Below, piece by piece: positions 1-64,000 of a DNA stretch of 64,000 nucleotides. Source of the stretch: Minwuia sp. (GTDB lineage: Bacteria; Pseudomonadota; Alphaproteobacteria; Minwuiales; Minwuiaceae). The stretch is from contig JARGPL010000035.1 in the NCBI GenBank assembly GCA_029210175.1, positions 1-64,000 of the forward strand, in the 5' to 3' direction. How positions within the stretch are numbered: position 1 is the stretch's first letter; each line of letters begins with the position of its first letter. Below the pieces are notes generated by a model. That model worked only from the letters and a program-made list of their open reading frames with translations. It was not told where the DNA came from and ran no database searches. The position numbers and the translations under genes were made by a program.

Positions 1-120
1 CGCAGGTATGTGTTCTGGGAGACCAGAGGGGCCCAAGCGTAGCAGCGAGAGCAGAAAGCCACGAGAGCAGGCAGAAACTGACGCCAGCCAGTCACGCATT
101 ACCTCAAGGTCGCCAATCAC
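1..120 (-). CDS. Possible partial CDS running off the left edge
   Basis: An open minus-strand frame begins with a GTG at 120 (or ATG at 99) and stays open to the window edge. The GTG overlaps the stop codon of the upstream gene, which is typical of translational coupling. The visible residues (about 40) include a hydrophobic stretch (GFLLSLLRL). I do not recognise it. It lies within the integrative element and could be a further accessory gene. It is too short to exclude a chance frame. Confidence 0.3.
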   Translation of the reverse strand, partial: MIGDLEVMRDWLASVSACSRGFLLSLLRLGPSGLPEHIPA

Positions 121-935
121 ACCGGTAAATAGAAGTGCTCATCTGGCAGAGATATCGATCCATGTGCCCGCGCTTCCCATCCCATGTTGCGCATGACATG
201 CAGTTCGGTGATCTCGTCCTCGTCATCGAACAGAAGCGTGCCCAACTGCCAGCCGCATTCGAAGTCTCTCTCACGGCTCGTCATAAACCCCGTGCCCATG
301 CTCGGGGTGAAGGCGGCATAGCCCGCGCCGCTCACAGCACCGACACATCTGGCATCACTGCGCAGGATGCGGCGCATAGCGGCCCAGTTCACTGGCGCGT
401 CTGGATCATCGGGCAACCTGAAACCACCTGCTGAGCGATAAAGCGCGGATGCTTCGTCCAGGCGCACGGCAACGCTGCCCTGATCCTGAAACACTACAAG
501 CCTTGTAATCAGGCAGAACGGTCCGTCCATTCTGGTTTCCCGGTAGTAACCGCGCAGGCTATTCCGAAACTCATGGTCGCGGCGTAAAACCGCTAAGCCG
601 AAGAACTGCTGGATGGCGGTGGCCAGGCGCAGATCGGGTTGCTCGCTGTATTGAGCCACATCTTCTTCACTTACAGCCTCCATGATCACCAGAAATTCGG
701 AGATCATCCGAAGCGTGGAAGGGCTCGGTTCTTGCCCGTAGTTCAGGTCCAGAAATCGACCGAGGGTGGTGTCACTCAGTTGCCCGTCAATTTCATCGCT
801 GGTGGTGATGTAATCCGCCACACGCCGCTTGGTCCACGGAACGCCGCGATAGCGCGTGTGGATCACCAGAACCGAAAGTGATTGAGCCAGAAAAACCCGG
901 AGCGAGGACGCTCCTGAAACGGCTTCGTTGGACAT
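117..935 (-). CDS. Hypothetical protein, HTH-like N-terminus, mobile element accessory gene
   Basis: A 272-residue soluble protein that I do not recognise. The N-terminal part, about residues 15-80, has a helix-rich pattern reminiscent of a DNA-binding fold (QLSDTTLGRFLD then STLRMISEFL). The rest is mixed alpha/beta with aromatic-rich segments and no catalytic motif I can name. There are no membrane segments. The ATG at 935 is preferred over an in-frame TTG at 965; neither has a good ribosome site. It diverges from the small membrane-protein and coupling-protein operon that starts at 1103, so the 936-1102 interval must carry promoters for both directions. A regulator of the transfer genes is possible, but only inferred from position and the HTH-like stretch. 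Confidence 0.6.
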   Translation of the reverse strand: MSNEAVSGASSLRVFLAQSLSVLVIHTRYRGVPWTKRRVADYITTSDEIDGQLSDTTLGRFLDLNYGQEPSPSTLRMISEFLVIMEAVSEEDVAQYSEQPDLRLATAIQQFFGLAVLRRDHEFRNSLRGYYRETRMDGPFCLITRLVVFQDQGSVAVRLDEASALYRSAGGFRLPDDPDAPVNWAAMRRILRSDARCVGAVSGAGYAAFTPSMGTGFMTSRERDFECGWQLGTLLFDDEDEITELHVMRNMGWEARAHGSISLPDEHFYLPV

Positions 936-1102
936 ATGGACGCTCGCTCGTTTGCTAAGTCCCAACGAGGCTACACGCTGAATCGTTGTGTCACGAGGGA
1001 CTCGCGAGATTTATGCCCGGCAGCGGTTGATACCCCTTTGATCAGCGAGGCCAACGCCTCGTCGGCGTCGATGGCGCTCAAGCATGATTGGAGGATGATC
1101 AC

Positions 1103-1312
1103 ATGAACATTGGAACCAATAAGCCGGGTACGAAGCTGACCCGCCCCGTGGCCGGGTGGAAGCGCGCTCTCTGGTTCATCGCGGGCGTTCTTGGCTTGCT
1201 GGCCGCTCTTGGCTCGCTGCTTGGCGGCGGAGGTTGGGCGACGCTCATACCGCTTGTAATCGGTGCGGGCGGCCTGCTGGCGGCTGCCGAGAAGTACGAA
1301 ACCATCGGCTAA
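1103..1312 (+). CDS. Small two-helix membrane protein
   Basis: A 69-residue protein: a short polar N-terminus, then two hydrophobic helices (ALWFIAGVLGLLAALGSLL and WATLIPLVIGAGGLLAAA) joined by a glycine-rich turn, and a short charged tail. The start is the ATG at 1103, with a GAGG ribosome site at 1091-1094; an upstream TTG at 1088 overlaps that site and is less likely. It is the first gene of a plus-strand run that leads into the VirD4/TraG-like gene. Its size and hairpin shape are like VirB2/VirB3-class or entry-exclusion proteins of conjugation systems, but I see no diagnostic motif and assign no function. Confidence 0.55.
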   Translation: MNIGTNKPGTKLTRPVAGWKRALWFIAGVLGLLAALGSLLGGGGWATLIPLVIGAGGLLAAAEKYETIG

Positions 1313-1389
1313 GCGGCTGCGAAACAGTCCCTGGCGCAGTTCGCGTCGGGGACTTCGCTTTTCCACCAACATTTCTGGGAGCTTCGCAA

Positions 1390-1728
1390 ATGGCTCAACA
1401 ATTTCCCAACCTCAACCAGCAGGGCGGTGGCGCTGGCGGTAATGACGGCCCGCCGGGTCAGAACATGCTGGGCATCGCACTTGCAGCGGCTGCAGCAATG
1501 CTCGGCACGCCGTTGCTGTTTCACTACATCGGTCCGATGTCAGAGCGGTTGATCTATGAGGCCTACGGCATACGTGAGTTTGCCAGCCTCATGTATTACG
1601 CCAGCTTCGCGCTGTGCGGACTCGTGATCTACGCGGCATGCCGGATCGCTCTCTGGTATGCGATCAGCGCATTGATTGCGTTCTTGACGCTGCGCTTTGG
1701 TAATACATTGTCGATGGGCGGGCTGTAG
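1390..1728 (+). CDS. Small multi-helix membrane protein upstream of the coupling ATPase
   Basis: A 112-residue protein with a Gly/Asn/Gln-rich N-terminus (about residues 5-24) and two or three hydrophobic segments (MLGIALAAAAAMLGTPLLF; ASLMYYASFALCGLVIYAACRIALWYAISALIAFLTL). The ATG at 1390 has a GGGAG ribosome site 9 nt upstream. It ends 5 bp before the coupling protein gene. Canonical VirD4/TraG proteins carry two N-terminal transmembrane helices; the downstream ATPase here has none that I can see, so this protein may supply the membrane anchor in trans. That is inference from adjacency and topology. Confidence 0.65.
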   Translation: MAQQFPNLNQQGGGAGGNDGPPGQNMLGIALAAAAAMLGTPLLFHYIGPMSERLIYEAYGIREFASLMYYASFALCGLVIYAACRIALWYAISALIAFLTLRFGNTLSMGGL

Positions 1729-1733
1729 TCGCC

Positions 1734-3347
1734 ATGAGCGCGCACGCATTCAGCAATGCGTTTCATCCCTTCGGCTCAAGCCGCGTGGCTGAGCCGAAGG
1801 AGATCGCGCGCGGGGGGCTGTTTACCCGTGATGCCAACTCTCTGCTTGTTGGCTTCATCGGCAACCAGCCAATCTGGTATTCCGACCTTGGTGGCGTCGT
1901 TTCCATCGCCGGGCCAAGGTCGGGCAAGGGACGCGATTTGCTGATCTATAATTGCTGTCAGGGCATCCACCCTGAGACCATGCTCCTGCTGGATATCAAG
2001 GGCGGCGAGCTGGCCGCTGTGTCCCAGAACCAGACCGGGGATCGCAAGTTCTGCATCTATTGGAACGCGCTGGGTGTAAACGGCCTGCCTTCGCACCGGA
2101 TCAATCCGCTGGATTATCTCAACAACGAGAACCCTTCGCTGGTCTCTGATCTGAAAACCTTCCTTGAAAACGCCATGCCGCCAAGCGGTTCGGCCAACAG
2201 TGTCTACTTCGAAGGCCGCGCGAGGGAGCTGACCGAAGGGATTGTGCTCACCCTTGTGCGCCTGAATGGCGTGCTGAGCTATCCTGATCTCTACCGCGTC
2301 ATCAATGCGCTCATTATCGGCGGCGATGCGTGGCTCGACTTCGCCTTCGAGATGAACGAGTCCGGCTACGATATCGCCGTGCGCGTCGAAGAAGAAATCG
2401 CAGCGGCGCGTCAGGATTCGTCGGGTGGCTTCAAGGGCATTCTGGGCGAGATCACGCGCGCCTTCGCCTGCCTGTTTGATCCTGTGCTGCTGGAGTCGCT
2501 CTCACCGCCCTATGACTTCTCGTTTGCCGATCTGTGCCGCAGTGATCAGACCTACAATGTCTATCTCATGCCTGACGCCAACCACGTTGAGGCGTGGAGC
2601 GCGGTCATCAAATCCATGTTCGTCGCCGCGCAAATCTACAAGTCGCGGGCACCGTCCGCGCCGCGCCAAACGTGGCTACTGGACGAATTGGGTCAGCTTG
2701 GCAAGTTCCCGCTCGCCGTGAAGGCATTTACCCGCGATGCGGGGACGGGCATTCGCCCCTGGGGAGTGTTCCAGTCAGTCAAGCAGATGAAGGCGATTGC
2801 GCCTGATGGGGACAGCCTTCTGCTTGCCTCAGCGGCGGTGCAGACATGGTTCGGTGTCAGGGATGAGGGCACGGCCTCTTTGCTCTCACGCATGATGGGC
2901 AATGAAACCCTGCGCTACGACAATGACGAACGCATCGAGGCGGCGCGTCATGCCCGCGCTGCTGCCGTGCAAAGGATCATGGGCGGCAGCAATCCTTTCG
3001 CCGCCGCTGCCGATATTGCCCATCAGGCGCGGCTTGCCCGCATCCCCAATGTGGTGGGACGTGCCTTGCGCACGACTTCTGAAATCCTGGGCATGCCGGA
3101 CAACAAGATGGTGGTGATGGCTGACGGGGTATCCCACCCCATCTGGGCGGATCGATATCCGTACTACGACCTGCCGCAGATGGCAGGGCGTTATCACCCC
3201 AATCCGTACTTCCCACCCGGCGATGCTGTGCGCGTGAGGACGCGATCAGGCGGCCATGCCTGGCGTCCGGTGATCACAGCGCCTGTACCGCCGCGCTTCG
3301 CGCACTACCCGCAATACAGAGATGGAACATGGAGCTACATCGGATGA
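1734..3347 (+). CDS. VirD4/TraG-family type IV coupling ATPase
   Basis: A 537-residue P-loop ATPase of the TraG/VirD4/TraD class, which links a relaxosome to a type IV secretion channel at the inner membrane. Walker A is at residues 60-67 (GPRSGKGR), Walker B at about 313-318 (TWLLDE, acidic pair D317-E318) followed by GQLGKFPLAVKAFTRDAGTG, typical of the family. The phrase LLLDIKGGELAAVS after the P-loop also fits TraG. Unlike VirD4 (about 650 residues), it lacks N-terminal transmembrane helices: the P-loop starts within 60 residues. The membrane protein encoded just upstream may compensate. A 4-nt ATGA overlap couples it to the next gene. No relaxase is visible in the window; it may lie to the left. 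Confidence 0.9.
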   Translation: MSAHAFSNAFHPFGSSRVAEPKEIARGGLFTRDANSLLVGFIGNQPIWYSDLGGVVSIAGPRSGKGRDLLIYNCCQGIHPETMLLLDIKGGELAAVSQNQTGDRKFCIYWNALGVNGLPSHRINPLDYLNNENPSLVSDLKTFLENAMPPSGSANSVYFEGRARELTEGIVLTLVRLNGVLSYPDLYRVINALIIGGDAWLDFAFEMNESGYDIAVRVEEEIAAARQDSSGGFKGILGEITRAFACLFDPVLLESLSPPYDFSFADLCRSDQTYNVYLMPDANHVEAWSAVIKSMFVAAQIYKSRAPSAPRQTWLLDELGQLGKFPLAVKAFTRDAGTGIRPWGVFQSVKQMKAIAPDGDSLLLASAAVQTWFGVRDEGTASLLSRMMGNETLRYDNDERIEAARHARAAAVQRIMGGSNPFAAAADIAHQARLARIPNVVGRALRTTSEILGMPDNKMVVMADGVSHPIWADRYPYYDLPQMAGRYHPNPYFPPGDAVRVRTRSGGHAWRPVITAPVPPRFAHYPQYRDGTWSYIG

Positions 3348-3685
3348 CCAGCTACGCCTATGCCAACAGGGCAAGCCTGCCGGGTGAGGCAAGCATCGTC
3401 GATAGCCTGCAACCATCGAAGCAGGCCTTCGATGCCAAAGAGGCAGAGCCAGCGCCCGCGCGCGCCTCTGAGATGGTCGCAAAGGATCACCCGCATCCAG
3501 CGCCGCACCCCTCAACCGGACTGGCGCATGACGTGGATCGCACCGCCTTCAACGAACGCTGGCAGCGCGAGACGCGTGAAGCCCGCAAGGCGGCCTTTAT
3601 CGTCAAGCGCCAACAGCAACCTTCCGTGGATCACGACCGCGCGCCTGCCAATGACTTCAACCGCAAGGCTGTCATCAGCCGCTGA
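3344..3685 (+). CDS. Hypothetical conjugation-region protein
   Basis: A 113-residue hydrophilic protein rich in Ala, Pro, Arg and charged residues, with a proline-rich middle (PHPAPHPSTG) and a basic helical C-terminal half (ERWQRETREARKAAFIVKRQQQ). No membrane segment. Its ATG at 3344 overlaps the stop of the coupling protein gene by 4 nt, so the two are translationally coupled. I do not recognise the family. Its position suggests an accessory factor of the transfer module. Confidence 0.6.
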   Translation: MTSYAYANRASLPGEASIVDSLQPSKQAFDAKEAEPAPARASEMVAKDHPHPAPHPSTGLAHDVDRTAFNERWQRETREARKAAFIVKRQQQPSVDHDRAPANDFNRKAVISR

Positions 3686-3699
3686 AACAGGAGTCGACT

Positions 3700-4014
3700 A
3701 TGACCGACAACAATGACACCCAGCCAAAGCGTCCTCGCCCTGAAGACACGCTGGATGACGGTAATATCAAAGCTGCCATCTGGAAAAACAAAGGTGAAAA
3801 CGGCTCTTTCTACGCCACCAATATCTACCGCGTTTTTACAGACAAAGACGGCAAAAGCCGTGAAACCTACAGCTTTGTCGGCACTGACCTGCTGAAGGCC
3901 GCCGAGCTGGCACGAGGCGCATACGAGCGTACCAACGAGCTGAAGCGCGCCGAGTTCAAGGCGCAGCGCCAGGGGCAGCAACGCGCCGACCGCTCACCGG
4001 ACAAGAACAGATAA
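3700..4014 (+). CDS. Hypothetical accessory protein of integrative elements
   Basis: A 104-residue protein with a conserved-looking core (GNIKAAIWKNKGENGSFYATNIYRVFTDKDGKSRETYSFVGTDLLKAAELARGAYERT). From memory, this core resembles short hypothetical proteins that recur in alphaproteobacterial mobile elements. The pattern of alternating beta strands then a helix suggests a small single-domain fold, with a basic disordered tail (AQRQGQQRADRSPDKNR). The ribosome site AGGAG lies at about 3690. It follows the preceding gene by 14 nt and closes this transcription unit; the next promoter with a LexA box begins at about 4028. Function unknown. Confidence 0.65.
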   Translation: MTDNNDTQPKRPRPEDTLDDGNIKAAIWKNKGENGSFYATNIYRVFTDKDGKSRETYSFVGTDLLKAAELARGAYERTNELKRAEFKAQRQGQQRADRSPDKNR

Positions 4015-4032
4015 CCCAAGCCAACAATTGAC

Positions 4033-4061
4033 TTGAAGTAAACTTATGTTCATGTTATGTT
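4033..4061 (+). promoter_or_regulatory. Candidate sigma70 promoter of the recombinase operon
   Basis: A -35-like TTGAAG (4033-4038) and a -10-like TATGTT (4056-4061), separated by 17 nt, lie 61 nt before the 4122 start codon. A second possible -35 (TTGACT) overlaps at 4028-4033. The -10 element is embedded in a LexA-type box. The promoter is predicted from sequence only. Confidence 0.5.
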
Positions 4062-4062
4062 C
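4048..4062 (+). promoter_or_regulatory. LexA (SOS) box, GTTC-N7-GTTC
   Basis: The sequence GTTC-ATGTTAT-GTTC matches exactly the direct-repeat LexA operator known for alphaproteobacteria (GTTC, seven bases, GTTC). It overlaps the predicted -10 element upstream of the small acidic protein and the serine recombinase, where a bound repressor would block RNA polymerase. This implies that DNA damage derepresses the recombination module. The match is seen directly; regulation is inferred. Confidence 0.6.
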
Positions 4063-4121
4063 TTTTCTTCGATCAACATAGCAAAGGGGCAAAGAGCAAG
4101 GAACAGAAAGGCGAAACAACA

Positions 4122-4496
4122 ATGAAAGACGGCGAGAACCGCACCAGCAATGATACCACTTCACACGAGGCGCTGGATGCGGATCAGTCGCCGCTTGTGC
4201 CTGACATCCTACCCGACGCCGACTTGTTCGATGTTGCCGATTACGCAGACGACCTTGCTGAACTGGACATCTCCGAGGCGCAGGCCGCAGAGATTCTGGG
4301 CATCATCTGGCGGATGATGTCGGCCATGGTCGATCTGGGTCTGGGTGTCGATTCTATCCACAACTTGTTGCCCAGCCTTGCCGCAATTTCTGGGGGTATA
4401 GAACCGCACGATCTAGACTCGGAGATCGCCAGACTGGCGGACGAGTTCAGCCGTTCGGCAGAGGCGGGCAGTCAATCTGAAAAGGAGGAATCATGA
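4122..4496 (+). CDS. Small acidic protein encoded in operon with the serine recombinase
   Basis: A 124-residue, strongly acidic protein (pattern DILPDADLFDVADYADDLAELDISEAQAAEILGIIWRMMSAMVDLGLG). It is predicted to be mostly helical, with an amphipathic central segment but no clear membrane span. It is the first gene behind the LexA-box promoter, and its last codon overlaps the recombinase ATG by 4 nt (ATGA). I do not recognise the family. Genes placed like this can encode recombination directionality factors, antirepressors or DNA mimics; the acidity would suit a DNA mimic, but no motif supports any one role. Confidence 0.7.
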   Translation: MKDGENRTSNDTTSHEALDADQSPLVPDILPDADLFDVADYADDLAELDISEAQAAEILGIIWRMMSAMVDLGLGVDSIHNLLPSLAAISGGIEPHDLDSEIARLADEFSRSAEAGSQSEKEES

Positions 4497-6139
4497 CATC
4501 ATTACCCAGACGAATTGCGGTCACATACGGTCGCGTTTCCAGCAAAAAACAATCGAAAGAGCACGGTGGCCTCGGCTCACAAGAAACAAGGTGTCGGGAG
4601 TTCGCCCGCTACAAGGGCTACGAGGTCATCGCAACCTTTACCGACGATATGACAGGCAAGGAGAGCGAGCGCCCTGGAATGCGGGCGATGCTTTCATTTG
4701 TACGCGAGCATCGGGCCGAAATGCCTGTGGTGATCGTGGACGACATCTCAAGGCTTGCCCGTGGAATTACTGCTCACTGGCGGCTTCGCGCCGAAATCGG
4801 TGAAGCTGGCGGCGTCCTTGAGAGTCCGACCAGTGAATTTGGAGATGATGCCGATAGCATCATGCGTGAAAATCTTATGGCGACTTTCGCGCAGCATTTT
4901 CGCGAAAAGAACGCGGAGCAAACTGTTAACCGCATGCGCGCCCGTGTCATGAACGGCTTTTGGCCGTTCCAACCGCCGATTGGTTACAAGCATGTGAAGG
5001 TTAGGGGACAGGGTAGTGTGCTCGAACCCAATGAGCCGCTGGCATCCATTATCCGCGAAGCGCTCGAAGGGTATGCATCAGGGCGCTTCGAGCTTCAGGT
5101 CGAAGTTCTGCGCTTCTTCGAGCGGCATCCTGAGTTCCCGCGCCAGAAGAATGGCAGAATCCCCAATCAACGGGTGAAGGATATTCTGAGCAATGTCGTC
5201 TACGCAGGGCATGTCCATGCAGCCTGCTGGGACGTGTCTGTGCGTAAAGGACTGCACACGCCGCTCATCAGCTTTGAGACCTATCAGCTCATCCAGCAGC
5301 GCCTGAACGGCAAACCTCGTGCGCCTGTGCGCAAGGATATCTCGGCGGACTTCCCGCTGCGCGGCAGCGTCGTCTGCGGCGATTGTGAAACGCTCCTCAC
5401 GGCCTGTTGGTCGAAAGGGCGCAACGGCAAACGGCATCCCTATTATCTTTGCCCGAAGAAGGGCTGTGATAGCTATGGCAAGTCGATCCGTCGTGCCGTG
5501 ATCGAAGGACAGTTTGAAGGCTTGCTGGAAACGATGCGGCCTGCCGAAGGTCTTCATCGCATCGCCTGCAAGATGTTCCGTAAGCTCTGGGATCACCGTA
5601 TTCAGTCCGAGACAGGACGCGGGGATGCGCTCAAGCAGGAGATCAAAGCTGTGGAGAAGAAGACGGATCAGCTTCTGGATCGGATCGTGGAAACCGAAAC
5701 GCCAAGCGTGATTCAGGCGCTGGAGCGCAAAATCGGAGAAGCCGAAACACGGAAGCTGGAACTACTGGATCAACTCGAAAATGCGAAGCCCGAAACCAGA
5801 GACTTCGATGCGGCACTTAGAACCGCTTTGGCATTCCTCGGAAACCCGCAGAAACTCTGGGCTTCGGAGCGTATCGACCATCGCAAGGCAGTCATCAAAC
5901 TCTGCTTTGCCGACCGTCTTCAATATGTGCGAAATGAGGGGTTTAGAACCGCTAATCTGACCTTACCTTTCAAGGCCTTAGCGGGTTTCTGTTCCCCAAA
6001 AAAGGAAGTGGCGCACCCGAGAGGATTCGAACCTCTGGCCTCCGCCTTCGGAGGGCGGCGCTCTATCCAGCTGAGCTACGGGTGCATACCGTTCGCGAGA
6101 TGCTTACGCCATGCTTACGCGAGATTTTCGTCGGTTTGA
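4493..6139 (+). CDS. Large serine recombinase (site-specific integrase)
   Basis: A 548-residue large serine recombinase, expected to integrate and excise the element. The N-terminal resolvase domain has the catalytic serine in YGRVSS (Y12, R14, S16) and a downstream SRLARG arginine motif. A 'recombinase' domain follows (about 165-260). A zinc ribbon has Cys pairs near 294/297 and 319/324, and a coiled-coil lies at about 375-440. The ATG overlaps the previous gene by 4 nt. The frame does not stop before the tRNA-Arg: it crosses the whole tRNA antisense (HPRGFEPLASAFGGRRSIQLSYGC) and ends at 6139. The last 45 or so residues are therefore set by the attachment site and its chromosomal flank, not by a conserved domain. 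Confidence 0.9.
   Translation: MTSLPRRIAVTYGRVSSKKQSKEHGGLGSQETRCREFARYKGYEVIATFTDDMTGKESERPGMRAMLSFVREHRAEMPVVIVDDISRLARGITAHWRLRAEIGEAGGVLESPTSEFGDDADSIMRENLMATFAQHFREKNAEQTVNRMRARVMNGFWPFQPPIGYKHVKVRGQGSVLEPNEPLASIIREALEGYASGRFELQVEVLRFFERHPEFPRQKNGRIPNQRVKDILSNVVYAGHVHAACWDVSVRKGLHTPLISFETYQLIQQRLNGKPRAPVRKDISADFPLRGSVVCGDCETLLTACWSKGRNGKRHPYYLCPKKGCDSYGKSIRRAVIEGQFEGLLETMRPAEGLHRIACKMFRKLWDHRIQSETGRGDALKQEIKAVEKKTDQLLDRIVETETPSVIQALERKIGEAETRKLELLDQLENAKPETRDFDAALRTALAFLGNPQKLWASERIDHRKAVIKLCFADRLQYVRNEGFRTANLTLPFKALAGFCSPKKEVAHPRGFEPLASAFGGRRSIQLSYGCIPFARCLRHAYARFSSV
6009..6085 (-). tRNA. tRNA-Arg (anticodon CCG)
   Basis: A complete 77-nt cloverleaf on the minus strand with encoded CCA. 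Acceptor stem GCACCCG/CGGGTGC, D-arm GCTC...GAGC, anticodon stem CCGCC/GGCGG with loop CTCCGAA giving anticodon CCG (decodes CGG, Arg), T-loop GTTCGAATC. Its 3' end abuts the integrative element, so it is the likely integration target, with the gene kept whole by the element. The serine recombinase frame passes through it on the opposite strand. Confidence 0.95.
6041..6081. repeat. 41-bp direct repeat, copy 1 (inside tRNA-Arg)
   Basis: Covers the anticodon arm, D-arm and part of the acceptor stem of tRNA-Arg. It is repeated at 6220-6260 in the same orientation with one mismatch (G at 6057 versus A at 6236). It is a possible attachment-site core or the footprint of an earlier integration. Confidence 0.8.
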
Positions 6140-6478
<339 letters not shown>

Positions 6479-7099
6479 ATGAAACGTTCACGGATTTTCG
6501 GTATTACCGTTCTCATCCTGGCCCTGCTGATCGGCGGGGCTGCGGTGATCATCGACGGCCTGCGCGACCCGGGGCAGAGGTCTGTTGCTTCCCGCACCAG
6601 TGGCACGATCGCCATCGGCGGTCCCTATGAACTGACTAGCCATACAGGGGAGCGGATGAGCAATGCCTCGTTCCTGGGCACGCATCAGCTGATCTACTTC
6701 GGCTATACCTTCTGCCCGGACGTCTGCCCGACCGAATTGCAGGACATGGCGGCAGTGATGGACGAACTGGGCGAGGCTGCGGCGCAGGTGACCCCTGTCT
6801 TCATCACCATCGATCCCGACCGTGATGATCCGGAGCAGATGGCGGCCTATGTCGAGGCGTTTCACCCCCGCATGGTCGGATTGACGGGCACGGAGCAGGA
6901 GATTGCGACGGCGGCGAAGGCTTACCGTGTCTATTACGCCCGCGCGCCGGACGCAAAGGCGGATGACCCCTATTACCTGATGGATCATTCGAACTTCATC
7001 TACTTCATGGGGCCGGACGGCCAGAACATCGATATCTTCAACGGGCAGATGTCGATCGAGGAAATGGCGTCGCGTATCGGTGCCGCACTGCCGAACTGA
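6479..7099 (+). CDS. SCO1/SenC-family copper chaperone
   Basis: A 206-residue protein with one N-terminal membrane anchor (about residues 6-25) and a periplasmic thioredoxin-like domain. The copper-binding CxxxC is C79-PDV-C83, and the partner histidine lies near residue 169 in MDHSNFIYFMGP. Such proteins deliver copper to the CuA centre of cytochrome c oxidase or act as thiol reductases. ATG 6479 is chosen because it places the signal anchor at the very N-terminus; in-frame upstream sequence to 6422 has no support. There is no oxidase gene nearby, so it stands alone just after the element junction. Confidence 0.93.
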   Translation: MKRSRIFGITVLILALLIGGAAVIIDGLRDPGQRSVASRTSGTIAIGGPYELTSHTGERMSNASFLGTHQLIYFGYTFCPDVCPTELQDMAAVMDELGEAAAQVTPVFITIDPDRDDPEQMAAYVEAFHPRMVGLTGTEQEIATAAKAYRVYYARAPDAKADDPYYLMDHSNFIYFMGPDGQNIDIFNGQMSIEEMASRIGAALPN

Positions 7100-7132
7100 G
7101 CGGGCTTTGTCGAAACTGCCGGACGGGGCGAT

Positions 7133-8284
7133 CTAGCGGAGCAGTCGCGCGAAGGCCCGCACATCGTCGATGAATGCGGCCGGTTCCTCCATTGCCGCGA
7201 AGTGACCCCCCGCAGGCATGTCGGTCCAGTGGATCACGTTGGCCAGCCGTTCCACCCATTGCCGGGGGGGCATGGCGAACGTGTCGCCGGGAAAATGGGC
7301 GACACCGACCGGGACCTCGATCCGCTTGCCCTCGGGGGGCTGGAAATTGTCGCTTTCGACAATGGATGTGTACATCCAGGTGGAGCTGTTGATGGTGCCC
7401 GTGTGCCAGTAGAGCGCGATGTTGGCCAAGAGGTGGTCACGGCTGAACCGGCTGGCGACATCACCATGGGTGTCGCCCCAGCGATGGAACTTCTCCAGAA
7501 TCCAGGCAGCGAGACCCGCCGGTGAATCGTTCAGGCCGTAACTGAGCGTCTGCGGCTTGGTTGACTGAATGGCCTGATACGCCGTTTCCAGCCGCATGTT
7601 GGCCTGGCGCCGCTTCAACCACGCCTGTTCCTCCGTATCCGGGTCGGAGCGGTCGCGTGGCTGCATGATGAACATGTTCTGGTGAATGCCGCAGCAGACA
7701 TCGCCGTGCGCCAGGCCGAGCCATGACGTGACCAGGCTGCCCCAGTCGCCGCCCTGGGCCATGAAACGGTCGTACCCCAGCACGTCGACCATCAGATGCC
7801 GCCAGAGCCGCGCGGTCTCCCGGCAGTCCACAGGTCTGGGCGGTGCAGCGCTGAAGCCGTATCCGGGCAGGCTGGGGACAATGACATCAAAGCCATCCGC
7901 GGCCTGACCACCGAAGCGTTCCGGATGTGCCAACGGTTCGATCACGTCCAGAAACTCGACGATGGATCCTGGCCAGCCGTGGGTCAGGATCAGGGGCAGG
8001 GGATGTTCGCCCGATCCCTTCTCATGAATGAAATGGATGTCCAGCCCGTCCACGGTCGCGTGGAAATTGTCGAACCGGTTGATCTGATGCTCCACCATCC
8101 GCCAGTCGAAACCGTCCGCCCAATGGGCACAGAGATCACGGACCTGGTCCATGTCGGCACCAAAATCCCAGCCCGCATTCGCCGGTTCTTCCCGCGGCCA
8201 GCGGGTGTCGCGCAGCCGCTGGCGAACATCGGCTATATCGGCATCACTGACCTGAACCGTGAAGGGGCGCACCGCTGCATTCAT
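7133..8284 (-). CDS. Epoxide hydrolase, EHN type (alpha/beta hydrolase)
   Basis: A 383-residue soluble alpha/beta hydrolase with the N-terminal EHN domain (about residues 5-115) of microsomal-type epoxide hydrolases, which convert epoxides to vicinal diols. The oxyanion-hole motif HGWPGS is at 102-107, the nucleophile Asp is D180 in GGDWGS, and the catalytic His is about H361 in GGHFAAMEEP. Length is normal for the family. It converges with the SCO1 gene, and a paralogue begins at the far end of the window (63482). The natural substrate cannot be told from sequence. Confidence 0.92.
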   Translation of the reverse strand: MNAAVRPFTVQVSDADIADVRQRLRDTRWPREEPANAGWDFGADMDQVRDLCAHWADGFDWRMVEHQINRFDNFHATVDGLDIHFIHEKGSGEHPLPLILTHGWPGSIVEFLDVIEPLAHPERFGGQAADGFDVIVPSLPGYGFSAAPPRPVDCRETARLWRHLMVDVLGYDRFMAQGGDWGSLVTSWLGLAHGDVCCGIHQNMFIMQPRDRSDPDTEEQAWLKRRQANMRLETAYQAIQSTKPQTLSYGLNDSPAGLAAWILEKFHRWGDTHGDVASRFSRDHLLANIALYWHTGTINSSTWMYTSIVESDNFQPPEGKRIEVPVGVAHFPGDTFAMPPRQWVERLANVIHWTDMPAGGHFAAMEEPAAFIDDVRAFARLLR

Positions 8285-8405
8285 CGTCTGTCTTCCCTGA
8301 TCGATCCGTCTGGGTGACGGCCCCTTACCATGGCGCTATCCTGTATCCAGTCAATGCGCGGCCCGTTTGCGGGTCGGAAACCCTGGATTCTGGGGAGAAG
8401 CCGAA

Positions 8406-9245
8406 ATGAACCTGTCCGAAGTTCTCTATGAACGCGAAGGCGCTGTTGCCACCATCACTCTCAACCGCCCTGAACAGCTGAACGCCTGGACCCGCCAGAT
8501 GGAGACGGAGGTGCGCGAGGCAATGATGGAGGCATCCCGCGATGATGCCGTGCGCGCCATCGTGCTGACCGGCGCGGGACGCGGGTTCTGTTCGGGCGCG
8601 GACATGAACCTGCTGGGGGATATCCAGGATCCGGCGGCGTCGGCGAAGTCGCGCATCAACTCCCTCAGTGCGGTGAACAATGCCATTCCCGACGGCCTTG
8701 ACCTGCCGACGGACTACACGATGCGCTACAGCTATTTCCCGACGGTGCCAAAGCCCGTTCTGGGGGCAATCAACGGTCCCTGCGCCGGGCTGGGTCTGGT
8801 GATGGCGCTTTACTGCGACATGCGTTTCGCCTCCGACGCCGCTGTCTTCACCACCGCCTTTTCCCGCCGCGGCCTGATTGCCGAACATGGCATTTCCTGG
8901 ATGCTGCCGATGCTGGTCGGACATGCCAATGCCCTTGACCTGCTGCTGTCGGGCCGGAAGTTCGGGGCGGCGGAGGCCCAGTCCATGGGGCTGGTCAATC
9001 GGGTGATCGAGATGGCGGACTTCACCGACCAGTGCCGTGCCTATGCCGATGAACTCGCCACCATGGTCTCGCCCCGGTCGATCCGTGTGATGAAGTCCCA
9101 GGTCTACAAGGCCATGCTGCAGTCGCTGGAACATGCGACCCTGACAGCCAATTCCGAAATGCCGGGCAGCTTCGATTCCGATGACTTCCGCGAAGGTGTC
9201 GCGCATTTCGTGGAACGCCGCGCGCCGAAGTTCAGCGGGAACTGA
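8406..9245 (+). CDS. Enoyl-CoA hydratase/isomerase family protein
   Basis: A 279-residue crotonase-fold enzyme acting on acyl-CoA thioesters. The oxyanion-hole segments are GAGRGFCSGADMNLLGD (about residues 58-74) and AINGPCAGLGLVMALYCDMRFAS (about 121-143). ATG 8406 has a GGGGAG site 10 nt upstream. The insertion after the first motif and the GLIAEHGISWMLP segment resemble broad-specificity paralogues in beta-oxidation of unusual acids. It lies 64 bp upstream of the agmatinase-family gene on the same strand. Exact substrate unknown. Confidence 0.93.
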   Translation: MNLSEVLYEREGAVATITLNRPEQLNAWTRQMETEVREAMMEASRDDAVRAIVLTGAGRGFCSGADMNLLGDIQDPAASAKSRINSLSAVNNAIPDGLDLPTDYTMRYSYFPTVPKPVLGAINGPCAGLGLVMALYCDMRFASDAAVFTTAFSRRGLIAEHGISWMLPMLVGHANALDLLLSGRKFGAAEAQSMGLVNRVIEMADFTDQCRAYADELATMVSPRSIRVMKSQVYKAMLQSLEHATLTANSEMPGSFDSDDFREGVAHFVERRAPKFSGN

Positions 9246-9309
9246 GCGCGTCAGCGCAGGTGCCGGCTTTTCCCTCGTAGTGGAACGACCGAAACAGGCA
9301 GGAGGTCGG

Positions 9310-10326
9310 ATGGACCAGGTTAATCTGAAGCGTCTGCAGGCGAAGTACGGCGCGGCGGAGCCCGGCACCACGTATGATGAGCGCTATCGTGCCATCACGG
9401 ATTCCCAGTTCGAGGATGGCGGGCGTCGTCATGCGCCCTTCGCGGGCATCCCGACGTTCCTTGGCGCGCCTGCGGTGGAGGCGCTGGACGGGCTGGATAT
9501 CGCGCTGATCGGTGTGCCGATGGACCTGGGCGTCACCAACAGGCCGGGGGCGCGGTTCGGGCCGCGCGCGGTACGCACGATTGAGCGAATAGGTCCCTGG
9601 CATCATATCCTCGCCCGCGCACCGTTCCTGGAGGCGAAGGTGGGGGATGTCGGTGATGTGCCCTTCCGCAGCCGGTTCAGCCTCGACATGGCGATGGAAG
9701 ACATCGAAGCCTATTACACGACGGTTCGCGAAGCTGGTGTCCGCCCGCTTTCAATCGGCGGCGACCATTCGATCACCTATCCGATCATGAAGGCGCTGGG
9801 GAAGGATCGGCCGCTGGGGATGATCCATATCGATGCGCATTGCGACACGGGCGGGGAATTCGATCATTCGAAATTCCACCACGGCGGCCCGTTCCGGATG
9901 GCGGTACTGGATGGTGTGCTGGATCCGGAACGCTGCGTCCAGATCGGTATTCGCGGCGCATCGGAATATATCTGGGAGTTTTCCCAGGATGCGGGGATGA
10001 AGGTGTTCCATATCGAAAAGGTCATGGAACTCGGCATTCCGGCGATTGTCAGTGAAGCCCGGCGGATCGTCGGCGATGGGCCGGTCTATGTGACGTTCGA
10101 CATCGACGGTATCGATCCGGGTTTTGCCCCGGGTACGGGCACGCCGGAGGTGGGCGGCCTGACCCCGCGCGAAGTGCAGCAGATTTTTCGCGGGCTGGAT
10201 GGCCTCGACATCGTTGGCGGCGACGTGGTCGAGGTCGCGCCACAGTATGACGCGACGACCAATACGGCCCAGGTCGGCGGTCAGATGCTGTTCGAGATAC
10301 TGACCATCATGACAGGGCGGGCGTAG
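9310..10326 (+). CDS. Agmatinase/arginase (ureohydrolase) family protein
   Basis: A 338-residue ureohydrolase with the binuclear manganese ligands in place: H153 (GGDHSI), D175, H177 and D179 (DAHCD), D264 and D266 (DIDGID). These enzymes hydrolyse a guanidino group, releasing urea. The 60-residue N-terminal extension (AGIPTFLGAP) resembles guanidinobutyrase, guanidinopropionase and agmatinase homologues rather than arginase. ATG 9310 follows an AGGAGG site. No polyamine genes are adjacent, so I name only the family. Confidence 0.92.
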   Translation: MDQVNLKRLQAKYGAAEPGTTYDERYRAITDSQFEDGGRRHAPFAGIPTFLGAPAVEALDGLDIALIGVPMDLGVTNRPGARFGPRAVRTIERIGPWHHILARAPFLEAKVGDVGDVPFRSRFSLDMAMEDIEAYYTTVREAGVRPLSIGGDHSITYPIMKALGKDRPLGMIHIDAHCDTGGEFDHSKFHHGGPFRMAVLDGVLDPERCVQIGIRGASEYIWEFSQDAGMKVFHIEKVMELGIPAIVSEARRIVGDGPVYVTFDIDGIDPGFAPGTGTPEVGGLTPREVQQIFRGLDGLDIVGGDVVEVAPQYDATTNTAQVGGQMLFEILTIMTGRA

Positions 10327-10370
10327 GCTCGGACCTGCTCAGTCTGTTGTCGTGGGGACTTTTGGCCGGG

Positions 10371-11597
10371 TCACCCGATGTGTGCGATCTGCATTTCAAG
10401 TTCCTCAGCGGTCAGCGGATAATCGATGCCGTTGCGGGCGGCCAGCAGCTCGTGCGGGGGAACGCGGGCGATGCGTTGCTGTACCAGCAACGCCGTGCGC
10501 ATGGACAGGCCAGCCTGGTGCACCAGCGCGGTCGTCGCCTTGCCATTGCGCATGGCCATGATCCGCTCCACCGCTTCGTCCTTGCGACCGGATTTCAGGG
10601 CCAGGGCACGGACGACGAAACTGCGTCGATTCTTCTCCATCGCCTTCTGGATCACTTCGTCATCCAGCTTGCCGCGCTTGTTCAGGTCTTCGGCAAAATC
10701 CTCATCCAGTTTCTGGTCAGCATCCTTGTCTTCCGCAAGCCTTTCGCCAACGGCTTCGGCCAGAGCCCTGCGGGTGCGGTTGTCCAGATCACCGCGTTCC
10801 GCCAGCCGGTCGAGCAGTGAGCGGGCGACGAAGGTGGATATCCGGCGGATCGCGCGCTGTGACAGTTCAGGCCGCATGACCAGCGGCTCATGCAGCATGT
10901 CGATGTCCTTCACGCCATCAGTCAGCTTGTCGAGTGTCTCGCTGCGTACGGTGGCCGACTTGTTGTGCAACAAGGCAGCGACCGAGGGCAGGTCGGTCGT
11001 CGCGACCACGGCATCGGCGACCTCTGTACTGATGCCGCGCCTGCGCGCGATGGAGGGCAGGGCACCCAACGTCACCCCGGCACCAATGATCTCGACCAGA
11101 TCGGCGTCGTTCAGCAGAGGCGAATATTCCAGGATCGGTGCCGCGACGATTTCCTCCACGTCCTGCGCCAGTTTCATGACGATCTGTTTTGGGACGATAT
11201 CTGAGCCCCGGATGGCGTCTGCCAGCGCGGCGCGGACATCCACCAACCGGTCATTCGAGAGATGTTCCAGGGCCTGCTCGGTCAGTTCTCTCAGGCGCTC
11301 TTCCTTCTTCTTGCCCATGCCGGGCAGCAGTCGACCGATCTTGCGTGCCAGTTCGGTACGCACGTAGGGGTCGTCGTCGGTTGCAAGCAGCAGGTCTGCA
11401 TGGCCCGGCGTCGAAGGGTTCTGCGCGACGGCGGAGCGGACGTCCTTGTCCTTGTCCTCCGCCAGGTAGTAGAGAACCTCTGGCCGCACGTCCGAATCGC
11501 GTGCCAGGGCCAGTCGGGTGCCCTGATTGGGGTTCTTCAGATTGGCGATCTGCTGCTGATAGGCGAGCAGGTCTGCGGTGCGCTTGTCGTCAGCCAT
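10371..11597 (-). CDS. DUF2336 domain protein (HEAT-like helical repeats)
   Basis: A 408-residue, entirely helical, charged protein matching the DUF2336 family, which is common in alphaproteobacteria. Helical-hairpin repeats fill residues 15-230 (RLALARDSDVRPEVLYYLAEDKDKDVRSAVAQNP...). There is no enzymatic motif or membrane segment, so it is probably a cytoplasmic scaffold. The ATG at 11597 starts MADDKRT. A CtrA-like box (CTAA-N7-TTAAC) sits 51 nt upstream. It diverges from the nucleotidase gene. The cellular role of DUF2336 proteins is not settled. Confidence 0.88.
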   Translation of the reverse strand: MADDKRTADLLAYQQQIANLKNPNQGTRLALARDSDVRPEVLYYLAEDKDKDVRSAVAQNPSTPGHADLLLATDDDPYVRTELARKIGRLLPGMGKKKEERLRELTEQALEHLSNDRLVDVRAALADAIRGSDIVPKQIVMKLAQDVEEIVAAPILEYSPLLNDADLVEIIGAGVTLGALPSIARRRGISTEVADAVVATTDLPSVAALLHNKSATVRSETLDKLTDGVKDIDMLHEPLVMRPELSQRAIRRISTFVARSLLDRLAERGDLDNRTRRALAEAVGERLAEDKDADQKLDEDFAEDLNKRGKLDDEVIQKAMEKNRRSFVVRALALKSGRKDEAVERIMAMRNGKATTALVHQAGLSMRTALLVQQRIARVPPHELLAARNGIDYPLTAEELEMQIAHIG

Positions 11598-11647
11598 CTT
11601 GTGCGTTCCCGGATAACGAATTCTGCAAACATCATCGCGCTTCCTGG

Positions 11648-11663
11648 CTAACGGTCGGTTAAC
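11648..11663 (+). promoter_or_regulatory. CtrA-like binding site between divergent genes
   Basis: CTAA-CGGTCGG-TTAAC differs from the CtrA consensus TTAA-N7-TTAAC at one base. It lies 51 nt upstream of the DUF2336 start (minus) and 38 nt upstream of the nucleotidase start (plus), so it could serve either gene. CtrA is the alphaproteobacterial master regulator of cell cycle and motility. A single near-match can occur by chance. Confidence 0.4.
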
Positions 11664-11700
11664 GGCTTGCGACGGATGGCGCGCGCGGTAATAAGGGGGC

Positions 11701-12411
11701 ATGACTGACAAAGCCCCTGATGACGACACGCCCGCCCCGGATCTGCGCCATGTGGACACCTGGGTCTTCGACCTGGACAACACGCTGTATCCGGCGCAGA
11801 GCAATCTGTTCGCGCAAGTCAGCGACCGGATGCGCTATTTCATCTGTGACTATCTGAAGGTCGATGAGGATGAGGCCCATCGCCTGCAAAAGGGATATTT
11901 CATCAGTCACGGCACGACGTTGAAGGGATTGATCGATCATCACGGCATTCGGCCGGAAGACTTTCTGGATTATGTGCATGACATCGATCTGACACCCGTG
12001 GACGCCAATCTGGCCCTGGCCGATGCATTGAAGCGGTTGCCGGGTCGCAGGCTCGTGTTCACCAATGGCTCGGTCAGCCACGCCGAGAATGTCATGGGCA
12101 AGATCGGCATCAATGACTGTTTCGAGGCGATCTTCGACATCGTGCATTCCAACTTCGTGCCGAAGAAGGAAGCGGCACCATATCACCAGTTCATTGCCGC
12201 CCATGACGTGAATCCGAAAAGCGCGGTGATGTTCGAGGACATGGCCCGCAACCTCGTTCCGGCCCATGCCATCGGCATGACGACCGTCTGGATTCCGGGC
12301 ATCAGCGAATGGAGCCATGAGGAATCGACGGGCGAACACATTCACCACGTCACCAACGATCTCACGGCATTCCTGACGTCTGCCCTGGACCTGATCGAAC
12401 GGGAAGGCTGA
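11701..12411 (+). CDS. HAD-family pyrimidine 5'-nucleotidase
   Basis: A 236-residue haloacid dehalogenase hydrolase of the pyrimidine 5'-nucleotidase (SDT1-like) subgroup, which dephosphorylates nucleoside monophosphates. Motif I is D24-L-D26-NTLYP, motif II is LVFTNGS (about residues 117-123), motif III is around KK-E at about 157-158, and motif IV is VMFEDMARNL (about 177-186). Length is typical. The TGA stop abuts the stop of the convergent M81 gene in a TGATCA hexamer, leaving no intergenic space. Confidence 0.92.
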   Translation: MTDKAPDDDTPAPDLRHVDTWVFDLDNTLYPAQSNLFAQVSDRMRYFICDYLKVDEDEAHRLQKGYFISHGTTLKGLIDHHGIRPEDFLDYVHDIDLTPVDANLALADALKRLPGRRLVFTNGSVSHAENVMGKIGINDCFEAIFDIVHSNFVPKKEAAPYHQFIAAHDVNPKSAVMFEDMARNLVPAHAIGMTTVWIPGISEWSHEESTGEHIHHVTNDLTAFLTSALDLIEREG

Positions 12412-13923
12412 TCAGTCGGGCTGATGTTCCGGACCATTGGGGCCGAGGCGGACGCCGGCGCGCAGGTTGCGGTACTTGTTCTTCGCCGGACGGTCAATGA
12501 AGGCACCGGGTGACTCGACCACCAGAATGTCTTCTGCAATGTCGGTGAAATCGCCCCGGAAATGCACCGATGACTTCAGGCACAGGATCGGCACCTGATC
12601 CGGTTCGATACCGATATGGCGGAACATTTCCTTGTCGGCGGCCTGCATGCGGCCCTCACAGACGACCACACGAACGCCATCGATCTCCAGCACGGCGGTC
12701 TTGCCAAGCTTCGCGTTGTTGCCGCCATAGAATGGGCCGGTGCAGAGGAATTGCCCGTCTGACAGGGCCGCAACCCGGAATGTCGCCGTAAAGGGCGGGT
12801 CGCCGCCTTCGAAAAGCTTGCCACCAACGGACAGTTCGATTTCCGCACCGACGCCCGCGGCATGCGCCGCCTTTGCGGCGGCCGGGTCGGTCAGGTGCCC
12901 CAGCACGGCACCCTCCGCCCGTCCTTCGACCAGCGCGCGCAGCAGTCCCGTCGTATCGGATGTGCCGCCAGCGCCGGAATTGTCCTGCACGTCAGCCAGC
13001 ACGATGGTGCGTGACGCGCTGTTGTGCATGCCGCGCGCCTTTGACACCGCTGCGGCAGGGCTCAGCATGGGCACGGCAAATTCACCCTCATGCGCCAGGA
13101 CATGGTCGCGCAGCCGGTCGGCGGCGGCATCGGCGGCATTCTGATCGTCGGCATAGGCGACAACTGCGGGGCCGCATTCCAGAATGTCCGCCGGGTGAAA
13201 ACCCGGGGTGTAACTGATGGTGCTGACGGCGCCTGCCTGCATGTCAGCGACCAGGTCGTAGAGCGATTTCGACGGCTCCACCATGGTACACTGACCGGTC
13301 AGCGGGCCCAGGAAATCCAGCTTGCGGAAGGCCTTGGCCTGTTTCGGGCGATCCGCACCCAGAATCATGTGCAGATGTTCGGCTGACCGCTTGCCGGTCT
13401 CGGCCATGTCGATGTGCGGATAGGTGCGATAGCCGATCAGTGCGTCGGCATGCTGCACCATCAGTTTGGTGATGTTCACATGCAGGTCCAGGCTGACGAC
13501 GACTGTCATCTCGTCACCGATCCGTGCCCGCAGACGGCGCAGCAACTCGCCTTCGCCATCCTCCTGATGCTGCGCCACCATGGCCCCGTGCAGGTCCAGA
13601 TAGACCGCATCCGCACCCTTGCCGATCTCGTCGACGATACCGTCCACGATCATGGTCACGATCCGCTCGTAGGCGTCTTCGGTGACATAGCCCGCTGGCA
13701 CGGCAGCACACCAGAGCACCGGTGCGATGTCATGGCCCAGTGCCTGTGCCTTGCTGATGAATCCCCCGGTGGCGATATTCGCGGGCGGGAATACATCCAG
13801 CATTTCCGCCCCCAGCGTCAGGCCGGGAAATCCCTCCGCCTGCTCGAAATGCTCATAGGTGGTGAGCACGGGCGCGAACGTGTTGGTTTCATGCATGAAA
13901 CCGGCAATGGCAATACGGGCCAT
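12412..13923 (-). CDS. M81 family (MlrC-like) metallopeptidase
   Basis: A 503-residue member of the M81 family, named after the microcystin-degrading MlrC. The N-terminal signature RIAIAGFMHETNTFAPVLTT and the zinc-ligand-containing LDLHGAMV and SLDLHVNIT segments (about residues 119-156) are present. The C-terminal half is the MlrC C-domain. Most family members are in bacteria that never meet microcystin, so a hydrolase or amidase role on another cyclic or peptide-like substrate is likelier. It is followed on the same strand by a DsbA-like isomerase gene. The stop abuts the convergent nucleotidase stop. Confidence 0.9.
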   Translation of the reverse strand: MARIAIAGFMHETNTFAPVLTTYEHFEQAEGFPGLTLGAEMLDVFPPANIATGGFISKAQALGHDIAPVLWCAAVPAGYVTEDAYERIVTMIVDGIVDEIGKGADAVYLDLHGAMVAQHQEDGEGELLRRLRARIGDEMTVVVSLDLHVNITKLMVQHADALIGYRTYPHIDMAETGKRSAEHLHMILGADRPKQAKAFRKLDFLGPLTGQCTMVEPSKSLYDLVADMQAGAVSTISYTPGFHPADILECGPAVVAYADDQNAADAAADRLRDHVLAHEGEFAVPMLSPAAAVSKARGMHNSASRTIVLADVQDNSGAGGTSDTTGLLRALVEGRAEGAVLGHLTDPAAAKAAHAAGVGAEIELSVGGKLFEGGDPPFTATFRVAALSDGQFLCTGPFYGGNNAKLGKTAVLEIDGVRVVVCEGRMQAADKEMFRHIGIEPDQVPILCLKSSVHFRGDFTDIAEDILVVESPGAFIDRPAKNKYRNLRAGVRLGPNGPEHQPD

Positions 13924-13961
13924 GATGGGCCTCCGACTGGTTCAGTGCTGCTGGATGGGGT

Positions 13962-14573
13962 TCAGCGCTTGTAAGGCTGCTTCAGGGCGCGTTCGACCTG
14001 TTCGAGACGGTCCTGACCGTAGAACATGTCACCATCCACGAAATAGGTGGGGGAGCCGAAGACGGAGCGGTCGATGGCTTCCTGGGTCCAGCGCTGATAG
14101 ATGCCCTGGATTTCCGGCGTCAGCGCAGCCTGCAGCAACGGATCGGGGTCGACGCCGACTTCCCGTGCAAGCCTGGCCAGTGTGGGGGCGTCATCCAGGT
14201 CGCTGTCTTCGGCCCAGTGCGACTCCAGCAGGCGGTGGGAAAGTTCGTCGATGTTCAGCCCCGCTTCCATGCCTGCAATCAGGAAGCAGTTGGACAGGGT
14301 GATGTCGTTGCCATGGTGGGTCGGCGTATGGCCGATGACCGGGGCATTGCGCTCCTCGCTCCAGCGCTGGATCTCGCGACCGAAGAAATAGGCCTTGTGC
14401 CCATCGGACCGGTTGCCGAAGGGGGATTTGCTGACTTCGGCAACCACCCTGCGCAGGTCGATGGGGCGATGCGCAATGGTGCGTCCGGCATCGCGTGCGA
14501 TCTGCTGGAACCGGCGATGGCCCAGATAGGCATAGGCCGAATAGGCGGCGTAGAAATATTCAATCCCGGCCAC
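13962..14573 (-). CDS. 2-hydroxychromene-2-carboxylate isomerase (DsbA-like)
   Basis: A 203-residue thioredoxin-fold protein of the DsbA/kappa-GST group. N-terminal YFYAAYSAYAYLGHRR matches the HCCA isomerase pattern, where a serine or tyrosine replaces the redox CxxC. GSPTYFVDGDMFYGQDRL near the C-terminus is the cis-proline region. The reference enzyme isomerises 2-hydroxychromene-2-carboxylate in naphthalene degradation and uses glutathione; many homologues lack a known substrate. It has a GTG start with AAGGAG about 8 nt upstream. It follows a GNAT gene by 27 nt, but no aromatic catabolic genes are nearby. Confidence 0.88.
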   Translation of the reverse strand: MAGIEYFYAAYSAYAYLGHRRFQQIARDAGRTIAHRPIDLRRVVAEVSKSPFGNRSDGHKAYFFGREIQRWSEERNAPVIGHTPTHHGNDITLSNCFLIAGMEAGLNIDELSHRLLESHWAEDSDLDDAPTLARLAREVGVDPDPLLQAALTPEIQGIYQRWTQEAIDRSVFGSPTYFVDGDMFYGQDRLEQVERALKQPYKR

Positions 14574-14600
14574 GGGCGGGCTCCTTGTTCAGTCGGGTCA

Positions 14601-15269
14601 TCAGGTCGATGCATGGGCGGGATGGCTCGGGTTCCGCCAGACCATGTGGGCGGCGAAGTCCCCGGATTCCGTATCGCCGGGAAGGTAGTTTCGCAGAACC
14701 CCGAGAGGGGCGAAACCGTTACGGCGCTGAAATCCGATCACGGGATCGCGCACTTTCCGCGCCGCCGCCGCCTCCAGATACGCCTCGGGCGTCGGAAATC
14801 GCTTGCGGTTCTTCATGTAGGCAGGCATGCGACCGCCAAAGATGATGCCCTTCAGCTTCAGGCGGGTGGCGAGGCGCTTGCGTGCGACGTACAGGCGTTG
14901 CCCGATGCGCTGGCCGCGCTGGCCCGGGTCGACACAGACTTCCATGCCATACAGCCAATCGCCGTCAGGGTCATGATTGCTGGCCATGCCGTCGTTGGTG
15001 ATTTCCGGCCAGGTATGCGGCCCCATCGCTGTCGCTTCATCGATCATGAAGGTCGCGGCATAGCCGACGATGACGCCTTCGTTCTCAACCACGAACTGGC
15101 CCTGCGGGAAATGCGTCATGGGACCCATGACGGTGCTGGCGGGATATTGCAGCTGCGGCGGATAGACCTTCGCAATCAGGTCGGCGATGGCCTGCGCATC
15201 GTGCGCGCCGGCATTGCGCACGACGAGGGGGGGCAGCGGACTTCTGCCAGTTGGTTGCTCATCGCTCAT
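14601..15269 (-). CDS. GNAT family N-acetyltransferase
   Basis: A 222-residue acetyltransferase of the GNAT fold. Motif A, which binds acetyl-CoA pyrophosphate, is EVCVDPGQRGQRIGQRLY (about residues 112-129), preceded by a beta-strand pair around FMIDEAT and GDWLYG. The C-terminal segment (VIGFQRRNGFAPLGVLRNYLPGD) closes the fold. The ATG overlaps the modC stop by 4 nt, so it is translated with the molybdate transporter genes; nothing else links it to molybdenum. Substrate unknown. Confidence 0.87.
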   Translation of the reverse strand: MSDEQPTGRSPLPPLVVRNAGAHDAQAIADLIAKVYPPQLQYPASTVMGPMTHFPQGQFVVENEGVIVGYAATFMIDEATAMGPHTWPEITNDGMASNHDPDGDWLYGMEVCVDPGQRGQRIGQRLYVARKRLATRLKLKGIIFGGRMPAYMKNRKRFPTPEAYLEAAAARKVRDPVIGFQRRNGFAPLGVLRNYLPGDTESGDFAAHMVWRNPSHPAHAST

Positions 15270-16399
15270 GTTGCGGCTCTTGTCTGATTGTGGGCACCAG
15301 TATGACCCGAACGTCCCGCCCCGTCCCGCTCCACCGTCACGCTCTTGATCACCGCGTGAACGGGCTGTCCTTCTGCCAGTTCCAGCCGTGCGAGGGACCG
15401 GTGCGTGATACGCGCCACCAGGCGGTCAGTGGCGCAGGCGATCTGCACATCCAGGTAGGCCCCTTCATCGCGTCGGATTGCGGCGATGGTCCCGCTGATG
15501 ACGTTGTTGGCGCTCAGCCCGGTTGGCAGTGCGGTCGCCAGCATGACATCCCGCGCCCTTACGCGAACCCTGACCGGGGCACCCACCGGGCGGTCGATCT
15601 GCGGCACCCACAGGTGACCGCCCGCAATGGTCACTGCTGTCAGATGATGGTCCCGATCATGCTCGGCGACATTCCCGGGCAGTACCGACCCGGCCTCGAA
15701 CCGTCCCGTCAGGGGGAACAGGTCGATGCGGGAGGTGACGGCATAGATGTCATCACTGGCCGCGACCTTGCCCTGATCCAGCACCACCATGTGATCGGCC
15801 AGCCGCGTTACCTCATCCAGGGCATGACTGACGTGGACCATGGGGATATTCGCTACGTCACGCAGCTGTTCCAGCATGCCCATGATCTCGTGCCGCCTGG
15901 GCTGGTCCAGTGCGGCGAAGGGTTCATCCAGCAGCAGCAGGCGCGGCGCAAACAAGACCGCACGGCCCAGTGCCACCCGCTGGCGCTCACCACCGGACAG
16001 GTGCAGCGGCTTGCGACGCAACAGATGCCCGATCCCCAACAGGTCGATCAGGGCATCGAACCCGATCGCGGGCCTGCGTGACCCGGCGCGGCGGGCGCCG
16101 AACAACAGGTTGCTGCGCACATCCAGATGCGGGAACAGGCGGCTGTCCTGAAACACATAGCCGATCTGGCGCTTCTGGGTCGGGACATTGGTGCCTGCTG
16201 CACTGTCGAACAGGGTCTCGCCATCCAGCCGCACGTGTCCGCCGTCAGGGGTGATCAGCCCTGCAATGGCCGCGATGATGGTCGATTTGCCTGCCCCAGA
16301 TGGGCCGAAAAGGGCGGTTATCCCAGGCTCATCCACCGCGAAGGCGGTATCCAGGCGGAAGCCGCCCAGGTCGTGCCTGATGTCGATATCCAGGTTCAT
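15266..16399 (-). CDS. modC: Molybdate ABC transporter ATP-binding protein ModC
   Basis: A 377-residue ABC ATPase that powers molybdate import. Walker A is GPSGAGKST (residues 32-40), the signature is LSGGERQRVALGRAV (about 133), and Walker B is LLLLDEPFAALD. The C-terminal TOBE domain (about 300-360) is the molybdate-sensing regulatory part typical of ModC. It overlaps modB by 4 nt upstream and the GNAT gene by 4 nt downstream, in the order modA-modB-modC-GNAT. No ModE-type regulator is adjacent. Confidence 0.95.
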   Translation of the reverse strand: MNLDIDIRHDLGGFRLDTAFAVDEPGITALFGPSGAGKSTIIAAIAGLITPDGGHVRLDGETLFDSAAGTNVPTQKRQIGYVFQDSRLFPHLDVRSNLLFGARRAGSRRPAIGFDALIDLLGIGHLLRRKPLHLSGGERQRVALGRAVLFAPRLLLLDEPFAALDQPRRHEIMGMLEQLRDVANIPMVHVSHALDEVTRLADHMVVLDQGKVAASDDIYAVTSRIDLFPLTGRFEAGSVLPGNVAEHDRDHHLTAVTIAGGHLWVPQIDRPVGAPVRVRVRARDVMLATALPTGLSANNVISGTIAAIRRDEGAYLDVQIACATDRLVARITHRSLARLELAEGQPVHAVIKSVTVERDGAGRSGHTGAHNQTRAAT

Positions 16400-17079
16400 G
16401 ACCCACTGATGCTCCGCACCCGCCGGGCTGCCATCTCCGACAGGATCAGTCCGGCCAGAGCCAGCAGGATGGCCAGTCCGGCGAGGCGCGCCGCTGCTGC
16501 CTCACCGCCGGGGGACTGGATCGCGGTATAGATCGCCAGGGGCAATGTCCGCGTCTCGCCCGGAATATTTGACACGAAGGTGATGATGGCCCCGAATTCC
16601 CCCAGACTGGCAGCGAAGGCCGTGATTGCCCCGGCAATGATGCCGGGAAGGGCGAGGGGCAGTGTGATGGAGCAGAACCGGTCGATGGGCCCGGCGCCGA
16701 GTGTGCGGGCGGCGGCATCCAGACCGGGGTCGATGGCTTCCATTGCCAGCCGGATGGCGCGGACCTGAAACGGGAAGCTGACGATCGCCGCTGCCAGTGC
16801 TGCGCCGGTCCAGGAAAACACGAGCCGGATGCCGAACGTGTCCAGCAACCACCCGCCGACCGGCGCCTTGGTGCCCAGACTGACCAGCAGCAGATAGCCC
16901 ATGACAACAGGCGGCAGAACCAGCGGCAGATGCACCAGCCCGTCCAGCAGGACCCGGCCCGGAAAGTGTGTTCGTGCCAGTACCCAGGCAATCAGAACCG
17001 CAAATGGCAGCGCGCCGCCAACCGCGACAAGTGCGATGCGCAGGCTGAGCATCAGGGCCTCGATTTCCATGTCGGTCAT
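16396..17079 (-). CDS. modB: Molybdate ABC transporter permease ModB
   Basis: A 227-residue inner membrane permease with five to six hydrophobic helices. The cytoplasmic EAA loop that docks ModC is at about residues 134-160 (DAAARTLGAGPIDRFCSITLPLALPGIIAGA), matching the binding-protein-dependent permease signature. It has the usual length for ModB. It overlaps modA upstream and modC downstream by 4 nt each, a fully coupled transporter operon. Confidence 0.95.
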   Translation of the reverse strand: MTDMEIEALMLSLRIALVAVGGALPFAVLIAWVLARTHFPGRVLLDGLVHLPLVLPPVVMGYLLLVSLGTKAPVGGWLLDTFGIRLVFSWTGAALAAAIVSFPFQVRAIRLAMEAIDPGLDAAARTLGAGPIDRFCSITLPLALPGIIAGAITAFAASLGEFGAIITFVSNIPGETRTLPLAIYTAIQSPGGEAAAARLAGLAILLALAGLILSEMAARRVRSISGS

Positions 17080-17843
17080 GGGCGCGGGGCCTCCGTGAAG
17101 CCTGCATCGCGCAGGATCAGCGCCGCCTCTTCACCCTGCAGGAACGCCATGAAACGCACGGTTTCGTCGGTGCGTCGTCCGGCGATGATTGCCGCAGGAT
17201 AAACGATGGGGGCATGCAGTCCGGGTGGCAGCACCGCCAGCAAGGTCACCGTATCGGCAGCGACCGCAACGTCTGTCAGGTAGGTCAGGCCCAGCGCCGC
17301 TTCGCCGCGCGCGACAAGCGCCAGGGCGGCACGGACATCGGCTGCATAGGCCAACTGTCCCTGCAGCCCGGACCAGAGCTTCAATTCGATGAGGGCCTGC
17401 CGGGCATAGATGCCTGCCGGAACGTGGGCCGGGTCGCCGATGGCCAGCCGCTCCCCGACCATAAGGTCGCCAAGGGCCGGCGCAAGCCCAACGGGTTTCG
17501 GGAACCGGTCTCGATGGCCGACAAGCGCGAGTGCATTTTTCGCCAGGACCATTCTGCTGCCGGATTCGATTACTGTCGCTTCCGCCAGATAGTCCATCCA
17601 GGCGGTATTGGCAGAGATGATGATATCCGCCGGTGCCCCGGCCTCCACCTGCCGGGCCAGCGTGGAGGATGCTGCGAAGGAGAACCTGACCGGGCTGGCA
17701 TGTTGCCGTTGATAAGCATCCCCGATCCGGGTCATCACATCGCGCAGGCTCGCCGCAGCGAAGACGGTCAACCGCTCGGCTGCCGCGACCTGAACAGTCA
17801 GCAGCAGCACCAGGGCGACAAGGATGGCAGGGACAGGACGCAT
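17076..17843 (-). CDS. modA: Molybdate-binding periplasmic protein ModA
   Basis: A 255-residue substrate-binding protein that captures molybdate or tungstate in the periplasm. The signal peptide (VPAILVALVLLLTVQVAAA, cut after about residue 22) is followed by the family start LTVFAAASLRDVMTRIGDAY. Oxyanion-binding segments include AASSTLARQVEAGAPADIIISAN and GEAALGLTYLTDV. The ATG at 17843 is taken because it sits directly before the signal peptide. It diverges from the nitronate monooxygenase gene across 99 bp. Confidence 0.93.
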   Translation of the reverse strand: MRPVPAILVALVLLLTVQVAAAERLTVFAAASLRDVMTRIGDAYQRQHASPVRFSFAASSTLARQVEAGAPADIIISANTAWMDYLAEATVIESGSRMVLAKNALALVGHRDRFPKPVGLAPALGDLMVGERLAIGDPAHVPAGIYARQALIELKLWSGLQGQLAYAADVRAALALVARGEAALGLTYLTDVAVAADTVTLLAVLPPGLHAPIVYPAAIIAGRRTDETVRFMAFLQGEEAALILRDAGFTEAPRP

Positions 17844-17942
17844 GATGCGCGCATGCTTGCGGGCATGGCGACGAGCGTCAATGCTTCTCCGCCGGGCGCG
17901 CCGCGCTATCTTGGCAGCTGGACGGGTGAGGGGGATCATCGA

Positions 17943-19010
17943 ATGGCGTTGACGACAGCATTGATGCAGCGGCTTGGCATGACCAGTCCGGTGATGCAGG
18001 CACCGCTTGGTGGAGGTGGCGACACACCCGCGATGACGGCTGCGGTCTCCGGCGCGGGTGGTCTGGGGTTTGTCGGTGCCGCCTACATGACACCTGATGC
18101 GATCGGGACCGCAGCAGATGCGGTGCGCAGTCGGACCAACTGCGCCTTCGGAATCAACATCTTCGCTCCACAGCGCCCGGCGCCAGATGCGGACGGCGCG
18201 GCGGCACTGCGCTCGGCGGCGACCTATTTCCACGAACTCGGGCTGGATGCGCCGGAAATGCCTGCGGGCGGTGAGGACCCGTTCGCAGGGCTGCTGCCTG
18301 CCGCACTGGACAGCGGTGCGCAGGTATTCAGCTTCACCTTCGGGACATTGCCGGATGCAGCGATGCGGGCGCTGAAACAGCGCGACATCTTCATCATTGG
18401 CACCGCAACGACGGTGGAGGAGGCGCTGGCCCTGCAGGTGTCGGGTGTGGACGCGATAACGGCGCAGGGGGCGGAGGCTGGCGGCCATCGTGGCAGCTTT
18501 GATGCCGATGGTCCGGGCGCGCTGGTCGGAACCATGGCGCTGGTGCCGCAGATCGTTGATGCCGTGCAGGTGCCTGTCATCGCGTCCGGCGGTATCATGG
18601 ATGGCCGGGGCATTGCGGCGGCCCTGATGCTGGGGGCGGAAGCGGTGCAGATGGGAACCGCATTCCTGACAACGGTGGAGGGCGGCGCGCCGGAGGCTCA
18701 GAAACAGGCCATCATGGCGTCCGGGGACAACGACACGCGGATCACCCGCGCCTTCTCCGGCAGACCTGCGCGGGGCATCGCCAACCGCTTCATGCGGGAA
18801 ACCGAGGCGACACCGGGCGCGATTCTGCCGTTCCCGCTGCAAAATCACCTGACCCGCCCCATGCGTGGGGCAGCGGGCAAGGCAGGCAAGGCGGAATATC
18901 TGTCGCTCTGGGCCGGGCAGGGCACACGGCTGTCGCGCCGTCTGACCACGGCGGAGCTGATGCAGGCATTGGATCGGGAAACCGAGGCGGCGCTGCGCCG
19001 GTTCAGCTGA
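17943..19010 (+). CDS. Nitronate monooxygenase (2-nitropropane dioxygenase family)
   Basis: A 355-residue FMN-dependent TIM-barrel enzyme that oxidises alkyl nitronates. N-terminal SPVMQAPLGGGGDTPAMTAAVSGAGGLGFVG is the FMN-binding start; QGAEAGGHRGSFD carries the active-site histidine; PVIASGGIMDGRGIAAALMLGAEAVQMGTAFL is the phosphate-binding C-terminal barrel. Length is normal. It ends 24 bp before the convergent Lrp-type gene. The physiological substrate (propionate 3-nitronate or another) is not evident. Confidence 0.92.
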   Translation: MALTTALMQRLGMTSPVMQAPLGGGGDTPAMTAAVSGAGGLGFVGAAYMTPDAIGTAADAVRSRTNCAFGINIFAPQRPAPDADGAAALRSAATYFHELGLDAPEMPAGGEDPFAGLLPAALDSGAQVFSFTFGTLPDAAMRALKQRDIFIIGTATTVEEALALQVSGVDAITAQGAEAGGHRGSFDADGPGALVGTMALVPQIVDAVQVPVIASGGIMDGRGIAAALMLGAEAVQMGTAFLTTVEGGAPEAQKQAIMASGDNDTRITRAFSGRPARGIANRFMRETEATPGAILPFPLQNHLTRPMRGAAGKAGKAEYLSLWAGQGTRLSRRLTTAELMQALDRETEAALRRFS

Positions 19011-19034
19011 GGTTCCGCAACCGGCGATGCAACG

Positions 19035-19526
19035 TCATTCAGGCGCTGACGTTGCCAGTTCCACGGGCACGCCCGGTTCATGCTTGCTTTCGCGGATGGC
19101 GAGGGACGTCTTCACGTTGGCGACGTTCGCGGCGGCCGTGAGCTGTTCCGTCAGGAAGTGCTGATAGGCATCCCAGTCCTTGGCGACCACCTTCAGCAGG
19201 AAATCGATCTCGCCTGCCAGCATGTGGCATTCGCGTACCTGCGGCCAGCTGCGGACCTTTTCCTCAAATGCCTTCAGGTCAGTCTCGGCCTGGCTGTCGA
19301 GGCCGACCATGGCGAAGACCGTGACCCCGAAGCCGAGATGTTCGGGTGTCAGGTCGGCGTGATAGCCGCGAATGTAGCCTGCTTCTTCCAGCGCCCTGAC
19401 CCTGCGCAGGCAGGGGGGGGCCGAGATGCCGACACGACGGGCGAGCTCGACATTCGTCATGCGACCGTCGCCCTGCAGGTCTGCAAGGATCTTGCGGTCG
19501 ATCTCGTCGAGTTTCACGCGCTGCAT
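19035..19526 (-). CDS. Lrp/AsnC-family transcriptional regulator
   Basis: A 163-residue feast/famine regulator: N-terminal winged helix-turn-helix (LDEIDRKILADLQGDGRMTNVELARRVGISAPPCLRRVRALEEAGYIRGY, residues 5-55), then an effector-binding RAM domain (about 70-150) that drives octamer formation. It carries the usual PPCLRRV recognition helix. It probably senses an amino acid. It is transcribed in the same direction as the envelope operon ending at 19639 but separated by 112 bp containing a hairpin, so it is likely an independent gene. Confidence 0.94.
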   Translation of the reverse strand: MQRVKLDEIDRKILADLQGDGRMTNVELARRVGISAPPCLRRVRALEEAGYIRGYHADLTPEHLGFGVTVFAMVGLDSQAETDLKAFEEKVRSWPQVRECHMLAGEIDFLLKVVAKDWDAYQHFLTEQLTAAANVANVKTSLAIRESKHEPGVPVELATSAPE

Positions 19527-19560
19527 GTAGGCCCCTGTTCGTACCGATCGGTCGAATCAT

Positions 19561-19577
19561 GCTCCCGGTCGGGGAGC
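19561..19577. promoter_or_regulatory. 6-bp inverted repeat upstream of the Lrp-type gene
   Basis: GCTCCC-GGTCG-GGGAGC forms a perfect 6-bp stem with a 5-nt loop, 35 nt upstream of the Lrp start and 62 nt after the end of the PAP2 gene. There is no T-run after it on the minus strand, so it is a weak terminator candidate; an autoregulatory operator is the alternative. Confidence 0.3.
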
Positions 19578-19638
19578 GCGCAACATTATTGCCGAAACAG
19601 GGAATGTGCAATCATATCCTGTCGTTGCGGCGCACCTT

Positions 19639-21198
19639 TCAAGGGGTGCGGCAACGCCTGGCAAAGTGACGGAGTATCCGCCCGAAGGCATGGATGCCCG
19701 CCCGGGCGTCTGCAGCCCATCTGGCCAGGCTTCCCCTGCGTGCCCGCATCATGACGGGATAGAGCGCAGTCGCGATCCAGACATTGATCAATCCGGCATA
19801 GGTCACGTCGAACAGGAAGTGGGATCCGTTGAACATCCGCATCAGACCGATGGCGAGCCCGAACCAGAGCGCCGCCTGCATCAGTCGCCGCCGACGACGG
19901 CCGGTGGCGAAGGCAATGGGGATGGCGATCATGGCGAAGGCGGCGCTGGCATCCCCGGAAACGAACGAGCAGTTGCGCGCGCAGCCATGGGTCGGGATCA
20001 GCGCAGGCTGATATTGCTGCTCCCCGCCGAACTCCACCGTATGCAGCGGGCGCGGCCTGTCCCACTGGTCCTTCAACAGGGCATTTGTCACCAGCCCGAC
20101 GCCCAGGCCGAAGACGGCGAGGATATAGATCAGCCGCCGGATGGAGGCGCGACGCTTCCACCGCGTGCGCAGACCATTTGCGGTCAGACCCAGCGCAATG
20201 ATGACCAGCAACCAGTAGAAGGTCGGGCGCAGGATGTCGTGAAACAGGTCACCGACCATGGAATCCGTGATCCAGAATTCGTTCCCCTGAAGGTGAAACA
20301 TGCCCGCCGCGATGCGGTCCAGCGGCGTGAACAGGGCCAGCGGCGCGATCAGGAAGGCGAGGACGATGCAGAGACGGCGGTATCGCGTCAGGCGGCTGCC
20401 GCCATCGATGGTCAGCAGCGGCCCGGCTGACGCGGGTCCGGCAGGTCGTGCCAGCCACCAACGCCCGACCGGCTGGCGCAGGACCTGCCCGTCAGCCGCG
20501 ACCTGAAACACCCAGTTGCGCCGGGCCAGGAATGACCGCAGCCACCAGGCGATGAAGCCACCCAGGGATGCGCCTGCAATGACGTCGGACAGGAAATGCG
20601 CGTTGACTGCGACCCTCGCCAGCCCGCCGATGATGGCGAAGGCGATCAGCCAGGCCCGGAAGCGCGGCAGCAGGAAGCACATGGCAATCGCGAAGGCAAA
20701 CAGCGTTGTCGTGTGGCCGGAGGGAAAGGACTGATGGCTCCAGTCGAACGCGAACATGGTCCATTCGGCGGTTTCGCCCTCTGCCATGTAGCGGGGGCGG
20801 GCGCGCCCGAAGAAGATCTTGAATATGTTGGTCAGAATGCCGGAGATGGCGATGGAGGCGACGACGTAGCCCGCCGCGCCTGCGATCCAGCCATAAAGCG
20901 CCCTGCGCGACTGTCTGTCATTTCCGGCCCGCAGGGCCAGGGCCGCGAACACCACGCATCCGCCGGTAACCAGGCCCCACTTGCTGTTACCCACGTCCCC
21001 CAGCACGCGCAGGGCTTCGATCATGCCGCCGTCGATGGCGACCACATGATCACGGATCCAGACGTCCAGGCCATAGGACCCGACAACCGCGAAGGTCAGG
21101 ATCAGTTCATAGAGCGCGATCTGCCAGGGCAGCAGGTAACGCCCGTCTGATCGGTCACGGGTTGCGTCCCCCATCTTCAGCAGTCCATTGCCGCTCAT
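19639..21198 (-). CDS. Tandem PAP2 membrane phosphatase (two fused PAP2 domains)
   Basis: A 519-residue multi-spanning protein with two complete PAP2 (phosphatidic acid phosphatase type 2) units. Unit 1 has K127-x6-RP135, PSGH (159-162), and R195-x5-H201-x3-D205, all canonical. Unit 2 has K376-x6-RP384 and R454-x5-H460-x3-D464, but its middle motif reads VSGD (413-416), so the acid-base His is replaced by Asp. A soluble linker with an RxxVGRWW segment (about 230-270) separates the units. Single PAP2 proteins include the lipid A phosphatases LpxE and LpxF and undecaprenyl-pyrophosphatases; a fused pair is unusual. It overlaps the ArnT-like gene by 4 nt, pointing to lipid A or lipid-carrier dephosphorylation at the periplasmic face. 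Confidence 0.9.
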   Translation of the reverse strand: MSGNGLLKMGDATRDRSDGRYLLPWQIALYELILTFAVVGSYGLDVWIRDHVVAIDGGMIEALRVLGDVGNSKWGLVTGGCVVFAALALRAGNDRQSRRALYGWIAGAAGYVVASIAISGILTNIFKIFFGRARPRYMAEGETAEWTMFAFDWSHQSFPSGHTTTLFAFAIAMCFLLPRFRAWLIAFAIIGGLARVAVNAHFLSDVIAGASLGGFIAWWLRSFLARRNWVFQVAADGQVLRQPVGRWWLARPAGPASAGPLLTIDGGSRLTRYRRLCIVLAFLIAPLALFTPLDRIAAGMFHLQGNEFWITDSMVGDLFHDILRPTFYWLLVIIALGLTANGLRTRWKRRASIRRLIYILAVFGLGVGLVTNALLKDQWDRPRPLHTVEFGGEQQYQPALIPTHGCARNCSFVSGDASAAFAMIAIPIAFATGRRRRRLMQAALWFGLAIGLMRMFNGSHFLFDVTYAGLINVWIATALYPVMMRARRGSLARWAADARAGIHAFGRILRHFARRCRTP

Positions 21199-22877
21199 TT
21201 GCCGTCGCCTGACAGTCTGTAGAGGGTGATTGTCACGTTCTGTCCTCTGGCATAGTTGAAGCCCTGAACCTCATCCAGTTTCTCGACTTCTGCACCGCGC
21301 GCGGCGAGATGGTCAAGGAAATCGGCTTGCAGCCGCTGTTCGACAGCCGCGATCTGGCAGGGCGTGCGGTCGAGCAATTTGTCAGCTGCACCAGTGGCAT
21401 GGGTCAGGAATGTATCTGTTGCGGTCAGGAACACCAGACTGGGTTCGTTGAAACCGGCACTGATCAGCCTTGGTGCAGGGCAGGGGGCTGCCATCTGCTG
21501 GAAAGCTGCTGCCAGGCGGGGGGAGACGAATGCCGGCTCCAGCCCCGGCAGGAACCGCCCGAAGACCACGCCAGAGAACAGCAGGGCCGCAACCAGCACT
21601 GCCGTCAGCTGCGCCCCGCTGCGACGGACACCGTGGATGAAACCGAGGCCGAACCAGAGCGCGGGCAAAAGCAGCACACCAGCGAAATGCCAGACGCTCA
21701 GGTCAACACCTGCGCCCTGGGCAACAAAGGGCATCGCACTTGCCAGCGCCAGGGTCACGAGACCCCAGAGCAGCATGATGATGATGCGCCACCAGCGCGG
21801 TGCCGCTGCATCCACATCGTGCAGCGCCGCGACAGCCAGGATCGCCAGCGCCGGGTAGGCTGGCAGCACGTAATGCGCCAGCTTCGTCGGCGTCAGGGCG
21901 AAGATGATCCAGGTAAACAGTGCCCAGCCGAGCAGCAGCGTGACCTCCGAACGGCGGCGGCTGCGCCAGATCCAGGGCAGGGCCAGCAACCCGAGCAGGG
22001 AGAACGGCCAGAATGTCACATTGGCCAGCGCCAGATAGAGACCCGGCGGTGCGCCATGGCTTTCCTGACCGCTGGACACCTTCGCGATCATGTCCTTGCC
22101 GACCGACTCGGCCAGGAAACCGCCATCACTGATGATGATGATGGCCACGTACCAGGGCAGTGCGACGATCAGAAACAGCGGGATGCCGGTCAGTGGCTTC
22201 AGGTGCCGAACCCAGCCGAAGCCGCGCGAGAGCCACCCCTGCGCCAGCACCAGCCCGATGATCGGCAGGAACAGGATCGGACCCTTGATCATGAAACCAA
22301 CCCCGGCCATGGCCCAGAAACCGTGTGCCGCCAGCGCATTGCCTTCGGGTTTTCCGGTTCCGGATTCCCTGTATCGGCGCAGGACGATCAGCATGCAGGC
22401 CAGTGCAGCCATGATGGCGGCCAGCAGCATTGCGTCCGACTTGCCGGTCCGCGCCTCCACATTCAGCAGGATGGAACTGGCCATGACGACACCGGCGCCG
22501 AAACCCACACCGCCACTGAACAGCAGGCCGCCGATGAAGGCAGTCAGCAGGACGCTCGCGACCGCCGCGCCAAGGCTTGGCAGGCGATAGACCCAGATCC
22601 GGTCGTCGATACCGGTCAGGTGGACGGCGGCGGCCTGAAACCAGTAGATCCCGGCGGGTTTCTTGTGGCGCGGTTCATGCTGGAAGCGGATGTCGATGTA
22701 ATCGCCGGTCTCCACCATCTGCTTCGACGCCTGCGCGAAGCGGCTCTCGTCACGGTCGATGGGGGGCAGGCTGGTGAAGCCCGGCAGGAAGAATGCCAGT
22801 GCGATGACGGTCAGCAGGCCATAACGCAGCCCGGCGGACCATTCACCGATCCGGTCGAGCAGACTCTGTGGGCTCAT
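21195..22877 (-). CDS. ArnT-like GT83/GT39 lipid-linked-sugar glycosyltransferase
   Basis: A 560-residue integral membrane glycosyltransferase of the GT-C fold (10 or more helices). The first periplasmic loop holds the catalytic acidic motif in LPPIDRDESRFAQASKQMVETGDYIDIRF (about residues 37-65), as in ArnT and the Rhizobium Rgt enzymes, which move aminoarabinose or galacturonate from a polyprenyl phosphate to lipid A or core. KKPAGIYWFQ is the conserved following segment. A smaller soluble periplasmic C-terminal part begins at about 460. It overlaps the LAB_N gene by 35 nt and the PAP2 gene by 4 nt. The donor sugar is unknown. Confidence 0.9.
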   Translation of the reverse strand: MSPQSLLDRIGEWSAGLRYGLLTVIALAFFLPGFTSLPPIDRDESRFAQASKQMVETGDYIDIRFQHEPRHKKPAGIYWFQAAAVHLTGIDDRIWVYRLPSLGAAVASVLLTAFIGGLLFSGGVGFGAGVVMASSILLNVEARTGKSDAMLLAAIMAALACMLIVLRRYRESGTGKPEGNALAAHGFWAMAGVGFMIKGPILFLPIIGLVLAQGWLSRGFGWVRHLKPLTGIPLFLIVALPWYVAIIIISDGGFLAESVGKDMIAKVSSGQESHGAPPGLYLALANVTFWPFSLLGLLALPWIWRSRRRSEVTLLLGWALFTWIIFALTPTKLAHYVLPAYPALAILAVAALHDVDAAAPRWWRIIIMLLWGLVTLALASAMPFVAQGAGVDLSVWHFAGVLLLPALWFGLGFIHGVRRSGAQLTAVLVAALLFSGVVFGRFLPGLEPAFVSPRLAAAFQQMAAPCPAPRLISAGFNEPSLVFLTATDTFLTHATGAADKLLDRTPCQIAAVEQRLQADFLDHLAARGAEVEKLDEVQGFNYARGQNVTITLYRLSGDGK

Positions 22878-23211
22878 GCGATCCGTCTCCGCTGGGCTGA
22901 AGTGCCGCCGCCTGTCGCTTCTCGCGCCGGATGAAGAAGAGGTTTCGACCGTAGATGATGATGCCGGTGGTCTGGCCCAGCATGATCACGGGGTCTTCCC
23001 GCAGGACGCCATAGGTGAACATCAGGATGCCGCCGGTGATGGAAAAGTACCAGAACGCCTCCGGCACCACCGACTTTCGCGCGCGCTCCGTCATGATCCA
23101 TTGCACCAGGAAGCGCATGAAGAACATGCTCTGTGCAAACAGCCCGAAGGTGAACAGCCAGACCTCGATACCGGTCATGCGGTCCCACCAGTTGGCGACC
23201 AGTTCCATCAT
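22843..23211 (-). CDS. LAB_N (lipid A biosynthesis N-terminal) domain membrane protein
   Basis: A 122-residue protein with three hydrophobic helices matching the LAB_N domain (WLFTFGLFAQSMFFMRFLVQWIMTERARKSVVPEAFWYFSITGGILMFTYGVLREDPVIMLGQTTGIIIYGRNLFFI). The same domain occurs fused to some lipid-A-disaccharide synthases and alone beside GT2/GT83 genes. It resembles small multidrug-resistance-type proteins and may flip a lipid-linked sugar, but that role is inferred. It overlaps the GT2 gene by 4 nt and the ArnT-like gene by 35 nt. Confidence 0.88.
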   Translation of the reverse strand: MMELVANWWDRMTGIEVWLFTFGLFAQSMFFMRFLVQWIMTERARKSVVPEAFWYFSITGGILMFTYGVLREDPVIMLGQTTGIIIYGRNLFFIRREKRQAAALQPSGDGSHEPTESARPDR

Positions 23212-23954
23212 GACTTTTCCTGTTCATTGCGGAGAACTTCGGTCGGTCCCGGGTTGCGGGCGCGATAGCGCAGCCAGACAAAGCCCGCAAGATCGATCAG
23301 ACCGTCGAGTGCGCGCTTCAGGTTGGTGTATTTCGACTGTCCGGCAGCACGGTCGCGGTCCCCGATTTCCACGGATGCAACGTCATGGCCGTAGAGGCGG
23401 AACAGCGCGGGCATGAAGCGATGCATGGTGGCGAAGAACGGCAGTTGCAGATAGTCGGCACGGCGGAACACCTTCAGCCCGCACCCTGAATCAGGGCAGT
23501 CATCGCGCAGCACCGCCTGGCGGATCGTGTTGGCGGCGCGGGAGGCGAAGCGGCGGCTGCCCGTGGCCTTGCGACCGACCCGCCAGCCATTCACCAGTCC
23601 GACAGCCGGCTGGTCAGCGTCCAGCAGCCGGGCAATCAGGTTCGGGATATCAGGCGGCGGGTTCTGTCCGTCGCCATCCAGCGTGATGATGATGTCAGCG
23701 TCGGTTGCCGCCCGGACACCGCTGCGGACGGCGGCGCTCTGCCCCGACCGGACAGCGTGGCGCAGCACGCGCAGGCGCGGCACCGCGTCCATGGTCTGGC
23801 GCAGCTCTTGCGGTGTTGCATCGCCGGATCCATCATCCACCACGATGATCGTGAGGGACGCTGTTTCCTTCAGAACGTCGTCGATCTCCCGGACGAGATG
23901 GCCGATGTTGCCAGCTTCATTCATTGCGGGGATCACGACCGCAAAGGTGGTCAT
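23208..23954 (-). CDS. GT2 polyprenyl-phosphate glycosyltransferase
   Basis: A 248-residue family 2 glycosyltransferase of the dolichol-phosphate mannosyltransferase/ArnC group. N-terminal VVIPAMNEAGNIGHLVREIDDVL, the nucleotide-sugar DxD region LDGDGQNPP (about 90-98), and the family segment GLKVFRRADYLQLPFFATMHRFMPAL are visible. DRAAGQSKY and a C-terminal amphipathic or short hydrophobic segment follow. It should transfer a sugar from a nucleotide donor to polyprenyl phosphate, making the substrate of the ArnT-like enzyme. The ATG at 23954 opens the four-gene operon; an upstream extension to 23996 lacks homology. Confidence 0.92.
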   Translation of the reverse strand: MTTFAVVIPAMNEAGNIGHLVREIDDVLKETASLTIIVVDDGSGDATPQELRQTMDAVPRLRVLRHAVRSGQSAAVRSGVRAATDADIIITLDGDGQNPPPDIPNLIARLLDADQPAVGLVNGWRVGRKATGSRRFASRAANTIRQAVLRDDCPDSGCGLKVFRRADYLQLPFFATMHRFMPALFRLYGHDVASVEIGDRDRAAGQSKYTNLKRALDGLIDLAGFVWLRYRARNPGPTEVLRNEQEKS

Positions 23955-24174
23955 GGGTTGCGGGTCCAGAGCGGTTGCCAGAGTGACTGCCCACACCCGG
24001 ACGGATGTGGCGGGCGATCACTGCCGGGACAAAGCGCGTTTCTTGGCAGATTTCGCCGCGTCCGTCCATTGCTTGCACCGGACGCATGCGTGCGGCGCGC
24101 CGCCGCGCCAACTGTTTCCAACACAGCCGCATCGCGCTAGATCAGAGGTATAAATCTGCAAGGAGCACCAGAAC

Positions 24175-25365
24175 ATGAGCACCACCGACCCGATCGTTAT
24201 CGTTGGCATGGCCCGTACCCCGATGGGGAGCTTCCAGGGGGAACTTGGCAGTGAAGTCGCGTCCAGCCTGGGCAGTGTGGCAATTGCATCCGCCCTGTCA
24301 CGGGCGGGCGTTGCACCGGAAGACATCGATGAAGTGATCATGGGCAACGTGCTGCCCGCCGGTCAGGGGCAGGCCCCGGCACGTCAGGCATCGAAGGGTG
24401 CGGGCATTCCCGATGCCGCCAACTGCACCACGATCAACAAGATGTGCGGATCGGGCATGAAGGCGGCGATGTTCAGCCACGACATGCTGCTGGCCGGGGT
24501 GAACGACATCATGGTCGCGGGCGGCATGGAAAGCATGACCAACTCGCCTTACCTGCTGCCGAAGGCGCGGGGCGGCATGCGGCTGGGCCATGGCGAGGTG
24601 AAGGACCACATGTTCCTCGACGGCCTCGAAGACGCCTATGACAAGGGCCGCCTGATGGGCACATTCGCCGAGGACTGTGCCGAGGCCTATCAGTTCACCC
24701 GCGAACAACAGGACGAATATGCGATCCGCAGCCTGCAGCGGGCCAAGGGCGCGCAGGACAGCGGCAGCTTCGCCAACGAGATCGCACCGGTCACCATCGC
24801 CACCCGCAAGGGCGAGGTGACGGTCAGCACTGATGAGCAGCCGCGCAACGCAAACCTGGACAAGATTCCGACCCTGAAGCCCGCGTTCCGCAAGGATGGC
24901 ACCGTGACCCCGGCGAATTCCTCCTCGATCTCGGACGGGGCCGCGGCACTGGTCATGATGCGCCAGTCAGAGGCGGAGAAGCGGGGCCTGACCCCGCTGG
25001 CCCGGATCATCGGCCACACCAGCCATGCGCAGGAACCGGGCTGGTTCACCACCGCGCCGGTGCATGCCATCAACAAGCTCTATGCCAAGACCGGCTGGGA
25101 CGCGAAGTCCGTCGACCTCTACGAGATCAATGAGGCATTTGCCGTGGTTCCCATGGCCGCGATCCACGAACTGAACCTGGATGTGGAACGGGTCAACGTC
25201 CACGGCGGTGCCTGCGCCCTGGGCCATCCGATCGGGGCGTCCGGAGCGCGAATCCTGGTCACCCTGATCAATGCGCTGAAGACCCATGGCATGAAGCGCG
25301 GCGTGGCGGGAATCTGCATTGGTGGCGGTGAAGCGACCGCCATGGCGCTTGAACTGACGCACTGA
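24175..25365 (+). CDS. Acetyl-CoA C-acetyltransferase (thiolase)
   Basis: A 396-residue degradative/biosynthetic thiolase: condenses or cleaves acyl-CoA with CoA. Catalytic Cys is C91 in NKMCGSGMKA, with the second His in GHPIGASGARI (about residue 352) and the second Cys in GICIGGGEA (about 382). AAGGAG lies 8 nt before the ATG. A TATAAA at 24149-24154 may be a -10 element, without a clear -35. It diverges from the envelope operon and precedes an M20 amidase gene by 50 bp on the same strand. It could serve beta-oxidation or acetoacetyl-CoA formation. Confidence 0.95.
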   Translation: MSTTDPIVIVGMARTPMGSFQGELGSEVASSLGSVAIASALSRAGVAPEDIDEVIMGNVLPAGQGQAPARQASKGAGIPDAANCTTINKMCGSGMKAAMFSHDMLLAGVNDIMVAGGMESMTNSPYLLPKARGGMRLGHGEVKDHMFLDGLEDAYDKGRLMGTFAEDCAEAYQFTREQQDEYAIRSLQRAKGAQDSGSFANEIAPVTIATRKGEVTVSTDEQPRNANLDKIPTLKPAFRKDGTVTPANSSSISDGAAALVMMRQSEAEKRGLTPLARIIGHTSHAQEPGWFTTAPVHAINKLYAKTGWDAKSVDLYEINEAFAVVPMAAIHELNLDVERVNVHGGACALGHPIGASGARILVTLINALKTHGMKRGVAGICIGGGEATAMALELTH

Positions 25366-25415
25366 TCCGGCTCTGATTGCCTGATCCTGAGACACCCATT
25401 GGCGGGAGCCTGCAC

Positions 25416-26663
25416 ATGACCGAAGGCCGCAATCTGGCGATCAACGGCGACCGCCTCTGGGACAGTCTGATGGAGATGGCCAAGATCGGCGCGACGGAGA
25501 AAGGCGGCAACTGTCGCCTGGCGTTGACCGATCTGGACCGGGAAGGCCGCGACCTGTTCGTGGGCTGGTGCAAGCAGGCCGGGTGCACGATCCGCATCGA
25601 CAAGATGGGCAATATCTTTGCCCGTCGTGCCGGCACCAACGACGGGCTGGCCCCGGTCATGACCGGCAGCCATCTGGACACCCAGCCGACCGGCGGACGC
25701 TTCGATGGCGTCTACGGTGTGCTGGCCGGGCTGGAAGTGGTCCGCAGCCTGAACGATCTGGACATCACGACGGAACGCCCTGTCGATGTTGCGGTCTGGA
25801 CCAATGAGGAAGGGTCGCGCTTTGCCCCCGCCATGGTCGCGTCGGGTGTCTTCGCCGGTGCCTTTGACCTGGAATATGGTCTCAGCCGCGCTGACGTGGA
25901 CGGCAAGACGATGGGGGAGGAACTGGCACGCATCGGCTACGCGGGGCCGGAGGAAGTGGGCGGACGCGACATCCACGCCTTCTTCGAGACCCACATCGAA
26001 CAGGGGCCGATCCTGGAGCATGAGGAGAAGACCATTGGTGTCGTCACCGACGCCCAGGGTCAGCGCTGGTACGAACTGAACATCACCGGGCAGGAAAGCC
26101 ATGCCGGGCCGACGCCGATGCCGATCCGCAAGGATGCCCTGCTGGGCGCGTCGCGGATCGTCGATCTGGTGAACAAGGTCGGGCTGGATCATGGCCCGGT
26201 CGGCTGCGCCACGGTCGGCATGCTGCAGGTGCATCCGAACAGCCGCAACGTCATCCCCGGCCACGTCTTCATGACCATCGATTTCCGCCACCCGGACGAG
26301 GAAGAGCTCTTGTCCATGGACCGCCAGATGCGCGCGGGCGTGGCGGAGATCGCCGAACGCTCCCGCGTGGACGCGGATGTGGCGGAGATCTGGCACTCCC
26401 CGCCGGTGCCGTTCGACCGTTCCTGCGTCGAAAGCGTGGCGCGGGCGACGAAGGAACTCGGCTACACAACGCGGGAAATGGTTTCGGGCGCGGGCCACGA
26501 TGCCTGCTACATTGCCCGTGTCGCGCCGACATCCATGATCTTCATCCCCTGCATCGATGGCATCAGCCACAATGAAGTGGAGGACGCGAAGCCGGAATGG
26601 ATTCACGCCGGCGGTAACGTCCTGCTGCGGGCCATGCTCGACAAGGCTGGCCGCGCGGCATAG
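25416..26663 (+). CDS. M20-family carbamoylase/allantoate amidohydrolase-type hydrolase
   Basis: A 415-residue zinc-dependent amidase of the hydantoinase/carbamoylase group (beta-ureidopropionase, allantoate amidohydrolase, N-carbamoyl-L-amino acid hydrolase). Metal ligands lie in GSHLDTQPTGGRFDGVYG, NEEGSRFAP and HIEQGPILE; the dimerisation domain follows (QESHAGPTPMPIRKD); the last metal His lies near IDGISHNEVE. The ATG at 25416 has a GGGAG site. It follows the thiolase gene and converges with the carboxylase gene. Substrate is probably an N-carbamoyl or ureido compound. Confidence 0.92.
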   Translation: MTEGRNLAINGDRLWDSLMEMAKIGATEKGGNCRLALTDLDREGRDLFVGWCKQAGCTIRIDKMGNIFARRAGTNDGLAPVMTGSHLDTQPTGGRFDGVYGVLAGLEVVRSLNDLDITTERPVDVAVWTNEEGSRFAPAMVASGVFAGAFDLEYGLSRADVDGKTMGEELARIGYAGPEEVGGRDIHAFFETHIEQGPILEHEEKTIGVVTDAQGQRWYELNITGQESHAGPTPMPIRKDALLGASRIVDLVNKVGLDHGPVGCATVGMLQVHPNSRNVIPGHVFMTIDFRHPDEEELLSMDRQMRAGVAEIAERSRVDADVAEIWHSPPVPFDRSCVESVARATKELGYTTREMVSGAGHDACYIARVAPTSMIFIPCIDGISHNEVEDAKPEWIHAGGNVLLRAMLDKAGRAA

Positions 26664-26797
26664 GGCAACCCTTGCGCATTTGTCACGCTGAACAAGGGCG
26701 GCGCCGATCCGGTAACCGCGCGTCATGGTGTTGATCGGTTCGACACATGAACAGGACCAACGGCGTACTGACTTGGGGTCGAACGGCCTGTTTGCCC

Positions 26798-28363
26798 TTA
26801 CGGTCGCGCCCAGAACCGTGTCGTGCCCTTGCCGCGCACCGGGGCGGCCATGTTGGCGAAATCGCAGAGCAGGGGCCGCGTATCGCGCGGGTCGATCATT
26901 TCCTCGATGGCGAAGGTTTCCGCGGTGCGGAACGGGGAGCGGAGCTTGTTGAGGCGGTCGGTGATGTTGGCCAGTTCCGCATCGCGATCATCGGCCGCTT
27001 CCAGATCGGCACTGTAGGCCGCCTCGATGCCGCCTTCCAGCGGCAGGGAACCCCAGCGTCCCGAAAGCCAGCCATAGCGCGTGACGTAGCGGTTCGATGG
27101 CGCGTGTGCCCCACCGGCAACGCCGAAGGCATTGCGGATGATCATGGTGCACCAGGGCGTGGTGGTCTGTTCGATTGCCGCCATGGCGCGGACACCGTGG
27201 CGGATCGTGCCGCGCTGTTCAGCTTCCAGCCCCACCTGGAAACCCGGGCAGTCACACAGGTAAACCACGGGCAGGTGGAATGTCTCCGCCATGTCGACCA
27301 TGCGGATGACCTTCTGGCAGGCATCCGCCGTCCAGACGCCGCCATAGATATGCGGGTCACTGGCCAGCAGCAGCACGGGCCAGCCGTCCAGTCGGGCGAG
27401 GCCGCTGATGATGGAGCGGCCGAACAGCGGTGCGATCTCGAAGAAGCTGTCCTGATCCACCACGGACTTGATGATGGAGCGCATCTTGTAGACCCGGCGG
27501 ATGTCGCGCGGCACGATGCTGAACAGCTTGTCGTCGCGCCGGTCCACCGGATCGGTGCATTCCGCGCGCGGGGGCATCTCGTCGATGGATGACGGCAAGT
27601 AGGACAGGAATTGCCGCGCCTGGGCGAAGGCCTCTTCCTCCGTATCCACCGCATTGTCGACACCACCGGCTGCCAGCTGGATCTTCCAGCCGCCCAGTTC
27701 CTGCTTCGTCAGGTCCTGGCCGATGCCCTTCACGACTGGCGGGCCAGCCACGAACATGGCGGCCACATCCTTGCGCATGACGGAGAAATGCGTGGCGGCG
27801 AGCCGAGCGGCACCCAGTCCGGCGACGGAACCGAGACCAAGGCCGACCGTCGGCACGACGCCCATGTTGATCATCAGCTGTTCCGCCCCGAAGGACTGAC
27901 CCCAGCCGCCGGGCAGGTTGGCGTGGCCGGTGGTTTCGATGGTCTTCACGGAGCCACCGCCGCCGGAACCTTCGATCATGCGGATGATCGGCATCCGCAT
28001 CTCCCGCGCCATCTGTTCGGGGTGCAGCGCCTTGCCCTTGTTGGTGGCATCGGCAGACCCGCCGCGCACCGTGAAATCATCCCCCGAAACCACCACCTGA
28101 CGTCCGTCGATCCGCGCCCGGCCCATGACCGAGTTGTTCGGCATCAGGTGAACCAGATTGCCGTCCTCGTCATACTCGCCACGTCCGACGATGGAGCCGA
28201 TTTCATGGAAGCTGCCATCATCGACCAGCCCGTCGATCCGTTCCCGAATGGTCAGGCGGTCACCGGCATGTTGCCGCGCCACCTTGTCCGGGCCGCCCAT
28301 GCCACGGGCCATGCGTTTTCGGGTTTCGAGTTCTTCGAGTTCCGGTGACCAGTCTTTCGTCAT
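26798..28363 (-). CDS. Acyl-CoA carboxylase beta (carboxyltransferase) subunit
   Basis: A 521-residue carboxyltransferase of the propionyl-/methylcrotonyl-CoA carboxylase type, with two crotonase-fold halves. The N-half glycine-rich oxyanion segment is IEGSGGGGSVKTIETTG (about 133-149); the C-half has VVYLCDCPGFQVGLEAEQRGTIRHG (about 369-393). It transfers CO2 from carboxybiotin to an acyl-CoA. No alpha subunit (biotin carboxylase/BCCP) is nearby, so the partner must be elsewhere or this is an orphan paralogue. It is the last gene of the minus-strand catabolic run, 68 bp after the amidohydrolase. Confidence 0.92.
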   Translation of the reverse strand: MTKDWSPELEELETRKRMARGMGGPDKVARQHAGDRLTIRERIDGLVDDGSFHEIGSIVGRGEYDEDGNLVHLMPNNSVMGRARIDGRQVVVSGDDFTVRGGSADATNKGKALHPEQMAREMRMPIIRMIEGSGGGGSVKTIETTGHANLPGGWGQSFGAEQLMINMGVVPTVGLGLGSVAGLGAARLAATHFSVMRKDVAAMFVAGPPVVKGIGQDLTKQELGGWKIQLAAGGVDNAVDTEEEAFAQARQFLSYLPSSIDEMPPRAECTDPVDRRDDKLFSIVPRDIRRVYKMRSIIKSVVDQDSFFEIAPLFGRSIISGLARLDGWPVLLLASDPHIYGGVWTADACQKVIRMVDMAETFHLPVVYLCDCPGFQVGLEAEQRGTIRHGVRAMAAIEQTTTPWCTMIIRNAFGVAGGAHAPSNRYVTRYGWLSGRWGSLPLEGGIEAAYSADLEAADDRDAELANITDRLNKLRSPFRTAETFAIEEMIDPRDTRPLLCDFANMAAPVRGKGTTRFWARP

Positions 28364-28431
28364 GATGCAGCGGACCCCATCAAGTGTTTCAGCGGAACGG
28401 TTCGGCTCGGAGAGTACAGTCGGGCAGGGGG

Positions 28432-30117
28432 TCAGGCTGCGCGACCGTTGCGCAGCAGCTTGCCCGGCAGGTCACCCGCGGGGTCCACCATGTCCGTGCC
28501 GGACTGGCGCAAAAGGGTGCCATTGACGATCACCGCATCAATACCGTCTGCGTCAGCGACCAGACGGTCGGCCCCGGCTGGGAAGTCGTGAACCCGCCGG
28601 ATCGGACCGGACCCTACCGTTTCCGGATCGAAGATGACGATATCCGCCGGGCGTCCTTCGGCCAGCGTCCCGCGATCGGTGATGCCGAAGACCTCCGCCG
28701 GGCGGCTGGTCAGCATGCGGACCGCTTCCTCGACCGAGAACACGCCCTTTTCCCGCACCCAGCGGCCCAGAAGCCACGTCGGCAGGCAGGCATCGCAAAG
28801 CTGGCTGGCATGCGCACCTGCGTCGGACAGGCCAACAACGGTAGAGGAATCCTTCAGCAGCGGCTCGACCTCGTCTTCTTCGTGATTGGCAACGGGCATG
28901 CGGAAGCGGGCTTCCAGGTCGGTTTCCAGCGACAGGTCGAGGATCAGGTCCGTCATGGCTGCGCCCCGATCCGCCGCCACATCACGCAACAACCGTTCGG
29001 AAAGGTCCGGCGCGCCAGGCACATCAGCGATGATTGTCTTCTCGAACGACTTGATGAACGTCCGCTTCGCGTTGCCATCCATCTTGTGGCGGAACGCATC
29101 TCGGAAGGCCGTATCGGCATAGATCCGCTTCTTGCCTTCATGGTCGGCACCACGGACATCGCGGAAAATCGACATGGGCTCAAAGATGAACGGCGCACTG
29201 AACTGCTGTTCGAACATCAACGCGCGGGGCGTCACCTGGGGATATATCGGCAGGCCCTGCGCGTTCAGTTCCGCTGAACGGCGCAACTGATCCATGTGGT
29301 CCCCCTCAGCCAGGGAGACGCCGGCCAGCAGTGCTGTCCAGGATACCGGGCGTCCAGTGGCGCGGGTGATCTTCTCGAACTCATCCAGGAACAGATCCCG
29401 GCCAATGGTCGCCTGCATCAGGCCCTTGCCTTGTTCCCCCATCACGCCCGCAAGAGAGAATATCTCCTCGAAGGTTGCCAGCCGACTGGGCACCGGGCGG
29501 CCTTCAAAGCCTGTGTGGGTAACGGCCTTGGAAGTGGCAAAACCAAGGGCCCCGGCCTCCAGTCCTTCGGCGAAGAGGCGGCGCATGGCATCGATTTCCG
29601 CATCCGTTGCCGCACGTTCCGTGGCTTCCACCCCCATCACGTAGAGCCGCAACGGGGTATGGCCGAACATGACAGCCAGATTGATCGCGGTGCCCTGTAC
29701 CTCCAGCGCGTCCATGTATTCGGGAAAGCTCTCGAAACCCCAGTCGCCAAGTCCGGCGTTCAGGGCTTCGACACTCATCCCCTCCACCTTTTCCAGGGTG
29801 CGGATGATCAGATCCCGGTCCTTGGGCCGGGTCGGCGCGACACCGAAGCCGCAGTTGCCGATGACAGCCGTCGTCACCCCATGCCAGGGGCTGATGGTCA
29901 TCATGCGGTCCCAGACCACCTGCGCGTCATAGTGGGTGTGAATGTCGACGAAACCCGGCGCAACCACGTGGCCCCGAGCATTGATTACCTGAGCGGCATC
30001 GCCTGCAACGCTGCCGAGACCAACGATCTTGCCATCTTTCACACCGATTTCGCCGGTGCGCGACGGTCCGCCGCTGCCGTCCACGATACGTGCATTGGTG
30101 ATCTTCATATCCAGCAT
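28432..30117 (-). CDS. Amidohydrolase, N-acyl-D-amino-acid deacylase type
   Basis: A 561-residue amidohydrolase-superfamily enzyme of the D-aminoacylase group. Metal motif HxH is H60-x-H62 in FVDIHTHYDAQVVWD; GNCGFGVAPTRPKDRDLIIRTLEKVEGM is characteristic. C-terminal GLSDAGAHASQLCDACLPTWLLG holds the conserved late Asp. RPADIVIFDPETV closes the composite beta domain. The ATG at 30117 has GGGGAGG 8 nt upstream, better than an in-frame start at 30138. The large sequence divergence within this family prevents naming a substrate. Confidence 0.88.
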   Translation of the reverse strand: MLDMKITNARIVDGSGGPSRTGEIGVKDGKIVGLGSVAGDAAQVINARGHVVAPGFVDIHTHYDAQVVWDRMMTISPWHGVTTAVIGNCGFGVAPTRPKDRDLIIRTLEKVEGMSVEALNAGLGDWGFESFPEYMDALEVQGTAINLAVMFGHTPLRLYVMGVEATERAATDAEIDAMRRLFAEGLEAGALGFATSKAVTHTGFEGRPVPSRLATFEEIFSLAGVMGEQGKGLMQATIGRDLFLDEFEKITRATGRPVSWTALLAGVSLAEGDHMDQLRRSAELNAQGLPIYPQVTPRALMFEQQFSAPFIFEPMSIFRDVRGADHEGKKRIYADTAFRDAFRHKMDGNAKRTFIKSFEKTIIADVPGAPDLSERLLRDVAADRGAAMTDLILDLSLETDLEARFRMPVANHEEDEVEPLLKDSSTVVGLSDAGAHASQLCDACLPTWLLGRWVREKGVFSVEEAVRMLTSRPAEVFGITDRGTLAEGRPADIVIFDPETVGSGPIRRVHDFPAGADRLVADADGIDAVIVNGTLLRQSGTDMVDPAGDLPGKLLRNGRAA

Positions 30118-30136
30118 GGTTCTGGCCTCCCCAGCC

Positions 30137-30158
30137 ACGGGGCCCCCGGTGGCCCCGT
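30137..30158. terminator. GC-rich stem-loop between two amidohydrolase genes
   Basis: ACGGGGCC-CCCGGT-GGCCCCGT gives a perfect 8-bp stem with a 6-nt loop between the stop at 30187 and the next start at 30117 on the minus strand. No T-run follows on that strand, so it may be an attenuating or mRNA-processing hairpin rather than a full terminator. Confidence 0.35.
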
Positions 30159-30186
30159 TCGTTCAAGCGTCGGTATGTCCTGCTGC

Positions 30187-31293
30187 TCAGTTCAGGGGCA
30201 GGTTGTAAAGCTCCCGCACATTGTCATGCAGGATCCGTCGCCTTTCATGCGGCGTCAGGTCCAGCGTATGCTCTGACAGCAGTTCCTGGCTCCACGGCCA
30301 TGTCGAATCCGAATGCGGGAAGTCATTTGCCCACATCAGGCGATCCGTGTTCAACTGGTCCCGAGCCTTCAGCGCCGACCAGTCATCCTGAAATGTCAGA
30401 AAGATGTTTTCCTTGAAGTAGTCCGACGGCATGCGCTCCAGTTCCGCGCATGTCAGCCAGTAGCGGTGGCGCTTGTAGGCATGGTCGGCGCGGTACATCC
30501 AGTGCGGTGCCCAACCTGCATCAGCCTCCACGCAGACCACTTTCAGCTCCGGGTGACGGTCGAAAACGCCGCCGAAGATCAACATGCCGAGAATGTCCTG
30601 ACAGCCACGGATGATGGACTGGAAGCTATTGATCTTGGCACCGCGGGGTCGCGAGCCAACCTGATCCGATCCGCTGGTCAGGATATGGAACGACAGGGGC
30701 ATTTTCAGGTCGATGGCCGCTTCATAGAAAGGGCCATAGACTTCTGAATCGTAGTCTTCTACCTGCGGGTTGCCAGGCATCATGACGCCGCGAAAGCCCA
30801 TTTCCTTTGCCTTGCGCAGTTCCTCGATGCCTTCGTCGACCGAACGCATCGCGATCTGGGCCATGCCAAACAGCCGGTCCTGCGCAGGATCACAGAATTC
30901 CTGCAGCCAGATGTTGTAGGCGTCGAAGCAGGCCTTCTTGAAGTCGAAGTCCGGGTGGTTGCATAGCATCATGCCGACGGAAGGATAGATGATCTCTCCA
31001 TACACGCCGTCTCGATCCTGGTCTTTCAAACGCTGAACCGGGTCCCATCCACCAGGGTGAAGGTCTTTGTAGTTGTCTGCGCCGAACCGCAGGTCTTTCG
31101 GGTCGCGACCGGCTGCGGCGATCAGGCCCATCGGTATCGGCTTCTTCATGCCCGGAATGGCGAAGACGTCCCCGAACTTGTCGTCATGCACGATGTGTGG
31201 GGCTCTGTCCTTCCACGCCTTGTCGATACGCGCCGTGTAGCAATCGGGCGGTTCAGTGATGTGTGAGTCAGCGGAAATAGGCAAATAGTCCAT
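30187..31293 (-). CDS. Amidohydrolase-2 family protein (ACMSD-like)
   Basis: A 368-residue TIM-barrel metal-dependent hydrolase of the amidohydrolase-2 (ACMSD/decarboxylase-like) group. N-terminal ISADSHITEPPDCY replaces the usual HxH strand; later metal-site segments are PLSFHILTSGSDQ (about 200), VCVEADAGWAPHWMYRADHAYKRH (about 257) and LMWANDFPHSDSTWPWSQE (about 318), the last with the conserved Asp-x-x-His. Family members decarboxylate or hydrolyse aromatic and heterocyclic acids. GGAGG lies 7 nt before the ATG. Confidence 0.88.
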   Translation of the reverse strand: MDYLPISADSHITEPPDCYTARIDKAWKDRAPHIVHDDKFGDVFAIPGMKKPIPMGLIAAAGRDPKDLRFGADNYKDLHPGGWDPVQRLKDQDRDGVYGEIIYPSVGMMLCNHPDFDFKKACFDAYNIWLQEFCDPAQDRLFGMAQIAMRSVDEGIEELRKAKEMGFRGVMMPGNPQVEDYDSEVYGPFYEAAIDLKMPLSFHILTSGSDQVGSRPRGAKINSFQSIIRGCQDILGMLIFGGVFDRHPELKVVCVEADAGWAPHWMYRADHAYKRHRYWLTCAELERMPSDYFKENIFLTFQDDWSALKARDQLNTDRLMWANDFPHSDSTWPWSQELLSEHTLDLTPHERRRILHDNVRELYNLPLN

Positions 31294-31454
31294 GATGGTT
31301 CCTCCCCAGGATGCACCTTGTTAGGTTTTATCTGGCGAGAGGATACCGCTACGGGGGGCAGTTGTCAGCAATGATTGCCAGGCAGGGGCCATGCAAGCCA
31401 TGCATCTGATGGAAATCCATTCACCCGGCTTCACGACAGGTGGCACGGAGTTTG

Positions 31455-33698
31455 TCAGGCGACGCGGACGGCATCCTCGCCAGTGTCCTGCTGCGGCGTG
31501 CGGTCGGGGAAGAACACGGTGACAGTGGTGCCTTCACCCAGCGAACTCTCGATCCGCAGGGTGCCCCCGTGCAGTTCGGTAAATCGCTTGGCAAGTGGCA
31601 GGCCCAGCCCGGTGCCGTCGTACTTCCGGCCAAGCGAGCTGTCGATCTGGCGGAACGCGGTCAAGGCATGGGGAATTTCTTCCGCCCGCATGCCGATCCC
31701 GGTGTCGGAGATCGCGATCTCGAAACCGTTGTCCAGCCGTGAGGCAGCGACGTTGATGCTCCCGGTCGTGGGCGTGAACTTGACGGCGTTGGAGATCAGG
31801 TTGATCAGGATCTGTTTCAGTTTCTGGGAATCCGCCTGCACTTCGCCCAGTTCGGGATCGATCTCGATTGTCAGGTTGGTGTCCATGTTGCGCGGACAGG
31901 CGATACGCGCGGAGATCTCGATCGCCTCAGCCAGGTTGATCGTCTCGCTGCTGAGCGTCAGGCTGCCTGCCTCTGCCTTGGACAGGTTCAGGATGTTGTT
32001 GATCAGGCCCAGCAGATGCTGGCCGGAGTCCAGAATATCACCCGCATAGTCCTTGTATTTCGGGTTGCCCAACGGGCCAAAGGACTCAGCGCTCATCACC
32101 TCGGAAAATCCGATGATGGCATTCAGCGGCGTGCGCAATTCATGGCTGACTGCCGCCAGAAAGCCCGACTTGGCGCGGCTGGCTGCCTCGGCCTCGTTCC
32201 GGGCAATGGCCAGGTTGTCGGCAAAGCGAGACAGGGTTTCCTTCTGCTCCGTCAGTTTCGTCTTGGTCAGCTGCAGCTCATCGATCCGCGCGGCCAGCGT
32301 GGCTTCGTGCTTTTTCAGCCCCGTGATGTCCGAAACAATCAGCACCAGTCCGTCGTCGGCGGTCTTGTTGGCGCCGACGCGATACCAGTTGCCCTTCGAT
32401 CCGGCGAACTCGCGGCGCAGGTTGCCTTCGCGAAGCTCATCCAGCATGCGTCGCCGGGATGTCAGGCCCATTCCCTCCGGCACTCTCAGCAGCTGCGACT
32501 CGAAAAGCCCGGTCATGATCTCGTCCAGCGAACAGCCCTGGCGCAGCAGATGGCCCGCCGGGGCGAACGTATTGGCCAGGGTGCGGTTGCACATGACGAA
32601 CTGGTTGGTGCTGTCGAACAACGCAATGCCTTCTGACGCGGCGGCGATCGCATCCTTCACCGACCGTCGCGCTGCCTCCGCATCCACTTCGGCCCTGCGC
32701 TGGCGGGTGATGTCTGCGGCGACGCCCCGGTATCCCAGGAACCGCCCGCTGGCATCATGCATGGGATGGGCGGCCAGGCGCAGCTGTACGGGGCCATACT
32801 TGCCGGAAACCTTCAGCGGGCAAGTGACGTCGCTGAAGTGTTCCTGTTCGCGCATCAGGCGCTGCAGATCGCGAACGACGCCGGGATCCTTGCGCAGGTT
32901 GGCTACTTCGATGAACCGCTTGCCAATCAGGTTCTCGGGCTGAACGCCGGTGATTTCCTCGAACCTGCCTGATACGACGGTGAACCGGTGATTTGCGTCG
33001 GTCTCCCAGATCCAGTCAGACGCGATCTTCGTCAGGCGGATGTAGCGCGCTTCGCTTTCCCGCAGTGCCCGCTCACGCTGCGTCGCGTCGGTCGTCTCCC
33101 GCGCAATCAGCATGCGGGGGCCGTCGTCCAGAAAGACCTGCCCCAGTACCAGTGTGCGGCCGTCATGCAGTTCCAGCCGAATTTCCCGGACTCTGCCGCC
33201 GAGGAAGTCATTGACCAGCTGGTCGGCGATCTTCGGCATGGCCTCCGGCACGCCTTCGCCGGTATCGATGGTGCGGGCCAGTTCGGTGATGCGCTTGATG
33301 AAAGCCAGGCGGGGGACACCGGGGAACTCGGCCAGGACGCCGGACGCGGGTGCGATCAGCTGATCGCTGTTGTTGAACAGTGCAAGCCCGTCGACCAGTT
33401 CACCCATCTTGCCGACCAGCGCCATGGTCAGTTCCTTGCGGCGCGACATCCAGAAGACAATCGTGATGAGAAAACCGAGCGTGGTTGCCCCGGCTCCGAC
33501 AGCAGTCTGCATTTCAGGGGAGACGCCGGATCGGTTTGCGGCGAATGCCGACAGGCCCCCAAGCACGGCAACAAGCACCAGCATCAGGGACGTGTTCACG
33601 GGCCGCAATATCCAGCCACGACGGACGCGTGATACGAGCCCGAGATCGAGCCGATTCGCATCGTCGCTGTGCGAGGTATGGTGGTGTGACACACTCAT
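31455..33698 (-). CDS. Membrane PAS-domain sensor histidine kinase
   Basis: A 747-residue sensor kinase. Two transmembrane helices lie at about residues 33-51 and 62-80. Three PAS-like modules follow (about 95-205; 215-340 with DWIWETDANHRF; 350-465 with GIALFDSTNQFVMCN), then a short coiled-coil. The HisKA dimerisation domain has phosphoacceptor H519 (FLAAVSHELRTPLNAIIGFSEVM), and the HATPase_c domain has the N box (LINLISNAVKFTP), DTGIGM and GTGLGLPLAKRFTELHGG. The layout resembles PleC/DivJ-type kinases of alphaproteobacteria. There is no response regulator alongside. ATG 33698 is preferred over a TTG two codons upstream. Confidence 0.93.
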   Translation of the reverse strand: MSVSHHHTSHSDDANRLDLGLVSRVRRGWILRPVNTSLMLVLVAVLGGLSAFAANRSGVSPEMQTAVGAGATTLGFLITIVFWMSRRKELTMALVGKMGELVDGLALFNNSDQLIAPASGVLAEFPGVPRLAFIKRITELARTIDTGEGVPEAMPKIADQLVNDFLGGRVREIRLELHDGRTLVLGQVFLDDGPRMLIARETTDATQRERALRESEARYIRLTKIASDWIWETDANHRFTVVSGRFEEITGVQPENLIGKRFIEVANLRKDPGVVRDLQRLMREQEHFSDVTCPLKVSGKYGPVQLRLAAHPMHDASGRFLGYRGVAADITRQRRAEVDAEAARRSVKDAIAAASEGIALFDSTNQFVMCNRTLANTFAPAGHLLRQGCSLDEIMTGLFESQLLRVPEGMGLTSRRRMLDELREGNLRREFAGSKGNWYRVGANKTADDGLVLIVSDITGLKKHEATLAARIDELQLTKTKLTEQKETLSRFADNLAIARNEAEAASRAKSGFLAAVSHELRTPLNAIIGFSEVMSAESFGPLGNPKYKDYAGDILDSGQHLLGLINNILNLSKAEAGSLTLSSETINLAEAIEISARIACPRNMDTNLTIEIDPELGEVQADSQKLKQILINLISNAVKFTPTTGSINVAASRLDNGFEIAISDTGIGMRAEEIPHALTAFRQIDSSLGRKYDGTGLGLPLAKRFTELHGGTLRIESSLGEGTTVTVFFPDRTPQQDTGEDAVRVA

Positions 33699-33900
33699 AT
33701 CCAAAGCCTACAAGCACGCGGGTAAATGGACTCCTAACGCGGTTCAGTGCCCGGCGCCGAATTCCATTGCGTGCAAGTGATTTGGATACTTGATGACGGT
33801 GTTCACAAGCATTCATGCCGCATGGGTGTGCCGCAACCCGCGCCCTCCAAGAGCATCAGTTTGCTGCAACTGGTGCGATTTCATCATGTGAAGGACAGAT

Positions 33901-36165
33901 CTACCGCTTGCCTGCCTCATAGGCTGCAAGTGCTGCGGCGGAGACCAGATCAGAGACGGATGCGCCGATCGGGACCACCTGGGCCGGGTGTGACAGACCC
34001 ATCAGCAGGGGGCCCATGACGGTGGCGCCGCCCAGTGACTGCAGCAGCTTTGCGGCAATATTGGCGGACTGCAGCCCGGGCATGATCAGCACATTGGCCG
34101 GACCGGACAGGCGCGAGAACGGATAGAGTTCCATCAGTTCCGGGTTCAGCGCCACATCCACGGACATCTCGCCATCATACTCGAAGTCTAGCTCCCGCGA
34201 GTCGAGCAGCGAAACGGCACCGCGAATATTGTCCGATGTCGCGTGGGTCGAGTTGCCGAATGTCGAATAGGACACCAGGCCGACCCGTGGCTCATGACCC
34301 ATTCGGCGGGCCATGGCGGCGGCCTGGACCGCGATGTCGGCCAGTTCAACCGATGTCGGCAGTTCATGCACCGTGGTGTCGGCGATGAAGACCGTGCGAC
34401 CGCGCGAAATCAGCATGGTCAGGCCAAAGACACGCTTGCCCTGCTGCGGATCGATCACGCGACGGACGTCCTCATAGGCGACGGAGAAGCGGCGGGTCAC
34501 GCCGGTCACCATCGCGTCGGCATCACCGTTGGCAACCATGCAGGCGGCAAAGACGTTGCGATCCGTATTCACCATGCGCTGGCAGTCGCGATAGAGCAGA
34601 CCCTTGCGCTGTGATCGCGCGTAGAGGAAATCGTAGTAGCTCTCTCGCTTGTCGAAATCCCTGGAACTGACGACCTCCAGCTCCGCCGGATCATGCCCCA
34701 TGGATTTGATCATCTCGGCCACCCGCTCTGGGTATCCGACCAGGACAGGATGACCATAGCCTTCCTGCTTGAAGGCCAGGGCGGCGCGAATGACCTTCTC
34801 TTCCTCGCCTTCCGCAAACACCACCCGCTTCGGGTTCGCGCGGGCCTCGTCGAAGATCAGCTGCAGGACACCGAAGGTCGGGTCCAGGCGGGCACGCAGT
34901 TCATTGACATAGCTGTCCATGTCGACAATCGGGCGACCGGCGACACCGCTGGCCATTGCGGCCTCCGCCACAGCCGGCGGGATGGCGCTGATCAGGCGCG
35001 GATCGAAGGGGGTGGGGATGATGTATTCGGGCCCGAACTGCAACCGTGTGCCGCGATAGGCGCGGGCCACCTCGTCAGGCACGTCCTCACGTGCCAGATC
35101 TGCCAGGGCGTTGGCTGCGGCAATCTTCATCTGGTCATTGATCGTCGTTGCGCGCACATCCAGCGCACCACGGAAGATGTAGGGGAAGCCGAGGACGTTG
35201 TTCACCTGGTTGGCATAGTCGGATCGACCGGTTGCCACGATGGCGTCGGAGCGGACTTCCGCAATGTCTTCAGGCGTGATCTCGGGATCCGGGTTGGCCA
35301 TGGCGAAGATGACCGGATTGTCGGCCATGGACGCCACCATCTTCCGGGTCACGGCCCCGGCGACGGACAGGCCGAAGAAGACGTCGCAGTCCACCATCGC
35401 GTCTTCCAGCGTGCGGGCATCGGTTTCTGCCGCATGGGCTGACTTCCACTGGTTCATGCCTTCTTCACGGCCGCGATAAACCACGCCCTTTGAATCACAC
35501 ATGATGACATTGTTGACGCCGACGCCCATCGCCTTCACGAGTTCGATGCAGGCGATGGAGGCCGCACCGGCCCCGTTCACCACCATGCGCACCTCCGAAA
35601 GCTTGCGCCCGGTCAGCTCACAGGCGTTGATCAACCCGGCGGCGGCAATGATGGCGGTTCCGTGCTGGTCATCATGAAACACCGGGATGTCGAGTATTTC
35701 CCGCAGCCGCTGTTCGATGACGAAGCATTCCGGGGCCTTGATGTCTTCCAGATTGATGCCGCCATAGGTGGGGGCGATGACCCGGACTGTCTGGATGATT
35801 TCTTCCACGTCGGTCGAGTCGAGTTCCACGTCGATGCCATCAACATCCGCAAACCGCTTGAACAGCACCGCCTTGCCTTCCATCACCGGCTTGGCGCCGA
35901 GGGGGCCCAGGTCGCCAAGGCCGAGCACGGCAGTACCGTTCGAAATGACGGCGACCAGATTGCCCTTGGCCGTGAAATCATAGGCCTGTGCAGGGTCGCG
36001 GTGAATCACCCGGCAGGGTTCGGCGACACCCGGGCTGTAGGCCAGCGACAGGTCACGCTGTGTCACCATCGGTTTTGTTGCAACGATCTCGATCTTGCCC
36101 GGGCGTCCGGTCGAGTGGAAGATCAATGCTTCCTGATTGAGGCTGCGGTTGCGGTCATCGCTCAT
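33901..36165 (-). CDS. maeB: NADP-dependent malic enzyme with phosphotransacetylase-like C-domain
   Basis: A 754-residue two-part protein typical of proteobacterial MaeB. The N-terminal malic enzyme half (1-430) has [12 protein letters not shown] and the catalytic [18 protein letters not shown]; the nucleotide-binding [12 protein letters not shown] follows. The C-terminal half (about 440-754) is a phosphate-acetyltransferase domain that usually acts as an acetyl-CoA-sensing regulator rather than an enzyme. It oxidatively decarboxylates malate to pyruvate, giving NADPH. It sits between two histidine kinase genes with 120 and 202 bp spacers. Confidence 0.96.
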
Positions 36166-36285
36166 GGTGGTGCCTTGCGGTTCGGATGTCGCTGCATTTA
36201 GCGGAAAGGGTACATGGCGCCTTCGCGCCCTGTTGAATGGTTCTTTTTGCGCGCGGTTGCCTTGGCTGTCAAACCATTGCGGCTG

Positions 36286-37374
36286 TCAAACCTTTGCGGC
36301 TGGCGGAAAGGCGAGGCTGAAGGTGGAGCCTTCCCCCGGCGCACTCGTCAGCAGCACGCGCCCGCCCTGCTGTTCGACCATGCTGCGGACCAGGGCAAGC
36401 CCCAGACCCGTGCCCTGCCGGCTTCGCGTGCGGACATCGTCGACCTGGGTAAATGCCTCGAACACATCGGAATGGCGGTCGATCGGTATGCCGACACCTT
36501 CGTCGCGGACATGGATGCCTGCGCCGCCGTTCGTGTCCTGCGTGGCGTAAAGGTGGATGGTGCTCTGCGGCGGTGAAAACTTGATCGCGTTGGACAGCAG
36601 GTTGAGCATGACCTGCCGCATGGCCTGATCGTCACAATCGATCATGGGGTCGACCGTGTTCTTCTCGATGATGATCGCGATCTGATGCTGTTCGGCTTCC
36701 GCGCGCAGGATCCGCACGGCGGTCTCGATGATCTCCGATGTGGCTATGGCCTCAATCTGGAACACCCGTGCACCCCGCTCCAGTTTCGCGAGGTCGAGGA
36801 TGTCGTTGATCATGCGCAGCAGGTGCGCGCCGCCAAGCGCCATGTCTTCTGCCGTCTGGACATATCGCGTGTCGCCGACAGGGCCGAGGGACTGTTTGCG
36901 GATCATTTCCGCACCGCCGATGATGGCGTTCAGCGGGGTGCGCAGTTCATGGCTCATGCTGGCCAGAAAGTCTGAAGTGGCCTGATTGGACCGCTCCGCC
37001 TTCCGGCGCTGTCGGGCGGCTTCCTCGGCAATCATCTGCAGCGCTTCCTGCTGGCGCAGTCCCTGCCTTTCCCGCACCAGCATGGCCGACACCAGACGAT
37101 GAGTGACAAGGATCGACGGAAATCCCGTCACGATGGGGATCAGGATCGGCATGATGATCGAAATCGGCGCAGCGAAGTAGTCGAGGCCGATGATCTCGTA
37201 GACAATCAGGCAGGAAACGATCGAAAAGAGCGTGATCCCCGAGGTGACCATGGTCGCGCTCTTCATCACGCCATGCTCCTCCACCAGCCGTCTCGAAAAC
37301 CGGCCGGCCGGGGTGTCGAGTGCTCTCAACTCCTGCTTTTCAGGTTCGGTGAGGGTCTCGGTCAGGGTTGTCAC
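36286..37374 (-). CDS. Membrane sensor histidine kinase, operon with acyl-CoA dehydrogenase
   Basis: A 362-residue histidine kinase. Two N-terminal transmembrane helices (about 42-62 and 70-92) are joined by a very short loop, so there is little extracellular sensor. A coiled-coil runs at about 100-130. HisKA has phosphoacceptor H142 (FLASMSHELRTPLNAIIGGAEMI). HATPase_c has LNLLSNAIKFSPP, DEGVGIP and GTGLGLALVRSMVEQQGG. The GTG start overlaps the stop of the acyl-CoA dehydrogenase gene (GTGA), so the kinase is translated with an enzyme gene. No receiver-domain partner is near. Confidence 0.93.
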   Translation of the reverse strand: MTTLTETLTEPEKQELRALDTPAGRFSRRLVEEHGVMKSATMVTSGITLFSIVSCLIVYEIIGLDYFAAPISIIMPILIPIVTGFPSILVTHRLVSAMLVRERQGLRQQEALQMIAEEAARQRRKAERSNQATSDFLASMSHELRTPLNAIIGGAEMIRKQSLGPVGDTRYVQTAEDMALGGAHLLRMINDILDLAKLERGARVFQIEAIATSEIIETAVRILRAEAEQHQIAIIIEKNTVDPMIDCDDQAMRQVMLNLLSNAIKFSPPQSTIHLYATQDTNGGAGIHVRDEGVGIPIDRHSDVFEAFTQVDDVRTRSRQGTGLGLALVRSMVEQQGGRVLLTSAPGEGSTFSLAFPPAAKV

Positions 37375-39137
37375 GACAGTTCGACCAGCTCCCGTGCCTC
37401 AACAAGTGAAACCGGCGCGGCGTCGAGCAGGCGTGCGGCCGCCCGTCTGTTGAACGTGCTGTCTTCTGGCGCCAGGGGGTCCGACGGACTGAGGCGCTGG
37501 TCGATCACCATGCGGGCGAGCAACATGCGGCGTGCATCACCACCACGCGATCCAAGAGTGGCACCTTCCCAGGCCATCAGTGCGGCAGTCACACTGTGGT
37601 ACAGCGCGCTGGACACCTTGCGGGCCTGGGTCTCATCGCCACGACGTGCCACCTCCTCGGCCAGTGCCGTCGCACGATCCAGACTGTCCCCTGCGGTCTG
37701 GCGCAGTGCCGGGGGCAGGGCATTCGTCGACTTCAGGCGCGACGTGATGTCCGACGCCAGTGCCTTGTGCGCGCCGATCTTCGCCACCGCGCGGGTCAGG
37801 ACGTCCAGCCCATTGATGTTGCTGGTTCCTTCCCACAGCAGTCCGATCTGTGAATCCCTGATCAGACGCGGGTTCACGAAGTCTTCGATGTAGCCATTGC
37901 CGCCACGCATCTCCATCGCGGCGGTGGCCACACCGGGGTTGTCGCGACAGGCGCGGAACTTGTAGAGGGGGGTGACGATCCTCAGCCGTGTCTCGGCATC
38001 CTTGTCACCGCCGTTCGCCGCCGCCATCTGCTGGGCGGCATAGGCGTACATGCTCAGGCTCTGTTCCGTAGGCACCATCATCTTCATCAGTTGCCGCTGG
38101 GCCAGTGGCATGTCCACGACCCGCTTGTCGAAGGCGATCCGGGTCTCAGCGGCAACCAGAGCCTCGTTCAGGCAGCGCCGCATCAGGGCCGCTGCGCGCA
38201 CGCCGTGGCTTAGGCGTGACAGGTTCACCTGGGCCATCATCTGGCGGATGCCATTGTTGACATCGCCCACAGCCCAGGCTTGTGCGCCGTCCATGACGAT
38301 CTCGCCCGACGCCATCGAATTCGTGCCCAGCTTGTCCTTCAGGCGCATGATCCGATAGCTGTTGCGCTCACCGTTCGGCAGGGTCTTCGGCATCACGAAC
38401 AGACCGAGGCCACGGGTGCCGGCACCGCGCCCCTCCGGCCGGGCGAGCAGCAGAGCGACATCGGCGTCGGCATTGCTGCAGAACCATTTTTCCCCATACA
38501 ATCGCCAGTGGTCACCTTCCTGCCGGGCAATGGTTTCCACCAGCCCGACATCGGAGCCACCGGCCTTTTCCGTCATGAACTGGGAACAGCGCAACATGGT
38601 GTCCGCGTCCTGCACCGCAATCCGGTCCGCGAACTCGCGCTGGATCATGTCATCACCGAAACGGCGCAGCATCGCCAGACCGGTGTCGGTCAGGCTGATC
38701 GGGCACATCAGACCGAACTCCGCCTGCACGAACAGATAGGTGAAGGCATATTTCGCGATGGGGGGTACGCGGTCGGGCCAGTCGAGCACACCATCGTCAT
38801 GGCTCATCACATGCAGGCCGAATTCCGTGAAGGCGATCCGTTCCATCTCCCGATAGGCCGGGTGGTGTTCGATCCATTCCACGTCCCGCCCGAAACGATC
38901 CCTGTGATGCAGCTTCGGCGGATGGCGTTCGGCAACATCGGCCAGTTCATCCAGCCGCCCACCGGCGATCGCGCCCAGTCGCTGCAGGTGCGGCCACATG
39001 TGCTCACGCAGATCCTCAGGACAATAGACCTGCAGGACCGATTGCAGAGCATGATCGATCTCGAAGAAGTTCTGCCCGCGAACGTCCGTGGCCACCTTTG
39101 CCGAACTGATGCTTGTGTCGATGACTGGCGCGTTCAT
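37371..39137 (-). CDS. Acyl-CoA dehydrogenase
   Basis: A 588-residue FAD flavoenzyme, longer than typical 380-residue family members and like AidB or very-long-chain types. An N-terminal extension (1-150) precedes the middle beta domain (MTEKAGGSDVGLVETIARQEGDHWRLYGEKWFCSN, FAD/substrate region). The C-terminal helical domain has QLMKMMV and AMEMRGGNGYIEDFVNPRLIRDSQIGLLWEGTSNINGLDV, with the glutamate-bearing WEGTS motif. It catalyses alpha,beta-dehydrogenation of an acyl-CoA, or an AidB-like protective role. ATG 39137 is chosen because upstream in-frame sequence is not protein-like. Confidence 0.92.
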   Translation of the reverse strand: MNAPVIDTSISSAKVATDVRGQNFFEIDHALQSVLQVYCPEDLREHMWPHLQRLGAIAGGRLDELADVAERHPPKLHHRDRFGRDVEWIEHHPAYREMERIAFTEFGLHVMSHDDGVLDWPDRVPPIAKYAFTYLFVQAEFGLMCPISLTDTGLAMLRRFGDDMIQREFADRIAVQDADTMLRCSQFMTEKAGGSDVGLVETIARQEGDHWRLYGEKWFCSNADADVALLLARPEGRGAGTRGLGLFVMPKTLPNGERNSYRIMRLKDKLGTNSMASGEIVMDGAQAWAVGDVNNGIRQMMAQVNLSRLSHGVRAAALMRRCLNEALVAAETRIAFDKRVVDMPLAQRQLMKMMVPTEQSLSMYAYAAQQMAAANGGDKDAETRLRIVTPLYKFRACRDNPGVATAAMEMRGGNGYIEDFVNPRLIRDSQIGLLWEGTSNINGLDVLTRAVAKIGAHKALASDITSRLKSTNALPPALRQTAGDSLDRATALAEEVARRGDETQARKVSSALYHSVTAALMAWEGATLGSRGGDARRMLLARMVIDQRLSPSDPLAPEDSTFNRRAAARLLDAAPVSLVEARELVELS

Positions 39138-39448
39138 CCGGTTCTGTCGCTCCCCATTGAGTGATCCCCTGTCAAAGAATGCGACACAGACCGGTGCGGG
39201 CGCAACAGACTGCGCGCCGAGCCGTGCTTCAGGCTGTCCCGAACACGTACGGTTATGGTGTGATGCCCGTCGCCCCATGTTTCATTGTGAAACATCGCGT
39301 CGGATTTCAGGCTGTTATTGCTTGGTTTTCTGCCTGACGGTCCTCATCTCGGACTGGCATGGCTGTTGCGTCGCAGCATTCACCAGTTTTTCATCTGACC
39401 GTGGCTTCTATCTGGTTCACGGTCGCGCAAGCAGAGTGGAGGCCCGGC
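39138..39448. other. Divergent intergenic region with palindrome
   Basis: About 310 bp between the divergent acyl-CoA dehydrogenase and RTX protein starts, once the RTX start is placed at 39449. A frame open from 39359 on the plus strand encodes no recognisable leader. The region carries a perfect 8-3-8 palindrome at 39277-39295. I cannot assign a convincing -35/-10 pair. Confidence 0.5.
39277..39295. promoter_or_regulatory. Perfect 8-3-8 palindrome, candidate operator
   Basis: ATGTTTCA-TTG-TGAAACAT is a perfect inverted repeat 140 bp upstream of the acyl-CoA dehydrogenase start and 154 bp upstream of the RTX start. Its size and dyad suit a dimeric TetR/GntR/Fnr-like regulator. No regulator gene lies beside it. 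Confidence 0.45.
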
Positions 39449-42400
39449 TTGGCCAACAAGGACCTCATCGGTGGCAATGTCGACGCAGCGTTCTCGTATG
39501 CGACCGACAAGAATGTGAACACCAGGGACGGCAAGGTCCGGGTTCACGAAGCCGATGTCGCGTCCAGGTCCGTCAGCAAGCTGCGTATCGAGGCCGAGAA
39601 TGACAAGGACCCTCAGACGCTGGATCCGGGCGAGAAGATCAATTTCAGCTTCGTGGATGAGCGTGGTCAGACGATCAGCGTCAGCGACGCCAGGGTTGGT
39701 CAGTCGGCCAGCAGTGACGGCGCGGAAGATTCGGGCTTCCTGACAGCGGCCGGAAAGACTGCTGGCGGGGAAAAGATCGCTCTGTTGCTGGCATTCGATC
39801 TGGAAGGATTCGAGGCCGGGCATGCGTTCTTTGCACGCGATTCCGATGCGGAGAAGGCAGGCGCAGGCGAGGAGTCGGTTTCCATATCTTCCTTGGGAGC
39901 GGACCCGTCAGAAGCACCTGCCGACGACGATGCGGAGCCGCAGACACTCAACCGTGACCGCGGCAACCAGGCGTCGCGGACACGCGATGAAGATGAAACA
40001 GACAGCAGGGTTGGCCCCGACGATCAGGAGGTCGTTTCGCGCGGCTCCAGTCGAGGCACACTGACACAGGACCGTGGCAACAGGGTCGGACCGACAAGGG
40101 ACGAGAGTGAAATGGCCAAGAAGCAGGACGATGCCGAAGAGACCGAGACCCGCGTGCCCAGTCGTGACCGTGGCAACCGCGTCGGGCCCGTAAAGGACGA
40201 CAAGGAAGACAAGAAGGCGCAGGAAGAGGCCGAGAAGGCCGAGAAGGAAGCGGAAAAGAAGGCCAGGGAAGAGGCTGAGCAAGCCGAGAAGGCTGAGAAG
40301 GACGACAAGGGTGCCGACAGTGTCAGTGGCCGGGTCGATGCGACCTTCTCCTACGCCACTGGCGACAACATCGATGCCAAGGATGGCAAGGAAAAGGTCC
40401 ACAAGGCGGACGTGGACTCTGGATCCGTCAGCAATCTGAGGATTGTCGCGGACAACGACAAGGACCCGCAGACACTTGATTCGAAAGAGAAGATCGACTT
40501 CAGCTTCACTGACGAGAATGGCGCGAAGGTCGAGGTCTTCGATGCGAAGATCGGTATGTCCAACAGCCAGAAAGGCGAGCCGGATACCGGCTTTCTGACC
40601 GCCGTCGGCAAGACAGCAGCAGGCAAGGAAGTCGCATTGCTGCTGACCTACGAGATAGCCGAGTTCAAGGCCGGGCAGGCGTTCTTCACTGATGACAAGG
40701 ACGCCGAGAAGGGCGGCCTGGGCAAGAAATCAGTGTCCATCTCGACCCTCTCCGAGACCGGGGACGAAGATGAAGCTCAGGAACTGACCGGCGATTACCA
40801 GAACAATCTGATCGACGGCAAGGGTGGCGACGACACCATCAGCGGCGAAAGCGGCGACGACACCCTGCTGGGCGGTGACGGCAACGACGACATCAAGGGC
40901 GGCAGCGGTGCGGACAGCATTGATGGCGGCGCAGGCGATGACAGCCTGAGCGGCGAGTCACAGGATGACACGGTCTCCGGTGCTGCTGGCAATGACCAGA
41001 TCAGTGGCGACAGCGGCGCCGACAATCTCTCGGGCGGTGAAGGCGATGACACGATATCCGGCGGCTCTCAGGATGACCTGATCGACGGTGATTCGGGTAA
41101 CGACGACCTGCGCGGTGACAGCGGCAATGACACGATCAGGGGTGGTGACGGCAACGACACCATCGATGCCGGTTCCAACAATGATGAAGTTGACGGTGGC
41201 GCGGGTGATGACAGCATCACCAGCAACGATGGCAACAACACCCTGTCGGGCGGCGACGGTGCGGATACCATCTCCGGCGGTGCCAACAATGACCTGATCG
41301 ATGCCGGGGCGGGCGATGATGTGGTCAACGCCGGTACCGGCAACGACACGATCAGCGCCGGGACGGGCAACGACACGCTTTCCGGTGGCGAAGGCGACGA
41401 CCGGTTCATCGTTGGCGAAGGCAGTGGTGCGCTGTTTGGCGGAGGCGGCAACGACACGGCGGACTTCTCTGGCGTCGAAGGCGCGATTCATGACGAGGAA
41501 GCTGGCACGGTCACGGTCGGGGATCGGGTCTATACCCTGGATGGTATCGAGAATGTGGTCGGTGCCGAAGTGCCGGTGGAGAAGGATCCGCTGTTCACGG
41601 AAGGCAGCAATCTGGTCGATTTTGATGCGATCGACCCCGAGGATTTCCTGGCGGGCACCACGGACGCCGCGCTTGGCGGTGATGACACGGTATCACTTTC
41701 GGATCGTGAAGGTGGCAATGCGCGGATCTTCGCTGCTGGTGCAGGCAACGACCAGATCACGGGCCGCAGCCAGGATGATGAGGTCCTGGGTGAGGCCGGC
41801 AACGACATCCTGATCGGTGGTGCCGGGGGTGACACGCTGGACGGCGGCGATGATGACGACACCCTGCGCGGGGATGACGGTGCTGACAGCCTGGTCGGTG
41901 GAGCGGGCGCGGATCTGCTGCGTGGTGGTGCCGACGCGGACATTCTGGCGGGTGGTGACGGCAACGATGAAGTGCGCGGTGATGACGGCGATGACACCAT
42001 CGATGGCGGTGCGGGCAACGACAACCTGCGCGGTGACCTTGGTCAGGACGAACTGACCGGTGACATCGGTGACGACACCCTGTTTGGTGCGGGCGGCGAT
42101 GACATTGTTTCCGGTGGTCTCGGCAACGATCTGGTGCAGGGCAATTTCGACAATGACCTGCTGTTCGGCGGTGAAGGCGATGACACGCTGAACACCGGTG
42201 GTCAGGACGACACGGCCTATGGCGGTCTGGGCAACGACAGCCTGATCGGCTTTACGGGCAAGGACAGCCTGGATGGCGGCGATGGCGATGACAGCCTGCG
42301 CGGGGACATTCATGACGACACGCTGATCGGTGGTGCGGGGTCCGACAATCTGCGCGGTGGCATCGACAATGATCAGCTGTTTGGCGGCGACGACGCCGAC

Positions 42401-43747
42401 TTTGCCGACGGTGAGGACGGCGACGATCTGGTTGACGGCGGCGAAGGCGACGACACCGTGCGCGGCGGCGATGGCGACGACACGATCGATGGCGGCAGCG
42501 GCAACGACAAGGTGCGTGGCGGCGGCGGCAATGACCAGATCACGGCGGGCCTCGGTGATGATTTCGTGAATGCCGATTCCGGTAACGACCTGGTCGACGG
42601 CGGGGCCGGCAATGACACGCTGCACGGCCTTGGCGGTTTCGACACCATCGATGCGGGTGAAGGCAATGACCTTGTTCGCGGCGGCCACCTGGATGATGTG
42701 ATCTCAGGCGCGGCAGGTGATGACACGCTGGAAGGTGAGTCGGGTGATGACACGCTGGATGGCGGCGAAGGCACGGACGAACTGCGCGGCGGTTCCGGCA
42801 ATGACGCGATCTTCGGCGGCCTTGGTGACGACTTCGTGCTGGCCGGTGAAGGCAACGACTTCGTTCAGGTCGGTGACGGGGCCGATGAGGCATTTGGCGA
42901 AGGCGGTGCGGATACGCTGATTGGCGGTGCCGATGCCGATACCCTTGTGGGTGGCGGCGGCGCCGACGTCCTCGAGGGCGGTGGCGGCGGTGACTTCCTC
43001 GACGGCGGCATCAACAAGGACACGATCAACGCCGGTGATGGCGATGATGTGGTGTTCGGTGGCTCCGATGATGATGTGGTCGATGCGGGTCTGGGTGATG
43101 ACTTCGTCAATGGCGGTTCGGGCGATGACAGTGTGATTGCCGGTGACGGCGATGACATGGCGTTCGGCAGCAGTGGCCGCGACACGCTGGACGGCGGTGC
43201 GGGCAATGACACCCTGGGCGGCGGCATCAGTGCCGACCTGCTGCGTGGCGGTGCCGACGATGACGAACTGCATGGCGACGCCGGGTTCGACACCTTGTTC
43301 GGTGACGACGGGTTCGACCGTCTGCTGGGTGACAGCGGCGACGACCAGCTGTTTGGCGGTCTGGGCGACGACACGCTGGAAGGCGGCCTTGGCGACGACC
43401 TGCTGGACGGCGGTGACGGCTTCGACACGTTCCTGGTCAAGGCGGGCACCGATGGTTCATCCAACAATGACATCATCAACGACGTCGATACCGGCAACCG
43501 CCTGATCCTTGAGGGGTCCAGTGGTGGTCTGGAACTGGACGACGTCGATTTCGTCGACAATGGTGATGGTAGCTGGACCGCCAAGTTCCCTGACGGCGCA
43601 GGCTCAGTCACCTTCGACGAGACCGTGGTGACCCAGATCGACCTGTCCGACGGGCTGGGTGGCGTCAATGCCTCCATGCTCTACGACTCCGGTCGCGGCG
43701 CTTACGAGGTGTTCGACGAAGAGAACAACCTGCTGTTCCTGATGTAG
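39449..43747 (+). CDS. Large RTX calcium-binding repeat protein, likely type I secreted
   Basis: A 1432-residue acidic protein. The start is placed at TTG 39449, which has a GTGGAGG site 6 nt upstream and directly precedes the first domain; an ATG at 39359 would add a 30-residue tail with no ribosome site. Layout: domain A1 (about 1-150), a segment with three DRGN-x-RVGP-like repeats (about 165-245), a Lys/Glu/Ala-rich helical stretch (about 250-290), domain A2 (about 290-435, homologous to A1: VDATFSYAT..., NDKDPQTLD, GFLTAVGKTA, LSxx), RTX block 1 (about 450-655), a 90-residue non-repeat linker, RTX block 2 (about 765-1330), and a repeat-free C-terminus of about 100 residues, where a type I secretion signal is expected. 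Repeats follow GGxGxDxLx, which fold as calcium beta-rolls. No signal peptide. No secretion genes adjacent. Confidence 0.92.
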   Translation: MANKDLIGGNVDAAFSYATDKNVNTRDGKVRVHEADVASRSVSKLRIEAENDKDPQTLDPGEKINFSFVDERGQTISVSDARVGQSASSDGAEDSGFLTAAGKTAGGEKIALLLAFDLEGFEAGHAFFARDSDAEKAGAGEESVSISSLGADPSEAPADDDAEPQTLNRDRGNQASRTRDEDETDSRVGPDDQEVVSRGSSRGTLTQDRGNRVGPTRDESEMAKKQDDAEETETRVPSRDRGNRVGPVKDDKEDKKAQEEAEKAEKEAEKKAREEAEQAEKAEKDDKGADSVSGRVDATFSYATGDNIDAKDGKEKVHKADVDSGSVSNLRIVADNDKDPQTLDSKEKIDFSFTDENGAKVEVFDAKIGMSNSQKGEPDTGFLTAVGKTAAGKEVALLLTYEIAEFKAGQAFFTDDKDAEKGGLGKKSVSISTLSETGDEDEAQELTGDYQNNLIDGKGGDDTISGESGDDTLLGGDGNDDIKGGSGADSIDGGAGDDSLSGESQDDTVSGAAGNDQISGDSGADNLSGGEGDDTISGGSQDDLIDGDSGNDDLRGDSGNDTIRGGDGNDTIDAGSNNDEVDGGAGDDSITSNDGNNTLSGGDGADTISGGANNDLIDAGAGDDVVNAGTGNDTISAGTGNDTLSGGEGDDRFIVGEGSGALFGGGGNDTADFSGVEGAIHDEEAGTVTVGDRVYTLDGIENVVGAEVPVEKDPLFTEGSNLVDFDAIDPEDFLAGTTDAALGGDDTVSLSDREGGNARIFAAGAGNDQITGRSQDDEVLGEAGNDILIGGAGGDTLDGGDDDDTLRGDDGADSLVGGAGADLLRGGADADILAGGDGNDEVRGDDGDDTIDGGAGNDNLRGDLGQDELTGDIGDDTLFGAGGDDIVSGGLGNDLVQGNFDNDLLFGGEGDDTLNTGGQDDTAYGGLGNDSLIGFTGKDSLDGGDGDDSLRGDIHDDTLIGGAGSDNLRGGIDNDQLFGGDDADFADGEDGDDLVDGGEGDDTVRGGDGDDTIDGGSGNDKVRGGGGNDQITAGLGDDFVNADSGNDLVDGGAGNDTLHGLGGFDTIDAGEGNDLVRGGHLDDVISGAAGDDTLEGESGDDTLDGGEGTDELRGGSGNDAIFGGLGDDFVLAGEGNDFVQVGDGADEAFGEGGADTLIGGADADTLVGGGGADVLEGGGGGDFLDGGINKDTINAGDGDDVVFGGSDDDVVDAGLGDDFVNGGSGDDSVIAGDGDDMAFGSSGRDTLDGGAGNDTLGGGISADLLRGGADDDELHGDAGFDTLFGDDGFDRLLGDSGDDQLFGGLGDDTLEGGLGDDLLDGGDGFDTFLVKAGTDGSSNNDIINDVDTGNRLILEGSSGGLELDDVDFVDNGDGSWTAKFPDGAGSVTFDETVVTQIDLSDGLGGVNASMLYDSGRGAYEVFDEENNLLFLM
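40795..43440 (+). repeat. RTX nonapeptide-coding tandem repeats (two blocks)
   Basis: 27-bp periodic coding repeats for GGxGxDxLx: block 1 spans about 40795-41410 and block 2 about 41740-43440, separated by a non-repeat linker. Copies differ at many synonymous and variable positions, so they are not recent identical duplications. The periodicity also creates long antisense open frames. Confidence 0.9.
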
Positions 43748-43766
43748 GCCAGTTGCGTGTGGAGGA

Positions 43767-44531
43767 TCAGTTGCCGACCGTGGCGACGACTTCCTCCACC
43801 GTGGCGCACAGCAGGGCAAGGTCGGCGGGTTCGGACAGGCGGTGGTTGCCTGCCTTGATGAAGTGGACGCGCACGTCGCGGGCAGCCAGTTTCTCGGCGA
43901 TCCGCAACGAATGCTGCCAGGGCACGTCAGGATCCGCCATGCCGTGCAATAACCGCACAGGGACGTCGATGTTCAAGGACCCGTCATCCAGCAGGTGGTT
44001 GGCACGCCCGTCCTCGATCAGTTGGCGGGTGATGACGTATCCTTCCGGATCGTACTCGGATGGTACGCGGAGCATCCCCTCCGCCATGATCGTGGCCTGA
44101 TGTTCAGGGCCGAGTTCCTCCCACATCCAGGTCGTGAAATCCGGTGCGGGCGCAATGCCGACCAGTCCGGCAATTCGCTGTGGGATGGCGAGTGCGAGTT
44201 TCAACATCACCCAGCCACCCATGGACGATCCGACGAGAATCTGCGGGCCTTCGGTCACTGCGGTAATGACGGCTGCCGCGTCCTCGGCCCAACGGCTGAT
44301 ACAGCCCTTGTCGGCGAAGCTGCCGGTGCTTTCGCCATGACCCAGGTAGTCGAAACGCAGGAACGCCCGGCCGGTTTCCTGGCAATACGCTTCCAGCGCC
44401 AGTGCCTTGGTGCCACCCATGTCCGACATGAACCCGCCACAGAACACAATGCCGGGTGTCTTCCCCGTGGTATGGTGGTAAGCGATGCTCTCTCCGTCGG
44501 CTCGCGGCAGTCTTTTCGGCGCGTTCGGCAC
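43767..44531 (-). CDS. Alpha/beta hydrolase (ABHD10/thioesterase-like)
   Basis: A 254-residue serine hydrolase. The nucleophile is S103 in VGSSMGGW, with the acid in GMADPDVPW and the catalytic histidine near residue 232 in KAGNHRLSEPADL. The start segment GIVFCGGFMSDMGGTKALALEAYCQETGRAFLRFDYLGHGES is typical of the ABHD10/peptidase S9-like hydrolases. It is a soluble enzyme, perhaps a thioesterase or lipase. It diverges from the GT4 gene across only 26 bp, so the two promoters must overlap the coding starts. Confidence 0.9.
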   Translation of the reverse strand: MPNAPKRLPRADGESIAYHHTTGKTPGIVFCGGFMSDMGGTKALALEAYCQETGRAFLRFDYLGHGESTGSFADKGCISRWAEDAAAVITAVTEGPQILVGSSMGGWVMLKLALAIPQRIAGLVGIAPAPDFTTWMWEELGPEHQATIMAEGMLRVPSEYDPEGYVITRQLIEDGRANHLLDDGSLNIDVPVRLLHGMADPDVPWQHSLRIAEKLAARDVRVHFIKAGNHRLSEPADLALLCATVEEVVATVGN

Positions 44532-44557
44532 TCTCGTCTCCTGGCCCAGTGACTTTC

Positions 44558-45742
44558 ATGACCAACGAACCACCGATCCGGAACGCGGGCAACCCGTCTC
44601 AGACAGACCGTCCGCTGACGGTCCTGCAGGTCCTGCCCGCGCTGGTTACCGGCGGGGTCGAACGCGGTACAGTGGACATGGCTGCGGCCCTGTCGGTTGC
44701 CGGTCATCGGGCGCTGGTTGCCTCATCCGGCGGGCATATGGTGAACGAGGTGCAGCGCGCAGGCGGTGAGCACATCACCTTGCCGCTCAGATCCAAGAAC
44801 CCCCTCGTCATGTGGCGCAACATCGACCAGCTGGCACGGGTGATCGCGGCGGAAAGGGTTGATGTCGTTCATGCCCGGTCACGTGCCCCGGCATGGAGCG
44901 CGCTGTATGCCTCACGCCGGACAGGCTGCCCGTTTGTCACCACTGTGCATGGTCCCTACAACGGCCAGAATGCCGTCAAGCGAGCGTACAACAGTGTCAT
45001 GTTTCGCGGCGACCGGGTGATCGCGACGTCGGACTTCATCCGCCAGTACCTGAACGAATCCGCGCCCGATCTGCCCGAGGAACGCATCCGCGTGATCCCG
45101 CGTGGAGTGGACATGGCACAATTCGACATCGCGACCGTCACGCACGCACGCATGATCCAGCTTTCAGAAGCCTGGTCGTTGCCCGCAGGTGCGCCGGTGA
45201 TCCTGGTGCCCGGACGTCTCGTCCGCTGGAAGGGACAGCGGGTGATGATCGAGGCACTTTCCCTGTTGAGCGACCCGGAGGCCGTGGTCGTCTTTGCAGG
45301 CGGCGATGTGGGCCATGAAGCCTACAAGCTGGAACTCCGCAGGATGGCCCAGCACCTGGGCGTTGAATCGCGGGTGCATTTCGTCGGTACCTGCCGCGAC
45401 ATGCCTGCAGCTTACGCACTTGCCAGCGTGGTCGCCTCGACATCGATCGAGCCGGAAGCGTTCGGTCGTGTTGCGGTCGAATCCCAGGCCATGGGGCGGC
45501 CAACAGTCGTCACCGGTATCGGTGGTGCCATGGAAACCGTTGTGCCCGACGAGACCGGATGGTGGGTGGAACCCGACAATGCCGCCGATCTGGCACGTGC
45601 GGTCGAAGTCGCCATCGGTCTGGACCAGTCAGAACGTGACGCGCTTGCCGCCCGCGCCGTCGCCCACATCAGTGCCAATTTCACCAAGACCCTGATGGGG
45701 CAGCGCACCATCGACGTCTACAATGAATTCGTCGGCGCCTGA
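44558..45742 (+). CDS. GT4-family glycosyltransferase
   Basis: A 394-residue GT-B fold glycosyltransferase. N-terminal TVLQVLPALVTGGVERGTVDMAAALSVAGHRALVASSGG is the acceptor domain of GT4 enzymes; the C-terminal donor domain has VILVPGRLVRWKGQRVMIEA and the E-x7-E motif in SIEPEAFGRVAVESQAMGRPTVVTGIGG. It probably adds a sugar to lipopolysaccharide or an exopolysaccharide on the cytoplasmic face. The ATG at 44558 is chosen because earlier in-frame codons overlap the divergent hydrolase gene. Its TGA abuts the convergent kinase stop in TGATCA. Confidence 0.92.
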   Translation: MTNEPPIRNAGNPSQTDRPLTVLQVLPALVTGGVERGTVDMAAALSVAGHRALVASSGGHMVNEVQRAGGEHITLPLRSKNPLVMWRNIDQLARVIAAERVDVVHARSRAPAWSALYASRRTGCPFVTTVHGPYNGQNAVKRAYNSVMFRGDRVIATSDFIRQYLNESAPDLPEERIRVIPRGVDMAQFDIATVTHARMIQLSEAWSLPAGAPVILVPGRLVRWKGQRVMIEALSLLSDPEAVVVFAGGDVGHEAYKLELRRMAQHLGVESRVHFVGTCRDMPAAYALASVVASTSIEPEAFGRVAVESQAMGRPTVVTGIGGAMETVVPDETGWWVEPDNAADLARAVEVAIGLDQSERDALAARAVAHISANFTKTLMGQRTIDVYNEFVGA

Positions 45743-47086
45743 TCAGGGCAGGGGCACATCCGCAGCGCTGAAGGCCGTTTTCTGCCGCTCGGCCATCTTG
45801 TCTACATCGAAGCCTTCGATCAGTTCGTGGAACAGCCGGTACCAGTTTATCTCCGACTTCAGATGCAGGAACACGCCACCCAGGCCGATGGCTGCCCGGT
45901 CCATGAACACGAACTCGCGGGGGGGAGTGACACCGCCGCGTTCCTTCAATTGCCGGTGGACCTTCTCTGCCACATCCTTGCCGTAGACACCGTTGTCGTC
46001 GAATTCCTGAATGCGGCGCGGCCGGTCCTCCAGCAGCGGGGCATAGACGAACGCGGCCCAGAGGTTCAGCGTTTCGATGACGTCCTTGTTCAGCCCGCCA
46101 AAGCCCCAGCTTTCGTAGGCGTGCACGGCCAGCGCCTCGTCCCCGTCGCGCAGCGCGCAGTAGAGGTCGATGACACCCTTCACGAATTTCGGCTGGAAAG
46201 TACGAATGCAGCCATAGTCGAGCAGGCTGATCGTCTGGTCGTCGCGCACGGTGTAGTTGCCAAGGTGCGGGTCACCATGGATGACGCCGTAGTAATAGAA
46301 CGGCACGTACCAGGCTCGGAACATGTTGTGGGCGATTGCATTTCGCACCTCCAGCGGTGACTCGCTGTAGGTCATCAGCCGCTGGCCATCCAGCCAGCTC
46401 ATGGTCAGCAGGCGGTCGGTCGAAAGCTCGGGCACGACATCGGGCACGTGAACGCCGTCTTCACTGGCCAGCATCTCCTGATACAGGCGCGTGTGCCGGG
46501 CCTCCAGACGGTAGTCCAGCTCCTCGCGCAGCCGGTCGCCGATTTCGGTGTGGATGTGGCTGGTGTCGATGGACTTGTCGTAGCGGCGGTAGATCGAGAA
46601 GATCAGCTTCAGCTGCCGCAGATCGGCCTCGACGGCGGATGACATGTCCGGGTACTGCAGTTTCACGGCCAGCTTGCGTCCGTCATGGTCCGTCGCACGG
46701 TGAACCTGGCCAAGCGATGCTGCGGCTGTAGCCTCCCGCTCGAACTCGGCGAATTGCTTCTGCCAGCCCGGACCCAGTTCGGTTGTCATCCGCCGCTTCA
46801 CGAAGGCCCAGCCCATGGCCGGCGCGTCGGCCTGCAACTGTGCCAGTTCCTGGGCGTATTCCTTGGGTAGTGCTTCCGGGATGGTGGACAGGATCTGCGC
46901 CACCTTCATCAACGGCCCCTTCAGGCCGCCAAGGGCGGCGCGCAGGTCCTGCGCATGCACGTTCCGGTCGATTTCCATGCCGAGGTAGCGTTCACCGGCC
47001 AGCTTTGCCGCCAGCCCACCGACGGAGCGTCCGACCCGCGCGTAACGCATCACCTGTCCGCCAATGGTATTCCGGTCATTCGCCAT
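45743..47086 (-). CDS. ABC1/UbiB (AarF) family atypical kinase
   Basis: A 447-residue ABC1-family protein-kinase-like protein, related to UbiB/Coq8 that supports ubiquinone synthesis. The N-terminal alanine-rich/KxGQ region reads GGLKGPLMKVAQILSTIPEALP (about residues 52-73), so the canonical KxGQ is KVAQ. The kinase-like core has LAVKLQYPD (about 139-147), GVIHGDPHLGNY (about 275-286) and SLLDYGCIR (about 293-301). There is no C-terminal transmembrane pair as in E. coli UbiB, so it is probably soluble or peripheral and one of the second, less-studied ABC1 subgroup. Confidence 0.9.
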   Translation of the reverse strand: MANDRNTIGGQVMRYARVGRSVGGLAAKLAGERYLGMEIDRNVHAQDLRAALGGLKGPLMKVAQILSTIPEALPKEYAQELAQLQADAPAMGWAFVKRRMTTELGPGWQKQFAEFEREATAAASLGQVHRATDHDGRKLAVKLQYPDMSSAVEADLRQLKLIFSIYRRYDKSIDTSHIHTEIGDRLREELDYRLEARHTRLYQEMLASEDGVHVPDVVPELSTDRLLTMSWLDGQRLMTYSESPLEVRNAIAHNMFRAWYVPFYYYGVIHGDPHLGNYTVRDDQTISLLDYGCIRTFQPKFVKGVIDLYCALRDGDEALAVHAYESWGFGGLNKDVIETLNLWAAFVYAPLLEDRPRRIQEFDDNGVYGKDVAEKVHRQLKERGGVTPPREFVFMDRAAIGLGGVFLHLKSEINWYRLFHELIEGFDVDKMAERQKTAFSAADVPLP

Positions 47087-47204
47087 CGCGCGCGCATCCT
47101 GTGTGGTTTCCGATCACCTTACGGATATGGCAGCGCAATGGTTCAGCACCAAGGGGGCAGGGCGACAGGTCGCGGGCCAGGGGGTGGTTGCTGGCCGCGC
47201 TGGC

Positions 47205-48239
47205 TCAGCCGCCGTCGCGTTCACCCGCCACGGTCAGGCCGAAGCGTTTCAGGGCGTCGACCGGGGCCTGGGGGGCGGCCAGCGCGGCGGATCGCATCAG
47301 GACGATGCTGATGCGGCGGTTGGAATCGGCGTAAGGGTCTTCGGGCATCAGCGGGTCCTGATCGGCCTTGCCGGTGACCTGGTCGATGCGATGTGTCGGC
47401 ACCCCGACGGAGATCAGGGCGCGGCGGCTGGCGTTGGCGCGGTCCGCCGACAGTTCCCAGTTGCCGTATCCATTGGTGGAGCGATAGGGCGTGGCGTCGG
47501 TATGGCCGGTGATCTTGATCTTGTTGGGCAGGGTGGCGACGACGCCGGAGATCAGGCGCAGCAGATCCGAGGCATGACCTTCCAGCGATGCGCTGCCTTT
47601 CGGGAACATTGACCGACCGCCCTGATCGACCAGCTGGATGCGCAGGCCCTCATTGGTCATGTCCACCATCAGGTTCTCCGCCAGTTCCTGAAGTTCTTGC
47701 GGTGAGTCCTTGATGGCCTGTTCGATGGCGTCCATGGCTTCGTTGAACGATTCCTGCTCGCGCTTTGCCAGGGCATCGGCGATGTCGTCCTCGCCGGGGT
47801 TGCCCTTCTTGCCCCGTTCCGCGCCAACTTCTGCGATCTCGTTGTTCGACAGGCCTTCATGATCGATCTCATCACCGGCGGCATCGAACTTCTTGCCGTC
47901 CTCGTGCATTTCCTCATCGGCTTCGACATCACCGACCGAGACAATGACGGTCGGCAGGCCATTGTCGGATATCCGTGACCCTTCCCGCACCATCGTCTGG
48001 CCGCCCAGAGCGCCACCGGAGCCGGAGTTCGACTGCGACACGGCAGAAGGTGCGAAATAGTCAGCGAGACCGCTCTTCTGCTCATCCGTGGTCACGTTCA
48101 ACAGCCAGAGCAGCAGGAAGAACGCCATCATCGCCGTCACGAAGTCGGCGTAGGCCACCTTCCAGGCGCCACCATGATGACCATGGCCGCCCTTGACGAC
48201 TTTCTTGATGATGATCGGCTGCGGATGATTTTCGGCCAT
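47205..48239 (-). CDS. motB: Flagellar motor stator protein MotB
   Basis: A 344-residue stator component. After a His/Gly-rich cytoplasmic start, one transmembrane helix (about 28-50) carries the proton-binding D32 in AYADFVTAMMAFFLLLWLLN. The periplasmic OmpA-like peptidoglycan-binding domain lies at about 205-330 (ITGHTDATPYRSTNGYGNWELSADRANASRRALISVGVP). A long acidic linker (about 95-165, EADEEMHEDGKKFDAAGDEIDHE) is longer than in enteric MotB. It lies 40 bp downstream of motA and anchors the stator to the wall. Confidence 0.95.
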   Translation of the reverse strand: MAENHPQPIIIKKVVKGGHGHHGGAWKVAYADFVTAMMAFFLLLWLLNVTTDEQKSGLADYFAPSAVSQSNSGSGGALGGQTMVREGSRISDNGLPTVIVSVGDVEADEEMHEDGKKFDAAGDEIDHEGLSNNEIAEVGAERGKKGNPGEDDIADALAKREQESFNEAMDAIEQAIKDSPQELQELAENLMVDMTNEGLRIQLVDQGGRSMFPKGSASLEGHASDLLRLISGVVATLPNKIKITGHTDATPYRSTNGYGNWELSADRANASRRALISVGVPTHRIDQVTGKADQDPLMPEDPYADSNRRISIVLMRSAALAAPQAPVDALKRFGLTVAGERDGG

Positions 48240-48279
48240 GATCCCGGCATGTTGTCAGGTGATAAAGGGGGCGTTCGCG

Positions 48280-49137
48280 TCAGACCTTCGGCGCATTCTC
48301 CACCGCTTCTTCCAGTTCGCTGAAGCTGGGGCGTTCGTGGCTGTAGAGGGTCTTGCGCGCAAACTCGACGGACACGGCCGGGGCGTAGCCGTTCAGGTAC
48401 GCCAGCATGCCGGACTTCAGGCACTGGTAATACTTGGCTTCCGATTCGACGTAGTTCTCCATCGCCTTGCCCATCGGCGCAACAAATCCGTACGCGAGCA
48501 GGATGCCGAGGAAGGTGCCCACAAGCGCCGCGGCGATCAGGCCACCAAGTACCTCGGGTGGCTCGGAGATGCTGCTCATGGTCACGATCACGCCCAGCAC
48601 GGCGGCGACAATGCCGAACGCCGGCAGGCCGTCACCAACCGTGGTGATGGCCGATGCAACGGCATGCTGTTCATGGTGATGGGTCTCGATATCCTCATCC
48701 ATCAGCGCTTCCATCTCATGCGCGTTCTCCGTGCCCATGGTCATCAGGCGCAGGTAGTCGCAGACGAATTCGACAGCATGGTGATTCTTCATGAAGTTCG
48801 GGAACGCCGTGAAGATGGAACTTTTCTCCGGGTCCTCGATATGCGCCTCAAGCGCCAGCATCCCCTTGGCCTTGGCCAGGCGATATATCGTGTACTGCAT
48901 GGTCAGCAGTTCCACATAGGCCGCCTTGTTGTAGGGCTGGCCCTTCAGGATCTTGCCGATGGACTTGAAGACGCCGAAGATCACGGTCTTCGGATTGGAA
49001 ATGACGAAACCGCCAAATGCCGCGCCGCAGATGATCAGAACCTCAAGGGGCTGGACCAGCACGGCGAAGCTGCCGTGAGGCAGATAGCCACCCAGAACCG
49101 ACCCGATAACGATCAGAACACCGACAATAAAGAACAT
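48280..49137 (-). CDS. motA: Flagellar motor stator protein MotA
   Basis: A 285-residue four-helix stator protein that forms a proton channel with MotB. Hydrophobic segments lie near the N-terminus (FFIVGVLIVIGSVLGGYL; FAVLVQPLEVLIICGAAFGGFVI) and at about 145-205. The cytoplasmic loop has the charged residues that contact the rotor. The ATG at 49137 matches the usual MotA N-terminus and has GGCGG about 8 nt upstream; an in-frame ATG at 49182 adds 15 polar residues and has no ribosome site. Other flagellar genes are not in the window. Confidence 0.93.
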   Translation of the reverse strand: MFFIVGVLIVIGSVLGGYLPHGSFAVLVQPLEVLIICGAAFGGFVISNPKTVIFGVFKSIGKILKGQPYNKAAYVELLTMQYTIYRLAKAKGMLALEAHIEDPEKSSIFTAFPNFMKNHHAVEFVCDYLRLMTMGTENAHEMEALMDEDIETHHHEQHAVASAITTVGDGLPAFGIVAAVLGVIVTMSSISEPPEVLGGLIAAALVGTFLGILLAYGFVAPMGKAMENYVESEAKYYQCLKSGMLAYLNGYAPAVSVEFARKTLYSHERPSFSELEEAVENAPKV

Positions 49138-49188
49138 GAGACGCACCGCCCTGTTTGTTCGCAGGACAGCACTCTGGGACATTCACGG

Positions 49189-49203
49189 TTAAGATCACGT
49201 TAG
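49189..49203 (-). promoter_or_regulatory. CtrA-like box upstream of motA
   Basis: TTAA-GATCACG-TTAG is one base off TTAA-N7-TTAA. It lies 52-66 nt upstream of the motA start at 49137, a position suited to activation. CtrA controls flagellar genes in many alphaproteobacteria. If the start were 49182 the box would be too close to the coding region, which is a small argument for 49137. Confidence 0.4.
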
Positions 49204-49321
49204 CGAAGAAGGGGGGGCGGACATCATTTCCTGAACTTATTCCGCAATGACAGGGTTTTCCGCGCGTGCTCAATTGGTAAACTCTCGCACGACAATGCAG
49301 ATTCCAGGGGTGGGGAGCGCC

Positions 49322-49807
49322 ATGACGGTTACGCCGCGTGAAATACGGGATGCGATGGGTTGCTTTGCCACCGGGATCACGGTCATCACCGCGCTGGACG
49401 CTGATGGTCGGCATGTGGGACTGACCGCGAATTCCTTCAATTCGGTCTCGCTGGACCCGCCGCTGGTGCTGTTCAGCCTGGATCGGCGGGCGAACTGTGT
49501 GGACGCCTTCAGGACCGATCTGGGCTTTGCCGTGAATGTGCTGGGCGAGGAACAACAGGCCGTATCCAACCATTTCGCGTCGAAGGCGGACGACAAGTTC
49601 GCTGACCTGGAATTCGACTGGCAGGTGGGGGGCAACGGCTGCGCCCTGCTGGACGGGGCGATCGCCAGTTTCGAGTGTGTGACGGATGCCTTGCATGATG
49701 GCGGTGACCACGTGATCGTTGTCGGTCGGGTGACCCGGCTCAATCGGGTCGAAGGCGCATCACCGCTGCTCTACTTTCAGGGTCAGTACGCAGGCCTGGA
49801 AGGCTGA
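49322..49807 (+). CDS. Flavin reductase domain protein
   Basis: A 161-residue FMN-binding split-barrel protein of the flavin reductase-like family, which supplies reduced flavin to two-component monooxygenases. IRDAMGCFATGITVITALDADGRHVGLTANSFNSVSLDPPLVLFSLDR is the characteristic flavin-binding start; GDHVIVVGRVTRLN ends the barrel. ATG 49322 has GGGGAG 6 nt upstream. It diverges from motA and converges with the M48 peptidase. No monooxygenase partner is adjacent. Confidence 0.92.
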   Translation: MTVTPREIRDAMGCFATGITVITALDADGRHVGLTANSFNSVSLDPPLVLFSLDRRANCVDAFRTDLGFAVNVLGEEQQAVSNHFASKADDKFADLEFDWQVGGNGCALLDGAIASFECVTDALHDGGDHVIVVGRVTRLNRVEGASPLLYFQGQYAGLEG

Positions 49808-49833
49808 AACCACAGTGTGACGTCACTGGCTGA

Positions 49834-50928
49834 TCAATCGGCCTCGACCGTGTTGCAGATGTTGCGCAATGCCGCCCATTCCTGCGCCGTCATGATGCCT
49901 TCGGTCCCCTTGGCCTGCGCCTGCATGTTTGTCACCCGGTCGGTCGGGCTGGGATGGCTTTGCAGATAGCGGAGCACCGTCTGGTCCTGTTCCGTCCTTT
50001 CCGGGTCCTGAGCTGCGCGGTCAAAGAAGGCTATCAGGCCGTCTGTGCGAACATTCAATTCGTTCAGACGTTCCACCGCGAACCTGTCTGCCTGTCGTTC
50101 CGCGTCGCGGCCATAGGACTGGCTGGCCAGCAGAGTGGCCAACTGCCCGCCGACACCCCCGGTCGTGCCGGGGATGAACACGGAAATGGCTGCGTCGATG
50201 GCGCTGTCGCGAATGATCCGCTCGACGCCGTGGCGATGCGCAACATGGCCGATTTCGTGCGCCAGGACGCCTGCGACTTCCTCCCCCGACTGCGCCTCGT
50301 CAATCAGGCCGCGGAAGATCATGATCTGGCCGCCGGGGAAGGCCATGGCGTTGACCAGATCGTGCGGTACGACCTTCACCCTGGGCGGCGGATCCAGGTC
50401 CTGCCCGACCGTCAGGTCATCGGTCAGCCGTTGCAGAACGGTCAGACCGGCGGCATCGACGCACGATTTCTGCGTGTCGGGCATGAACATCGCGAATGCC
50501 TGCCGGGTTTCCTCGCCAAATTCCTCTTCGATGGATGCCGGAACCAGCGCGGCCAGCAGGGTCACGATCAAGGGCAGGGCGGCAATGACGATCAGGACGC
50601 CGACACTGACACCGCCGACGCCGATCGCAAGCCTGCGCATGTCGCGCCTGACCCCACCGCGCCGGTTGCTGAAGACACCGGGCATGGCGTCACGGGCCTG
50701 AGCGATGACGGCCGGGTCCGCAATGATCAGGCGCGCGTCTGGCAGGCTGGCATGGCTGAACCGGACGCGCTTGCCACCATCGCTGTGATCCACAAGATCA
50801 AGCCCGGCCACGTCCCACAGGTAGGTATGTCCCGGCGCGCGGAACGTGATCCCGACCGGCGATATGCCCACCTGCACGTCATGTTCACGTGCAGAGGTGC
50901 CGTCCAGAAAGATCGCTGGGTTCTTCAT
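49834..50928 (-). CDS. M48 family membrane zinc metallopeptidase
   Basis: A 364-residue peptidase. An N-terminal soluble domain (about 1-95, PH-like beta pattern) precedes one or two membrane helices (about 102-130). The protease core has the zinc motif H224-E-I-G-H228 in LAHEIGHVAHRHG and a later glutamate ligand near ADRFAVERL. MAFPGGQIMIFRGLID is conserved in HtpX/Oma1-like enzymes that clear damaged membrane proteins. It sits 44 bp downstream of the DUF898 gene on the same strand, a pairing I recall from other proteobacteria. Its stop is within a TGATCA hexamer. Confidence 0.92.
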   Translation of the reverse strand: MKNPAIFLDGTSAREHDVQVGISPVGITFRAPGHTYLWDVAGLDLVDHSDGGKRVRFSHASLPDARLIIADPAVIAQARDAMPGVFSNRRGGVRRDMRRLAIGVGGVSVGVLIVIAALPLIVTLLAALVPASIEEEFGEETRQAFAMFMPDTQKSCVDAAGLTVLQRLTDDLTVGQDLDPPPRVKVVPHDLVNAMAFPGGQIMIFRGLIDEAQSGEEVAGVLAHEIGHVAHRHGVERIIRDSAIDAAISVFIPGTTGGVGGQLATLLASQSYGRDAERQADRFAVERLNELNVRTDGLIAFFDRAAQDPERTEQDQTVLRYLQSHPSPTDRVTNMQAQAKGTEGIMTAQEWAALRNICNTVEAD

Positions 50929-50972
50929 TGAGTCCTGTCGCGCCTTGCTGCTGTGCCTGTCGCAATCCGGTT

Positions 50973-52169
50973 TCAGATACCGTCCACGCCAAGCACGGCA
51001 TCCAGCCCGTCGCCTGGTCCGTGGTGGCGATCATGCACCTGGGCAATGCTCTCCACATCCATCGTGCCAACGATCGCGGTGGTTTCGAAGAGGTATTCGA
51101 CGAACTTGTAGTCCACGAAATAGAGATAGGCCGCGTAACTGACGGGTCCAAACAAGGGGATCAGCAGGAACAGCGGCACGGCAGAGAACAGGATCTGATC
51201 GAATCCGTTGCGGTCGTCCGTTGTCAGGCCGGAAAGAATGCCGAACCCGATTGTCGAGACCAGGAACACGAGCCCGTAGACGATCAGGCCTGCCACCAGG
51301 CCACCAAGGAAATAGATGCCGACCACATGCATCGGGCGCAGCATCGAACTGAACCGCAAGCTGCCGAGCGATGTCTTGCGCAGCTGGTAGCTGGAGGTGA
51401 AGCCTTTCCACCACGACAGCGAGAGACCACCGGAAAACGGGATCAGCAGCCAGCAGATGATCCAGCGGCCAAAGATGTCGCGTGCTCGCCCCTGATAGAC
51501 GAATTTTTCTGACCCGACAGACATGTTGCCTATCAGATATCGCTGGGTCGCAACCGTTATCAGCGGATAGGCCAGCCCGAGAGTCAGGATCGTCAGGACC
51601 AGCGGCAGGGCGACCTTGGCGATATAGCCACCGGTTGATCCGGTCATGCCGCAGCGAATGCCGCGCCAGCTGGTCCGCCGCACCATGTAGCGGTGACGGC
51701 GATAGATCGCCAGCAACCCGAAGATCGTGAACAGGGGATACAGCGCCAGAAGCCAGGCGACCGGACCGAACCGGGGACCGGCAAGGGACAGGATCAGGAA
51801 CTGCAGTCCCCAGAAGGTGATCGCCAGCAATGTGCCCGCGATGACGAAGCCGATGAACAGCTCGATCCCGCGCCCCGCATACTCCAGCCTGCTGCCCCCC
51901 AGCGACAGGTGGCTCCAGATGAAGCGACGGACATTCGTGCGGGACCAGAACCAGTAGATGCCGAGAGTCATGAACATCAGCAGGACGTCGCGACCGAGCA
52001 TGCGGCGGAACTGCTTGCGTGTGCCATGGAATTCAAGGGTCAGAGCCGCTTCTCTGGCACCGCCATCGCCAGCCGGTGCTGCATCAGTGGTCGCGGAAGT
52101 GTCTGGCACCGAACTGGCCCCGGACGGCAGAGCCGGTTCCGGCCAGCCGGGTTTCGCATCGTCGTTCAT
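50973..52169 (-). CDS. DUF898 (YjgN-like) membrane protein
   Basis: A 398-residue protein with a disordered Ala/Pro/Thr-rich N-terminus (1-40), then LEFHGTRKQFRRMLGRDVLLMFMTLGIYWFWSRTNVRRFIWSHLSLGGSRLEYAGRG, the DUF898 signature, repeated in weaker form at about 255-290 (YLIGNMSVGSEKFVYQGRARD). About six to eight hydrophobic helices follow. The family has no established function. It shares direction with the M48 peptidase and diverges from the aminotransferase operon. The ATG at 52169 marks the first protein-like residues. Confidence 0.88.
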   Translation of the reverse strand: MNDDAKPGWPEPALPSGASSVPDTSATTDAAPAGDGGAREAALTLEFHGTRKQFRRMLGRDVLLMFMTLGIYWFWSRTNVRRFIWSHLSLGGSRLEYAGRGIELFIGFVIAGTLLAITFWGLQFLILSLAGPRFGPVAWLLALYPLFTIFGLLAIYRRHRYMVRRTSWRGIRCGMTGSTGGYIAKVALPLVLTILTLGLAYPLITVATQRYLIGNMSVGSEKFVYQGRARDIFGRWIICWLLIPFSGGLSLSWWKGFTSSYQLRKTSLGSLRFSSMLRPMHVVGIYFLGGLVAGLIVYGLVFLVSTIGFGILSGLTTDDRNGFDQILFSAVPLFLLIPLFGPVSYAAYLYFVDYKFVEYLFETTAIVGTMDVESIAQVHDRHHGPGDGLDAVLGVDGI

Positions 52170-52327
52170 CGTTCGCCTCTCGGTTCCGACTGGCGCAGAG
52201 GACCAGCATGTCGTGTGCAGGAGGCTATCGCCTGCAACCGTCATCCGCAAGACACGTGCGCCTGCCATTGTTGGCAACCTGCACCCGTGCGCGTAGATTC
52301 GGTTTCCCTGTCCCGGAGGAAGCAACG

Positions 52328-53698
52328 ATGAACGATCTGACCCACCGCGAAGGACGCAATGAACCGTCTTCGATGTTCTTCTGGCCGACGGCAGATCGCC
52401 CCGTCGCGCGGCGTGGGGAAGGGATCTACATCTGGGACGATGAGGGCAGGCGCTATGTCGATGCCAGTTGCGGCCCCCAGACAACCAATGTCGGACATGG
52501 CAACGCTTACGTCATCGACGCGCTGAAAGCACAGATGGATGACATCTGCTACGCCTTCCGGACACATTTCAAGAATGGCCCTGCCGAACGTCTGGCGGAC
52601 CGGCTGGCAACCCTGGGCGCGCCGAAGGGGCTGACCCGGGCGTTCTTCTGTTCTGGTGGATCGGAGGCGGTGGAAGGCGCAATCAAGCTGGCAAGGCAGG
52701 TGGCCATCGCACGCGGGGAAGGGACGCGCCACAAGATCATTTCCCGCATCCCGTCCTACCATGGCTCCACCCTGGGGGCGCTTTCGCTGACCGGTGACCC
52801 GGACATGTTCGCGCCCTTTGCGCCGATGATGCCGAACCAGCCGAAGATACGCGCCCCGTTCGTGATCGAGCGCGCGGCGGGCGTGTCGGAGGATGAATCA
52901 GCGCTCGCCTATGCCGATGAGCTGGAGACGGCGATCATCAACCAGGGGCCATCGACGGTACTCGCCTTCATCGTCGAACCGGTTGGCGGTGCGGCTACCG
53001 GGGCGCTGACCCCGCCGGACGTCTATTACCAGCGCATCCGCGACATCTGCGACCGCTACGGGCTGCTGCTGATCTATGATGAGGTCATGTGCGGGTCCGG
53101 TCGGACGGGCAGGTATCTGGCCGCGGAACACTGGCCTGCGAATCCCGACATCGTTGCCATGGCCAAGGGACTGGCCGCGGGGTATGTGCCGCTTGGCGCG
53201 GTCATGGCGCGGGGTGATCTCGTGTCCCTGGTTGAGGACTCCGGCGGCTATGCGCATGGCCACACATATTCGGCCAGTCCGTTGGCCTGCGCCGCCGGTA
53301 TCGCGGTGCTGGACGTGCTGATGACACATGATCTGATCAGCAACGCCGCGCGCATGGGCGCAATCCTGAAGGCCCGGCTGGAAGGGCTGGCAGACCGGTT
53401 TCCCTTTATCGGCGAAGTGCGCGGCAAGGGCCTGATGCTCGGGTTCGATGTGATGGCGGATCGCGAAAGGCGCATTCCCCTGCCGCCAGAACTGGGGGCG
53501 GGCAATGCCATTGCCCAGGCCTGTTACGATCGGGGCCTGATCATCTATTCGCGTCGCATGCTGGGCGGGCTGCGGGGCGATCATTTTCTGGTGACGCCGC
53601 CCCTGAATGTGACAGAGGGAGAGATCGACATGATCATGGACCTGCTGACCCAGGCGCTGGATGACTTTGCACCGACCGTCGCGGGGGCGCTGAAATGA
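52328..53698 (+). CDS. Class III aminotransferase (omega-transaminase-like)
   Basis: A 456-residue PLP enzyme of fold type I. The PLP lysine is K280 in DIVAMAKGLAAGYVPLGAV; the ring-stacking Asp lies in LLIYDEVMCGSGRTGRY (about 248-264). The start EPSSMFFWPTADRPVARRGEGIYIWDDEGRRYVDASCGPQTTNVGHG is typical of omega-amino acid:pyruvate transaminases. The ATG at 52328 has GGAGGA 7 nt upstream. Its end overlaps the SDR start by 4 nt (ATGA); the three-gene operon may process an amine or amino alcohol. Confidence 0.94.
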   Translation: MNDLTHREGRNEPSSMFFWPTADRPVARRGEGIYIWDDEGRRYVDASCGPQTTNVGHGNAYVIDALKAQMDDICYAFRTHFKNGPAERLADRLATLGAPKGLTRAFFCSGGSEAVEGAIKLARQVAIARGEGTRHKIISRIPSYHGSTLGALSLTGDPDMFAPFAPMMPNQPKIRAPFVIERAAGVSEDESALAYADELETAIINQGPSTVLAFIVEPVGGAATGALTPPDVYYQRIRDICDRYGLLLIYDEVMCGSGRTGRYLAAEHWPANPDIVAMAKGLAAGYVPLGAVMARGDLVSLVEDSGGYAHGHTYSASPLACAAGIAVLDVLMTHDLISNAARMGAILKARLEGLADRFPFIGEVRGKGLMLGFDVMADRERRIPLPPELGAGNAIAQACYDRGLIIYSRRMLGGLRGDHFLVTPPLNVTEGEIDMIMDLLTQALDDFAPTVAGALK

Positions 53699-54408
53699 GT
53701 GTCGCGGGCAAGGTCATCCTGATCACCGGTGCCGCGAGCGGAATTGGCAAGGCGCTGGTGGAGGGGTTTCTGGCAGACGGTGCCATGGTCATGGCCGTGG
53801 ATCTGGATGAGGCGGGGCTGGCCGCGCTGTCCGGCGACAATCTGCTGGCGCACATGGCGGACGTTTCCGATGCGGAGGCGTCGGCCAACATGGTGCTGCT
53901 TGCTGCCTCGCATTTCGGGCAGCTGGACGCGCTGTTCAACAATGCCGGTATTGGGGTGCGGGCCAGGGTGACGGAGCATGACCCGGTGGATTTCGAGCGG
54001 CTGATCCAGGTCAATCTGATCGGCCCGTTTCTGGCCATGCGCGTGGCCATGCCGATGATGGCGGCACAGGGCGATGGCCACATCATCAACATTCTTTCGC
54101 GTGCGGGTGAGGCTGGGGCGACGGGCCTTGGTGCCTATGGCGCATCCAAGGCCGGTCTCTACACGCTGACGCGCACCGCAGCGCGGGAAATGCTGGGGAC
54201 GGGAGTGCGGATCAACGGCCTGATCCCCGGTCCGACGAAATCGGGCATGAACCCCAAGGCGCCGCAGGACCCGGCCGACGTCTACCCCACCGCGCGCTGG
54301 ATGGTGGAGACGGGTGCGGACGGCCAGACAGGCCGGGTGTTCTGGAACAGGCAGGAATACCTGATGTTCGATGAGGGCAATGTGTCCTTCAGCAGGGAGA
54401 TCGCGTGA
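53695..54408 (+). CDS. Short-chain dehydrogenase/reductase
   Basis: A 237-residue classical SDR with a Rossmann fold. The cofactor motif is TGAASGIG (about 12-19) with an Asp-ending strand (MAVDLDEAG) suggesting NAD preference; NNAG is at about 82-85; the catalytic Ser lies in ILSRAGEAG and Tyr/Lys in YGASKAG (about 149-153). It oxidises or reduces a secondary alcohol or ketone. It is translationally coupled to the aminotransferase and followed by a small NTF2-like gene after 21 bp. Confidence 0.93.
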   Translation: MSVAGKVILITGAASGIGKALVEGFLADGAMVMAVDLDEAGLAALSGDNLLAHMADVSDAEASANMVLLAASHFGQLDALFNNAGIGVRARVTEHDPVDFERLIQVNLIGPFLAMRVAMPMMAAQGDGHIINILSRAGEAGATGLGAYGASKAGLYTLTRTAAREMLGTGVRINGLIPGPTKSGMNPKAPQDPADVYPTARWMVETGADGQTGRVFWNRQEYLMFDEGNVSFSREIA

Positions 54409-54429
54409 TGGGTGCCGGGAGATCATGTG

Positions 54430-54855
54430 ATGGATGATGTCCAGCGAATGCTGATCGAGCGGTCCTGCGAACGGTTGCAGGCCGCCTATTGCCATGTGAT
54501 CGACCATGGAACGGCGGCGCAGGTGGCGGACCTGTTCACCGAAGATGGTGTATGGGCGACAGGCAAGCGAGAGTTCGCGGGCATCGATGCGGTGCGCGAG
54601 AATTTCCAGAAGCGGCAGGACAACAAGGCCCGGCGGTCGCGCCATGTCTGTTCCAACCCCCTGATCGAGGTGCTGGATGCCGACAATGCGACAGGCACGG
54701 TCTACCTGATCCTGTACCGCCATGACGACCCGGACGATGCCCGTTCGCGACCTGCCGCCTTGCCGGAAATGGTCGGTGCCTATCGTGACACGTTCCGCCG
54801 GACGGATGCGGGCTGGCGCTTCAGCCGCCGCGATGTGGTGGTGGATTTCACCTGA
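54430..54855 (+). CDS. NTF2/SnoaL-like small protein
   Basis: A 141-residue protein of the nuclear-transport-factor-2/SnoaL cone fold: helix 1 (RSCERLQAAYCHVIDHG), DLFTEDGVWATGKREFAGIDAVRENFQKRQ, and strands TGTVYLILYRHD and GAYRDTFRRTDAGWRFSRRDVVVDF are in the expected order. Members include isomerases, dehydratases and non-catalytic binders. ATG 54430 has GGGAG about 9 nt upstream; an upstream GTG at 54412 is less likely. It is last in the aminotransferase-SDR operon; its stop abuts the convergent mltA stop in TGATCA. Confidence 0.88.
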   Translation: MDDVQRMLIERSCERLQAAYCHVIDHGTAAQVADLFTEDGVWATGKREFAGIDAVRENFQKRQDNKARRSRHVCSNPLIEVLDADNATGTVYLILYRHDDPDDARSRPAALPEMVGAYRDTFRRTDAGWRFSRRDVVVDFT

Positions 54856-56028
54856 TCACGGTCTGGCCTCCGCTGCGTCCGGAATCAGACCCTTCGGATA
54901 GAGCAGCCAGAGGCTCAGGGATCGGTTCATGCTGCCGGCGAGACGGGCGGCCTCATCACCGGCACCCAGGAAGAAATCGGCCCGCCGCGGCCCCCGGATG
55001 GCACCACCAGTATCCTCGGCAATCGCCAGGCGGGTGATGGCTGGATCGCTGCCCTGCGCCGGGGCAGACACGAACATGGGCAAACCCAGCTGCCAGGCTT
55101 TCCGGTCAACGGCGATGGAGCGCAGCGGCGTCAGCTGAGTGCCCGCCGCGCCGATGGCCCCGGTGACCCCCGTGCGTTCCTGAAAGAACACGTAGGACGG
55201 ATTGCGATCCATCATGGCGTCCGCCTGATCGGGGTTGGCTGACAGCCACTGGCGGATTGCCTGCATCGACATGTCTTCGCGGCGGATTGCACCGACTTCG
55301 ATCAGGTCCCGCCCGATGGCGCGATAGGGCTGACCGTTCTGTGCCGCATAGCCAACATGGGCGATATCTCCGCCCGGCAACGCGATCCGGCCCGAGCCCT
55401 GGATCTGCAGGAAGAACAGATCCACGGGATCTGACAGCCAGAAGATCGGGTCCACAATGTCCGAAAGTGCGCCTTGCCGGATCGCCGTCCGGTCGGGATA
55501 GGGTTCCAGATCCTGTCCATTGATCCGGCCCGCGATCCGGTTGCCTTTCAGGTCCGGACGGAATGCACCCAGATCGACGCTGATCAGATCATCGGGGCGG
55601 GGCAGGATCGGAACTTCAAAGCCGGATGCCATGTCGCGCCGCCCCGCATAGGTCGGTTCGAAATAGCCGGTCAGGAGACCGGGACCATCCGCTTTCAGGA
55701 TCCAGACATCGAAATGGTCCTGCAGGAATCGATGCGTGATGGCCTGGCCGCTGGCCAGTTCCGCGCAGGTGGCCTGCATCGCTGTGGCCACGTCGCCCTT
55801 GCGCCATTTCCATCGTCCGCAATGGCGCAGCCAGGATGGGGTAACGTCGCCAACCGCATCATCCGCCCAACCGGGAAGGTCATCGAAGCTGCCCCGGACG
55901 AGGCTGTGCGCGTCGGGCGCCTTGCCTTCCCTTTCCGGCTGCGGCACCAGGACCACGATGACAATGAACAGGCAGATTGCCGTGATCAGGCCGACAGCGG
56001 CAATGATCCGCCCGCTGTTCACGATCAT
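54856..56028 (-). CDS. mltA: Membrane-bound lytic murein transglycosylase A (MltA)
   Basis: A 390-residue peptidoglycan lytic enzyme. Instead of the lipoprotein signal of E. coli MltA it has an uncleaved anchor (GRIIAAVGLITAICLFIVIVVLVP, about 6-29). The MltA core holds DPIFWLSDPVDLFFLQIQGSGRI (about 192-214), and the C-terminal 3D domain has AEDTGGAIRGPRRADFFLGAGDEA (about 344-367) with the conserved aspartates. It cleaves glycan strands to form 1,6-anhydro ends. The ATG overlaps the upstream oxygenase stop by 4 nt. Confidence 0.94.
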   Translation of the reverse strand: MIVNSGRIIAAVGLITAICLFIVIVVLVPQPEREGKAPDAHSLVRGSFDDLPGWADDAVGDVTPSWLRHCGRWKWRKGDVATAMQATCAELASGQAITHRFLQDHFDVWILKADGPGLLTGYFEPTYAGRRDMASGFEVPILPRPDDLISVDLGAFRPDLKGNRIAGRINGQDLEPYPDRTAIRQGALSDIVDPIFWLSDPVDLFFLQIQGSGRIALPGGDIAHVGYAAQNGQPYRAIGRDLIEVGAIRREDMSMQAIRQWLSANPDQADAMMDRNPSYVFFQERTGVTGAIGAAGTQLTPLRSIAVDRKAWQLGLPMFVSAPAQGSDPAITRLAIAEDTGGAIRGPRRADFFLGAGDEAARLAGSMNRSLSLWLLYPKGLIPDAAEARP

Positions 56029-57158
56029 TGGGCGACGGGGGCCGGGTCGTTCAGGTCGATCACGCGGTCATTGTCGAGGAACGACAGGTTCGCCGACCGC
56101 AAGCGTTCCGCATCCTCATCGAACAGGAATGGCAGCAAGGCATAGCGGGTGCCACGGGTCACCGGCAGTGCCTCATGCAGGACGCCGCATCCGAACACCA
56201 CCGCGCCCCCGGTCGGCGCGCGATAGCGATGGTCGACATATTCGGGAAACCGAAGTTCGCCGCCATCGTATTCTTCCGCATTCAGATTGATCGTCACGGC
56301 AAAGCGGCGGTGCGCCGTACCCTTTGTCGTATTGTCGCGATGGGCGCGGAAGAACCCGCCCGCCTGCTCGTCGTAGCAGGCGACCAGATAGCGTTCCAGC
56401 CGGGTCGCATTGAAGTTGAAGGCGCGGAATATAAGGGGGCAGAGGCGGCGGTTGATCGCCTCCCGCACTTCGGCGCGCAGGGCCGTGTCTTCGATGATGC
56501 AGTCGGACCGGCGCTTGAAGCGGCTGTCCATGATGCCGACCGTGCGGCCATCGACTTCACGCATGAAGCCGCTCGCTGACCCGCCGGTGGTCTTGTAATA
56601 GTCGATCAGCCGCTTGCAGAATTCGACGGGAATGACATTGGGCACCACCAGCACCGGGGCCTGGCCACCGATCACCTGCGACGGGGCACGCGGTGGAATC
56701 TGGTCCAGCATGCCATGCAACCGGTCTACCAGGGTCCCGGTCGGGGCAAGCGCCTGAAAGCCGACCACCCGCACGCTTTCGTCGATCACGTAAGCGCCGT
56801 TCAGCAGCCGGGGTGGAGTGTCGCCGTCGCGGGCTGTGACCATGCGGAACTTCCGCGCGATCGCGCCATCGGCATCCCGGAACAGCGTGATGGGCAGGTC
56901 GATCCCGTCCTGCCTGGCATCCATCGATGCGTCAGGGCCATGGACAACGCCAAAGACGTGGATGCCTTTCGAGCGGAAACCGCCAAGCGTGTCGGCCAGC
57001 ACCCGCCGGACGCCCGCGCGTTCGCCACCATTGAGAAAGACCAGCACCGCACGGTGCCCGCCAATCGTGTTGAAATGGAACGACGGGTTTACGGTCGATG
57101 GGGCAGTGAAGTCAGGCGCCGGATCACCCGGCTGCAAATGCTGGGACGGCGTTGCCAT
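56025..57158 (-). CDS. Redoxin-like domain fused to a 2OG-Fe(II) dioxygenase
   Basis: A 377-residue two-domain protein. Residues 1-155 follow the peroxiredoxin/AhpC-TSA fold (LQPGDPAPDFTAPSTVNPSFHFNTIGGHRAVLVFLNGG...) but have no peroxidatic Cys: the usual TxxC position reads ERAGVRR. Residues 165-370 are a prolyl-4-hydroxylase-type dioxygenase with iron ligands H273, D275 (HRDNT) and H328 (LHEALPV) and the 2-oxoglutarate-binding R338. It likely hydroxylates a protein or small molecule using 2-oxoglutarate and oxygen, with a non-redox N-domain. It is inserted between the Tim44-like gene and mltA, with 4 nt of overlap with mltA. Confidence 0.88.
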   Translation of the reverse strand: MATPSQHLQPGDPAPDFTAPSTVNPSFHFNTIGGHRAVLVFLNGGERAGVRRVLADTLGGFRSKGIHVFGVVHGPDASMDARQDGIDLPITLFRDADGAIARKFRMVTARDGDTPPRLLNGAYVIDESVRVVGFQALAPTGTLVDRLHGMLDQIPPRAPSQVIGGQAPVLVVPNVIPVEFCKRLIDYYKTTGGSASGFMREVDGRTVGIMDSRFKRRSDCIIEDTALRAEVREAINRRLCPLIFRAFNFNATRLERYLVACYDEQAGGFFRAHRDNTTKGTAHRRFAVTINLNAEEYDGGELRFPEYVDHRYRAPTGGAVVFGCGVLHEALPVTRGTRYALLPFLFDEDAERLRSANLSFLDNDRVIDLNDPAPVAQ

Positions 57159-57171
57159 CGGTGTGATCCTG

Positions 57172-57885
57172 TCAGTGGGCTGAACGGGTCGCGATCAGTT
57201 CCCAGTTCGGATCGCTGGACCGCGTGTCGCGTGCAAAGGTCCAGATCTCGGTCAGCGTATTGACGTCGTTCGGGTCGCCCGCGATGACACGTCCTTCTGA
57301 ATCCTTGGTCGCCGAGATCATGCTGGACACGAACTTTACTGTCACTTCCGCCATCTTCGCTTCCGTCAGCTCCGCCTCGACGATTTCCGCCTGCTTGATG
57401 CCGACCAGCGTGGTTTCCTGTGTATGGTCCGCCGCCTCACGCGCATCAATGGCGTCAGCAAAGCTCTTGTAGACCTTGTCGGCCAGCAGGGGCTGCAGGG
57501 TCTGGCGATCCCCGGCAGCAAAGGCGACGACAATCATCTCGTAGGCCGAGCGTGCGCCGTCCGCGAACGTGCGGCGGTCGAAATTGCGATCGACCTCACG
57601 TATGGCATGCAGGCTCTTGTCCAGCGGGGACGCGTCCTCCGGTAGCGGCAGATCATCCTGCATGTCCAGCTGCGGGTTCTGGTCCCGACCGGGCAGGTCG
57701 ATGACGTTGTCACCACGGTCATCAGCACTTTCAGCCGGGTCCTGACCCAGGCCGCGAATGCTTGATCGTGGATTTTCCTGCTCATGCCCTGTACGACGGC
57801 CAAGCGTGTTTCGCAGCCGCAGAATCAGAAACGCTGCGATCATGCCGAAGATGACGATCTCGAAAATCGGGAATCCGTTACCCAT
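57172..57885 (-). CDS. Tim44-like domain protein (TimA type)
   Basis: A 237-residue protein with one N-terminal transmembrane helix (PIFEIVIFGMIAAFLILRL, about 5-23), an acidic linker, and a C-terminal Tim44 domain (about 85-235, DGARSAYEMIVVAFAAGDRQTLQPLLADKVYKSFADAI, then VKFVSSMISAT and WTFARD). It is the bacterial relative of the mitochondrial import motor subunit, found in alphaproteobacteria at the inner membrane. It diverges from fxsA and precedes the oxygenase-mltA pair by 14 bp; Tim44-MltA neighbourhoods are common in the class. Confidence 0.92.
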   Translation of the reverse strand: MGNGFPIFEIVIFGMIAAFLILRLRNTLGRRTGHEQENPRSSIRGLGQDPAESADDRGDNVIDLPGRDQNPQLDMQDDLPLPEDASPLDKSLHAIREVDRNFDRRTFADGARSAYEMIVVAFAAGDRQTLQPLLADKVYKSFADAIDAREAADHTQETTLVGIKQAEIVEAELTEAKMAEVTVKFVSSMISATKDSEGRVIAGDPNDVNTLTEIWTFARDTRSSDPNWELIATRSAH

Positions 57886-57983
57886 ATTCCACTCACTGGC
57901 ACGTGTGCCGAGGGTTGATGCCGACCCTGGCGGGCGGGCTTTACTGGAAACAACATAGGCCGCGGAACCCGCGCGAACAAGCC

Positions 57984-58493
57984 ATGCCCTTGCTATTCCT
58001 TTTGCTGTTCATCGGCACACCGATCATCGAGATCGCCGTGTTCATACAGGCCGGTGATCTGATTGGTCTCTGGCCGACCCTCGCCATTGTGCTGATCACT
58101 GGTGTCGCAGGCACGTTTCTGCTGCGGACACAGGGCTATGGTGTGATCGGACGCATCCGCACCCAGGTTGATGCGGGGGAGCCACCTCTGTTCGAAATGT
58201 TCGAAGGCCTGTGCATCTTTGCCGCGGGCCTGTTGCTGCTGACCCCCGGTTTCGTGACGGACAGCATCGGTTTCCTGCTGTTCCTGCCCCCGTTTCGCAG
58301 GTTGATCGCCGGTGTCGTTGCCCGCCGCGTGAAGGTGCAGGTTCAGGGCGGCGGGTTTCACGGATCGCCGCATGGTGGCCAGGGGCCTGGCGGCACGCAT
58401 CCGCGGGGTGGCCCTGACCGAGGTCAGGGCGGTGGCCCCATCATCGATGGTGAATATGAAACCGTCGATCCGGATCGCGACAAGCTGCGCTGA
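57984..58493 (+). CDS. fxsA: FxsA family membrane protein
   Basis: A 169-residue cytoplasmic-membrane protein with two to three hydrophobic segments (PLLFLLLFIGTPIIEIAVFIQAGDLIG; WPTLAIVLITGVAGTFLLRTQG; LCIFAAGLLLLTPGFVTDSIGFLLFLPPFR). The E-x-A-V pattern and LLTPGFVTD are the FxsA signature. A Gly/His/Pro-rich tail (about 125-155) is variable. In E. coli FxsA alleviates phage T7 exclusion by F plasmids; its normal role is unclear. It is followed by a bidirectional-looking hairpin before convergent rpoH. Confidence 0.92.
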   Translation: MPLLFLLLFIGTPIIEIAVFIQAGDLIGLWPTLAIVLITGVAGTFLLRTQGYGVIGRIRTQVDAGEPPLFEMFEGLCIFAAGLLLLTPGFVTDSIGFLLFLPPFRRLIAGVVARRVKVQVQGGGFHGSPHGGQGPGGTHPRGGPDRGQGGGPIIDGEYETVDPDRDKLR

Positions 58494-58510
58494 TCAGGCA
58501 GGCCGCAGGC

Positions 58511-58538
58511 CGTCCGATGCCATGTCAGACATCGGACG
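58511..58538. terminator. Hairpin between convergent fxsA and rpoH
   Basis: CGTCCGATG (58511-58519) pairs with CATCGGACG (58530-58538): a perfect 9-bp stem with a 10-nt loop, 18 bp after the fxsA stop and 10 bp beyond the rpoH stop. A moderately T-rich stretch (ATTTCATTC) follows on the plus strand, so it fits fxsA termination better than rpoH. Confidence 0.55.
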
Positions 58539-58548
58539 AGCATTTCAT

Positions 58549-59460
58549 TCAGCGGGTGAAGTGTTCCAGTTCGCGATCGGCATTCATGCGCTGCTGCGTC
58601 GCGGCATTCTTCATCGCCTTCTGCAGCTTCTCGAATGCACGAACCTCGATCTGGCGGACACGCTCACGGCTGACGCCATATTCCTGGCTCAGGTCTTCCA
58701 GGGTAAGCGGATTGTCCTTCAGGCGACGCTCCGTAAGGATATGCCGTTCCCGCTCGTTCAGGGTCTTCATGGCCCCTGACAACATGGCGCGGCGCTGATC
58801 CAGTTCCTCGGAATTGCCAAGGGTTGTTTCCTGGTCTTCGGATTCGTCGGTCAGCCAGTCGACCCATTCCTCATCACCATCAATGCGCAGCGGCGCATTC
58901 AGTGAATGGTCAGGGGCCGCCAGGCGGCGATTCATGTCGATGACTTCCTTCTCCGACACCTGCAGGCGGGTGGCGATGGTGGTCACGGTATCGGGGTGCA
59001 GGTCGCCGTCTTCGATCGCCTGCAACTGACCCTTGATCTTGCGCAGGTTGAAGAACAGCTTTTTCTGAGCCGCCGTCGTGCCCATCTTCACCAGCGACCA
59101 GGACCGCAGGATGTATTCCTGAATGGAGGCCCTGATCCACCACATGGCATAGGTTGCCAGACGGAAGCCACGTTCGGGATCGAAGCGCTTCACCGCCTGC
59201 ATCATGCCCACGTTGCCTTCGGAAATCAGTTCCTGCACCGGCAGGCCATAACCGCGATAACCCATGGCGATCTTGGCCACCAGGCGCAGGTGCGACGTCA
59301 CCATCTTGTGCGCGGCTTTCATGTCTTCATGTTCCGTCCAGCGCTTGGCGAGCATGTATTCCTGCTCCGGCTCCAGCATCGGGAACTTGCGGATCTGGTC
59401 GAGGTACTGGCTCAGGCTTCCCTCCGGCGTGATCGCCGGCATTGTCGAACGTGCAGCCAT
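58549..59460 (-). CDS. rpoH: RNA polymerase heat-shock sigma factor RpoH (sigma32)
   Basis: A 303-residue sigma70-family factor. Region 2 has SEGNVGMMQAVKRFDPERGFRLATYAMWWIRASIQEYILRSWSLVK (about 88-132), followed by the RpoH box (AAQKKLFFNLRKIKG, about 137-151) that is specific to sigma32. Region 4.2 helix-turn-helix is TLEDLSQEYGVSRERVRQIEVRAFEKLQ (about 256-283). It directs transcription of heat-shock genes. The ATG at 59460 has GGGAG 8 nt upstream; the start two helices earlier at 59496 lacks support. It lies downstream of rluD, a usual order. Confidence 0.96.
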   Translation of the reverse strand: MAARSTMPAITPEGSLSQYLDQIRKFPMLEPEQEYMLAKRWTEHEDMKAAHKMVTSHLRLVAKIAMGYRGYGLPVQELISEGNVGMMQAVKRFDPERGFRLATYAMWWIRASIQEYILRSWSLVKMGTTAAQKKLFFNLRKIKGQLQAIEDGDLHPDTVTTIATRLQVSEKEVIDMNRRLAAPDHSLNAPLRIDGDEEWVDWLTDESEDQETTLGNSEELDQRRAMLSGAMKTLNERERHILTERRLKDNPLTLEDLSQEYGVSRERVRQIEVRAFEKLQKAMKNAATQQRMNADRELEHFTR

Positions 59461-59667
59461 GATTTCTTCTCCCTCTTGCAGACAGCGACCGATCACGTGT
59501 CTGCGCGACGCCTCATCGCGCCACAGTCTTCCAAACGAACGTGTTTCAGAAAAACCTCAGTCAAACAACTGATTGTGGCCGGAGTTTGTTCCGTCTGTGA
59601 CGAAATATCCCTCTCTCCGGCACCTTCTCCATTTGGGGGCTGATGCCGAACTCCGCAACCCGCACCG

Positions 59668-60648
59668 TCAGATTTCTACGGTTGTCCGCATGGTCTGGAT
59701 CAATGCAGCCATGTCGGTCGGCAGGTCGGCTTCGAAGGACAGCGTCTTGCCTGTAACGGGGTGCACGAAGCCGAGCCTGAAAGCGTGCAGGGCCTGACGC
59801 GGGAATGCCGCAATGGCTTCCGCTGCTGCGTCCGACATGCGGGCCAGGCGTTTCCGCCGCATGCGGCCATAGGTCGGGTCGCCGATCACAGGGTGTCCGA
59901 TATGGCTCAGATGAACGCGGATCTGATGTGTTCGGCCGGTTTCCAGGGTGCAGCGCAACAGCGACGTTGCCTCCCCGAAAGCCTCCACCAGCCTGTAATG
60001 CGTGATCGCGTGGCGGCCGCCATGTTCCAGCACGGTCATGCGTTTGCGGTCGCGGTTGTCGCGGCCCATCCGCTCATTGATGGTGCCGCGGCTGGTGGCG
60101 GGCCTGCCCCGGACGAGTGCCAGATAGGCCCGGTCGATATCATGGGTCTCGAACAGGGTGGCGAGGCCCCGGTGCGCCACGTCGGTCTTCGCCGCGATCA
60201 TGACCCCCGATGTTTCCTTGTCGAGCCGGTGCACGATGCCGGGGCGACGCACCCCGCCAATGCCGGACAGGCTTTCGCCGCAATGGGCGATCAGGGCATT
60301 GACCAGGGTGCCATCCGCATTCCCTGCTGCCGGATGCACGACCAGGCCCGCCGGCTTGTTGATGACGATCAGGTGGGCGTCTTCGAACAGGACCTCCAGC
60401 GGAATATCCTGCCCCTTCGGGATCGGATCGACCGGCGCATCCGGGGCCATGGTCAAGACCTCAGTCGGTTTGACCCGATAGGACGCGTCCAGTATCGTCC
60501 GGCCATCCGCGGTGACGCGTCCCTGTTCGATCAGGGCCTTGCAGCGGCTGCGCGACATGTCGGGCAGGGCGCTCGCGAGGACGCGGTCGATCCTGTCCCC
60601 CGCCATATCGTCGGTGACGGTAATTTTCTCGATATCGGGTTGCAGCAT
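59668..60648 (-). CDS. rluD: RluA-family 23S rRNA pseudouridine synthase (RluD-type)
   Basis: A 326-residue RNA-modifying enzyme. An N-terminal S4 RNA-binding domain (DRIDRVLASALPDMSRSRCKALIEQGRVTADG, about 18-49) precedes the catalytic domain, with the aspartate in VHRLDKETSGVMIAAKT (about 142-158) and the RTHQIRVHL signature (about 236-244). RluD-type enzymes make pseudouridines in helix 69 of 23S rRNA. The start codon ATG at 60648 overlaps the ATG of the divergent gene in a CATG tetramer. It precedes rpoH on the same strand with a 207-bp gap. Confidence 0.93.
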   Translation of the reverse strand: MLQPDIEKITVTDDMAGDRIDRVLASALPDMSRSRCKALIEQGRVTADGRTILDASYRVKPTEVLTMAPDAPVDPIPKGQDIPLEVLFEDAHLIVINKPAGLVVHPAAGNADGTLVNALIAHCGESLSGIGGVRRPGIVHRLDKETSGVMIAAKTDVAHRGLATLFETHDIDRAYLALVRGRPATSRGTINERMGRDNRDRKRMTVLEHGGRHAITHYRLVEAFGEATSLLRCTLETGRTHQIRVHLSHIGHPVIGDPTYGRMRRKRLARMSDAAAEAIAAFPRQALHAFRLGFVHPVTGKTLSFEADLPTDMAALIQTMRTTVEI

Positions 60649-61018
60649 GTCAGAGCCAGATCAGCCGAATTTCAGGGTGCTCAAGATTGTCGTGGCGGTC
60701 CTGGGCATTGCCATTCTGGCCATGACCGGAATCATCATCGTAACCGCGATCGATCGCCTGGGCGACAGCCCGGTGGATGAAAGCCCGCGCGAACCTGCCG
60801 CAGCTGTTGCTCCGGCGGTGGTGCCTGACATGCCCGAACCGTCGGCGGGAACGTCCTGGACCCATGTCCTGATGCCTGATTCGGCCGGCGAGATCGTTGA
60901 AGGCACGTTGTCCGGCACCGTTCTGATGATCATCACCGAGGACGCTGGTGAGGACCGCCGCGTGCATCTGATCGATATCAGGACCGGGCGACGGATCGGT
61001 GAGGTCCGCGCCCAGTGA
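60647..61018 (+). CDS. Single-pass membrane protein divergent from rluD
   Basis: A 123-residue protein: a short cytoplasmic start, one transmembrane helix (VLKIVVAVLGIAILAMTGIIIVTAI, about 11-35), a Pro/Ala/Glu-rich linker, then a small beta domain (about 68-123, HVLMPDSAGEIVEGTLSGTVLMIITED...RVHLIDIRTGRRIGEVRAQ). The last part looks like two beta-propeller-blade strands. I do not recognise the family. Its stop overlaps the GTG of the JAMM gene, so the two are coupled. The start ATG shares two bases with the rluD ATG on the other strand. Confidence 0.75.
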   Translation: MSEPDQPNFRVLKIVVAVLGIAILAMTGIIIVTAIDRLGDSPVDESPREPAAAVAPAVVPDMPEPSAGTSWTHVLMPDSAGEIVEGTLSGTVLMIITEDAGEDRRVHLIDIRTGRRIGEVRAQ

Positions 61019-61461
61019 GCGGGCGCCGTATCACGCTGCCCATCGACGCGGGCGGTGCCGTCATCAGGCATCTGCACGCCTGCTTTCCGGAGGAAGGCTG
61101 CGGTCTGATCACCGGGCGCGCCACTGATGAGGGCTGGGAGGTCACGCAGGTGGTCCCGAGCCCCAATGTGGCGGAAACGCGGGAGCGGACGTTCGAGATC
61201 GATCCCGGCCTGCGTCTGCGCACCCAGCGTGATGCCCGGGAACGGGGTGAGGTCATCCTGGGGCACTTTCATTCCCACCCCTATGGCGACCCCGTGCCGT
61301 CCGACACCGATACCCGGCGCGCGGCCGATGAACCGGACCTGCTCTGGCTGGTGATCGGCATGCGCTGGGGCGGGGCGCAGGGACTTGCGGCATGGCTTCC
61401 TGCACCCGCGGCAGGCAGCCCCATGCAGCGTATCGACATTGACGTGACTGACGGAGGCTGA
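61015..61461 (+). CDS. Mov34/MPN/PAD-1 (JAMM) family metallopeptidase
   Basis: A 148-residue JAMM-domain protein with the full zinc motif: E27 (PEEGCGLITG), then H86-S-H88-x7-S96-x2-D99 (HSHPYGDPVPSDTD). Prokaryotic JAMM proteins cleave isopeptide-like bonds or process ubiquitin-like sulfur carriers. No ThiS/MoaD-like, ThiF/E1-like or cysteine synthase gene is next to it, so the substrate is unknown. GTG start overlaps the upstream stop (GTGA). It is followed by a threonine aldolase gene after 5 bp. Confidence 0.9.
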   Translation: MSGRRITLPIDAGGAVIRHLHACFPEEGCGLITGRATDEGWEVTQVVPSPNVAETRERTFEIDPGLRLRTQRDARERGEVILGHFHSHPYGDPVPSDTDTRRAADEPDLLWLVIGMRWGGAQGLAAWLPAPAAGSPMQRIDIDVTDGG

Positions 61462-61466
61462 GCGCC

Positions 61467-62498
61467 ATGGATTTCGGTTCTGACAACTGGGCGGGCATCC
61501 ACCCCGACATCATGACAGCCATCGCGAAGGCCAACGAAGGCTTTGCCCCTGCCTATGGCTCCGACCCCTGGACGGAAGAGCTGAACAAGGTCTTCTGCGA
61601 CCTGTTCGAACGGGATGTGGCTGTCTTTCCCGTGGCCACGGGCACGGCGGCGAACAGCCTGTCGCTCGGCCTGCTGACGCCGCCGACGGGTGTGGTGTTC
61701 TGCCATTCCCATGCGCACGTCTATGAGGACGAATGCGGCGCACCGGAATTCTTCACCGGTGGTGCCAAGCTTTTCCCGCTGGCCGGCGCGGACGGACGTG
61801 TCACGCCGGAGGCTCTGGCCACGGGTCTGAAACGTTTCATCCCGGGCTTCGAGCACCATCAGCAGCCCGCATCGCTCAGCCTGACGCAGGCGACGGAGGC
61901 GGGCACGGTCTACGGCATTGACCAGATCACCGAGCTGGCGGCCATGGCGCACGCCCATGACTGCAAGGTGCACATGGACGGTGCCCGGTTCGCCAATGCG
62001 CTGGTCAGCCTCGGCGTCACCCCGGCGGAGATGACCTGGAAGACCGGTGTCGATGTGCTGTCTTTCGGTGCCACCAAGAACGGCTGCATGGCGGCGGAAG
62101 CGGTGATCGTGTTCGACCCGGATACAGCCGCGGAACTGCATTTCCGGCGCATGCGTGGCGGCCACCTCTGGTCCAAGTTGCGCTATCTCTCGGCACAGTT
62201 GACCGCCTATGTGAGCGATGGGCTATGGCTGCAGAATGCCGCGCACGCCAACCGTCTGGCGGCCAAGCTGGGCAATGGCATGAACGCGATGCAGGGGTTC
62301 CGCCTGGCATCCCCGGTGGAAATCAACGAGGTCTTCGTGGACCTGCCTGCCGGTGTCGCCGACAAGCTTCGCAGCGACGGTTTCAGGTTCCACGACTGGT
62401 CGGCGGCAGGGCCAGGCGGTGTCCGCTTCGTGACATCCTTCATGACCGATGAAGCGGACGTGGACCGCATTCTGGATGCGGCCGCATCCTTCGCCTGA
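61467..62498 (+). CDS. Low-specificity L-threonine aldolase (beta-eliminating lyase family)
   Basis: A 343-residue PLP enzyme that splits threonine and related beta-hydroxy amino acids into glycine and an aldehyde. FGSDNWAGIHPDIMTAIAKANEGFAPAYGSDPWT is the aldolase start; CHSHAHVYEDECGAPEFFTGGAKL holds the substrate histidine; the PLP lysine is in SFGATKNG (about residue 203). HMDGARFANAL carries the PLP-binding Asp. Length is standard. It follows the JAMM gene by 5 bp, so they are probably cotranscribed, without an evident functional tie. Confidence 0.94.
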   Translation: MDFGSDNWAGIHPDIMTAIAKANEGFAPAYGSDPWTEELNKVFCDLFERDVAVFPVATGTAANSLSLGLLTPPTGVVFCHSHAHVYEDECGAPEFFTGGAKLFPLAGADGRVTPEALATGLKRFIPGFEHHQQPASLSLTQATEAGTVYGIDQITELAAMAHAHDCKVHMDGARFANALVSLGVTPAEMTWKTGVDVLSFGATKNGCMAAEAVIVFDPDTAAELHFRRMRGGHLWSKLRYLSAQLTAYVSDGLWLQNAAHANRLAAKLGNGMNAMQGFRLASPVEINEVFVDLPAGVADKLRSDGFRFHDWSAAGPGGVRFVTSFMTDEADVDRILDAAASFA

Positions 62499-62509
62499 CG
62501 AGGTCCGGA

Positions 62510-62710
62510 TCAGCAGCGGCCCTTCTTGGCCTGACCGGGAGGGCAGAAGCCGCCATCGCTCTTGCTGTGGGTCTCCTTGCCGTCATCGCCAATGGTGACT
62601 TTCACACCATCGGTCTCGACGGTGGTCTTCGGCGTGTCGGCCTCGATCGTGGTCTGGCAGGCGCCGAGCAGCAGCGCCAGGCCGACGATGAGTGCGGTCT
62701 TCTTGATCAT
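62510..62710 (-). CDS. Small lipoprotein
   Basis: A 66-residue protein with a clear lipoprotein signal: KK start, hydrophobic core (TALIVGLALL) and lipobox LLGAC with lipidated C18. The mature part is polar and threonine-rich (TTIEADTPKTTVETDGVKVTIGDDGKETHSKSD) and ends in a short two-Cys segment (CPPGQAKKGRC). I do not recognise the family. A ribosome site (AGGAG) lies upstream on the minus strand. It converges with the threonine aldolase gene. Confidence 0.8.
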   Translation of the reverse strand: MIKKTALIVGLALLLGACQTTIEADTPKTTVETDGVKVTIGDDGKETHSKSDGGFCPPGQAKKGRC

Positions 62711-62882
62711 GGTCTTTTCTCCTCATCCCATATGAGCATTGCATTTACGACTTTGCGCGTCTGTTGCAATCGTGTTGATCGACATGTCACCACATTGCCA
62801 CACCCGTGAAACGACCGCAGTTCGCCCGGGGTCGCGAACTGCTGGCTTGAAAGCGCGGCGTCAGCCCCGCAAACTTGTCTGC

Positions 62883-63485
62883 ATGGAAAATGACAATGAC
62901 ACCACCGGGCAGGGCACTGGCGCGGATGCCCATTCGCTGCAGGCCCATCTGCTGATCGCCATGCCGAGCATGCAGGATGAGCGGTTTCAGCGCAGCGTGA
63001 TCTTCATGTGCAGCCATACCGCCGATGGCGGTGCCATGGGTCTCATGATCAACAAGCAGTTGCCGAACCTGCAGTTCGCCGACCTGGCAAAACAGCTGGA
63101 GATCGAGACAGCGGCGCTGGCTGAACCTGTTGCCATGCACTTTGGCGGCCCCGTCGAGACGGGGAGGGGCTTTGTCCTGCATTCCACCGATTACAATCGG
63201 GAGGCCACCGTGCCGATGGCGGACGGAATCAGCATGACGGCAACTGTCGATGTGCTGCGCGCCATGGCATCAGGCAACGGACCGGAGGATGCCATTCTCG
63301 CCCTCGGCTATGCTGGGTGGGAGCCGGGACAGCTGGAACAGGAAATCCAGCGCAATGACTGGTTGCATGTCGCGGCGGATACCGAAGTGGTGTTTCAGGC
63401 ACCGCTGGATGACAAGTGGGCGGCGGCGATGCGGCGGCTGGGTGTTGACCCCGCCATGCTGTCTGTCGAAGCAGGGCGGGCATGA
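62883..63485 (+). CDS. YqgE/AlgH family protein
   Basis: A 200-residue protein matching the YqgE/AlgH (DUF179) family. LLIAMPSMQDERFQRSVIFMCSHTADGGAMGLMINK (about 24-59), then FGGPVETGRGFVLHSTDY (about 88-105), and ALGYAGWEPGQLEQEIQRNDWL (about 141-162) are the hallmark segments. The biochemical role remains unsettled. The ATG at 62883 was chosen because earlier in-frame codons lack homology. It overlaps the following epoxide hydrolase gene by 4 nt (ATGA). Confidence 0.92.
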   Translation: MENDNDTTGQGTGADAHSLQAHLLIAMPSMQDERFQRSVIFMCSHTADGGAMGLMINKQLPNLQFADLAKQLEIETAALAEPVAMHFGGPVETGRGFVLHSTDYNREATVPMADGISMTATVDVLRAMASGNGPEDAILALGYAGWEPGQLEQEIQRNDWLHVAADTEVVFQAPLDDKWAAAMRRLGVDPAMLSVEAGRA

Positions 63486-64000
63486 CCATGCAGATCAACG
63501 CTGAACCGTTCACCATCGCGGTTGAAGACGCCGTGCTGGGCGATCTGAAGGCCCGGCTGGCCCGCACCCGTTTCCCCAACGAAGTGGAAGGCGGTGGCTG
63601 GGGCTATGGCACCGACCTGACATACCTGCAGCGCATGGTGCGTCACTGGCGGGATGACTACGACTGGCGGCATTGGGAATCCCTGCTGAACGGGTTCCCG
63701 AACTACATGGCCAAGGTCGACGGGTTTGACATTCATTTCCTGTGTGAGCAGGGCTCGGGGCCGGATCCCATGCCGCTGCTGATCACGCATGGCTGGCCGG
63801 GATCGGTGTTCGAATTCCACAAGATCATCGAACCGCTGGCCCACCCGGAACGCTTTGGCGGGGATGCGGCAGACGCTTTCACGGTGATCTGCCCGTCCTT
63901 GCCGGGATATGGCTGGTCCAGCGCACCTGCGGCGCCGATGCACCCGAAGGAAATTGCGGACCTCTGGGCGAAATTCATGACGCAGGTCTTCGGGCTGGAG
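63482..64000 (+). CDS. Epoxide hydrolase, EHN type (partial, cut by window end)
   Basis: The first 173 residues of a second EHN-type epoxide hydrolase. The EHN domain (FTIAVEDAVLGDLKARLARTRFPNEVEGGGWGYGTDL...) and the oxyanion-hole HGWPGS (about residue 102) are present, as is CPSLPGYGWSSAP, but the window ends before the catalytic GGDWG motif. The start is the ATG at 63482 overlapping the YqgE stop, or the in-frame ATG at 63488. It resembles the 7133-8284 paralogue over the whole visible length (WPRE/FPNE, DGxDIHFxxEKGSG, PLAHPERFGG). Confidence 0.92.
   Translation, partial: MTMQINAEPFTIAVEDAVLGDLKARLARTRFPNEVEGGGWGYGTDLTYLQRMVRHWRDDYDWRHWESLLNGFPNYMAKVDGFDIHFLCEQGSGPDPMPLLITHGWPGSVFEFHKIIEPLAHPERFGGDAADAFTVICPSLPGYGWSSAPAAPMHPKEIADLWAKFMTQVFGLE

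Follow-up and report, generated by a model that had tools for sequence, protein, structure and literature searches.

In a stretch of 64,000 nucleotides of Minwuia sp. DNA (hereafter the window), an exact GTTC-N7-GTTC direct repeat precedes a two-gene module encoding a small acidic protein and a large serine recombinase. Judged from sequence comparison, this box is very probably a real LexA operator. We propose that host LexA represses both genes through it, that DNA damage would induce the operon and that the recombinase would then excise the element; we give this reading a probability of about 0.78. The features of the analyzed region are as follows.

1734–3347, + strand: VirD4/TraG-type coupling protein of the element (PF02534, E 7e-32)
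3329–4014, + strand: two small conserved ORFs of 118 aa (3329–3685) and 104 aa (3700–4014), between the coupling protein gene and the box
4033–4061, + strand: proposed (inferred) promoter, TTGAAG (4033–4038), 17 bases, TATGTT (4056–4061), read from the sequence
4048–4062, + strand: putative LexA operator GTTC-N7-GTTC, GTTCATGTTATGTTC; exact match, placement conserved among relatives
4122–4496, + strand: small acidic protein of 124 aa, pI 4.1, with a 50-aa core common to the family (from the sequence)
4493–6139, + strand: large serine recombinase with Resolvase, Recombinase and zinc ribbon domains (profile search; phrog_95 integrase, E 6e-57)
6009–6016, + strand: predicted core of the attachment site, TGGCGCAC, located where the tRNA gene has its CCA end (analogous to TGGTGCCG in relative G003; junction TGG)
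6009–6085, − strand: intact tRNA-Arg(CCG); its 3′ end marks the end of the recombinase gene (tRNA search)
6086–6220, no strand assigned: apparent right end of a second, outer insertion (segment shared with locus L037; empty site in four congeners)
6221–6264, − strand: 5′ portion of the tRNA-Arg gene originally present in the host, broken at the anticodon loop (congener comparison)

The box and the LexA protein of the host

The exact GTTC-N7-GTTC that the earlier note had read at 4048–4062 is present on the + strand as GTTCATGTTATGTTC, and it does precede the genes named there: it lies 59 bases upstream of the ATG of the acidic ORF, and the stop codon of that ORF and the recombinase start codon (ATG, 4493) overlap. 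The window contains three matches to this pattern versus 1.53 expected, and at least three were obtained in 22 of 100 shuffles; this count is not significant and is compatible with chance. Across the whole host genome 128 matches were found, versus 57 for the reversed control pattern, so most lone matches carry no meaning alone. A further warning comes from GTTCGTCGATTGTTC, which occurs three times in the host genome (G000:C15:22, C25:106830 and C26:17268), probably within insertion-sequence DNA, and so indicates that many single matches are not operators. It is conservation that raises the window box above chance, since an exact box in the same orientation was found in 19 of 35 relatives, versus 0.40 in shuffled sequences.

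The identification of the repeat as the alphaproteobacterial LexA operator, also made from the sequence at the outset, agrees with the host's own genes. One lexA match over the curated cut-off was found in the host genome, at C23, and its promoter carries the box GAACTTTCATAGAAC, 145 bases upstream of the gene. Of the 21 genomes searched, 20 have a lexA match over the cut-off; among these 20 hosts of relatives an exact box stands at most 250 bases upstream of lexA in 14, with one gene left unparsed. Within the lexA upstream regions a spacing of 7 scored 15, versus 0–3 for other spacings, and the LexA helix SKSGIHRL was invariant in all 19 proteins read. These comparisons support the assignment of the host LexA to the alphaproteobacterial type that uses GTTC-N7-GTTC. 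The same motif is reported for Caulobacter LexA (PMC12700426) and as the consensus of alphaproteobacterial LexA (PMC9578287). Two early, mitomycin-induced Caulobacter SOS genes are reported to have the LexA box GTTCTTGTTATGTTC, also written GTTCttgttatGTTC (PMC12700426), which is identical to the boxes of loci L033 and L049 and differs by one base from that of the window.

No exact box was present in the upstream stretch fetched for the host recA gene. A survey for further SOS genes of the host, made at the first 30 of the 128 box places together with the A+T-rich ones, gave clear cases only at lexA and at a second related element. This element, in the same genome (G000:C1:5839-7883; loci L003 and L035), is located at tRNA-Thr(GGT) and carries the box GTTCATGTAATGTTC in the same place.

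Conservation of the box, the promoter and the acidic protein

Recombinase homologues were collected at several taxonomic levels: 3 of 9 genomes of the same order, 21 of 385 of the class and 5 of 17 of one family contributed, and named genomes added five loci. This gave 37 loci, 35 of them with a readable N-terminus. The box was sought on the coding strand up to 1200 bases upstream, with 200 dinucleotide shuffles as the control. An exact GTTC-N7-GTTC was found upstream of the two-gene module in 19 of the 35 relatives (shuffles: mean 0.40, maximum 2, n = 200); an earlier count on a smaller set had given 16 of 32. Other same-strand spacings, from 0 to 20, gave 0–2 loci each, and on the opposite strand spacing 7 gave three loci and the other spacings 0–5. 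A T precedes the box in all 19 cases, and the spacer is 83% A+T. A later, separate sample of the phylum yielded matches in 14 of 398 genomes, all belonging to the same class, with 12 new loci, three of which carry the box, 391–478 bases upstream.

Of the 47 relatives with a readable start, both sets together, 22 possess an exact same-strand box and 25 do not. LexA control is thus not essential to this recombinase family, and since the hosts of several box-less loci have a canonical lexA box, it has been gained or lost. Absence of a suitable LexA from the host was ruled out as the explanation of box loss in several cases, e.g. G017, G128 and G133, where the lexA box is present and the element box is absent. 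On a tree of 34 recombinases the box and no-box states require eight changes, and one clade of 11 has the box in 10 members. A matrix built from the 19 boxes revealed no convincing degenerate same-strand site in the box-less relatives; it marked one-mismatch sites in L042 and L045 and an exact box on the other strand in L041. In two loci, L061 and L052, an extra partial recombinase frame is located directly upstream of the full one, and the box and the acidic domain precede both.

Upstream sequences were also read by eye for promoters. In the window the proposed −10 hexamer, TATGTT, forms part of the box, and L033 is arranged likewise, with TTGTCA, 17 bases and a TATGTT that again lies within the box. 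In the loci L035, L053 and L054, 17 bases separate a TTG-type −35 from TATAAA, which ends one base before the box; promoter-like hexamers adjoin or enter the box in several relatives. Because a consensus scan found no sigma-70 site at the window box, this placement of the promoter is put forward as a proposal, and the earlier statement that the box overlaps the −10 is plausible but unproven. LexA, if bound, would cover the start region in either layout.

The acidic protein had no Pfam match above cut-offs and only an insignificant match in PHROGs. A profile iterated on the same 35 loci detected its 50-residue core (in L101, for instance, PVITVDYERYAHFLEDSDLTEEQKQEFLQTLWNIIVEFVSMGFGVHPLQQA) before the recombinase in 32 of them and in no reverse-strand frame; in the later set 11 of 12 loci have it. 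AlphaFold, applied to the protein of L037 (with four others), returned a helical core at low confidence (mean pLDDT 56). Among Pfam and PHROGs the core appears to be a new, undescribed partner domain. From the position of the gene and the acidity of its product we guess that the protein is a candidate directionality factor.

Insertion at the 3′ ends of tRNA genes

The window recombinase matches the Pfam Resolvase and zinc ribbon models above their cut-offs and the Recombinase model just below (18.1 vs 21.1 bits); the last domain is above the Pfam cut-off in the G003 relative. Its matches to the NCBIfam equivalogs for the Ccr recombinases of SCC are weak and far under the cut-offs (60.8 bits vs 900 for CcrB).

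In 31 of the 35 first loci and in all 12 later ones, i.e. in 43 of 47, a convergent tRNA gene faces the recombinase gene, which ends at the tRNA 3′ end. Of the four misses, three are loci in which the contig end comes first, and L099 is a true miss. The occupied genes encode tRNAs for Arg, Val, Thr, Ser, Leu, Ala, Tyr and Met, with Gln for one distant relative, and TGG stands at the junction in all 31 loci listed. Even the nearest recombinases in the tree, those of L037 and L040, are located at different genes (tRNA-Arg vs tRNA-Thr). In the window and in relatives the open frame of the recombinase continues through the tRNA gene; the C-terminus therefore depends on the resident tRNA and would change on excision. 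We consider the odds about even that an undescribed alphaproteobacterial group of mobile elements, about half of it under host LexA, employs this serine recombinase family and its new acidic partner for insertion at the CCA end of many tRNA genes, probably through recognition of the conserved tRNA 3′ end. The distant relative at tRNA-Gln (L036, G000:C39:39530-40966) encodes a serine recombinase of 24% identity that also ends at the tRNA gene and has neither box nor acidic domain, so that tRNA targeting may be wider than this recombinase family.

One relative, in genome G003, was mapped at both ends. Its element measures 32.2 kb and is bounded by 8-base repeats, TGGTGCCG, where tRNA-Thr has its CCA end; the empty site was found in the sister genome G007, with a flank identity of about 97% on one side and 95% on the other. 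The element codes for a relaxase, VirD4, ArdA and HipA, and contains a single GTTCN7GTTC on either strand, located before the acidic gene. Among the 20 of 32 listed ORFs scanned, it has its own relaxase and recombinase and no recognised mating channel, and no phage-type repressor was recognised. A search for left ends through tRNA repeats in G036, G384, G017 and G128 gave no clear result.

The contig starts at window base 1, so the left end of the window element is missing and the element may not be intact. ORFs similar to its 118-aa and 104-aa pair precede the box in several relatives. To its right the host chromosome seems to carry a second insertion. Comparison with four congeners shows that the host's own tRNA-Arg stood before the SCO-like gene, with its 5′ part left at 6221–6264; the 3′ part of a tRNA-Arg gene is located at G000:C26 near 17041-17087, before foreign DNA. 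The split halves of tRNA-Arg(CCG) (window 6086-6264 and G000:C26 near 17041-17303; L131 and L134) share GCCTTCGGAG at the anticodon loop. Segment 6086–6220 occurs in the same arrangement, at the same 142-base distance, in L037 (Pseudaestuariivita rosea). The simplest reading, not a proven one, is that an outer insertion interrupted the host tRNA-Arg in its anticodon loop and supplied a replacement, apparently the tRNA-Arg at 6009–6085 just inside the right junction; the serine element would afterwards have entered at the 3′ end of this replacement. A single element reaching the split tRNA at 6221 was thought less likely, because L040 (branch lengths 0.026 and 0.024 versus L037), located at tRNA-Thr, does not have segment 6086–6220. 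The T arm of the left remnant of the split gene is unlike that of the congeners, and the attachment pattern of the outer element had no match in viral_contigs.

Proposed regulation, alternatives and known systems

In an undamaged cell LexA would sit over the promoter of the acidic protein–recombinase operon and keep it near-silent, and the element would stay integrated at the tRNA 3′ end. RecA assembled on single-stranded DNA would provoke self-cleavage of LexA, and the operon would be transcribed alongside the repair genes of the cell. The recombinase, probably steered by the acidic protein, would then recombine the short repeats at the CCA end of the tRNA gene and release a circular element, which relaxase and VirD4 could pass into a conjugation channel supplied by another element.

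LexA control might serve establishment after entry, instead of or besides escape, a possibility compatible with the operator itself. The relaxase and VirD4 of the G003 relative imply single-strand transfer, and incoming single-stranded DNA is reported to induce SOS (PMC9578287); an entry burst and damage-induced excision can, however, both come from one box, and we regard establishment as a tentative alternative. We consider it unlikely that the box is real but that an element-borne regulator mainly governs the recombinase, with LexA in a minor part and the box-less relatives using that regulator only. The 25 box-less relatives would fit such an arrangement, and the acidic protein or an ORF outside the 20 scanned could serve; against it, those 20 of the 32 listed ORFs of the G003 relative contain no repressor-type domain, and the box keeps a tight position at the proposed promoter. 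Regulation through host LexA rather than an own repressor, as claimed in the earlier note, draws good support from comparison, namely from the host LexA with its box and from the conserved operator; the second half of that claim holds in part, as the window element meets the contig edge and the repressor scan covered 20 of 32 ORFs of a relative. A chance match, with the promoter controlled in another way, would suit the match counts in the window and genome-wide, and is very improbable, since position, orientation and spacing recur unchanged in 19 of 35 diverged relatives, and the box is again present in 3 of 12 later ones. The simplest account seems to be that the window element reads host LexA directly.

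The insertion site of SCC is rlmH, and the integron integrase IntI is a tyrosine recombinase that shuffles cassettes. Control of a recombinase gene by host LexA is already known in integrons, where a LexA box lies over the intI promoter (PMC9578287, PMC3108266), and LexA control is reported for ccrC of SCCmec (Liu et al. 2017, as cited in PMC9728531 and PMC9578287). The window module resembles the first in its box at the proposed promoter of a site-specific recombinase and differs in that integrons shuffle cassettes, whereas here a mobile element would control its own excision. With SCCmec, a chromosomal cassette, it shares a large serine recombinase, here proposed to be LexA-controlled, and the window copy matches Ccr profiles weakly; SCC belongs to Firmicutes and has another LexA box, in contrast to the tRNA 3′ ends, the alphaproteobacterial direct-repeat box and the acidic partner found here. 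SXT/R391 ICEs are likewise integrated elements whose mobility is triggered by damage, as is predicted for the window element, but there RecA acts on their own repressor, SetR (PMC9578287). The ICEs treated in that SOS review use an own repressor; here it seems to be the LexA of the host that restrains the recombinase. As about half of the relatives share the box, DNA damage probably helps to free these elements. The recombinase group occurs in many alphaproteobacterial families and the host genome contains two such elements, so a single damage signal could release several of them together.

The combination of relaxase and serine recombinase with no recognised mating channel (20 of 32 ORFs of the G003 relative scanned) recalls IMEs with serine integrases. 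These are described as inserting inside genes, and tyrosine IMEs at tRNA ends (PMC5704250); tRNA sites are assigned mainly to tyrosine integrases (PMC5704250, PMC11476347). The placement of the window recombinase group at tRNA ends runs against this pattern. No tRNA-targeting serine recombinase was described in the open-access literature searched, which does not imply its absence from print. A serine recombinase able to use many tRNA ends could be of practical value as a tool.

Follow-up and report, generated by a model that had tools for sequence, protein, structure and literature searches.

An operon of the alphaproteobacterium Minwuia sp. ends in a gene that encodes two PAP2 phosphatase units in a single polypeptide, preceded by genes for sugar transfer. 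This arrangement raises the question of which substrates the two units act on, and whether their fusion is a peculiarity of this genome. The operon lies in the window, that is, the whole stretch of 64,000 nucleotides that was analyzed (contig JARGPL010000035.1, assembly GCA_029210175.1). With a probability of roughly two in three, we propose that the operon mediates the dephosphorylation and glycosylation of lipid A, with two phosphatases in one polypeptide and the sugar at C-1.

The operon occupies positions 19639-23954 on the minus strand and consists of four overlapping genes in the order GT2, LAB_N, GT-C, and double PAP2, with successive overlaps of 4, 35, and 4 nt. This gene set and these overlaps had been described in a first-pass annotation and were confirmed by the coordinates and by Pfam:

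23208..23954, minus strand: GT2 glycosyltransferase, RgtE/ArnC-like (Pfam PF00535 Glycos_transf_2, 79 bits)
22843..23211, minus strand: LAB_N small membrane protein (Pfam PF07578, 107 bits)
21195..22877, minus strand: GT-C glycosyltransferase of the RgtF/ArnT kind, called GTC1 (PMT_2, 36 bits)
19639..21198, minus strand: double PAP2 protein of 519 aa (Pfam PAP2, 148 bits, two stretches)

The GT2 gene was taken to start with the ATG at 23954; an alternative upstream GTG would place the start at 23996. The GT2 is a predicted polyprenyl-phosphate sugar synthase, and its sugar is probably galacturonate (GalA). Its best PDB matches were the ArnC structures 9BHC/8VXH (E ~5e-19). The LAB_N protein showed weak PDB matches to SemiSWEET sugar transporters (4X5M, E 0.001; 5UHQ, E 0.006; 4QNC, E 0.007), and because of these matches it is regarded as a candidate flippase for the lipid-linked sugar; its score with Pfam MtN3_slv was under the cut-off. 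GTC1 matched ArnT 5EZM (E 9e-11) as well as the NCBIfam ArnT model NF009784, the latter with 67.3 bits and thus below the equivalog cut-off of 567 bits, and it was 45.7% identical to the GT39 protein of Azospirillum lipoferum in the matched part. In the window and in its relatives, the enzyme has the traits by which RgtF is recognized: it is a GT-C protein, and its gene clusters with those of a GT2 of the RgtE type and a phosphatase of the LpxE type. GTC1 is predicted to place the sugar on C-1 of lipid A.

The double PAP2 gene is followed, on the same strand, by a gene for an Lrp/AsnC-type regulator (19035-19526). Close homologues of this regulator (235-290 bits) were found within about 5 kb of phosphatase or GT-C genes at loci of other families, where the fusions differ (L176, L180-L184, L186), and shared regulation of these loci is possible.

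PF01569 matched the double PAP2 protein twice, with 100.8 and 62.9 bits (cut-off 27.2). Its units and motifs are as follows:

20464..21198, minus strand: unit 1, LpxE-like, aa 1-245 (PDB match, fold, and side of the tree)
20404..20463, minus strand: linker, aa 246-265, in an arginine-rich loop (low model confidence)
19639..20403, minus strand: unit 2, LpxF-like, aa 266-519 and stop codon (NCBIfam LpxF, U2 clade, and model)
20794..20820, minus strand: KX6RP motif of unit 1, KIFFGRARP, aa 127-135
20713..20724, minus strand: PSGH motif of unit 1, aa 159-162
20584..20616, minus strand: RX5HX3D motif of unit 1, RVAVNAHFLSD, aa 195-205
20047..20073, minus strand: KX6RP motif of unit 2, KDQWDRPRP, aa 376-384
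19951..19962, minus strand: VSGD of unit 2 in place of PSGH, aa 413-416
19807..19839, minus strand: RX5HX3D motif of unit 2, RMFNGSHFLFD, aa 454-464

Unit 1 had been credited with every canonical motif. KX6RP, PSGH, and RX5HX3D are indeed present, but the Ser of SRX5HX3D is replaced by Ala. The catalytic residues Lys, Arg, Arg, His, and Asp were invariant in both units of 31 fused proteins.

Both units adopt the PAP2 fold of the integral membrane branch, with Z scores of 18.4 (unit 1) and 14.8 (unit 2) against 5JKI. The top PDB sequence match of unit 1 was LpxE 6EBU, with which its model aligned at Z 15.9. Unit 2, modelled alone with a mean pLDDT of 81.3, reached Z 13.8 against the same structure. 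With the NCBIfam LpxF model NF045633, unit 2 scored 99.5 bits, the match spanning almost the entire model, and the next family reached 31.5 bits. The score lies below the equivalog cut-off of 400 bits; two Rhizobium members of the clade scored 73 and 89. Unit 1 reached 15.2 bits with the NCBIfam LpxE model NF007159 (equivalog cut-off 177) and did slightly better on undecaprenyl-diphosphatase models (29 bits for SepP versus 15 for LpxE). However, an annotated lpxE gene of Rhizobium also scored just 17.6 bits with NF007159, so that alphaproteobacterial LpxE lies outside the coverage of this model. As neither unit reaches its curated equivalog cut-off, they are called LpxE-like and LpxF-like here; unit 1 would be the 1-phosphatase and unit 2 the 4'-phosphatase.

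Hydropathy and the model are consistent with each unit having six membrane helices. Arginine is abundant in the linker and at the C terminus, and the loop of aa 225-275 contains 9 K/R versus 2 D/E. The linker region (aa 231-280) had pLDDT values of 29-52; the full-length model was of moderate quality (pLDDT 70.5, pTM 0.50), too low for conclusions on the packing of the units. We infer that both active sites would face the periplasm and that the linker would be cytoplasmic, an arrangement that would make fusion possible in either order.

Is the fusion confined to this genome? A search for the double PAP2 architecture across genomes, which the first-pass annotation had suggested, revealed that it recurs in many of them. 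Within the genus, five of seven genomes, the one of the window included, contain both units in one frame, and the four relatives are 82-87% identical. In the remaining two (G004 and G006), the units are encoded by separate genes with an overlap of a few bases; their order and the three partners upstream are unchanged. The nearest named relatives were Minwuia genomes and 'Kordiimonadales bacterium IMCC3096'. A contig scan with one genome per species found the fused frame in 78 of the 80 best loci, comprising 4 from Minwuia and 74 of SAR11 type with the same order of units as in Minwuia; this label was given where the title or the sequence pointed to SAR11 or to something SAR11-like. Such retention of the frame, in the genus and in SAR11, is more than chance would give. 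The pattern used, NCSF[VT][SG]GD[AV], required the Asp of unit 2, so that the invariance of this residue in SAR11 is partly due to selection; a profile search, unlike the pattern scan, recovered His and Glu variants of unit 2. Among 387 alphaproteobacterial genomes, the order U1-U2 was present in 8 (Minwuia and two SAR11-type families), and the reverse order U2-U1, again in one frame, in 11 (families f8, f36, f61, and f107). Across 397 genomes of the phylum, no fusion outside the Alphaproteobacteria was seen. A frame of 704 aa in one genome (G559) was considered as a fusion and rejected, since the ORF listing shows no such fusion. Beside the reverse-order fusion of one family, a gene for a protein that by eye resembles ELM1 was noticed in three genomes (L180:3540-4505, L181:3169-4134, L184:5446-6405).

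A tree built from 106 PAP2 units placed all LpxF-like units in a single clade (SH-aLRT 98); each fusion in it combined one unit from each side, U1 and U2. The tree contained no biochemically tested LpxE or LpxF as an anchor. The U1 and U2 labels are based on tree and motif, as iterated U1 and U2 HMMs merged into one PAP2 model. One PAP2 protein of the LpxF-like clade lacks the NCSF motif; its gene lies on a plasmid of Martelella mediterranea, where GT2 and GT39 genes come after it (L142:2878-6624). The objection that the fusion might be found only here, as a recent tandem duplication, failed on both counts: the fusion recurs widely, and the two Minwuia units are 29% identical in a local stretch and lie in two old clades. 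By this evidence, they are old paralogue families. A single clade of the Minwuia and SAR11 fusions was rejected by the AU test (p 3.2e-4 for U1, 4.7e-5 for U2), and these fusions are thus independent. A single origin of all reverse-order fusions was not rejected on the U1 tree (p 0.244). Counting the reverse order in addition, there were therefore at least three fusion events. Fusion in both orders from separate genes is expected if two enzymes work together, and its repetition is strong 'Rosetta Stone' evidence that 1- and 4'-phosphatases cooperate.

If U1 and U2 act at different ends of lipid A, separate GT-C partners are expected for them. Two types of transferase were distinguished, GTC1, the RgtF-like type of the window, and GTC2, which belongs to PMT_2 and carries the motifs DEAQYW and GY(F/Y)SKPP. 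Their presence within 600 bp of unfused phosphatase genes was determined in the 387 genomes. Of 43 unfused U1 genes, 25 were near GTC1 and 2 near GTC2, whereas for 53 unfused U2 genes the respective numbers were 0 and 13. This segregation (25:2 versus 0:13) has a Fisher p of 9e-9, a value that ignores the relatedness of the genomes. Both exceptional U1 genes near GTC2 belong to operons of the order GTC1-U1-GTC2-U2 (L188:2524-7327, L189:2051-6923). In SAR11, short-type fusions had GTC2 as the next gene in 37 of 40 cases, and 31 of 32 long-type fusions shared 4 nt with the gene upstream. This upstream gene was GTC1 in three loci and a diverged full-length relative of GTC1 in three others that were compared. 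At several long-type loci (L033:7684-9162, L074:4295-5785, and others), it encodes a membrane protein of 492-496 aa that has no Pfam match and overlaps the fusion by 4 nt; this protein can be aligned from end to end with the GTC1 family (hhalign probability 96.8), with most motifs lost. The partner pattern would fit one phosphatase-transferase pair per end of lipid A.

Downstream of the SAR11 fusion at locus L033, on the same strand, lie two genes resembling NAD-dependent epimerases (4170-6120), one of which looks by eye like a UDP-glucuronate decarboxylase. The pair did not appear at the other SAR11 loci that were listed, and it may hint at the sugar used at L033.

The genome of the window is 99.99% complete. 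In it, the PF01569 search found the double PAP2 gene as the only PAP2 gene, GTC1 was the only PMT_2 match, and neither PF13231 nor the GTC2 profile detected a second GT-C. The genome carries LpxK, BacA, and genes of the UDP-sugar dehydrogenase family; an epimerase specific for UDP-GalA was not found. The presence of LpxK, which was also detected in 14 of 14 further genomes with fusions or paired genes, means that the 4'-phosphate is made in Minwuia, and the presence of BacA means that carrier recycling has an enzyme of its own.

Taken together, these features suggest the following pathway. At the cytoplasmic face, the GT2 would load the sugar, most likely GalA from UDP-GalA, onto polyprenyl phosphate, and the SemiSWEET-like LAB_N protein would flip the lipid-linked sugar. 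At the periplasmic face, the LpxE-like unit 1 would remove the 1-phosphate from lipid A, and the RgtF-like GT-C would attach the sugar to the C-1 hydroxyl thus exposed. The LpxF-like unit 2, tethered to unit 1 by the cytoplasmic linker, would take off the 4'-phosphate. A single GT-C fits a sugar at one end only, and, because Minwuia lacks a second GT-C of the kind associated with LpxF-like genes elsewhere, its lipid A is predicted to be free of phosphate, with a sugar at C-1 and a bare 4' position.

The first-pass annotation had already considered that the fusion dephosphorylates both ends of lipid A, or one of them together with the lipid carrier after its release. The former proposal is retained, since the units belong to separate LpxE-like and LpxF-like families within a sugar-transfer operon. 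The latter finds no support: transfer of the ArnT type leaves the carrier as a monophosphate, so that no carrier phosphatase is needed, and BacA is at hand. The main line of that interpretation thus holds, but it was too narrow, as it missed the fusions in both orders, the spread in SAR11, the link to RgtE, RgtF, and LpxE, and the single GT-C.

Carrier recycling might nevertheless account for the link to the glycosyltransferases if one or both units were general phosphatases, acting on undecaprenyl pyrophosphate or phosphatidylglycerol phosphate. The better match of unit 1 to SepP than to LpxE would agree with this, as would the fact that the double PAP2 gene is the sole PAP2 gene found in the genome, but BacA and the monophosphate form of the released carrier argue against it, among the models LpxF is by far the nearest to unit 2, and unfused U1 and U2 genes adjoin different GT-C types. 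Although known LpxE enzymes also act on C55-PP and PGP (PMC6581854), we consider general phosphatases unlikely. It is very unlikely that the assignment is swapped, with unit 1 acting at the 4' position and unit 2 at position 1. The regiospecificity of PAP2 enzymes is not readable from the sequence, and both units resemble the LpxE fold; however, unit 2 prefers the LpxF model, and U1-type genes accompany the RgtF-type GT-C, RgtF being known to act at C-1 after LpxE (PMC7795004).

The substitution of VSGD for PSGH, which puts an Asp in the place of the conserved His, could mean that unit 2 is a non-catalytic scaffold. This is barely credible, because tree and alignment revealed that the position is occupied by Asp, His, or Glu within the unit 2 clade, the remaining catalytic residues are invariant in the 31 fusions, and the LpxE of Aquifex aeolicus, which likewise carries Asp where PSGH has its His, has been crystallized and is active (PMC6581854). 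The sugar might be one other than GalA, for example, mannose, glucose, or aminoarabinose, an option that is compatible with the pathway proposed above. The top named models of the GT2 and the GT-C are the Ara4N enzymes ArnC and ArnT, and a 4'-mannose is known from a related bacterium (PMC7795004). GalA, on the other hand, is favored by the A. lipoferum cluster and by the precedent of rgtE-rgtF-lpxE, and the genome contains genes of the UDP-sugar dehydrogenase family; we regard a different sugar as possible but doubtful.

We give even odds to the wider claim that a fusion of LpxE and LpxF removing both lipid A phosphates arose at least three times in the Alphaproteobacteria, and that SAR11 would make phosphate-free, glycosylated lipid A; the glycosylation is proposed because the SAR11 fusion is flanked by GT-C genes. 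In SAR11, which are among the most abundant bacteria of the ocean, such a lipid A would possibly save phosphorus. If the claim is true, phosphate-free lipid A would be standard in SAR11 and in several further lineages of the Alphaproteobacteria, and this would have effects on membrane charge, divalent-cation bridging, interactions with phages and peptides, and the phosphorus economy of the ocean. The segregation of GT-C and phosphatase genes also gives testable roles to genes annotated just as 'PAP2 family' or 'glycosyltransferase family 39'. In the open-access literature, neither a description of an LpxE-LpxF fusion nor a report on the lipid A structure of SAR11 was found; subscription journals were mostly outside both searches. 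As far as searched, this is thus a recurrent fusion, with a function that would be known by analogy, that is undescribed as a fusion.

Among known systems, Rhizobium, Francisella, and Helicobacter encode LpxE and LpxF in two genes, whereas in Minwuia one polypeptide contains both units, each below the respective equivalog cut-off. The A. aeolicus LpxE (6EBU) resembles both Minwuia units in fold and unit 2 in its Asp, but it is a single unit with little sequence identity to them. On plasmid AZO_p5 of A. lipoferum 4B (NC_016624), a GT2-LAB_N-GT39 cluster has the same gene order as in Minwuia. The lipid A of this species carries alpha-GalA at C-1 (PMC7663294), and one of its genes has been listed with rgtF (PMC7795004). 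In contrast to Minwuia, where the double PAP2 gene overlaps the GT-C gene by 4 nt, no phosphatase gene follows GT39 in this cluster. A further parallel is the clustering of rgtE, rgtF, and lpxE, described for Mesorhizobium loti (PMC5644692) and, with reference to Brown et al. 2013, for M. loti and Oligotropha carboxidovorans (PMC5644692, PMC7663294). There, too, a polyprenyl-phosphate sugar synthase, a GT-C, and an LpxE-type phosphatase are grouped, and GalA replaces the C-1 phosphate. Minwuia differs in that a LAB_N gene is added and the LpxE-like unit is fused to an LpxF-like unit. By sequence and analogy, the first three genes and unit 1 match this route for the addition of galacturonate to C-1 of lipid A.
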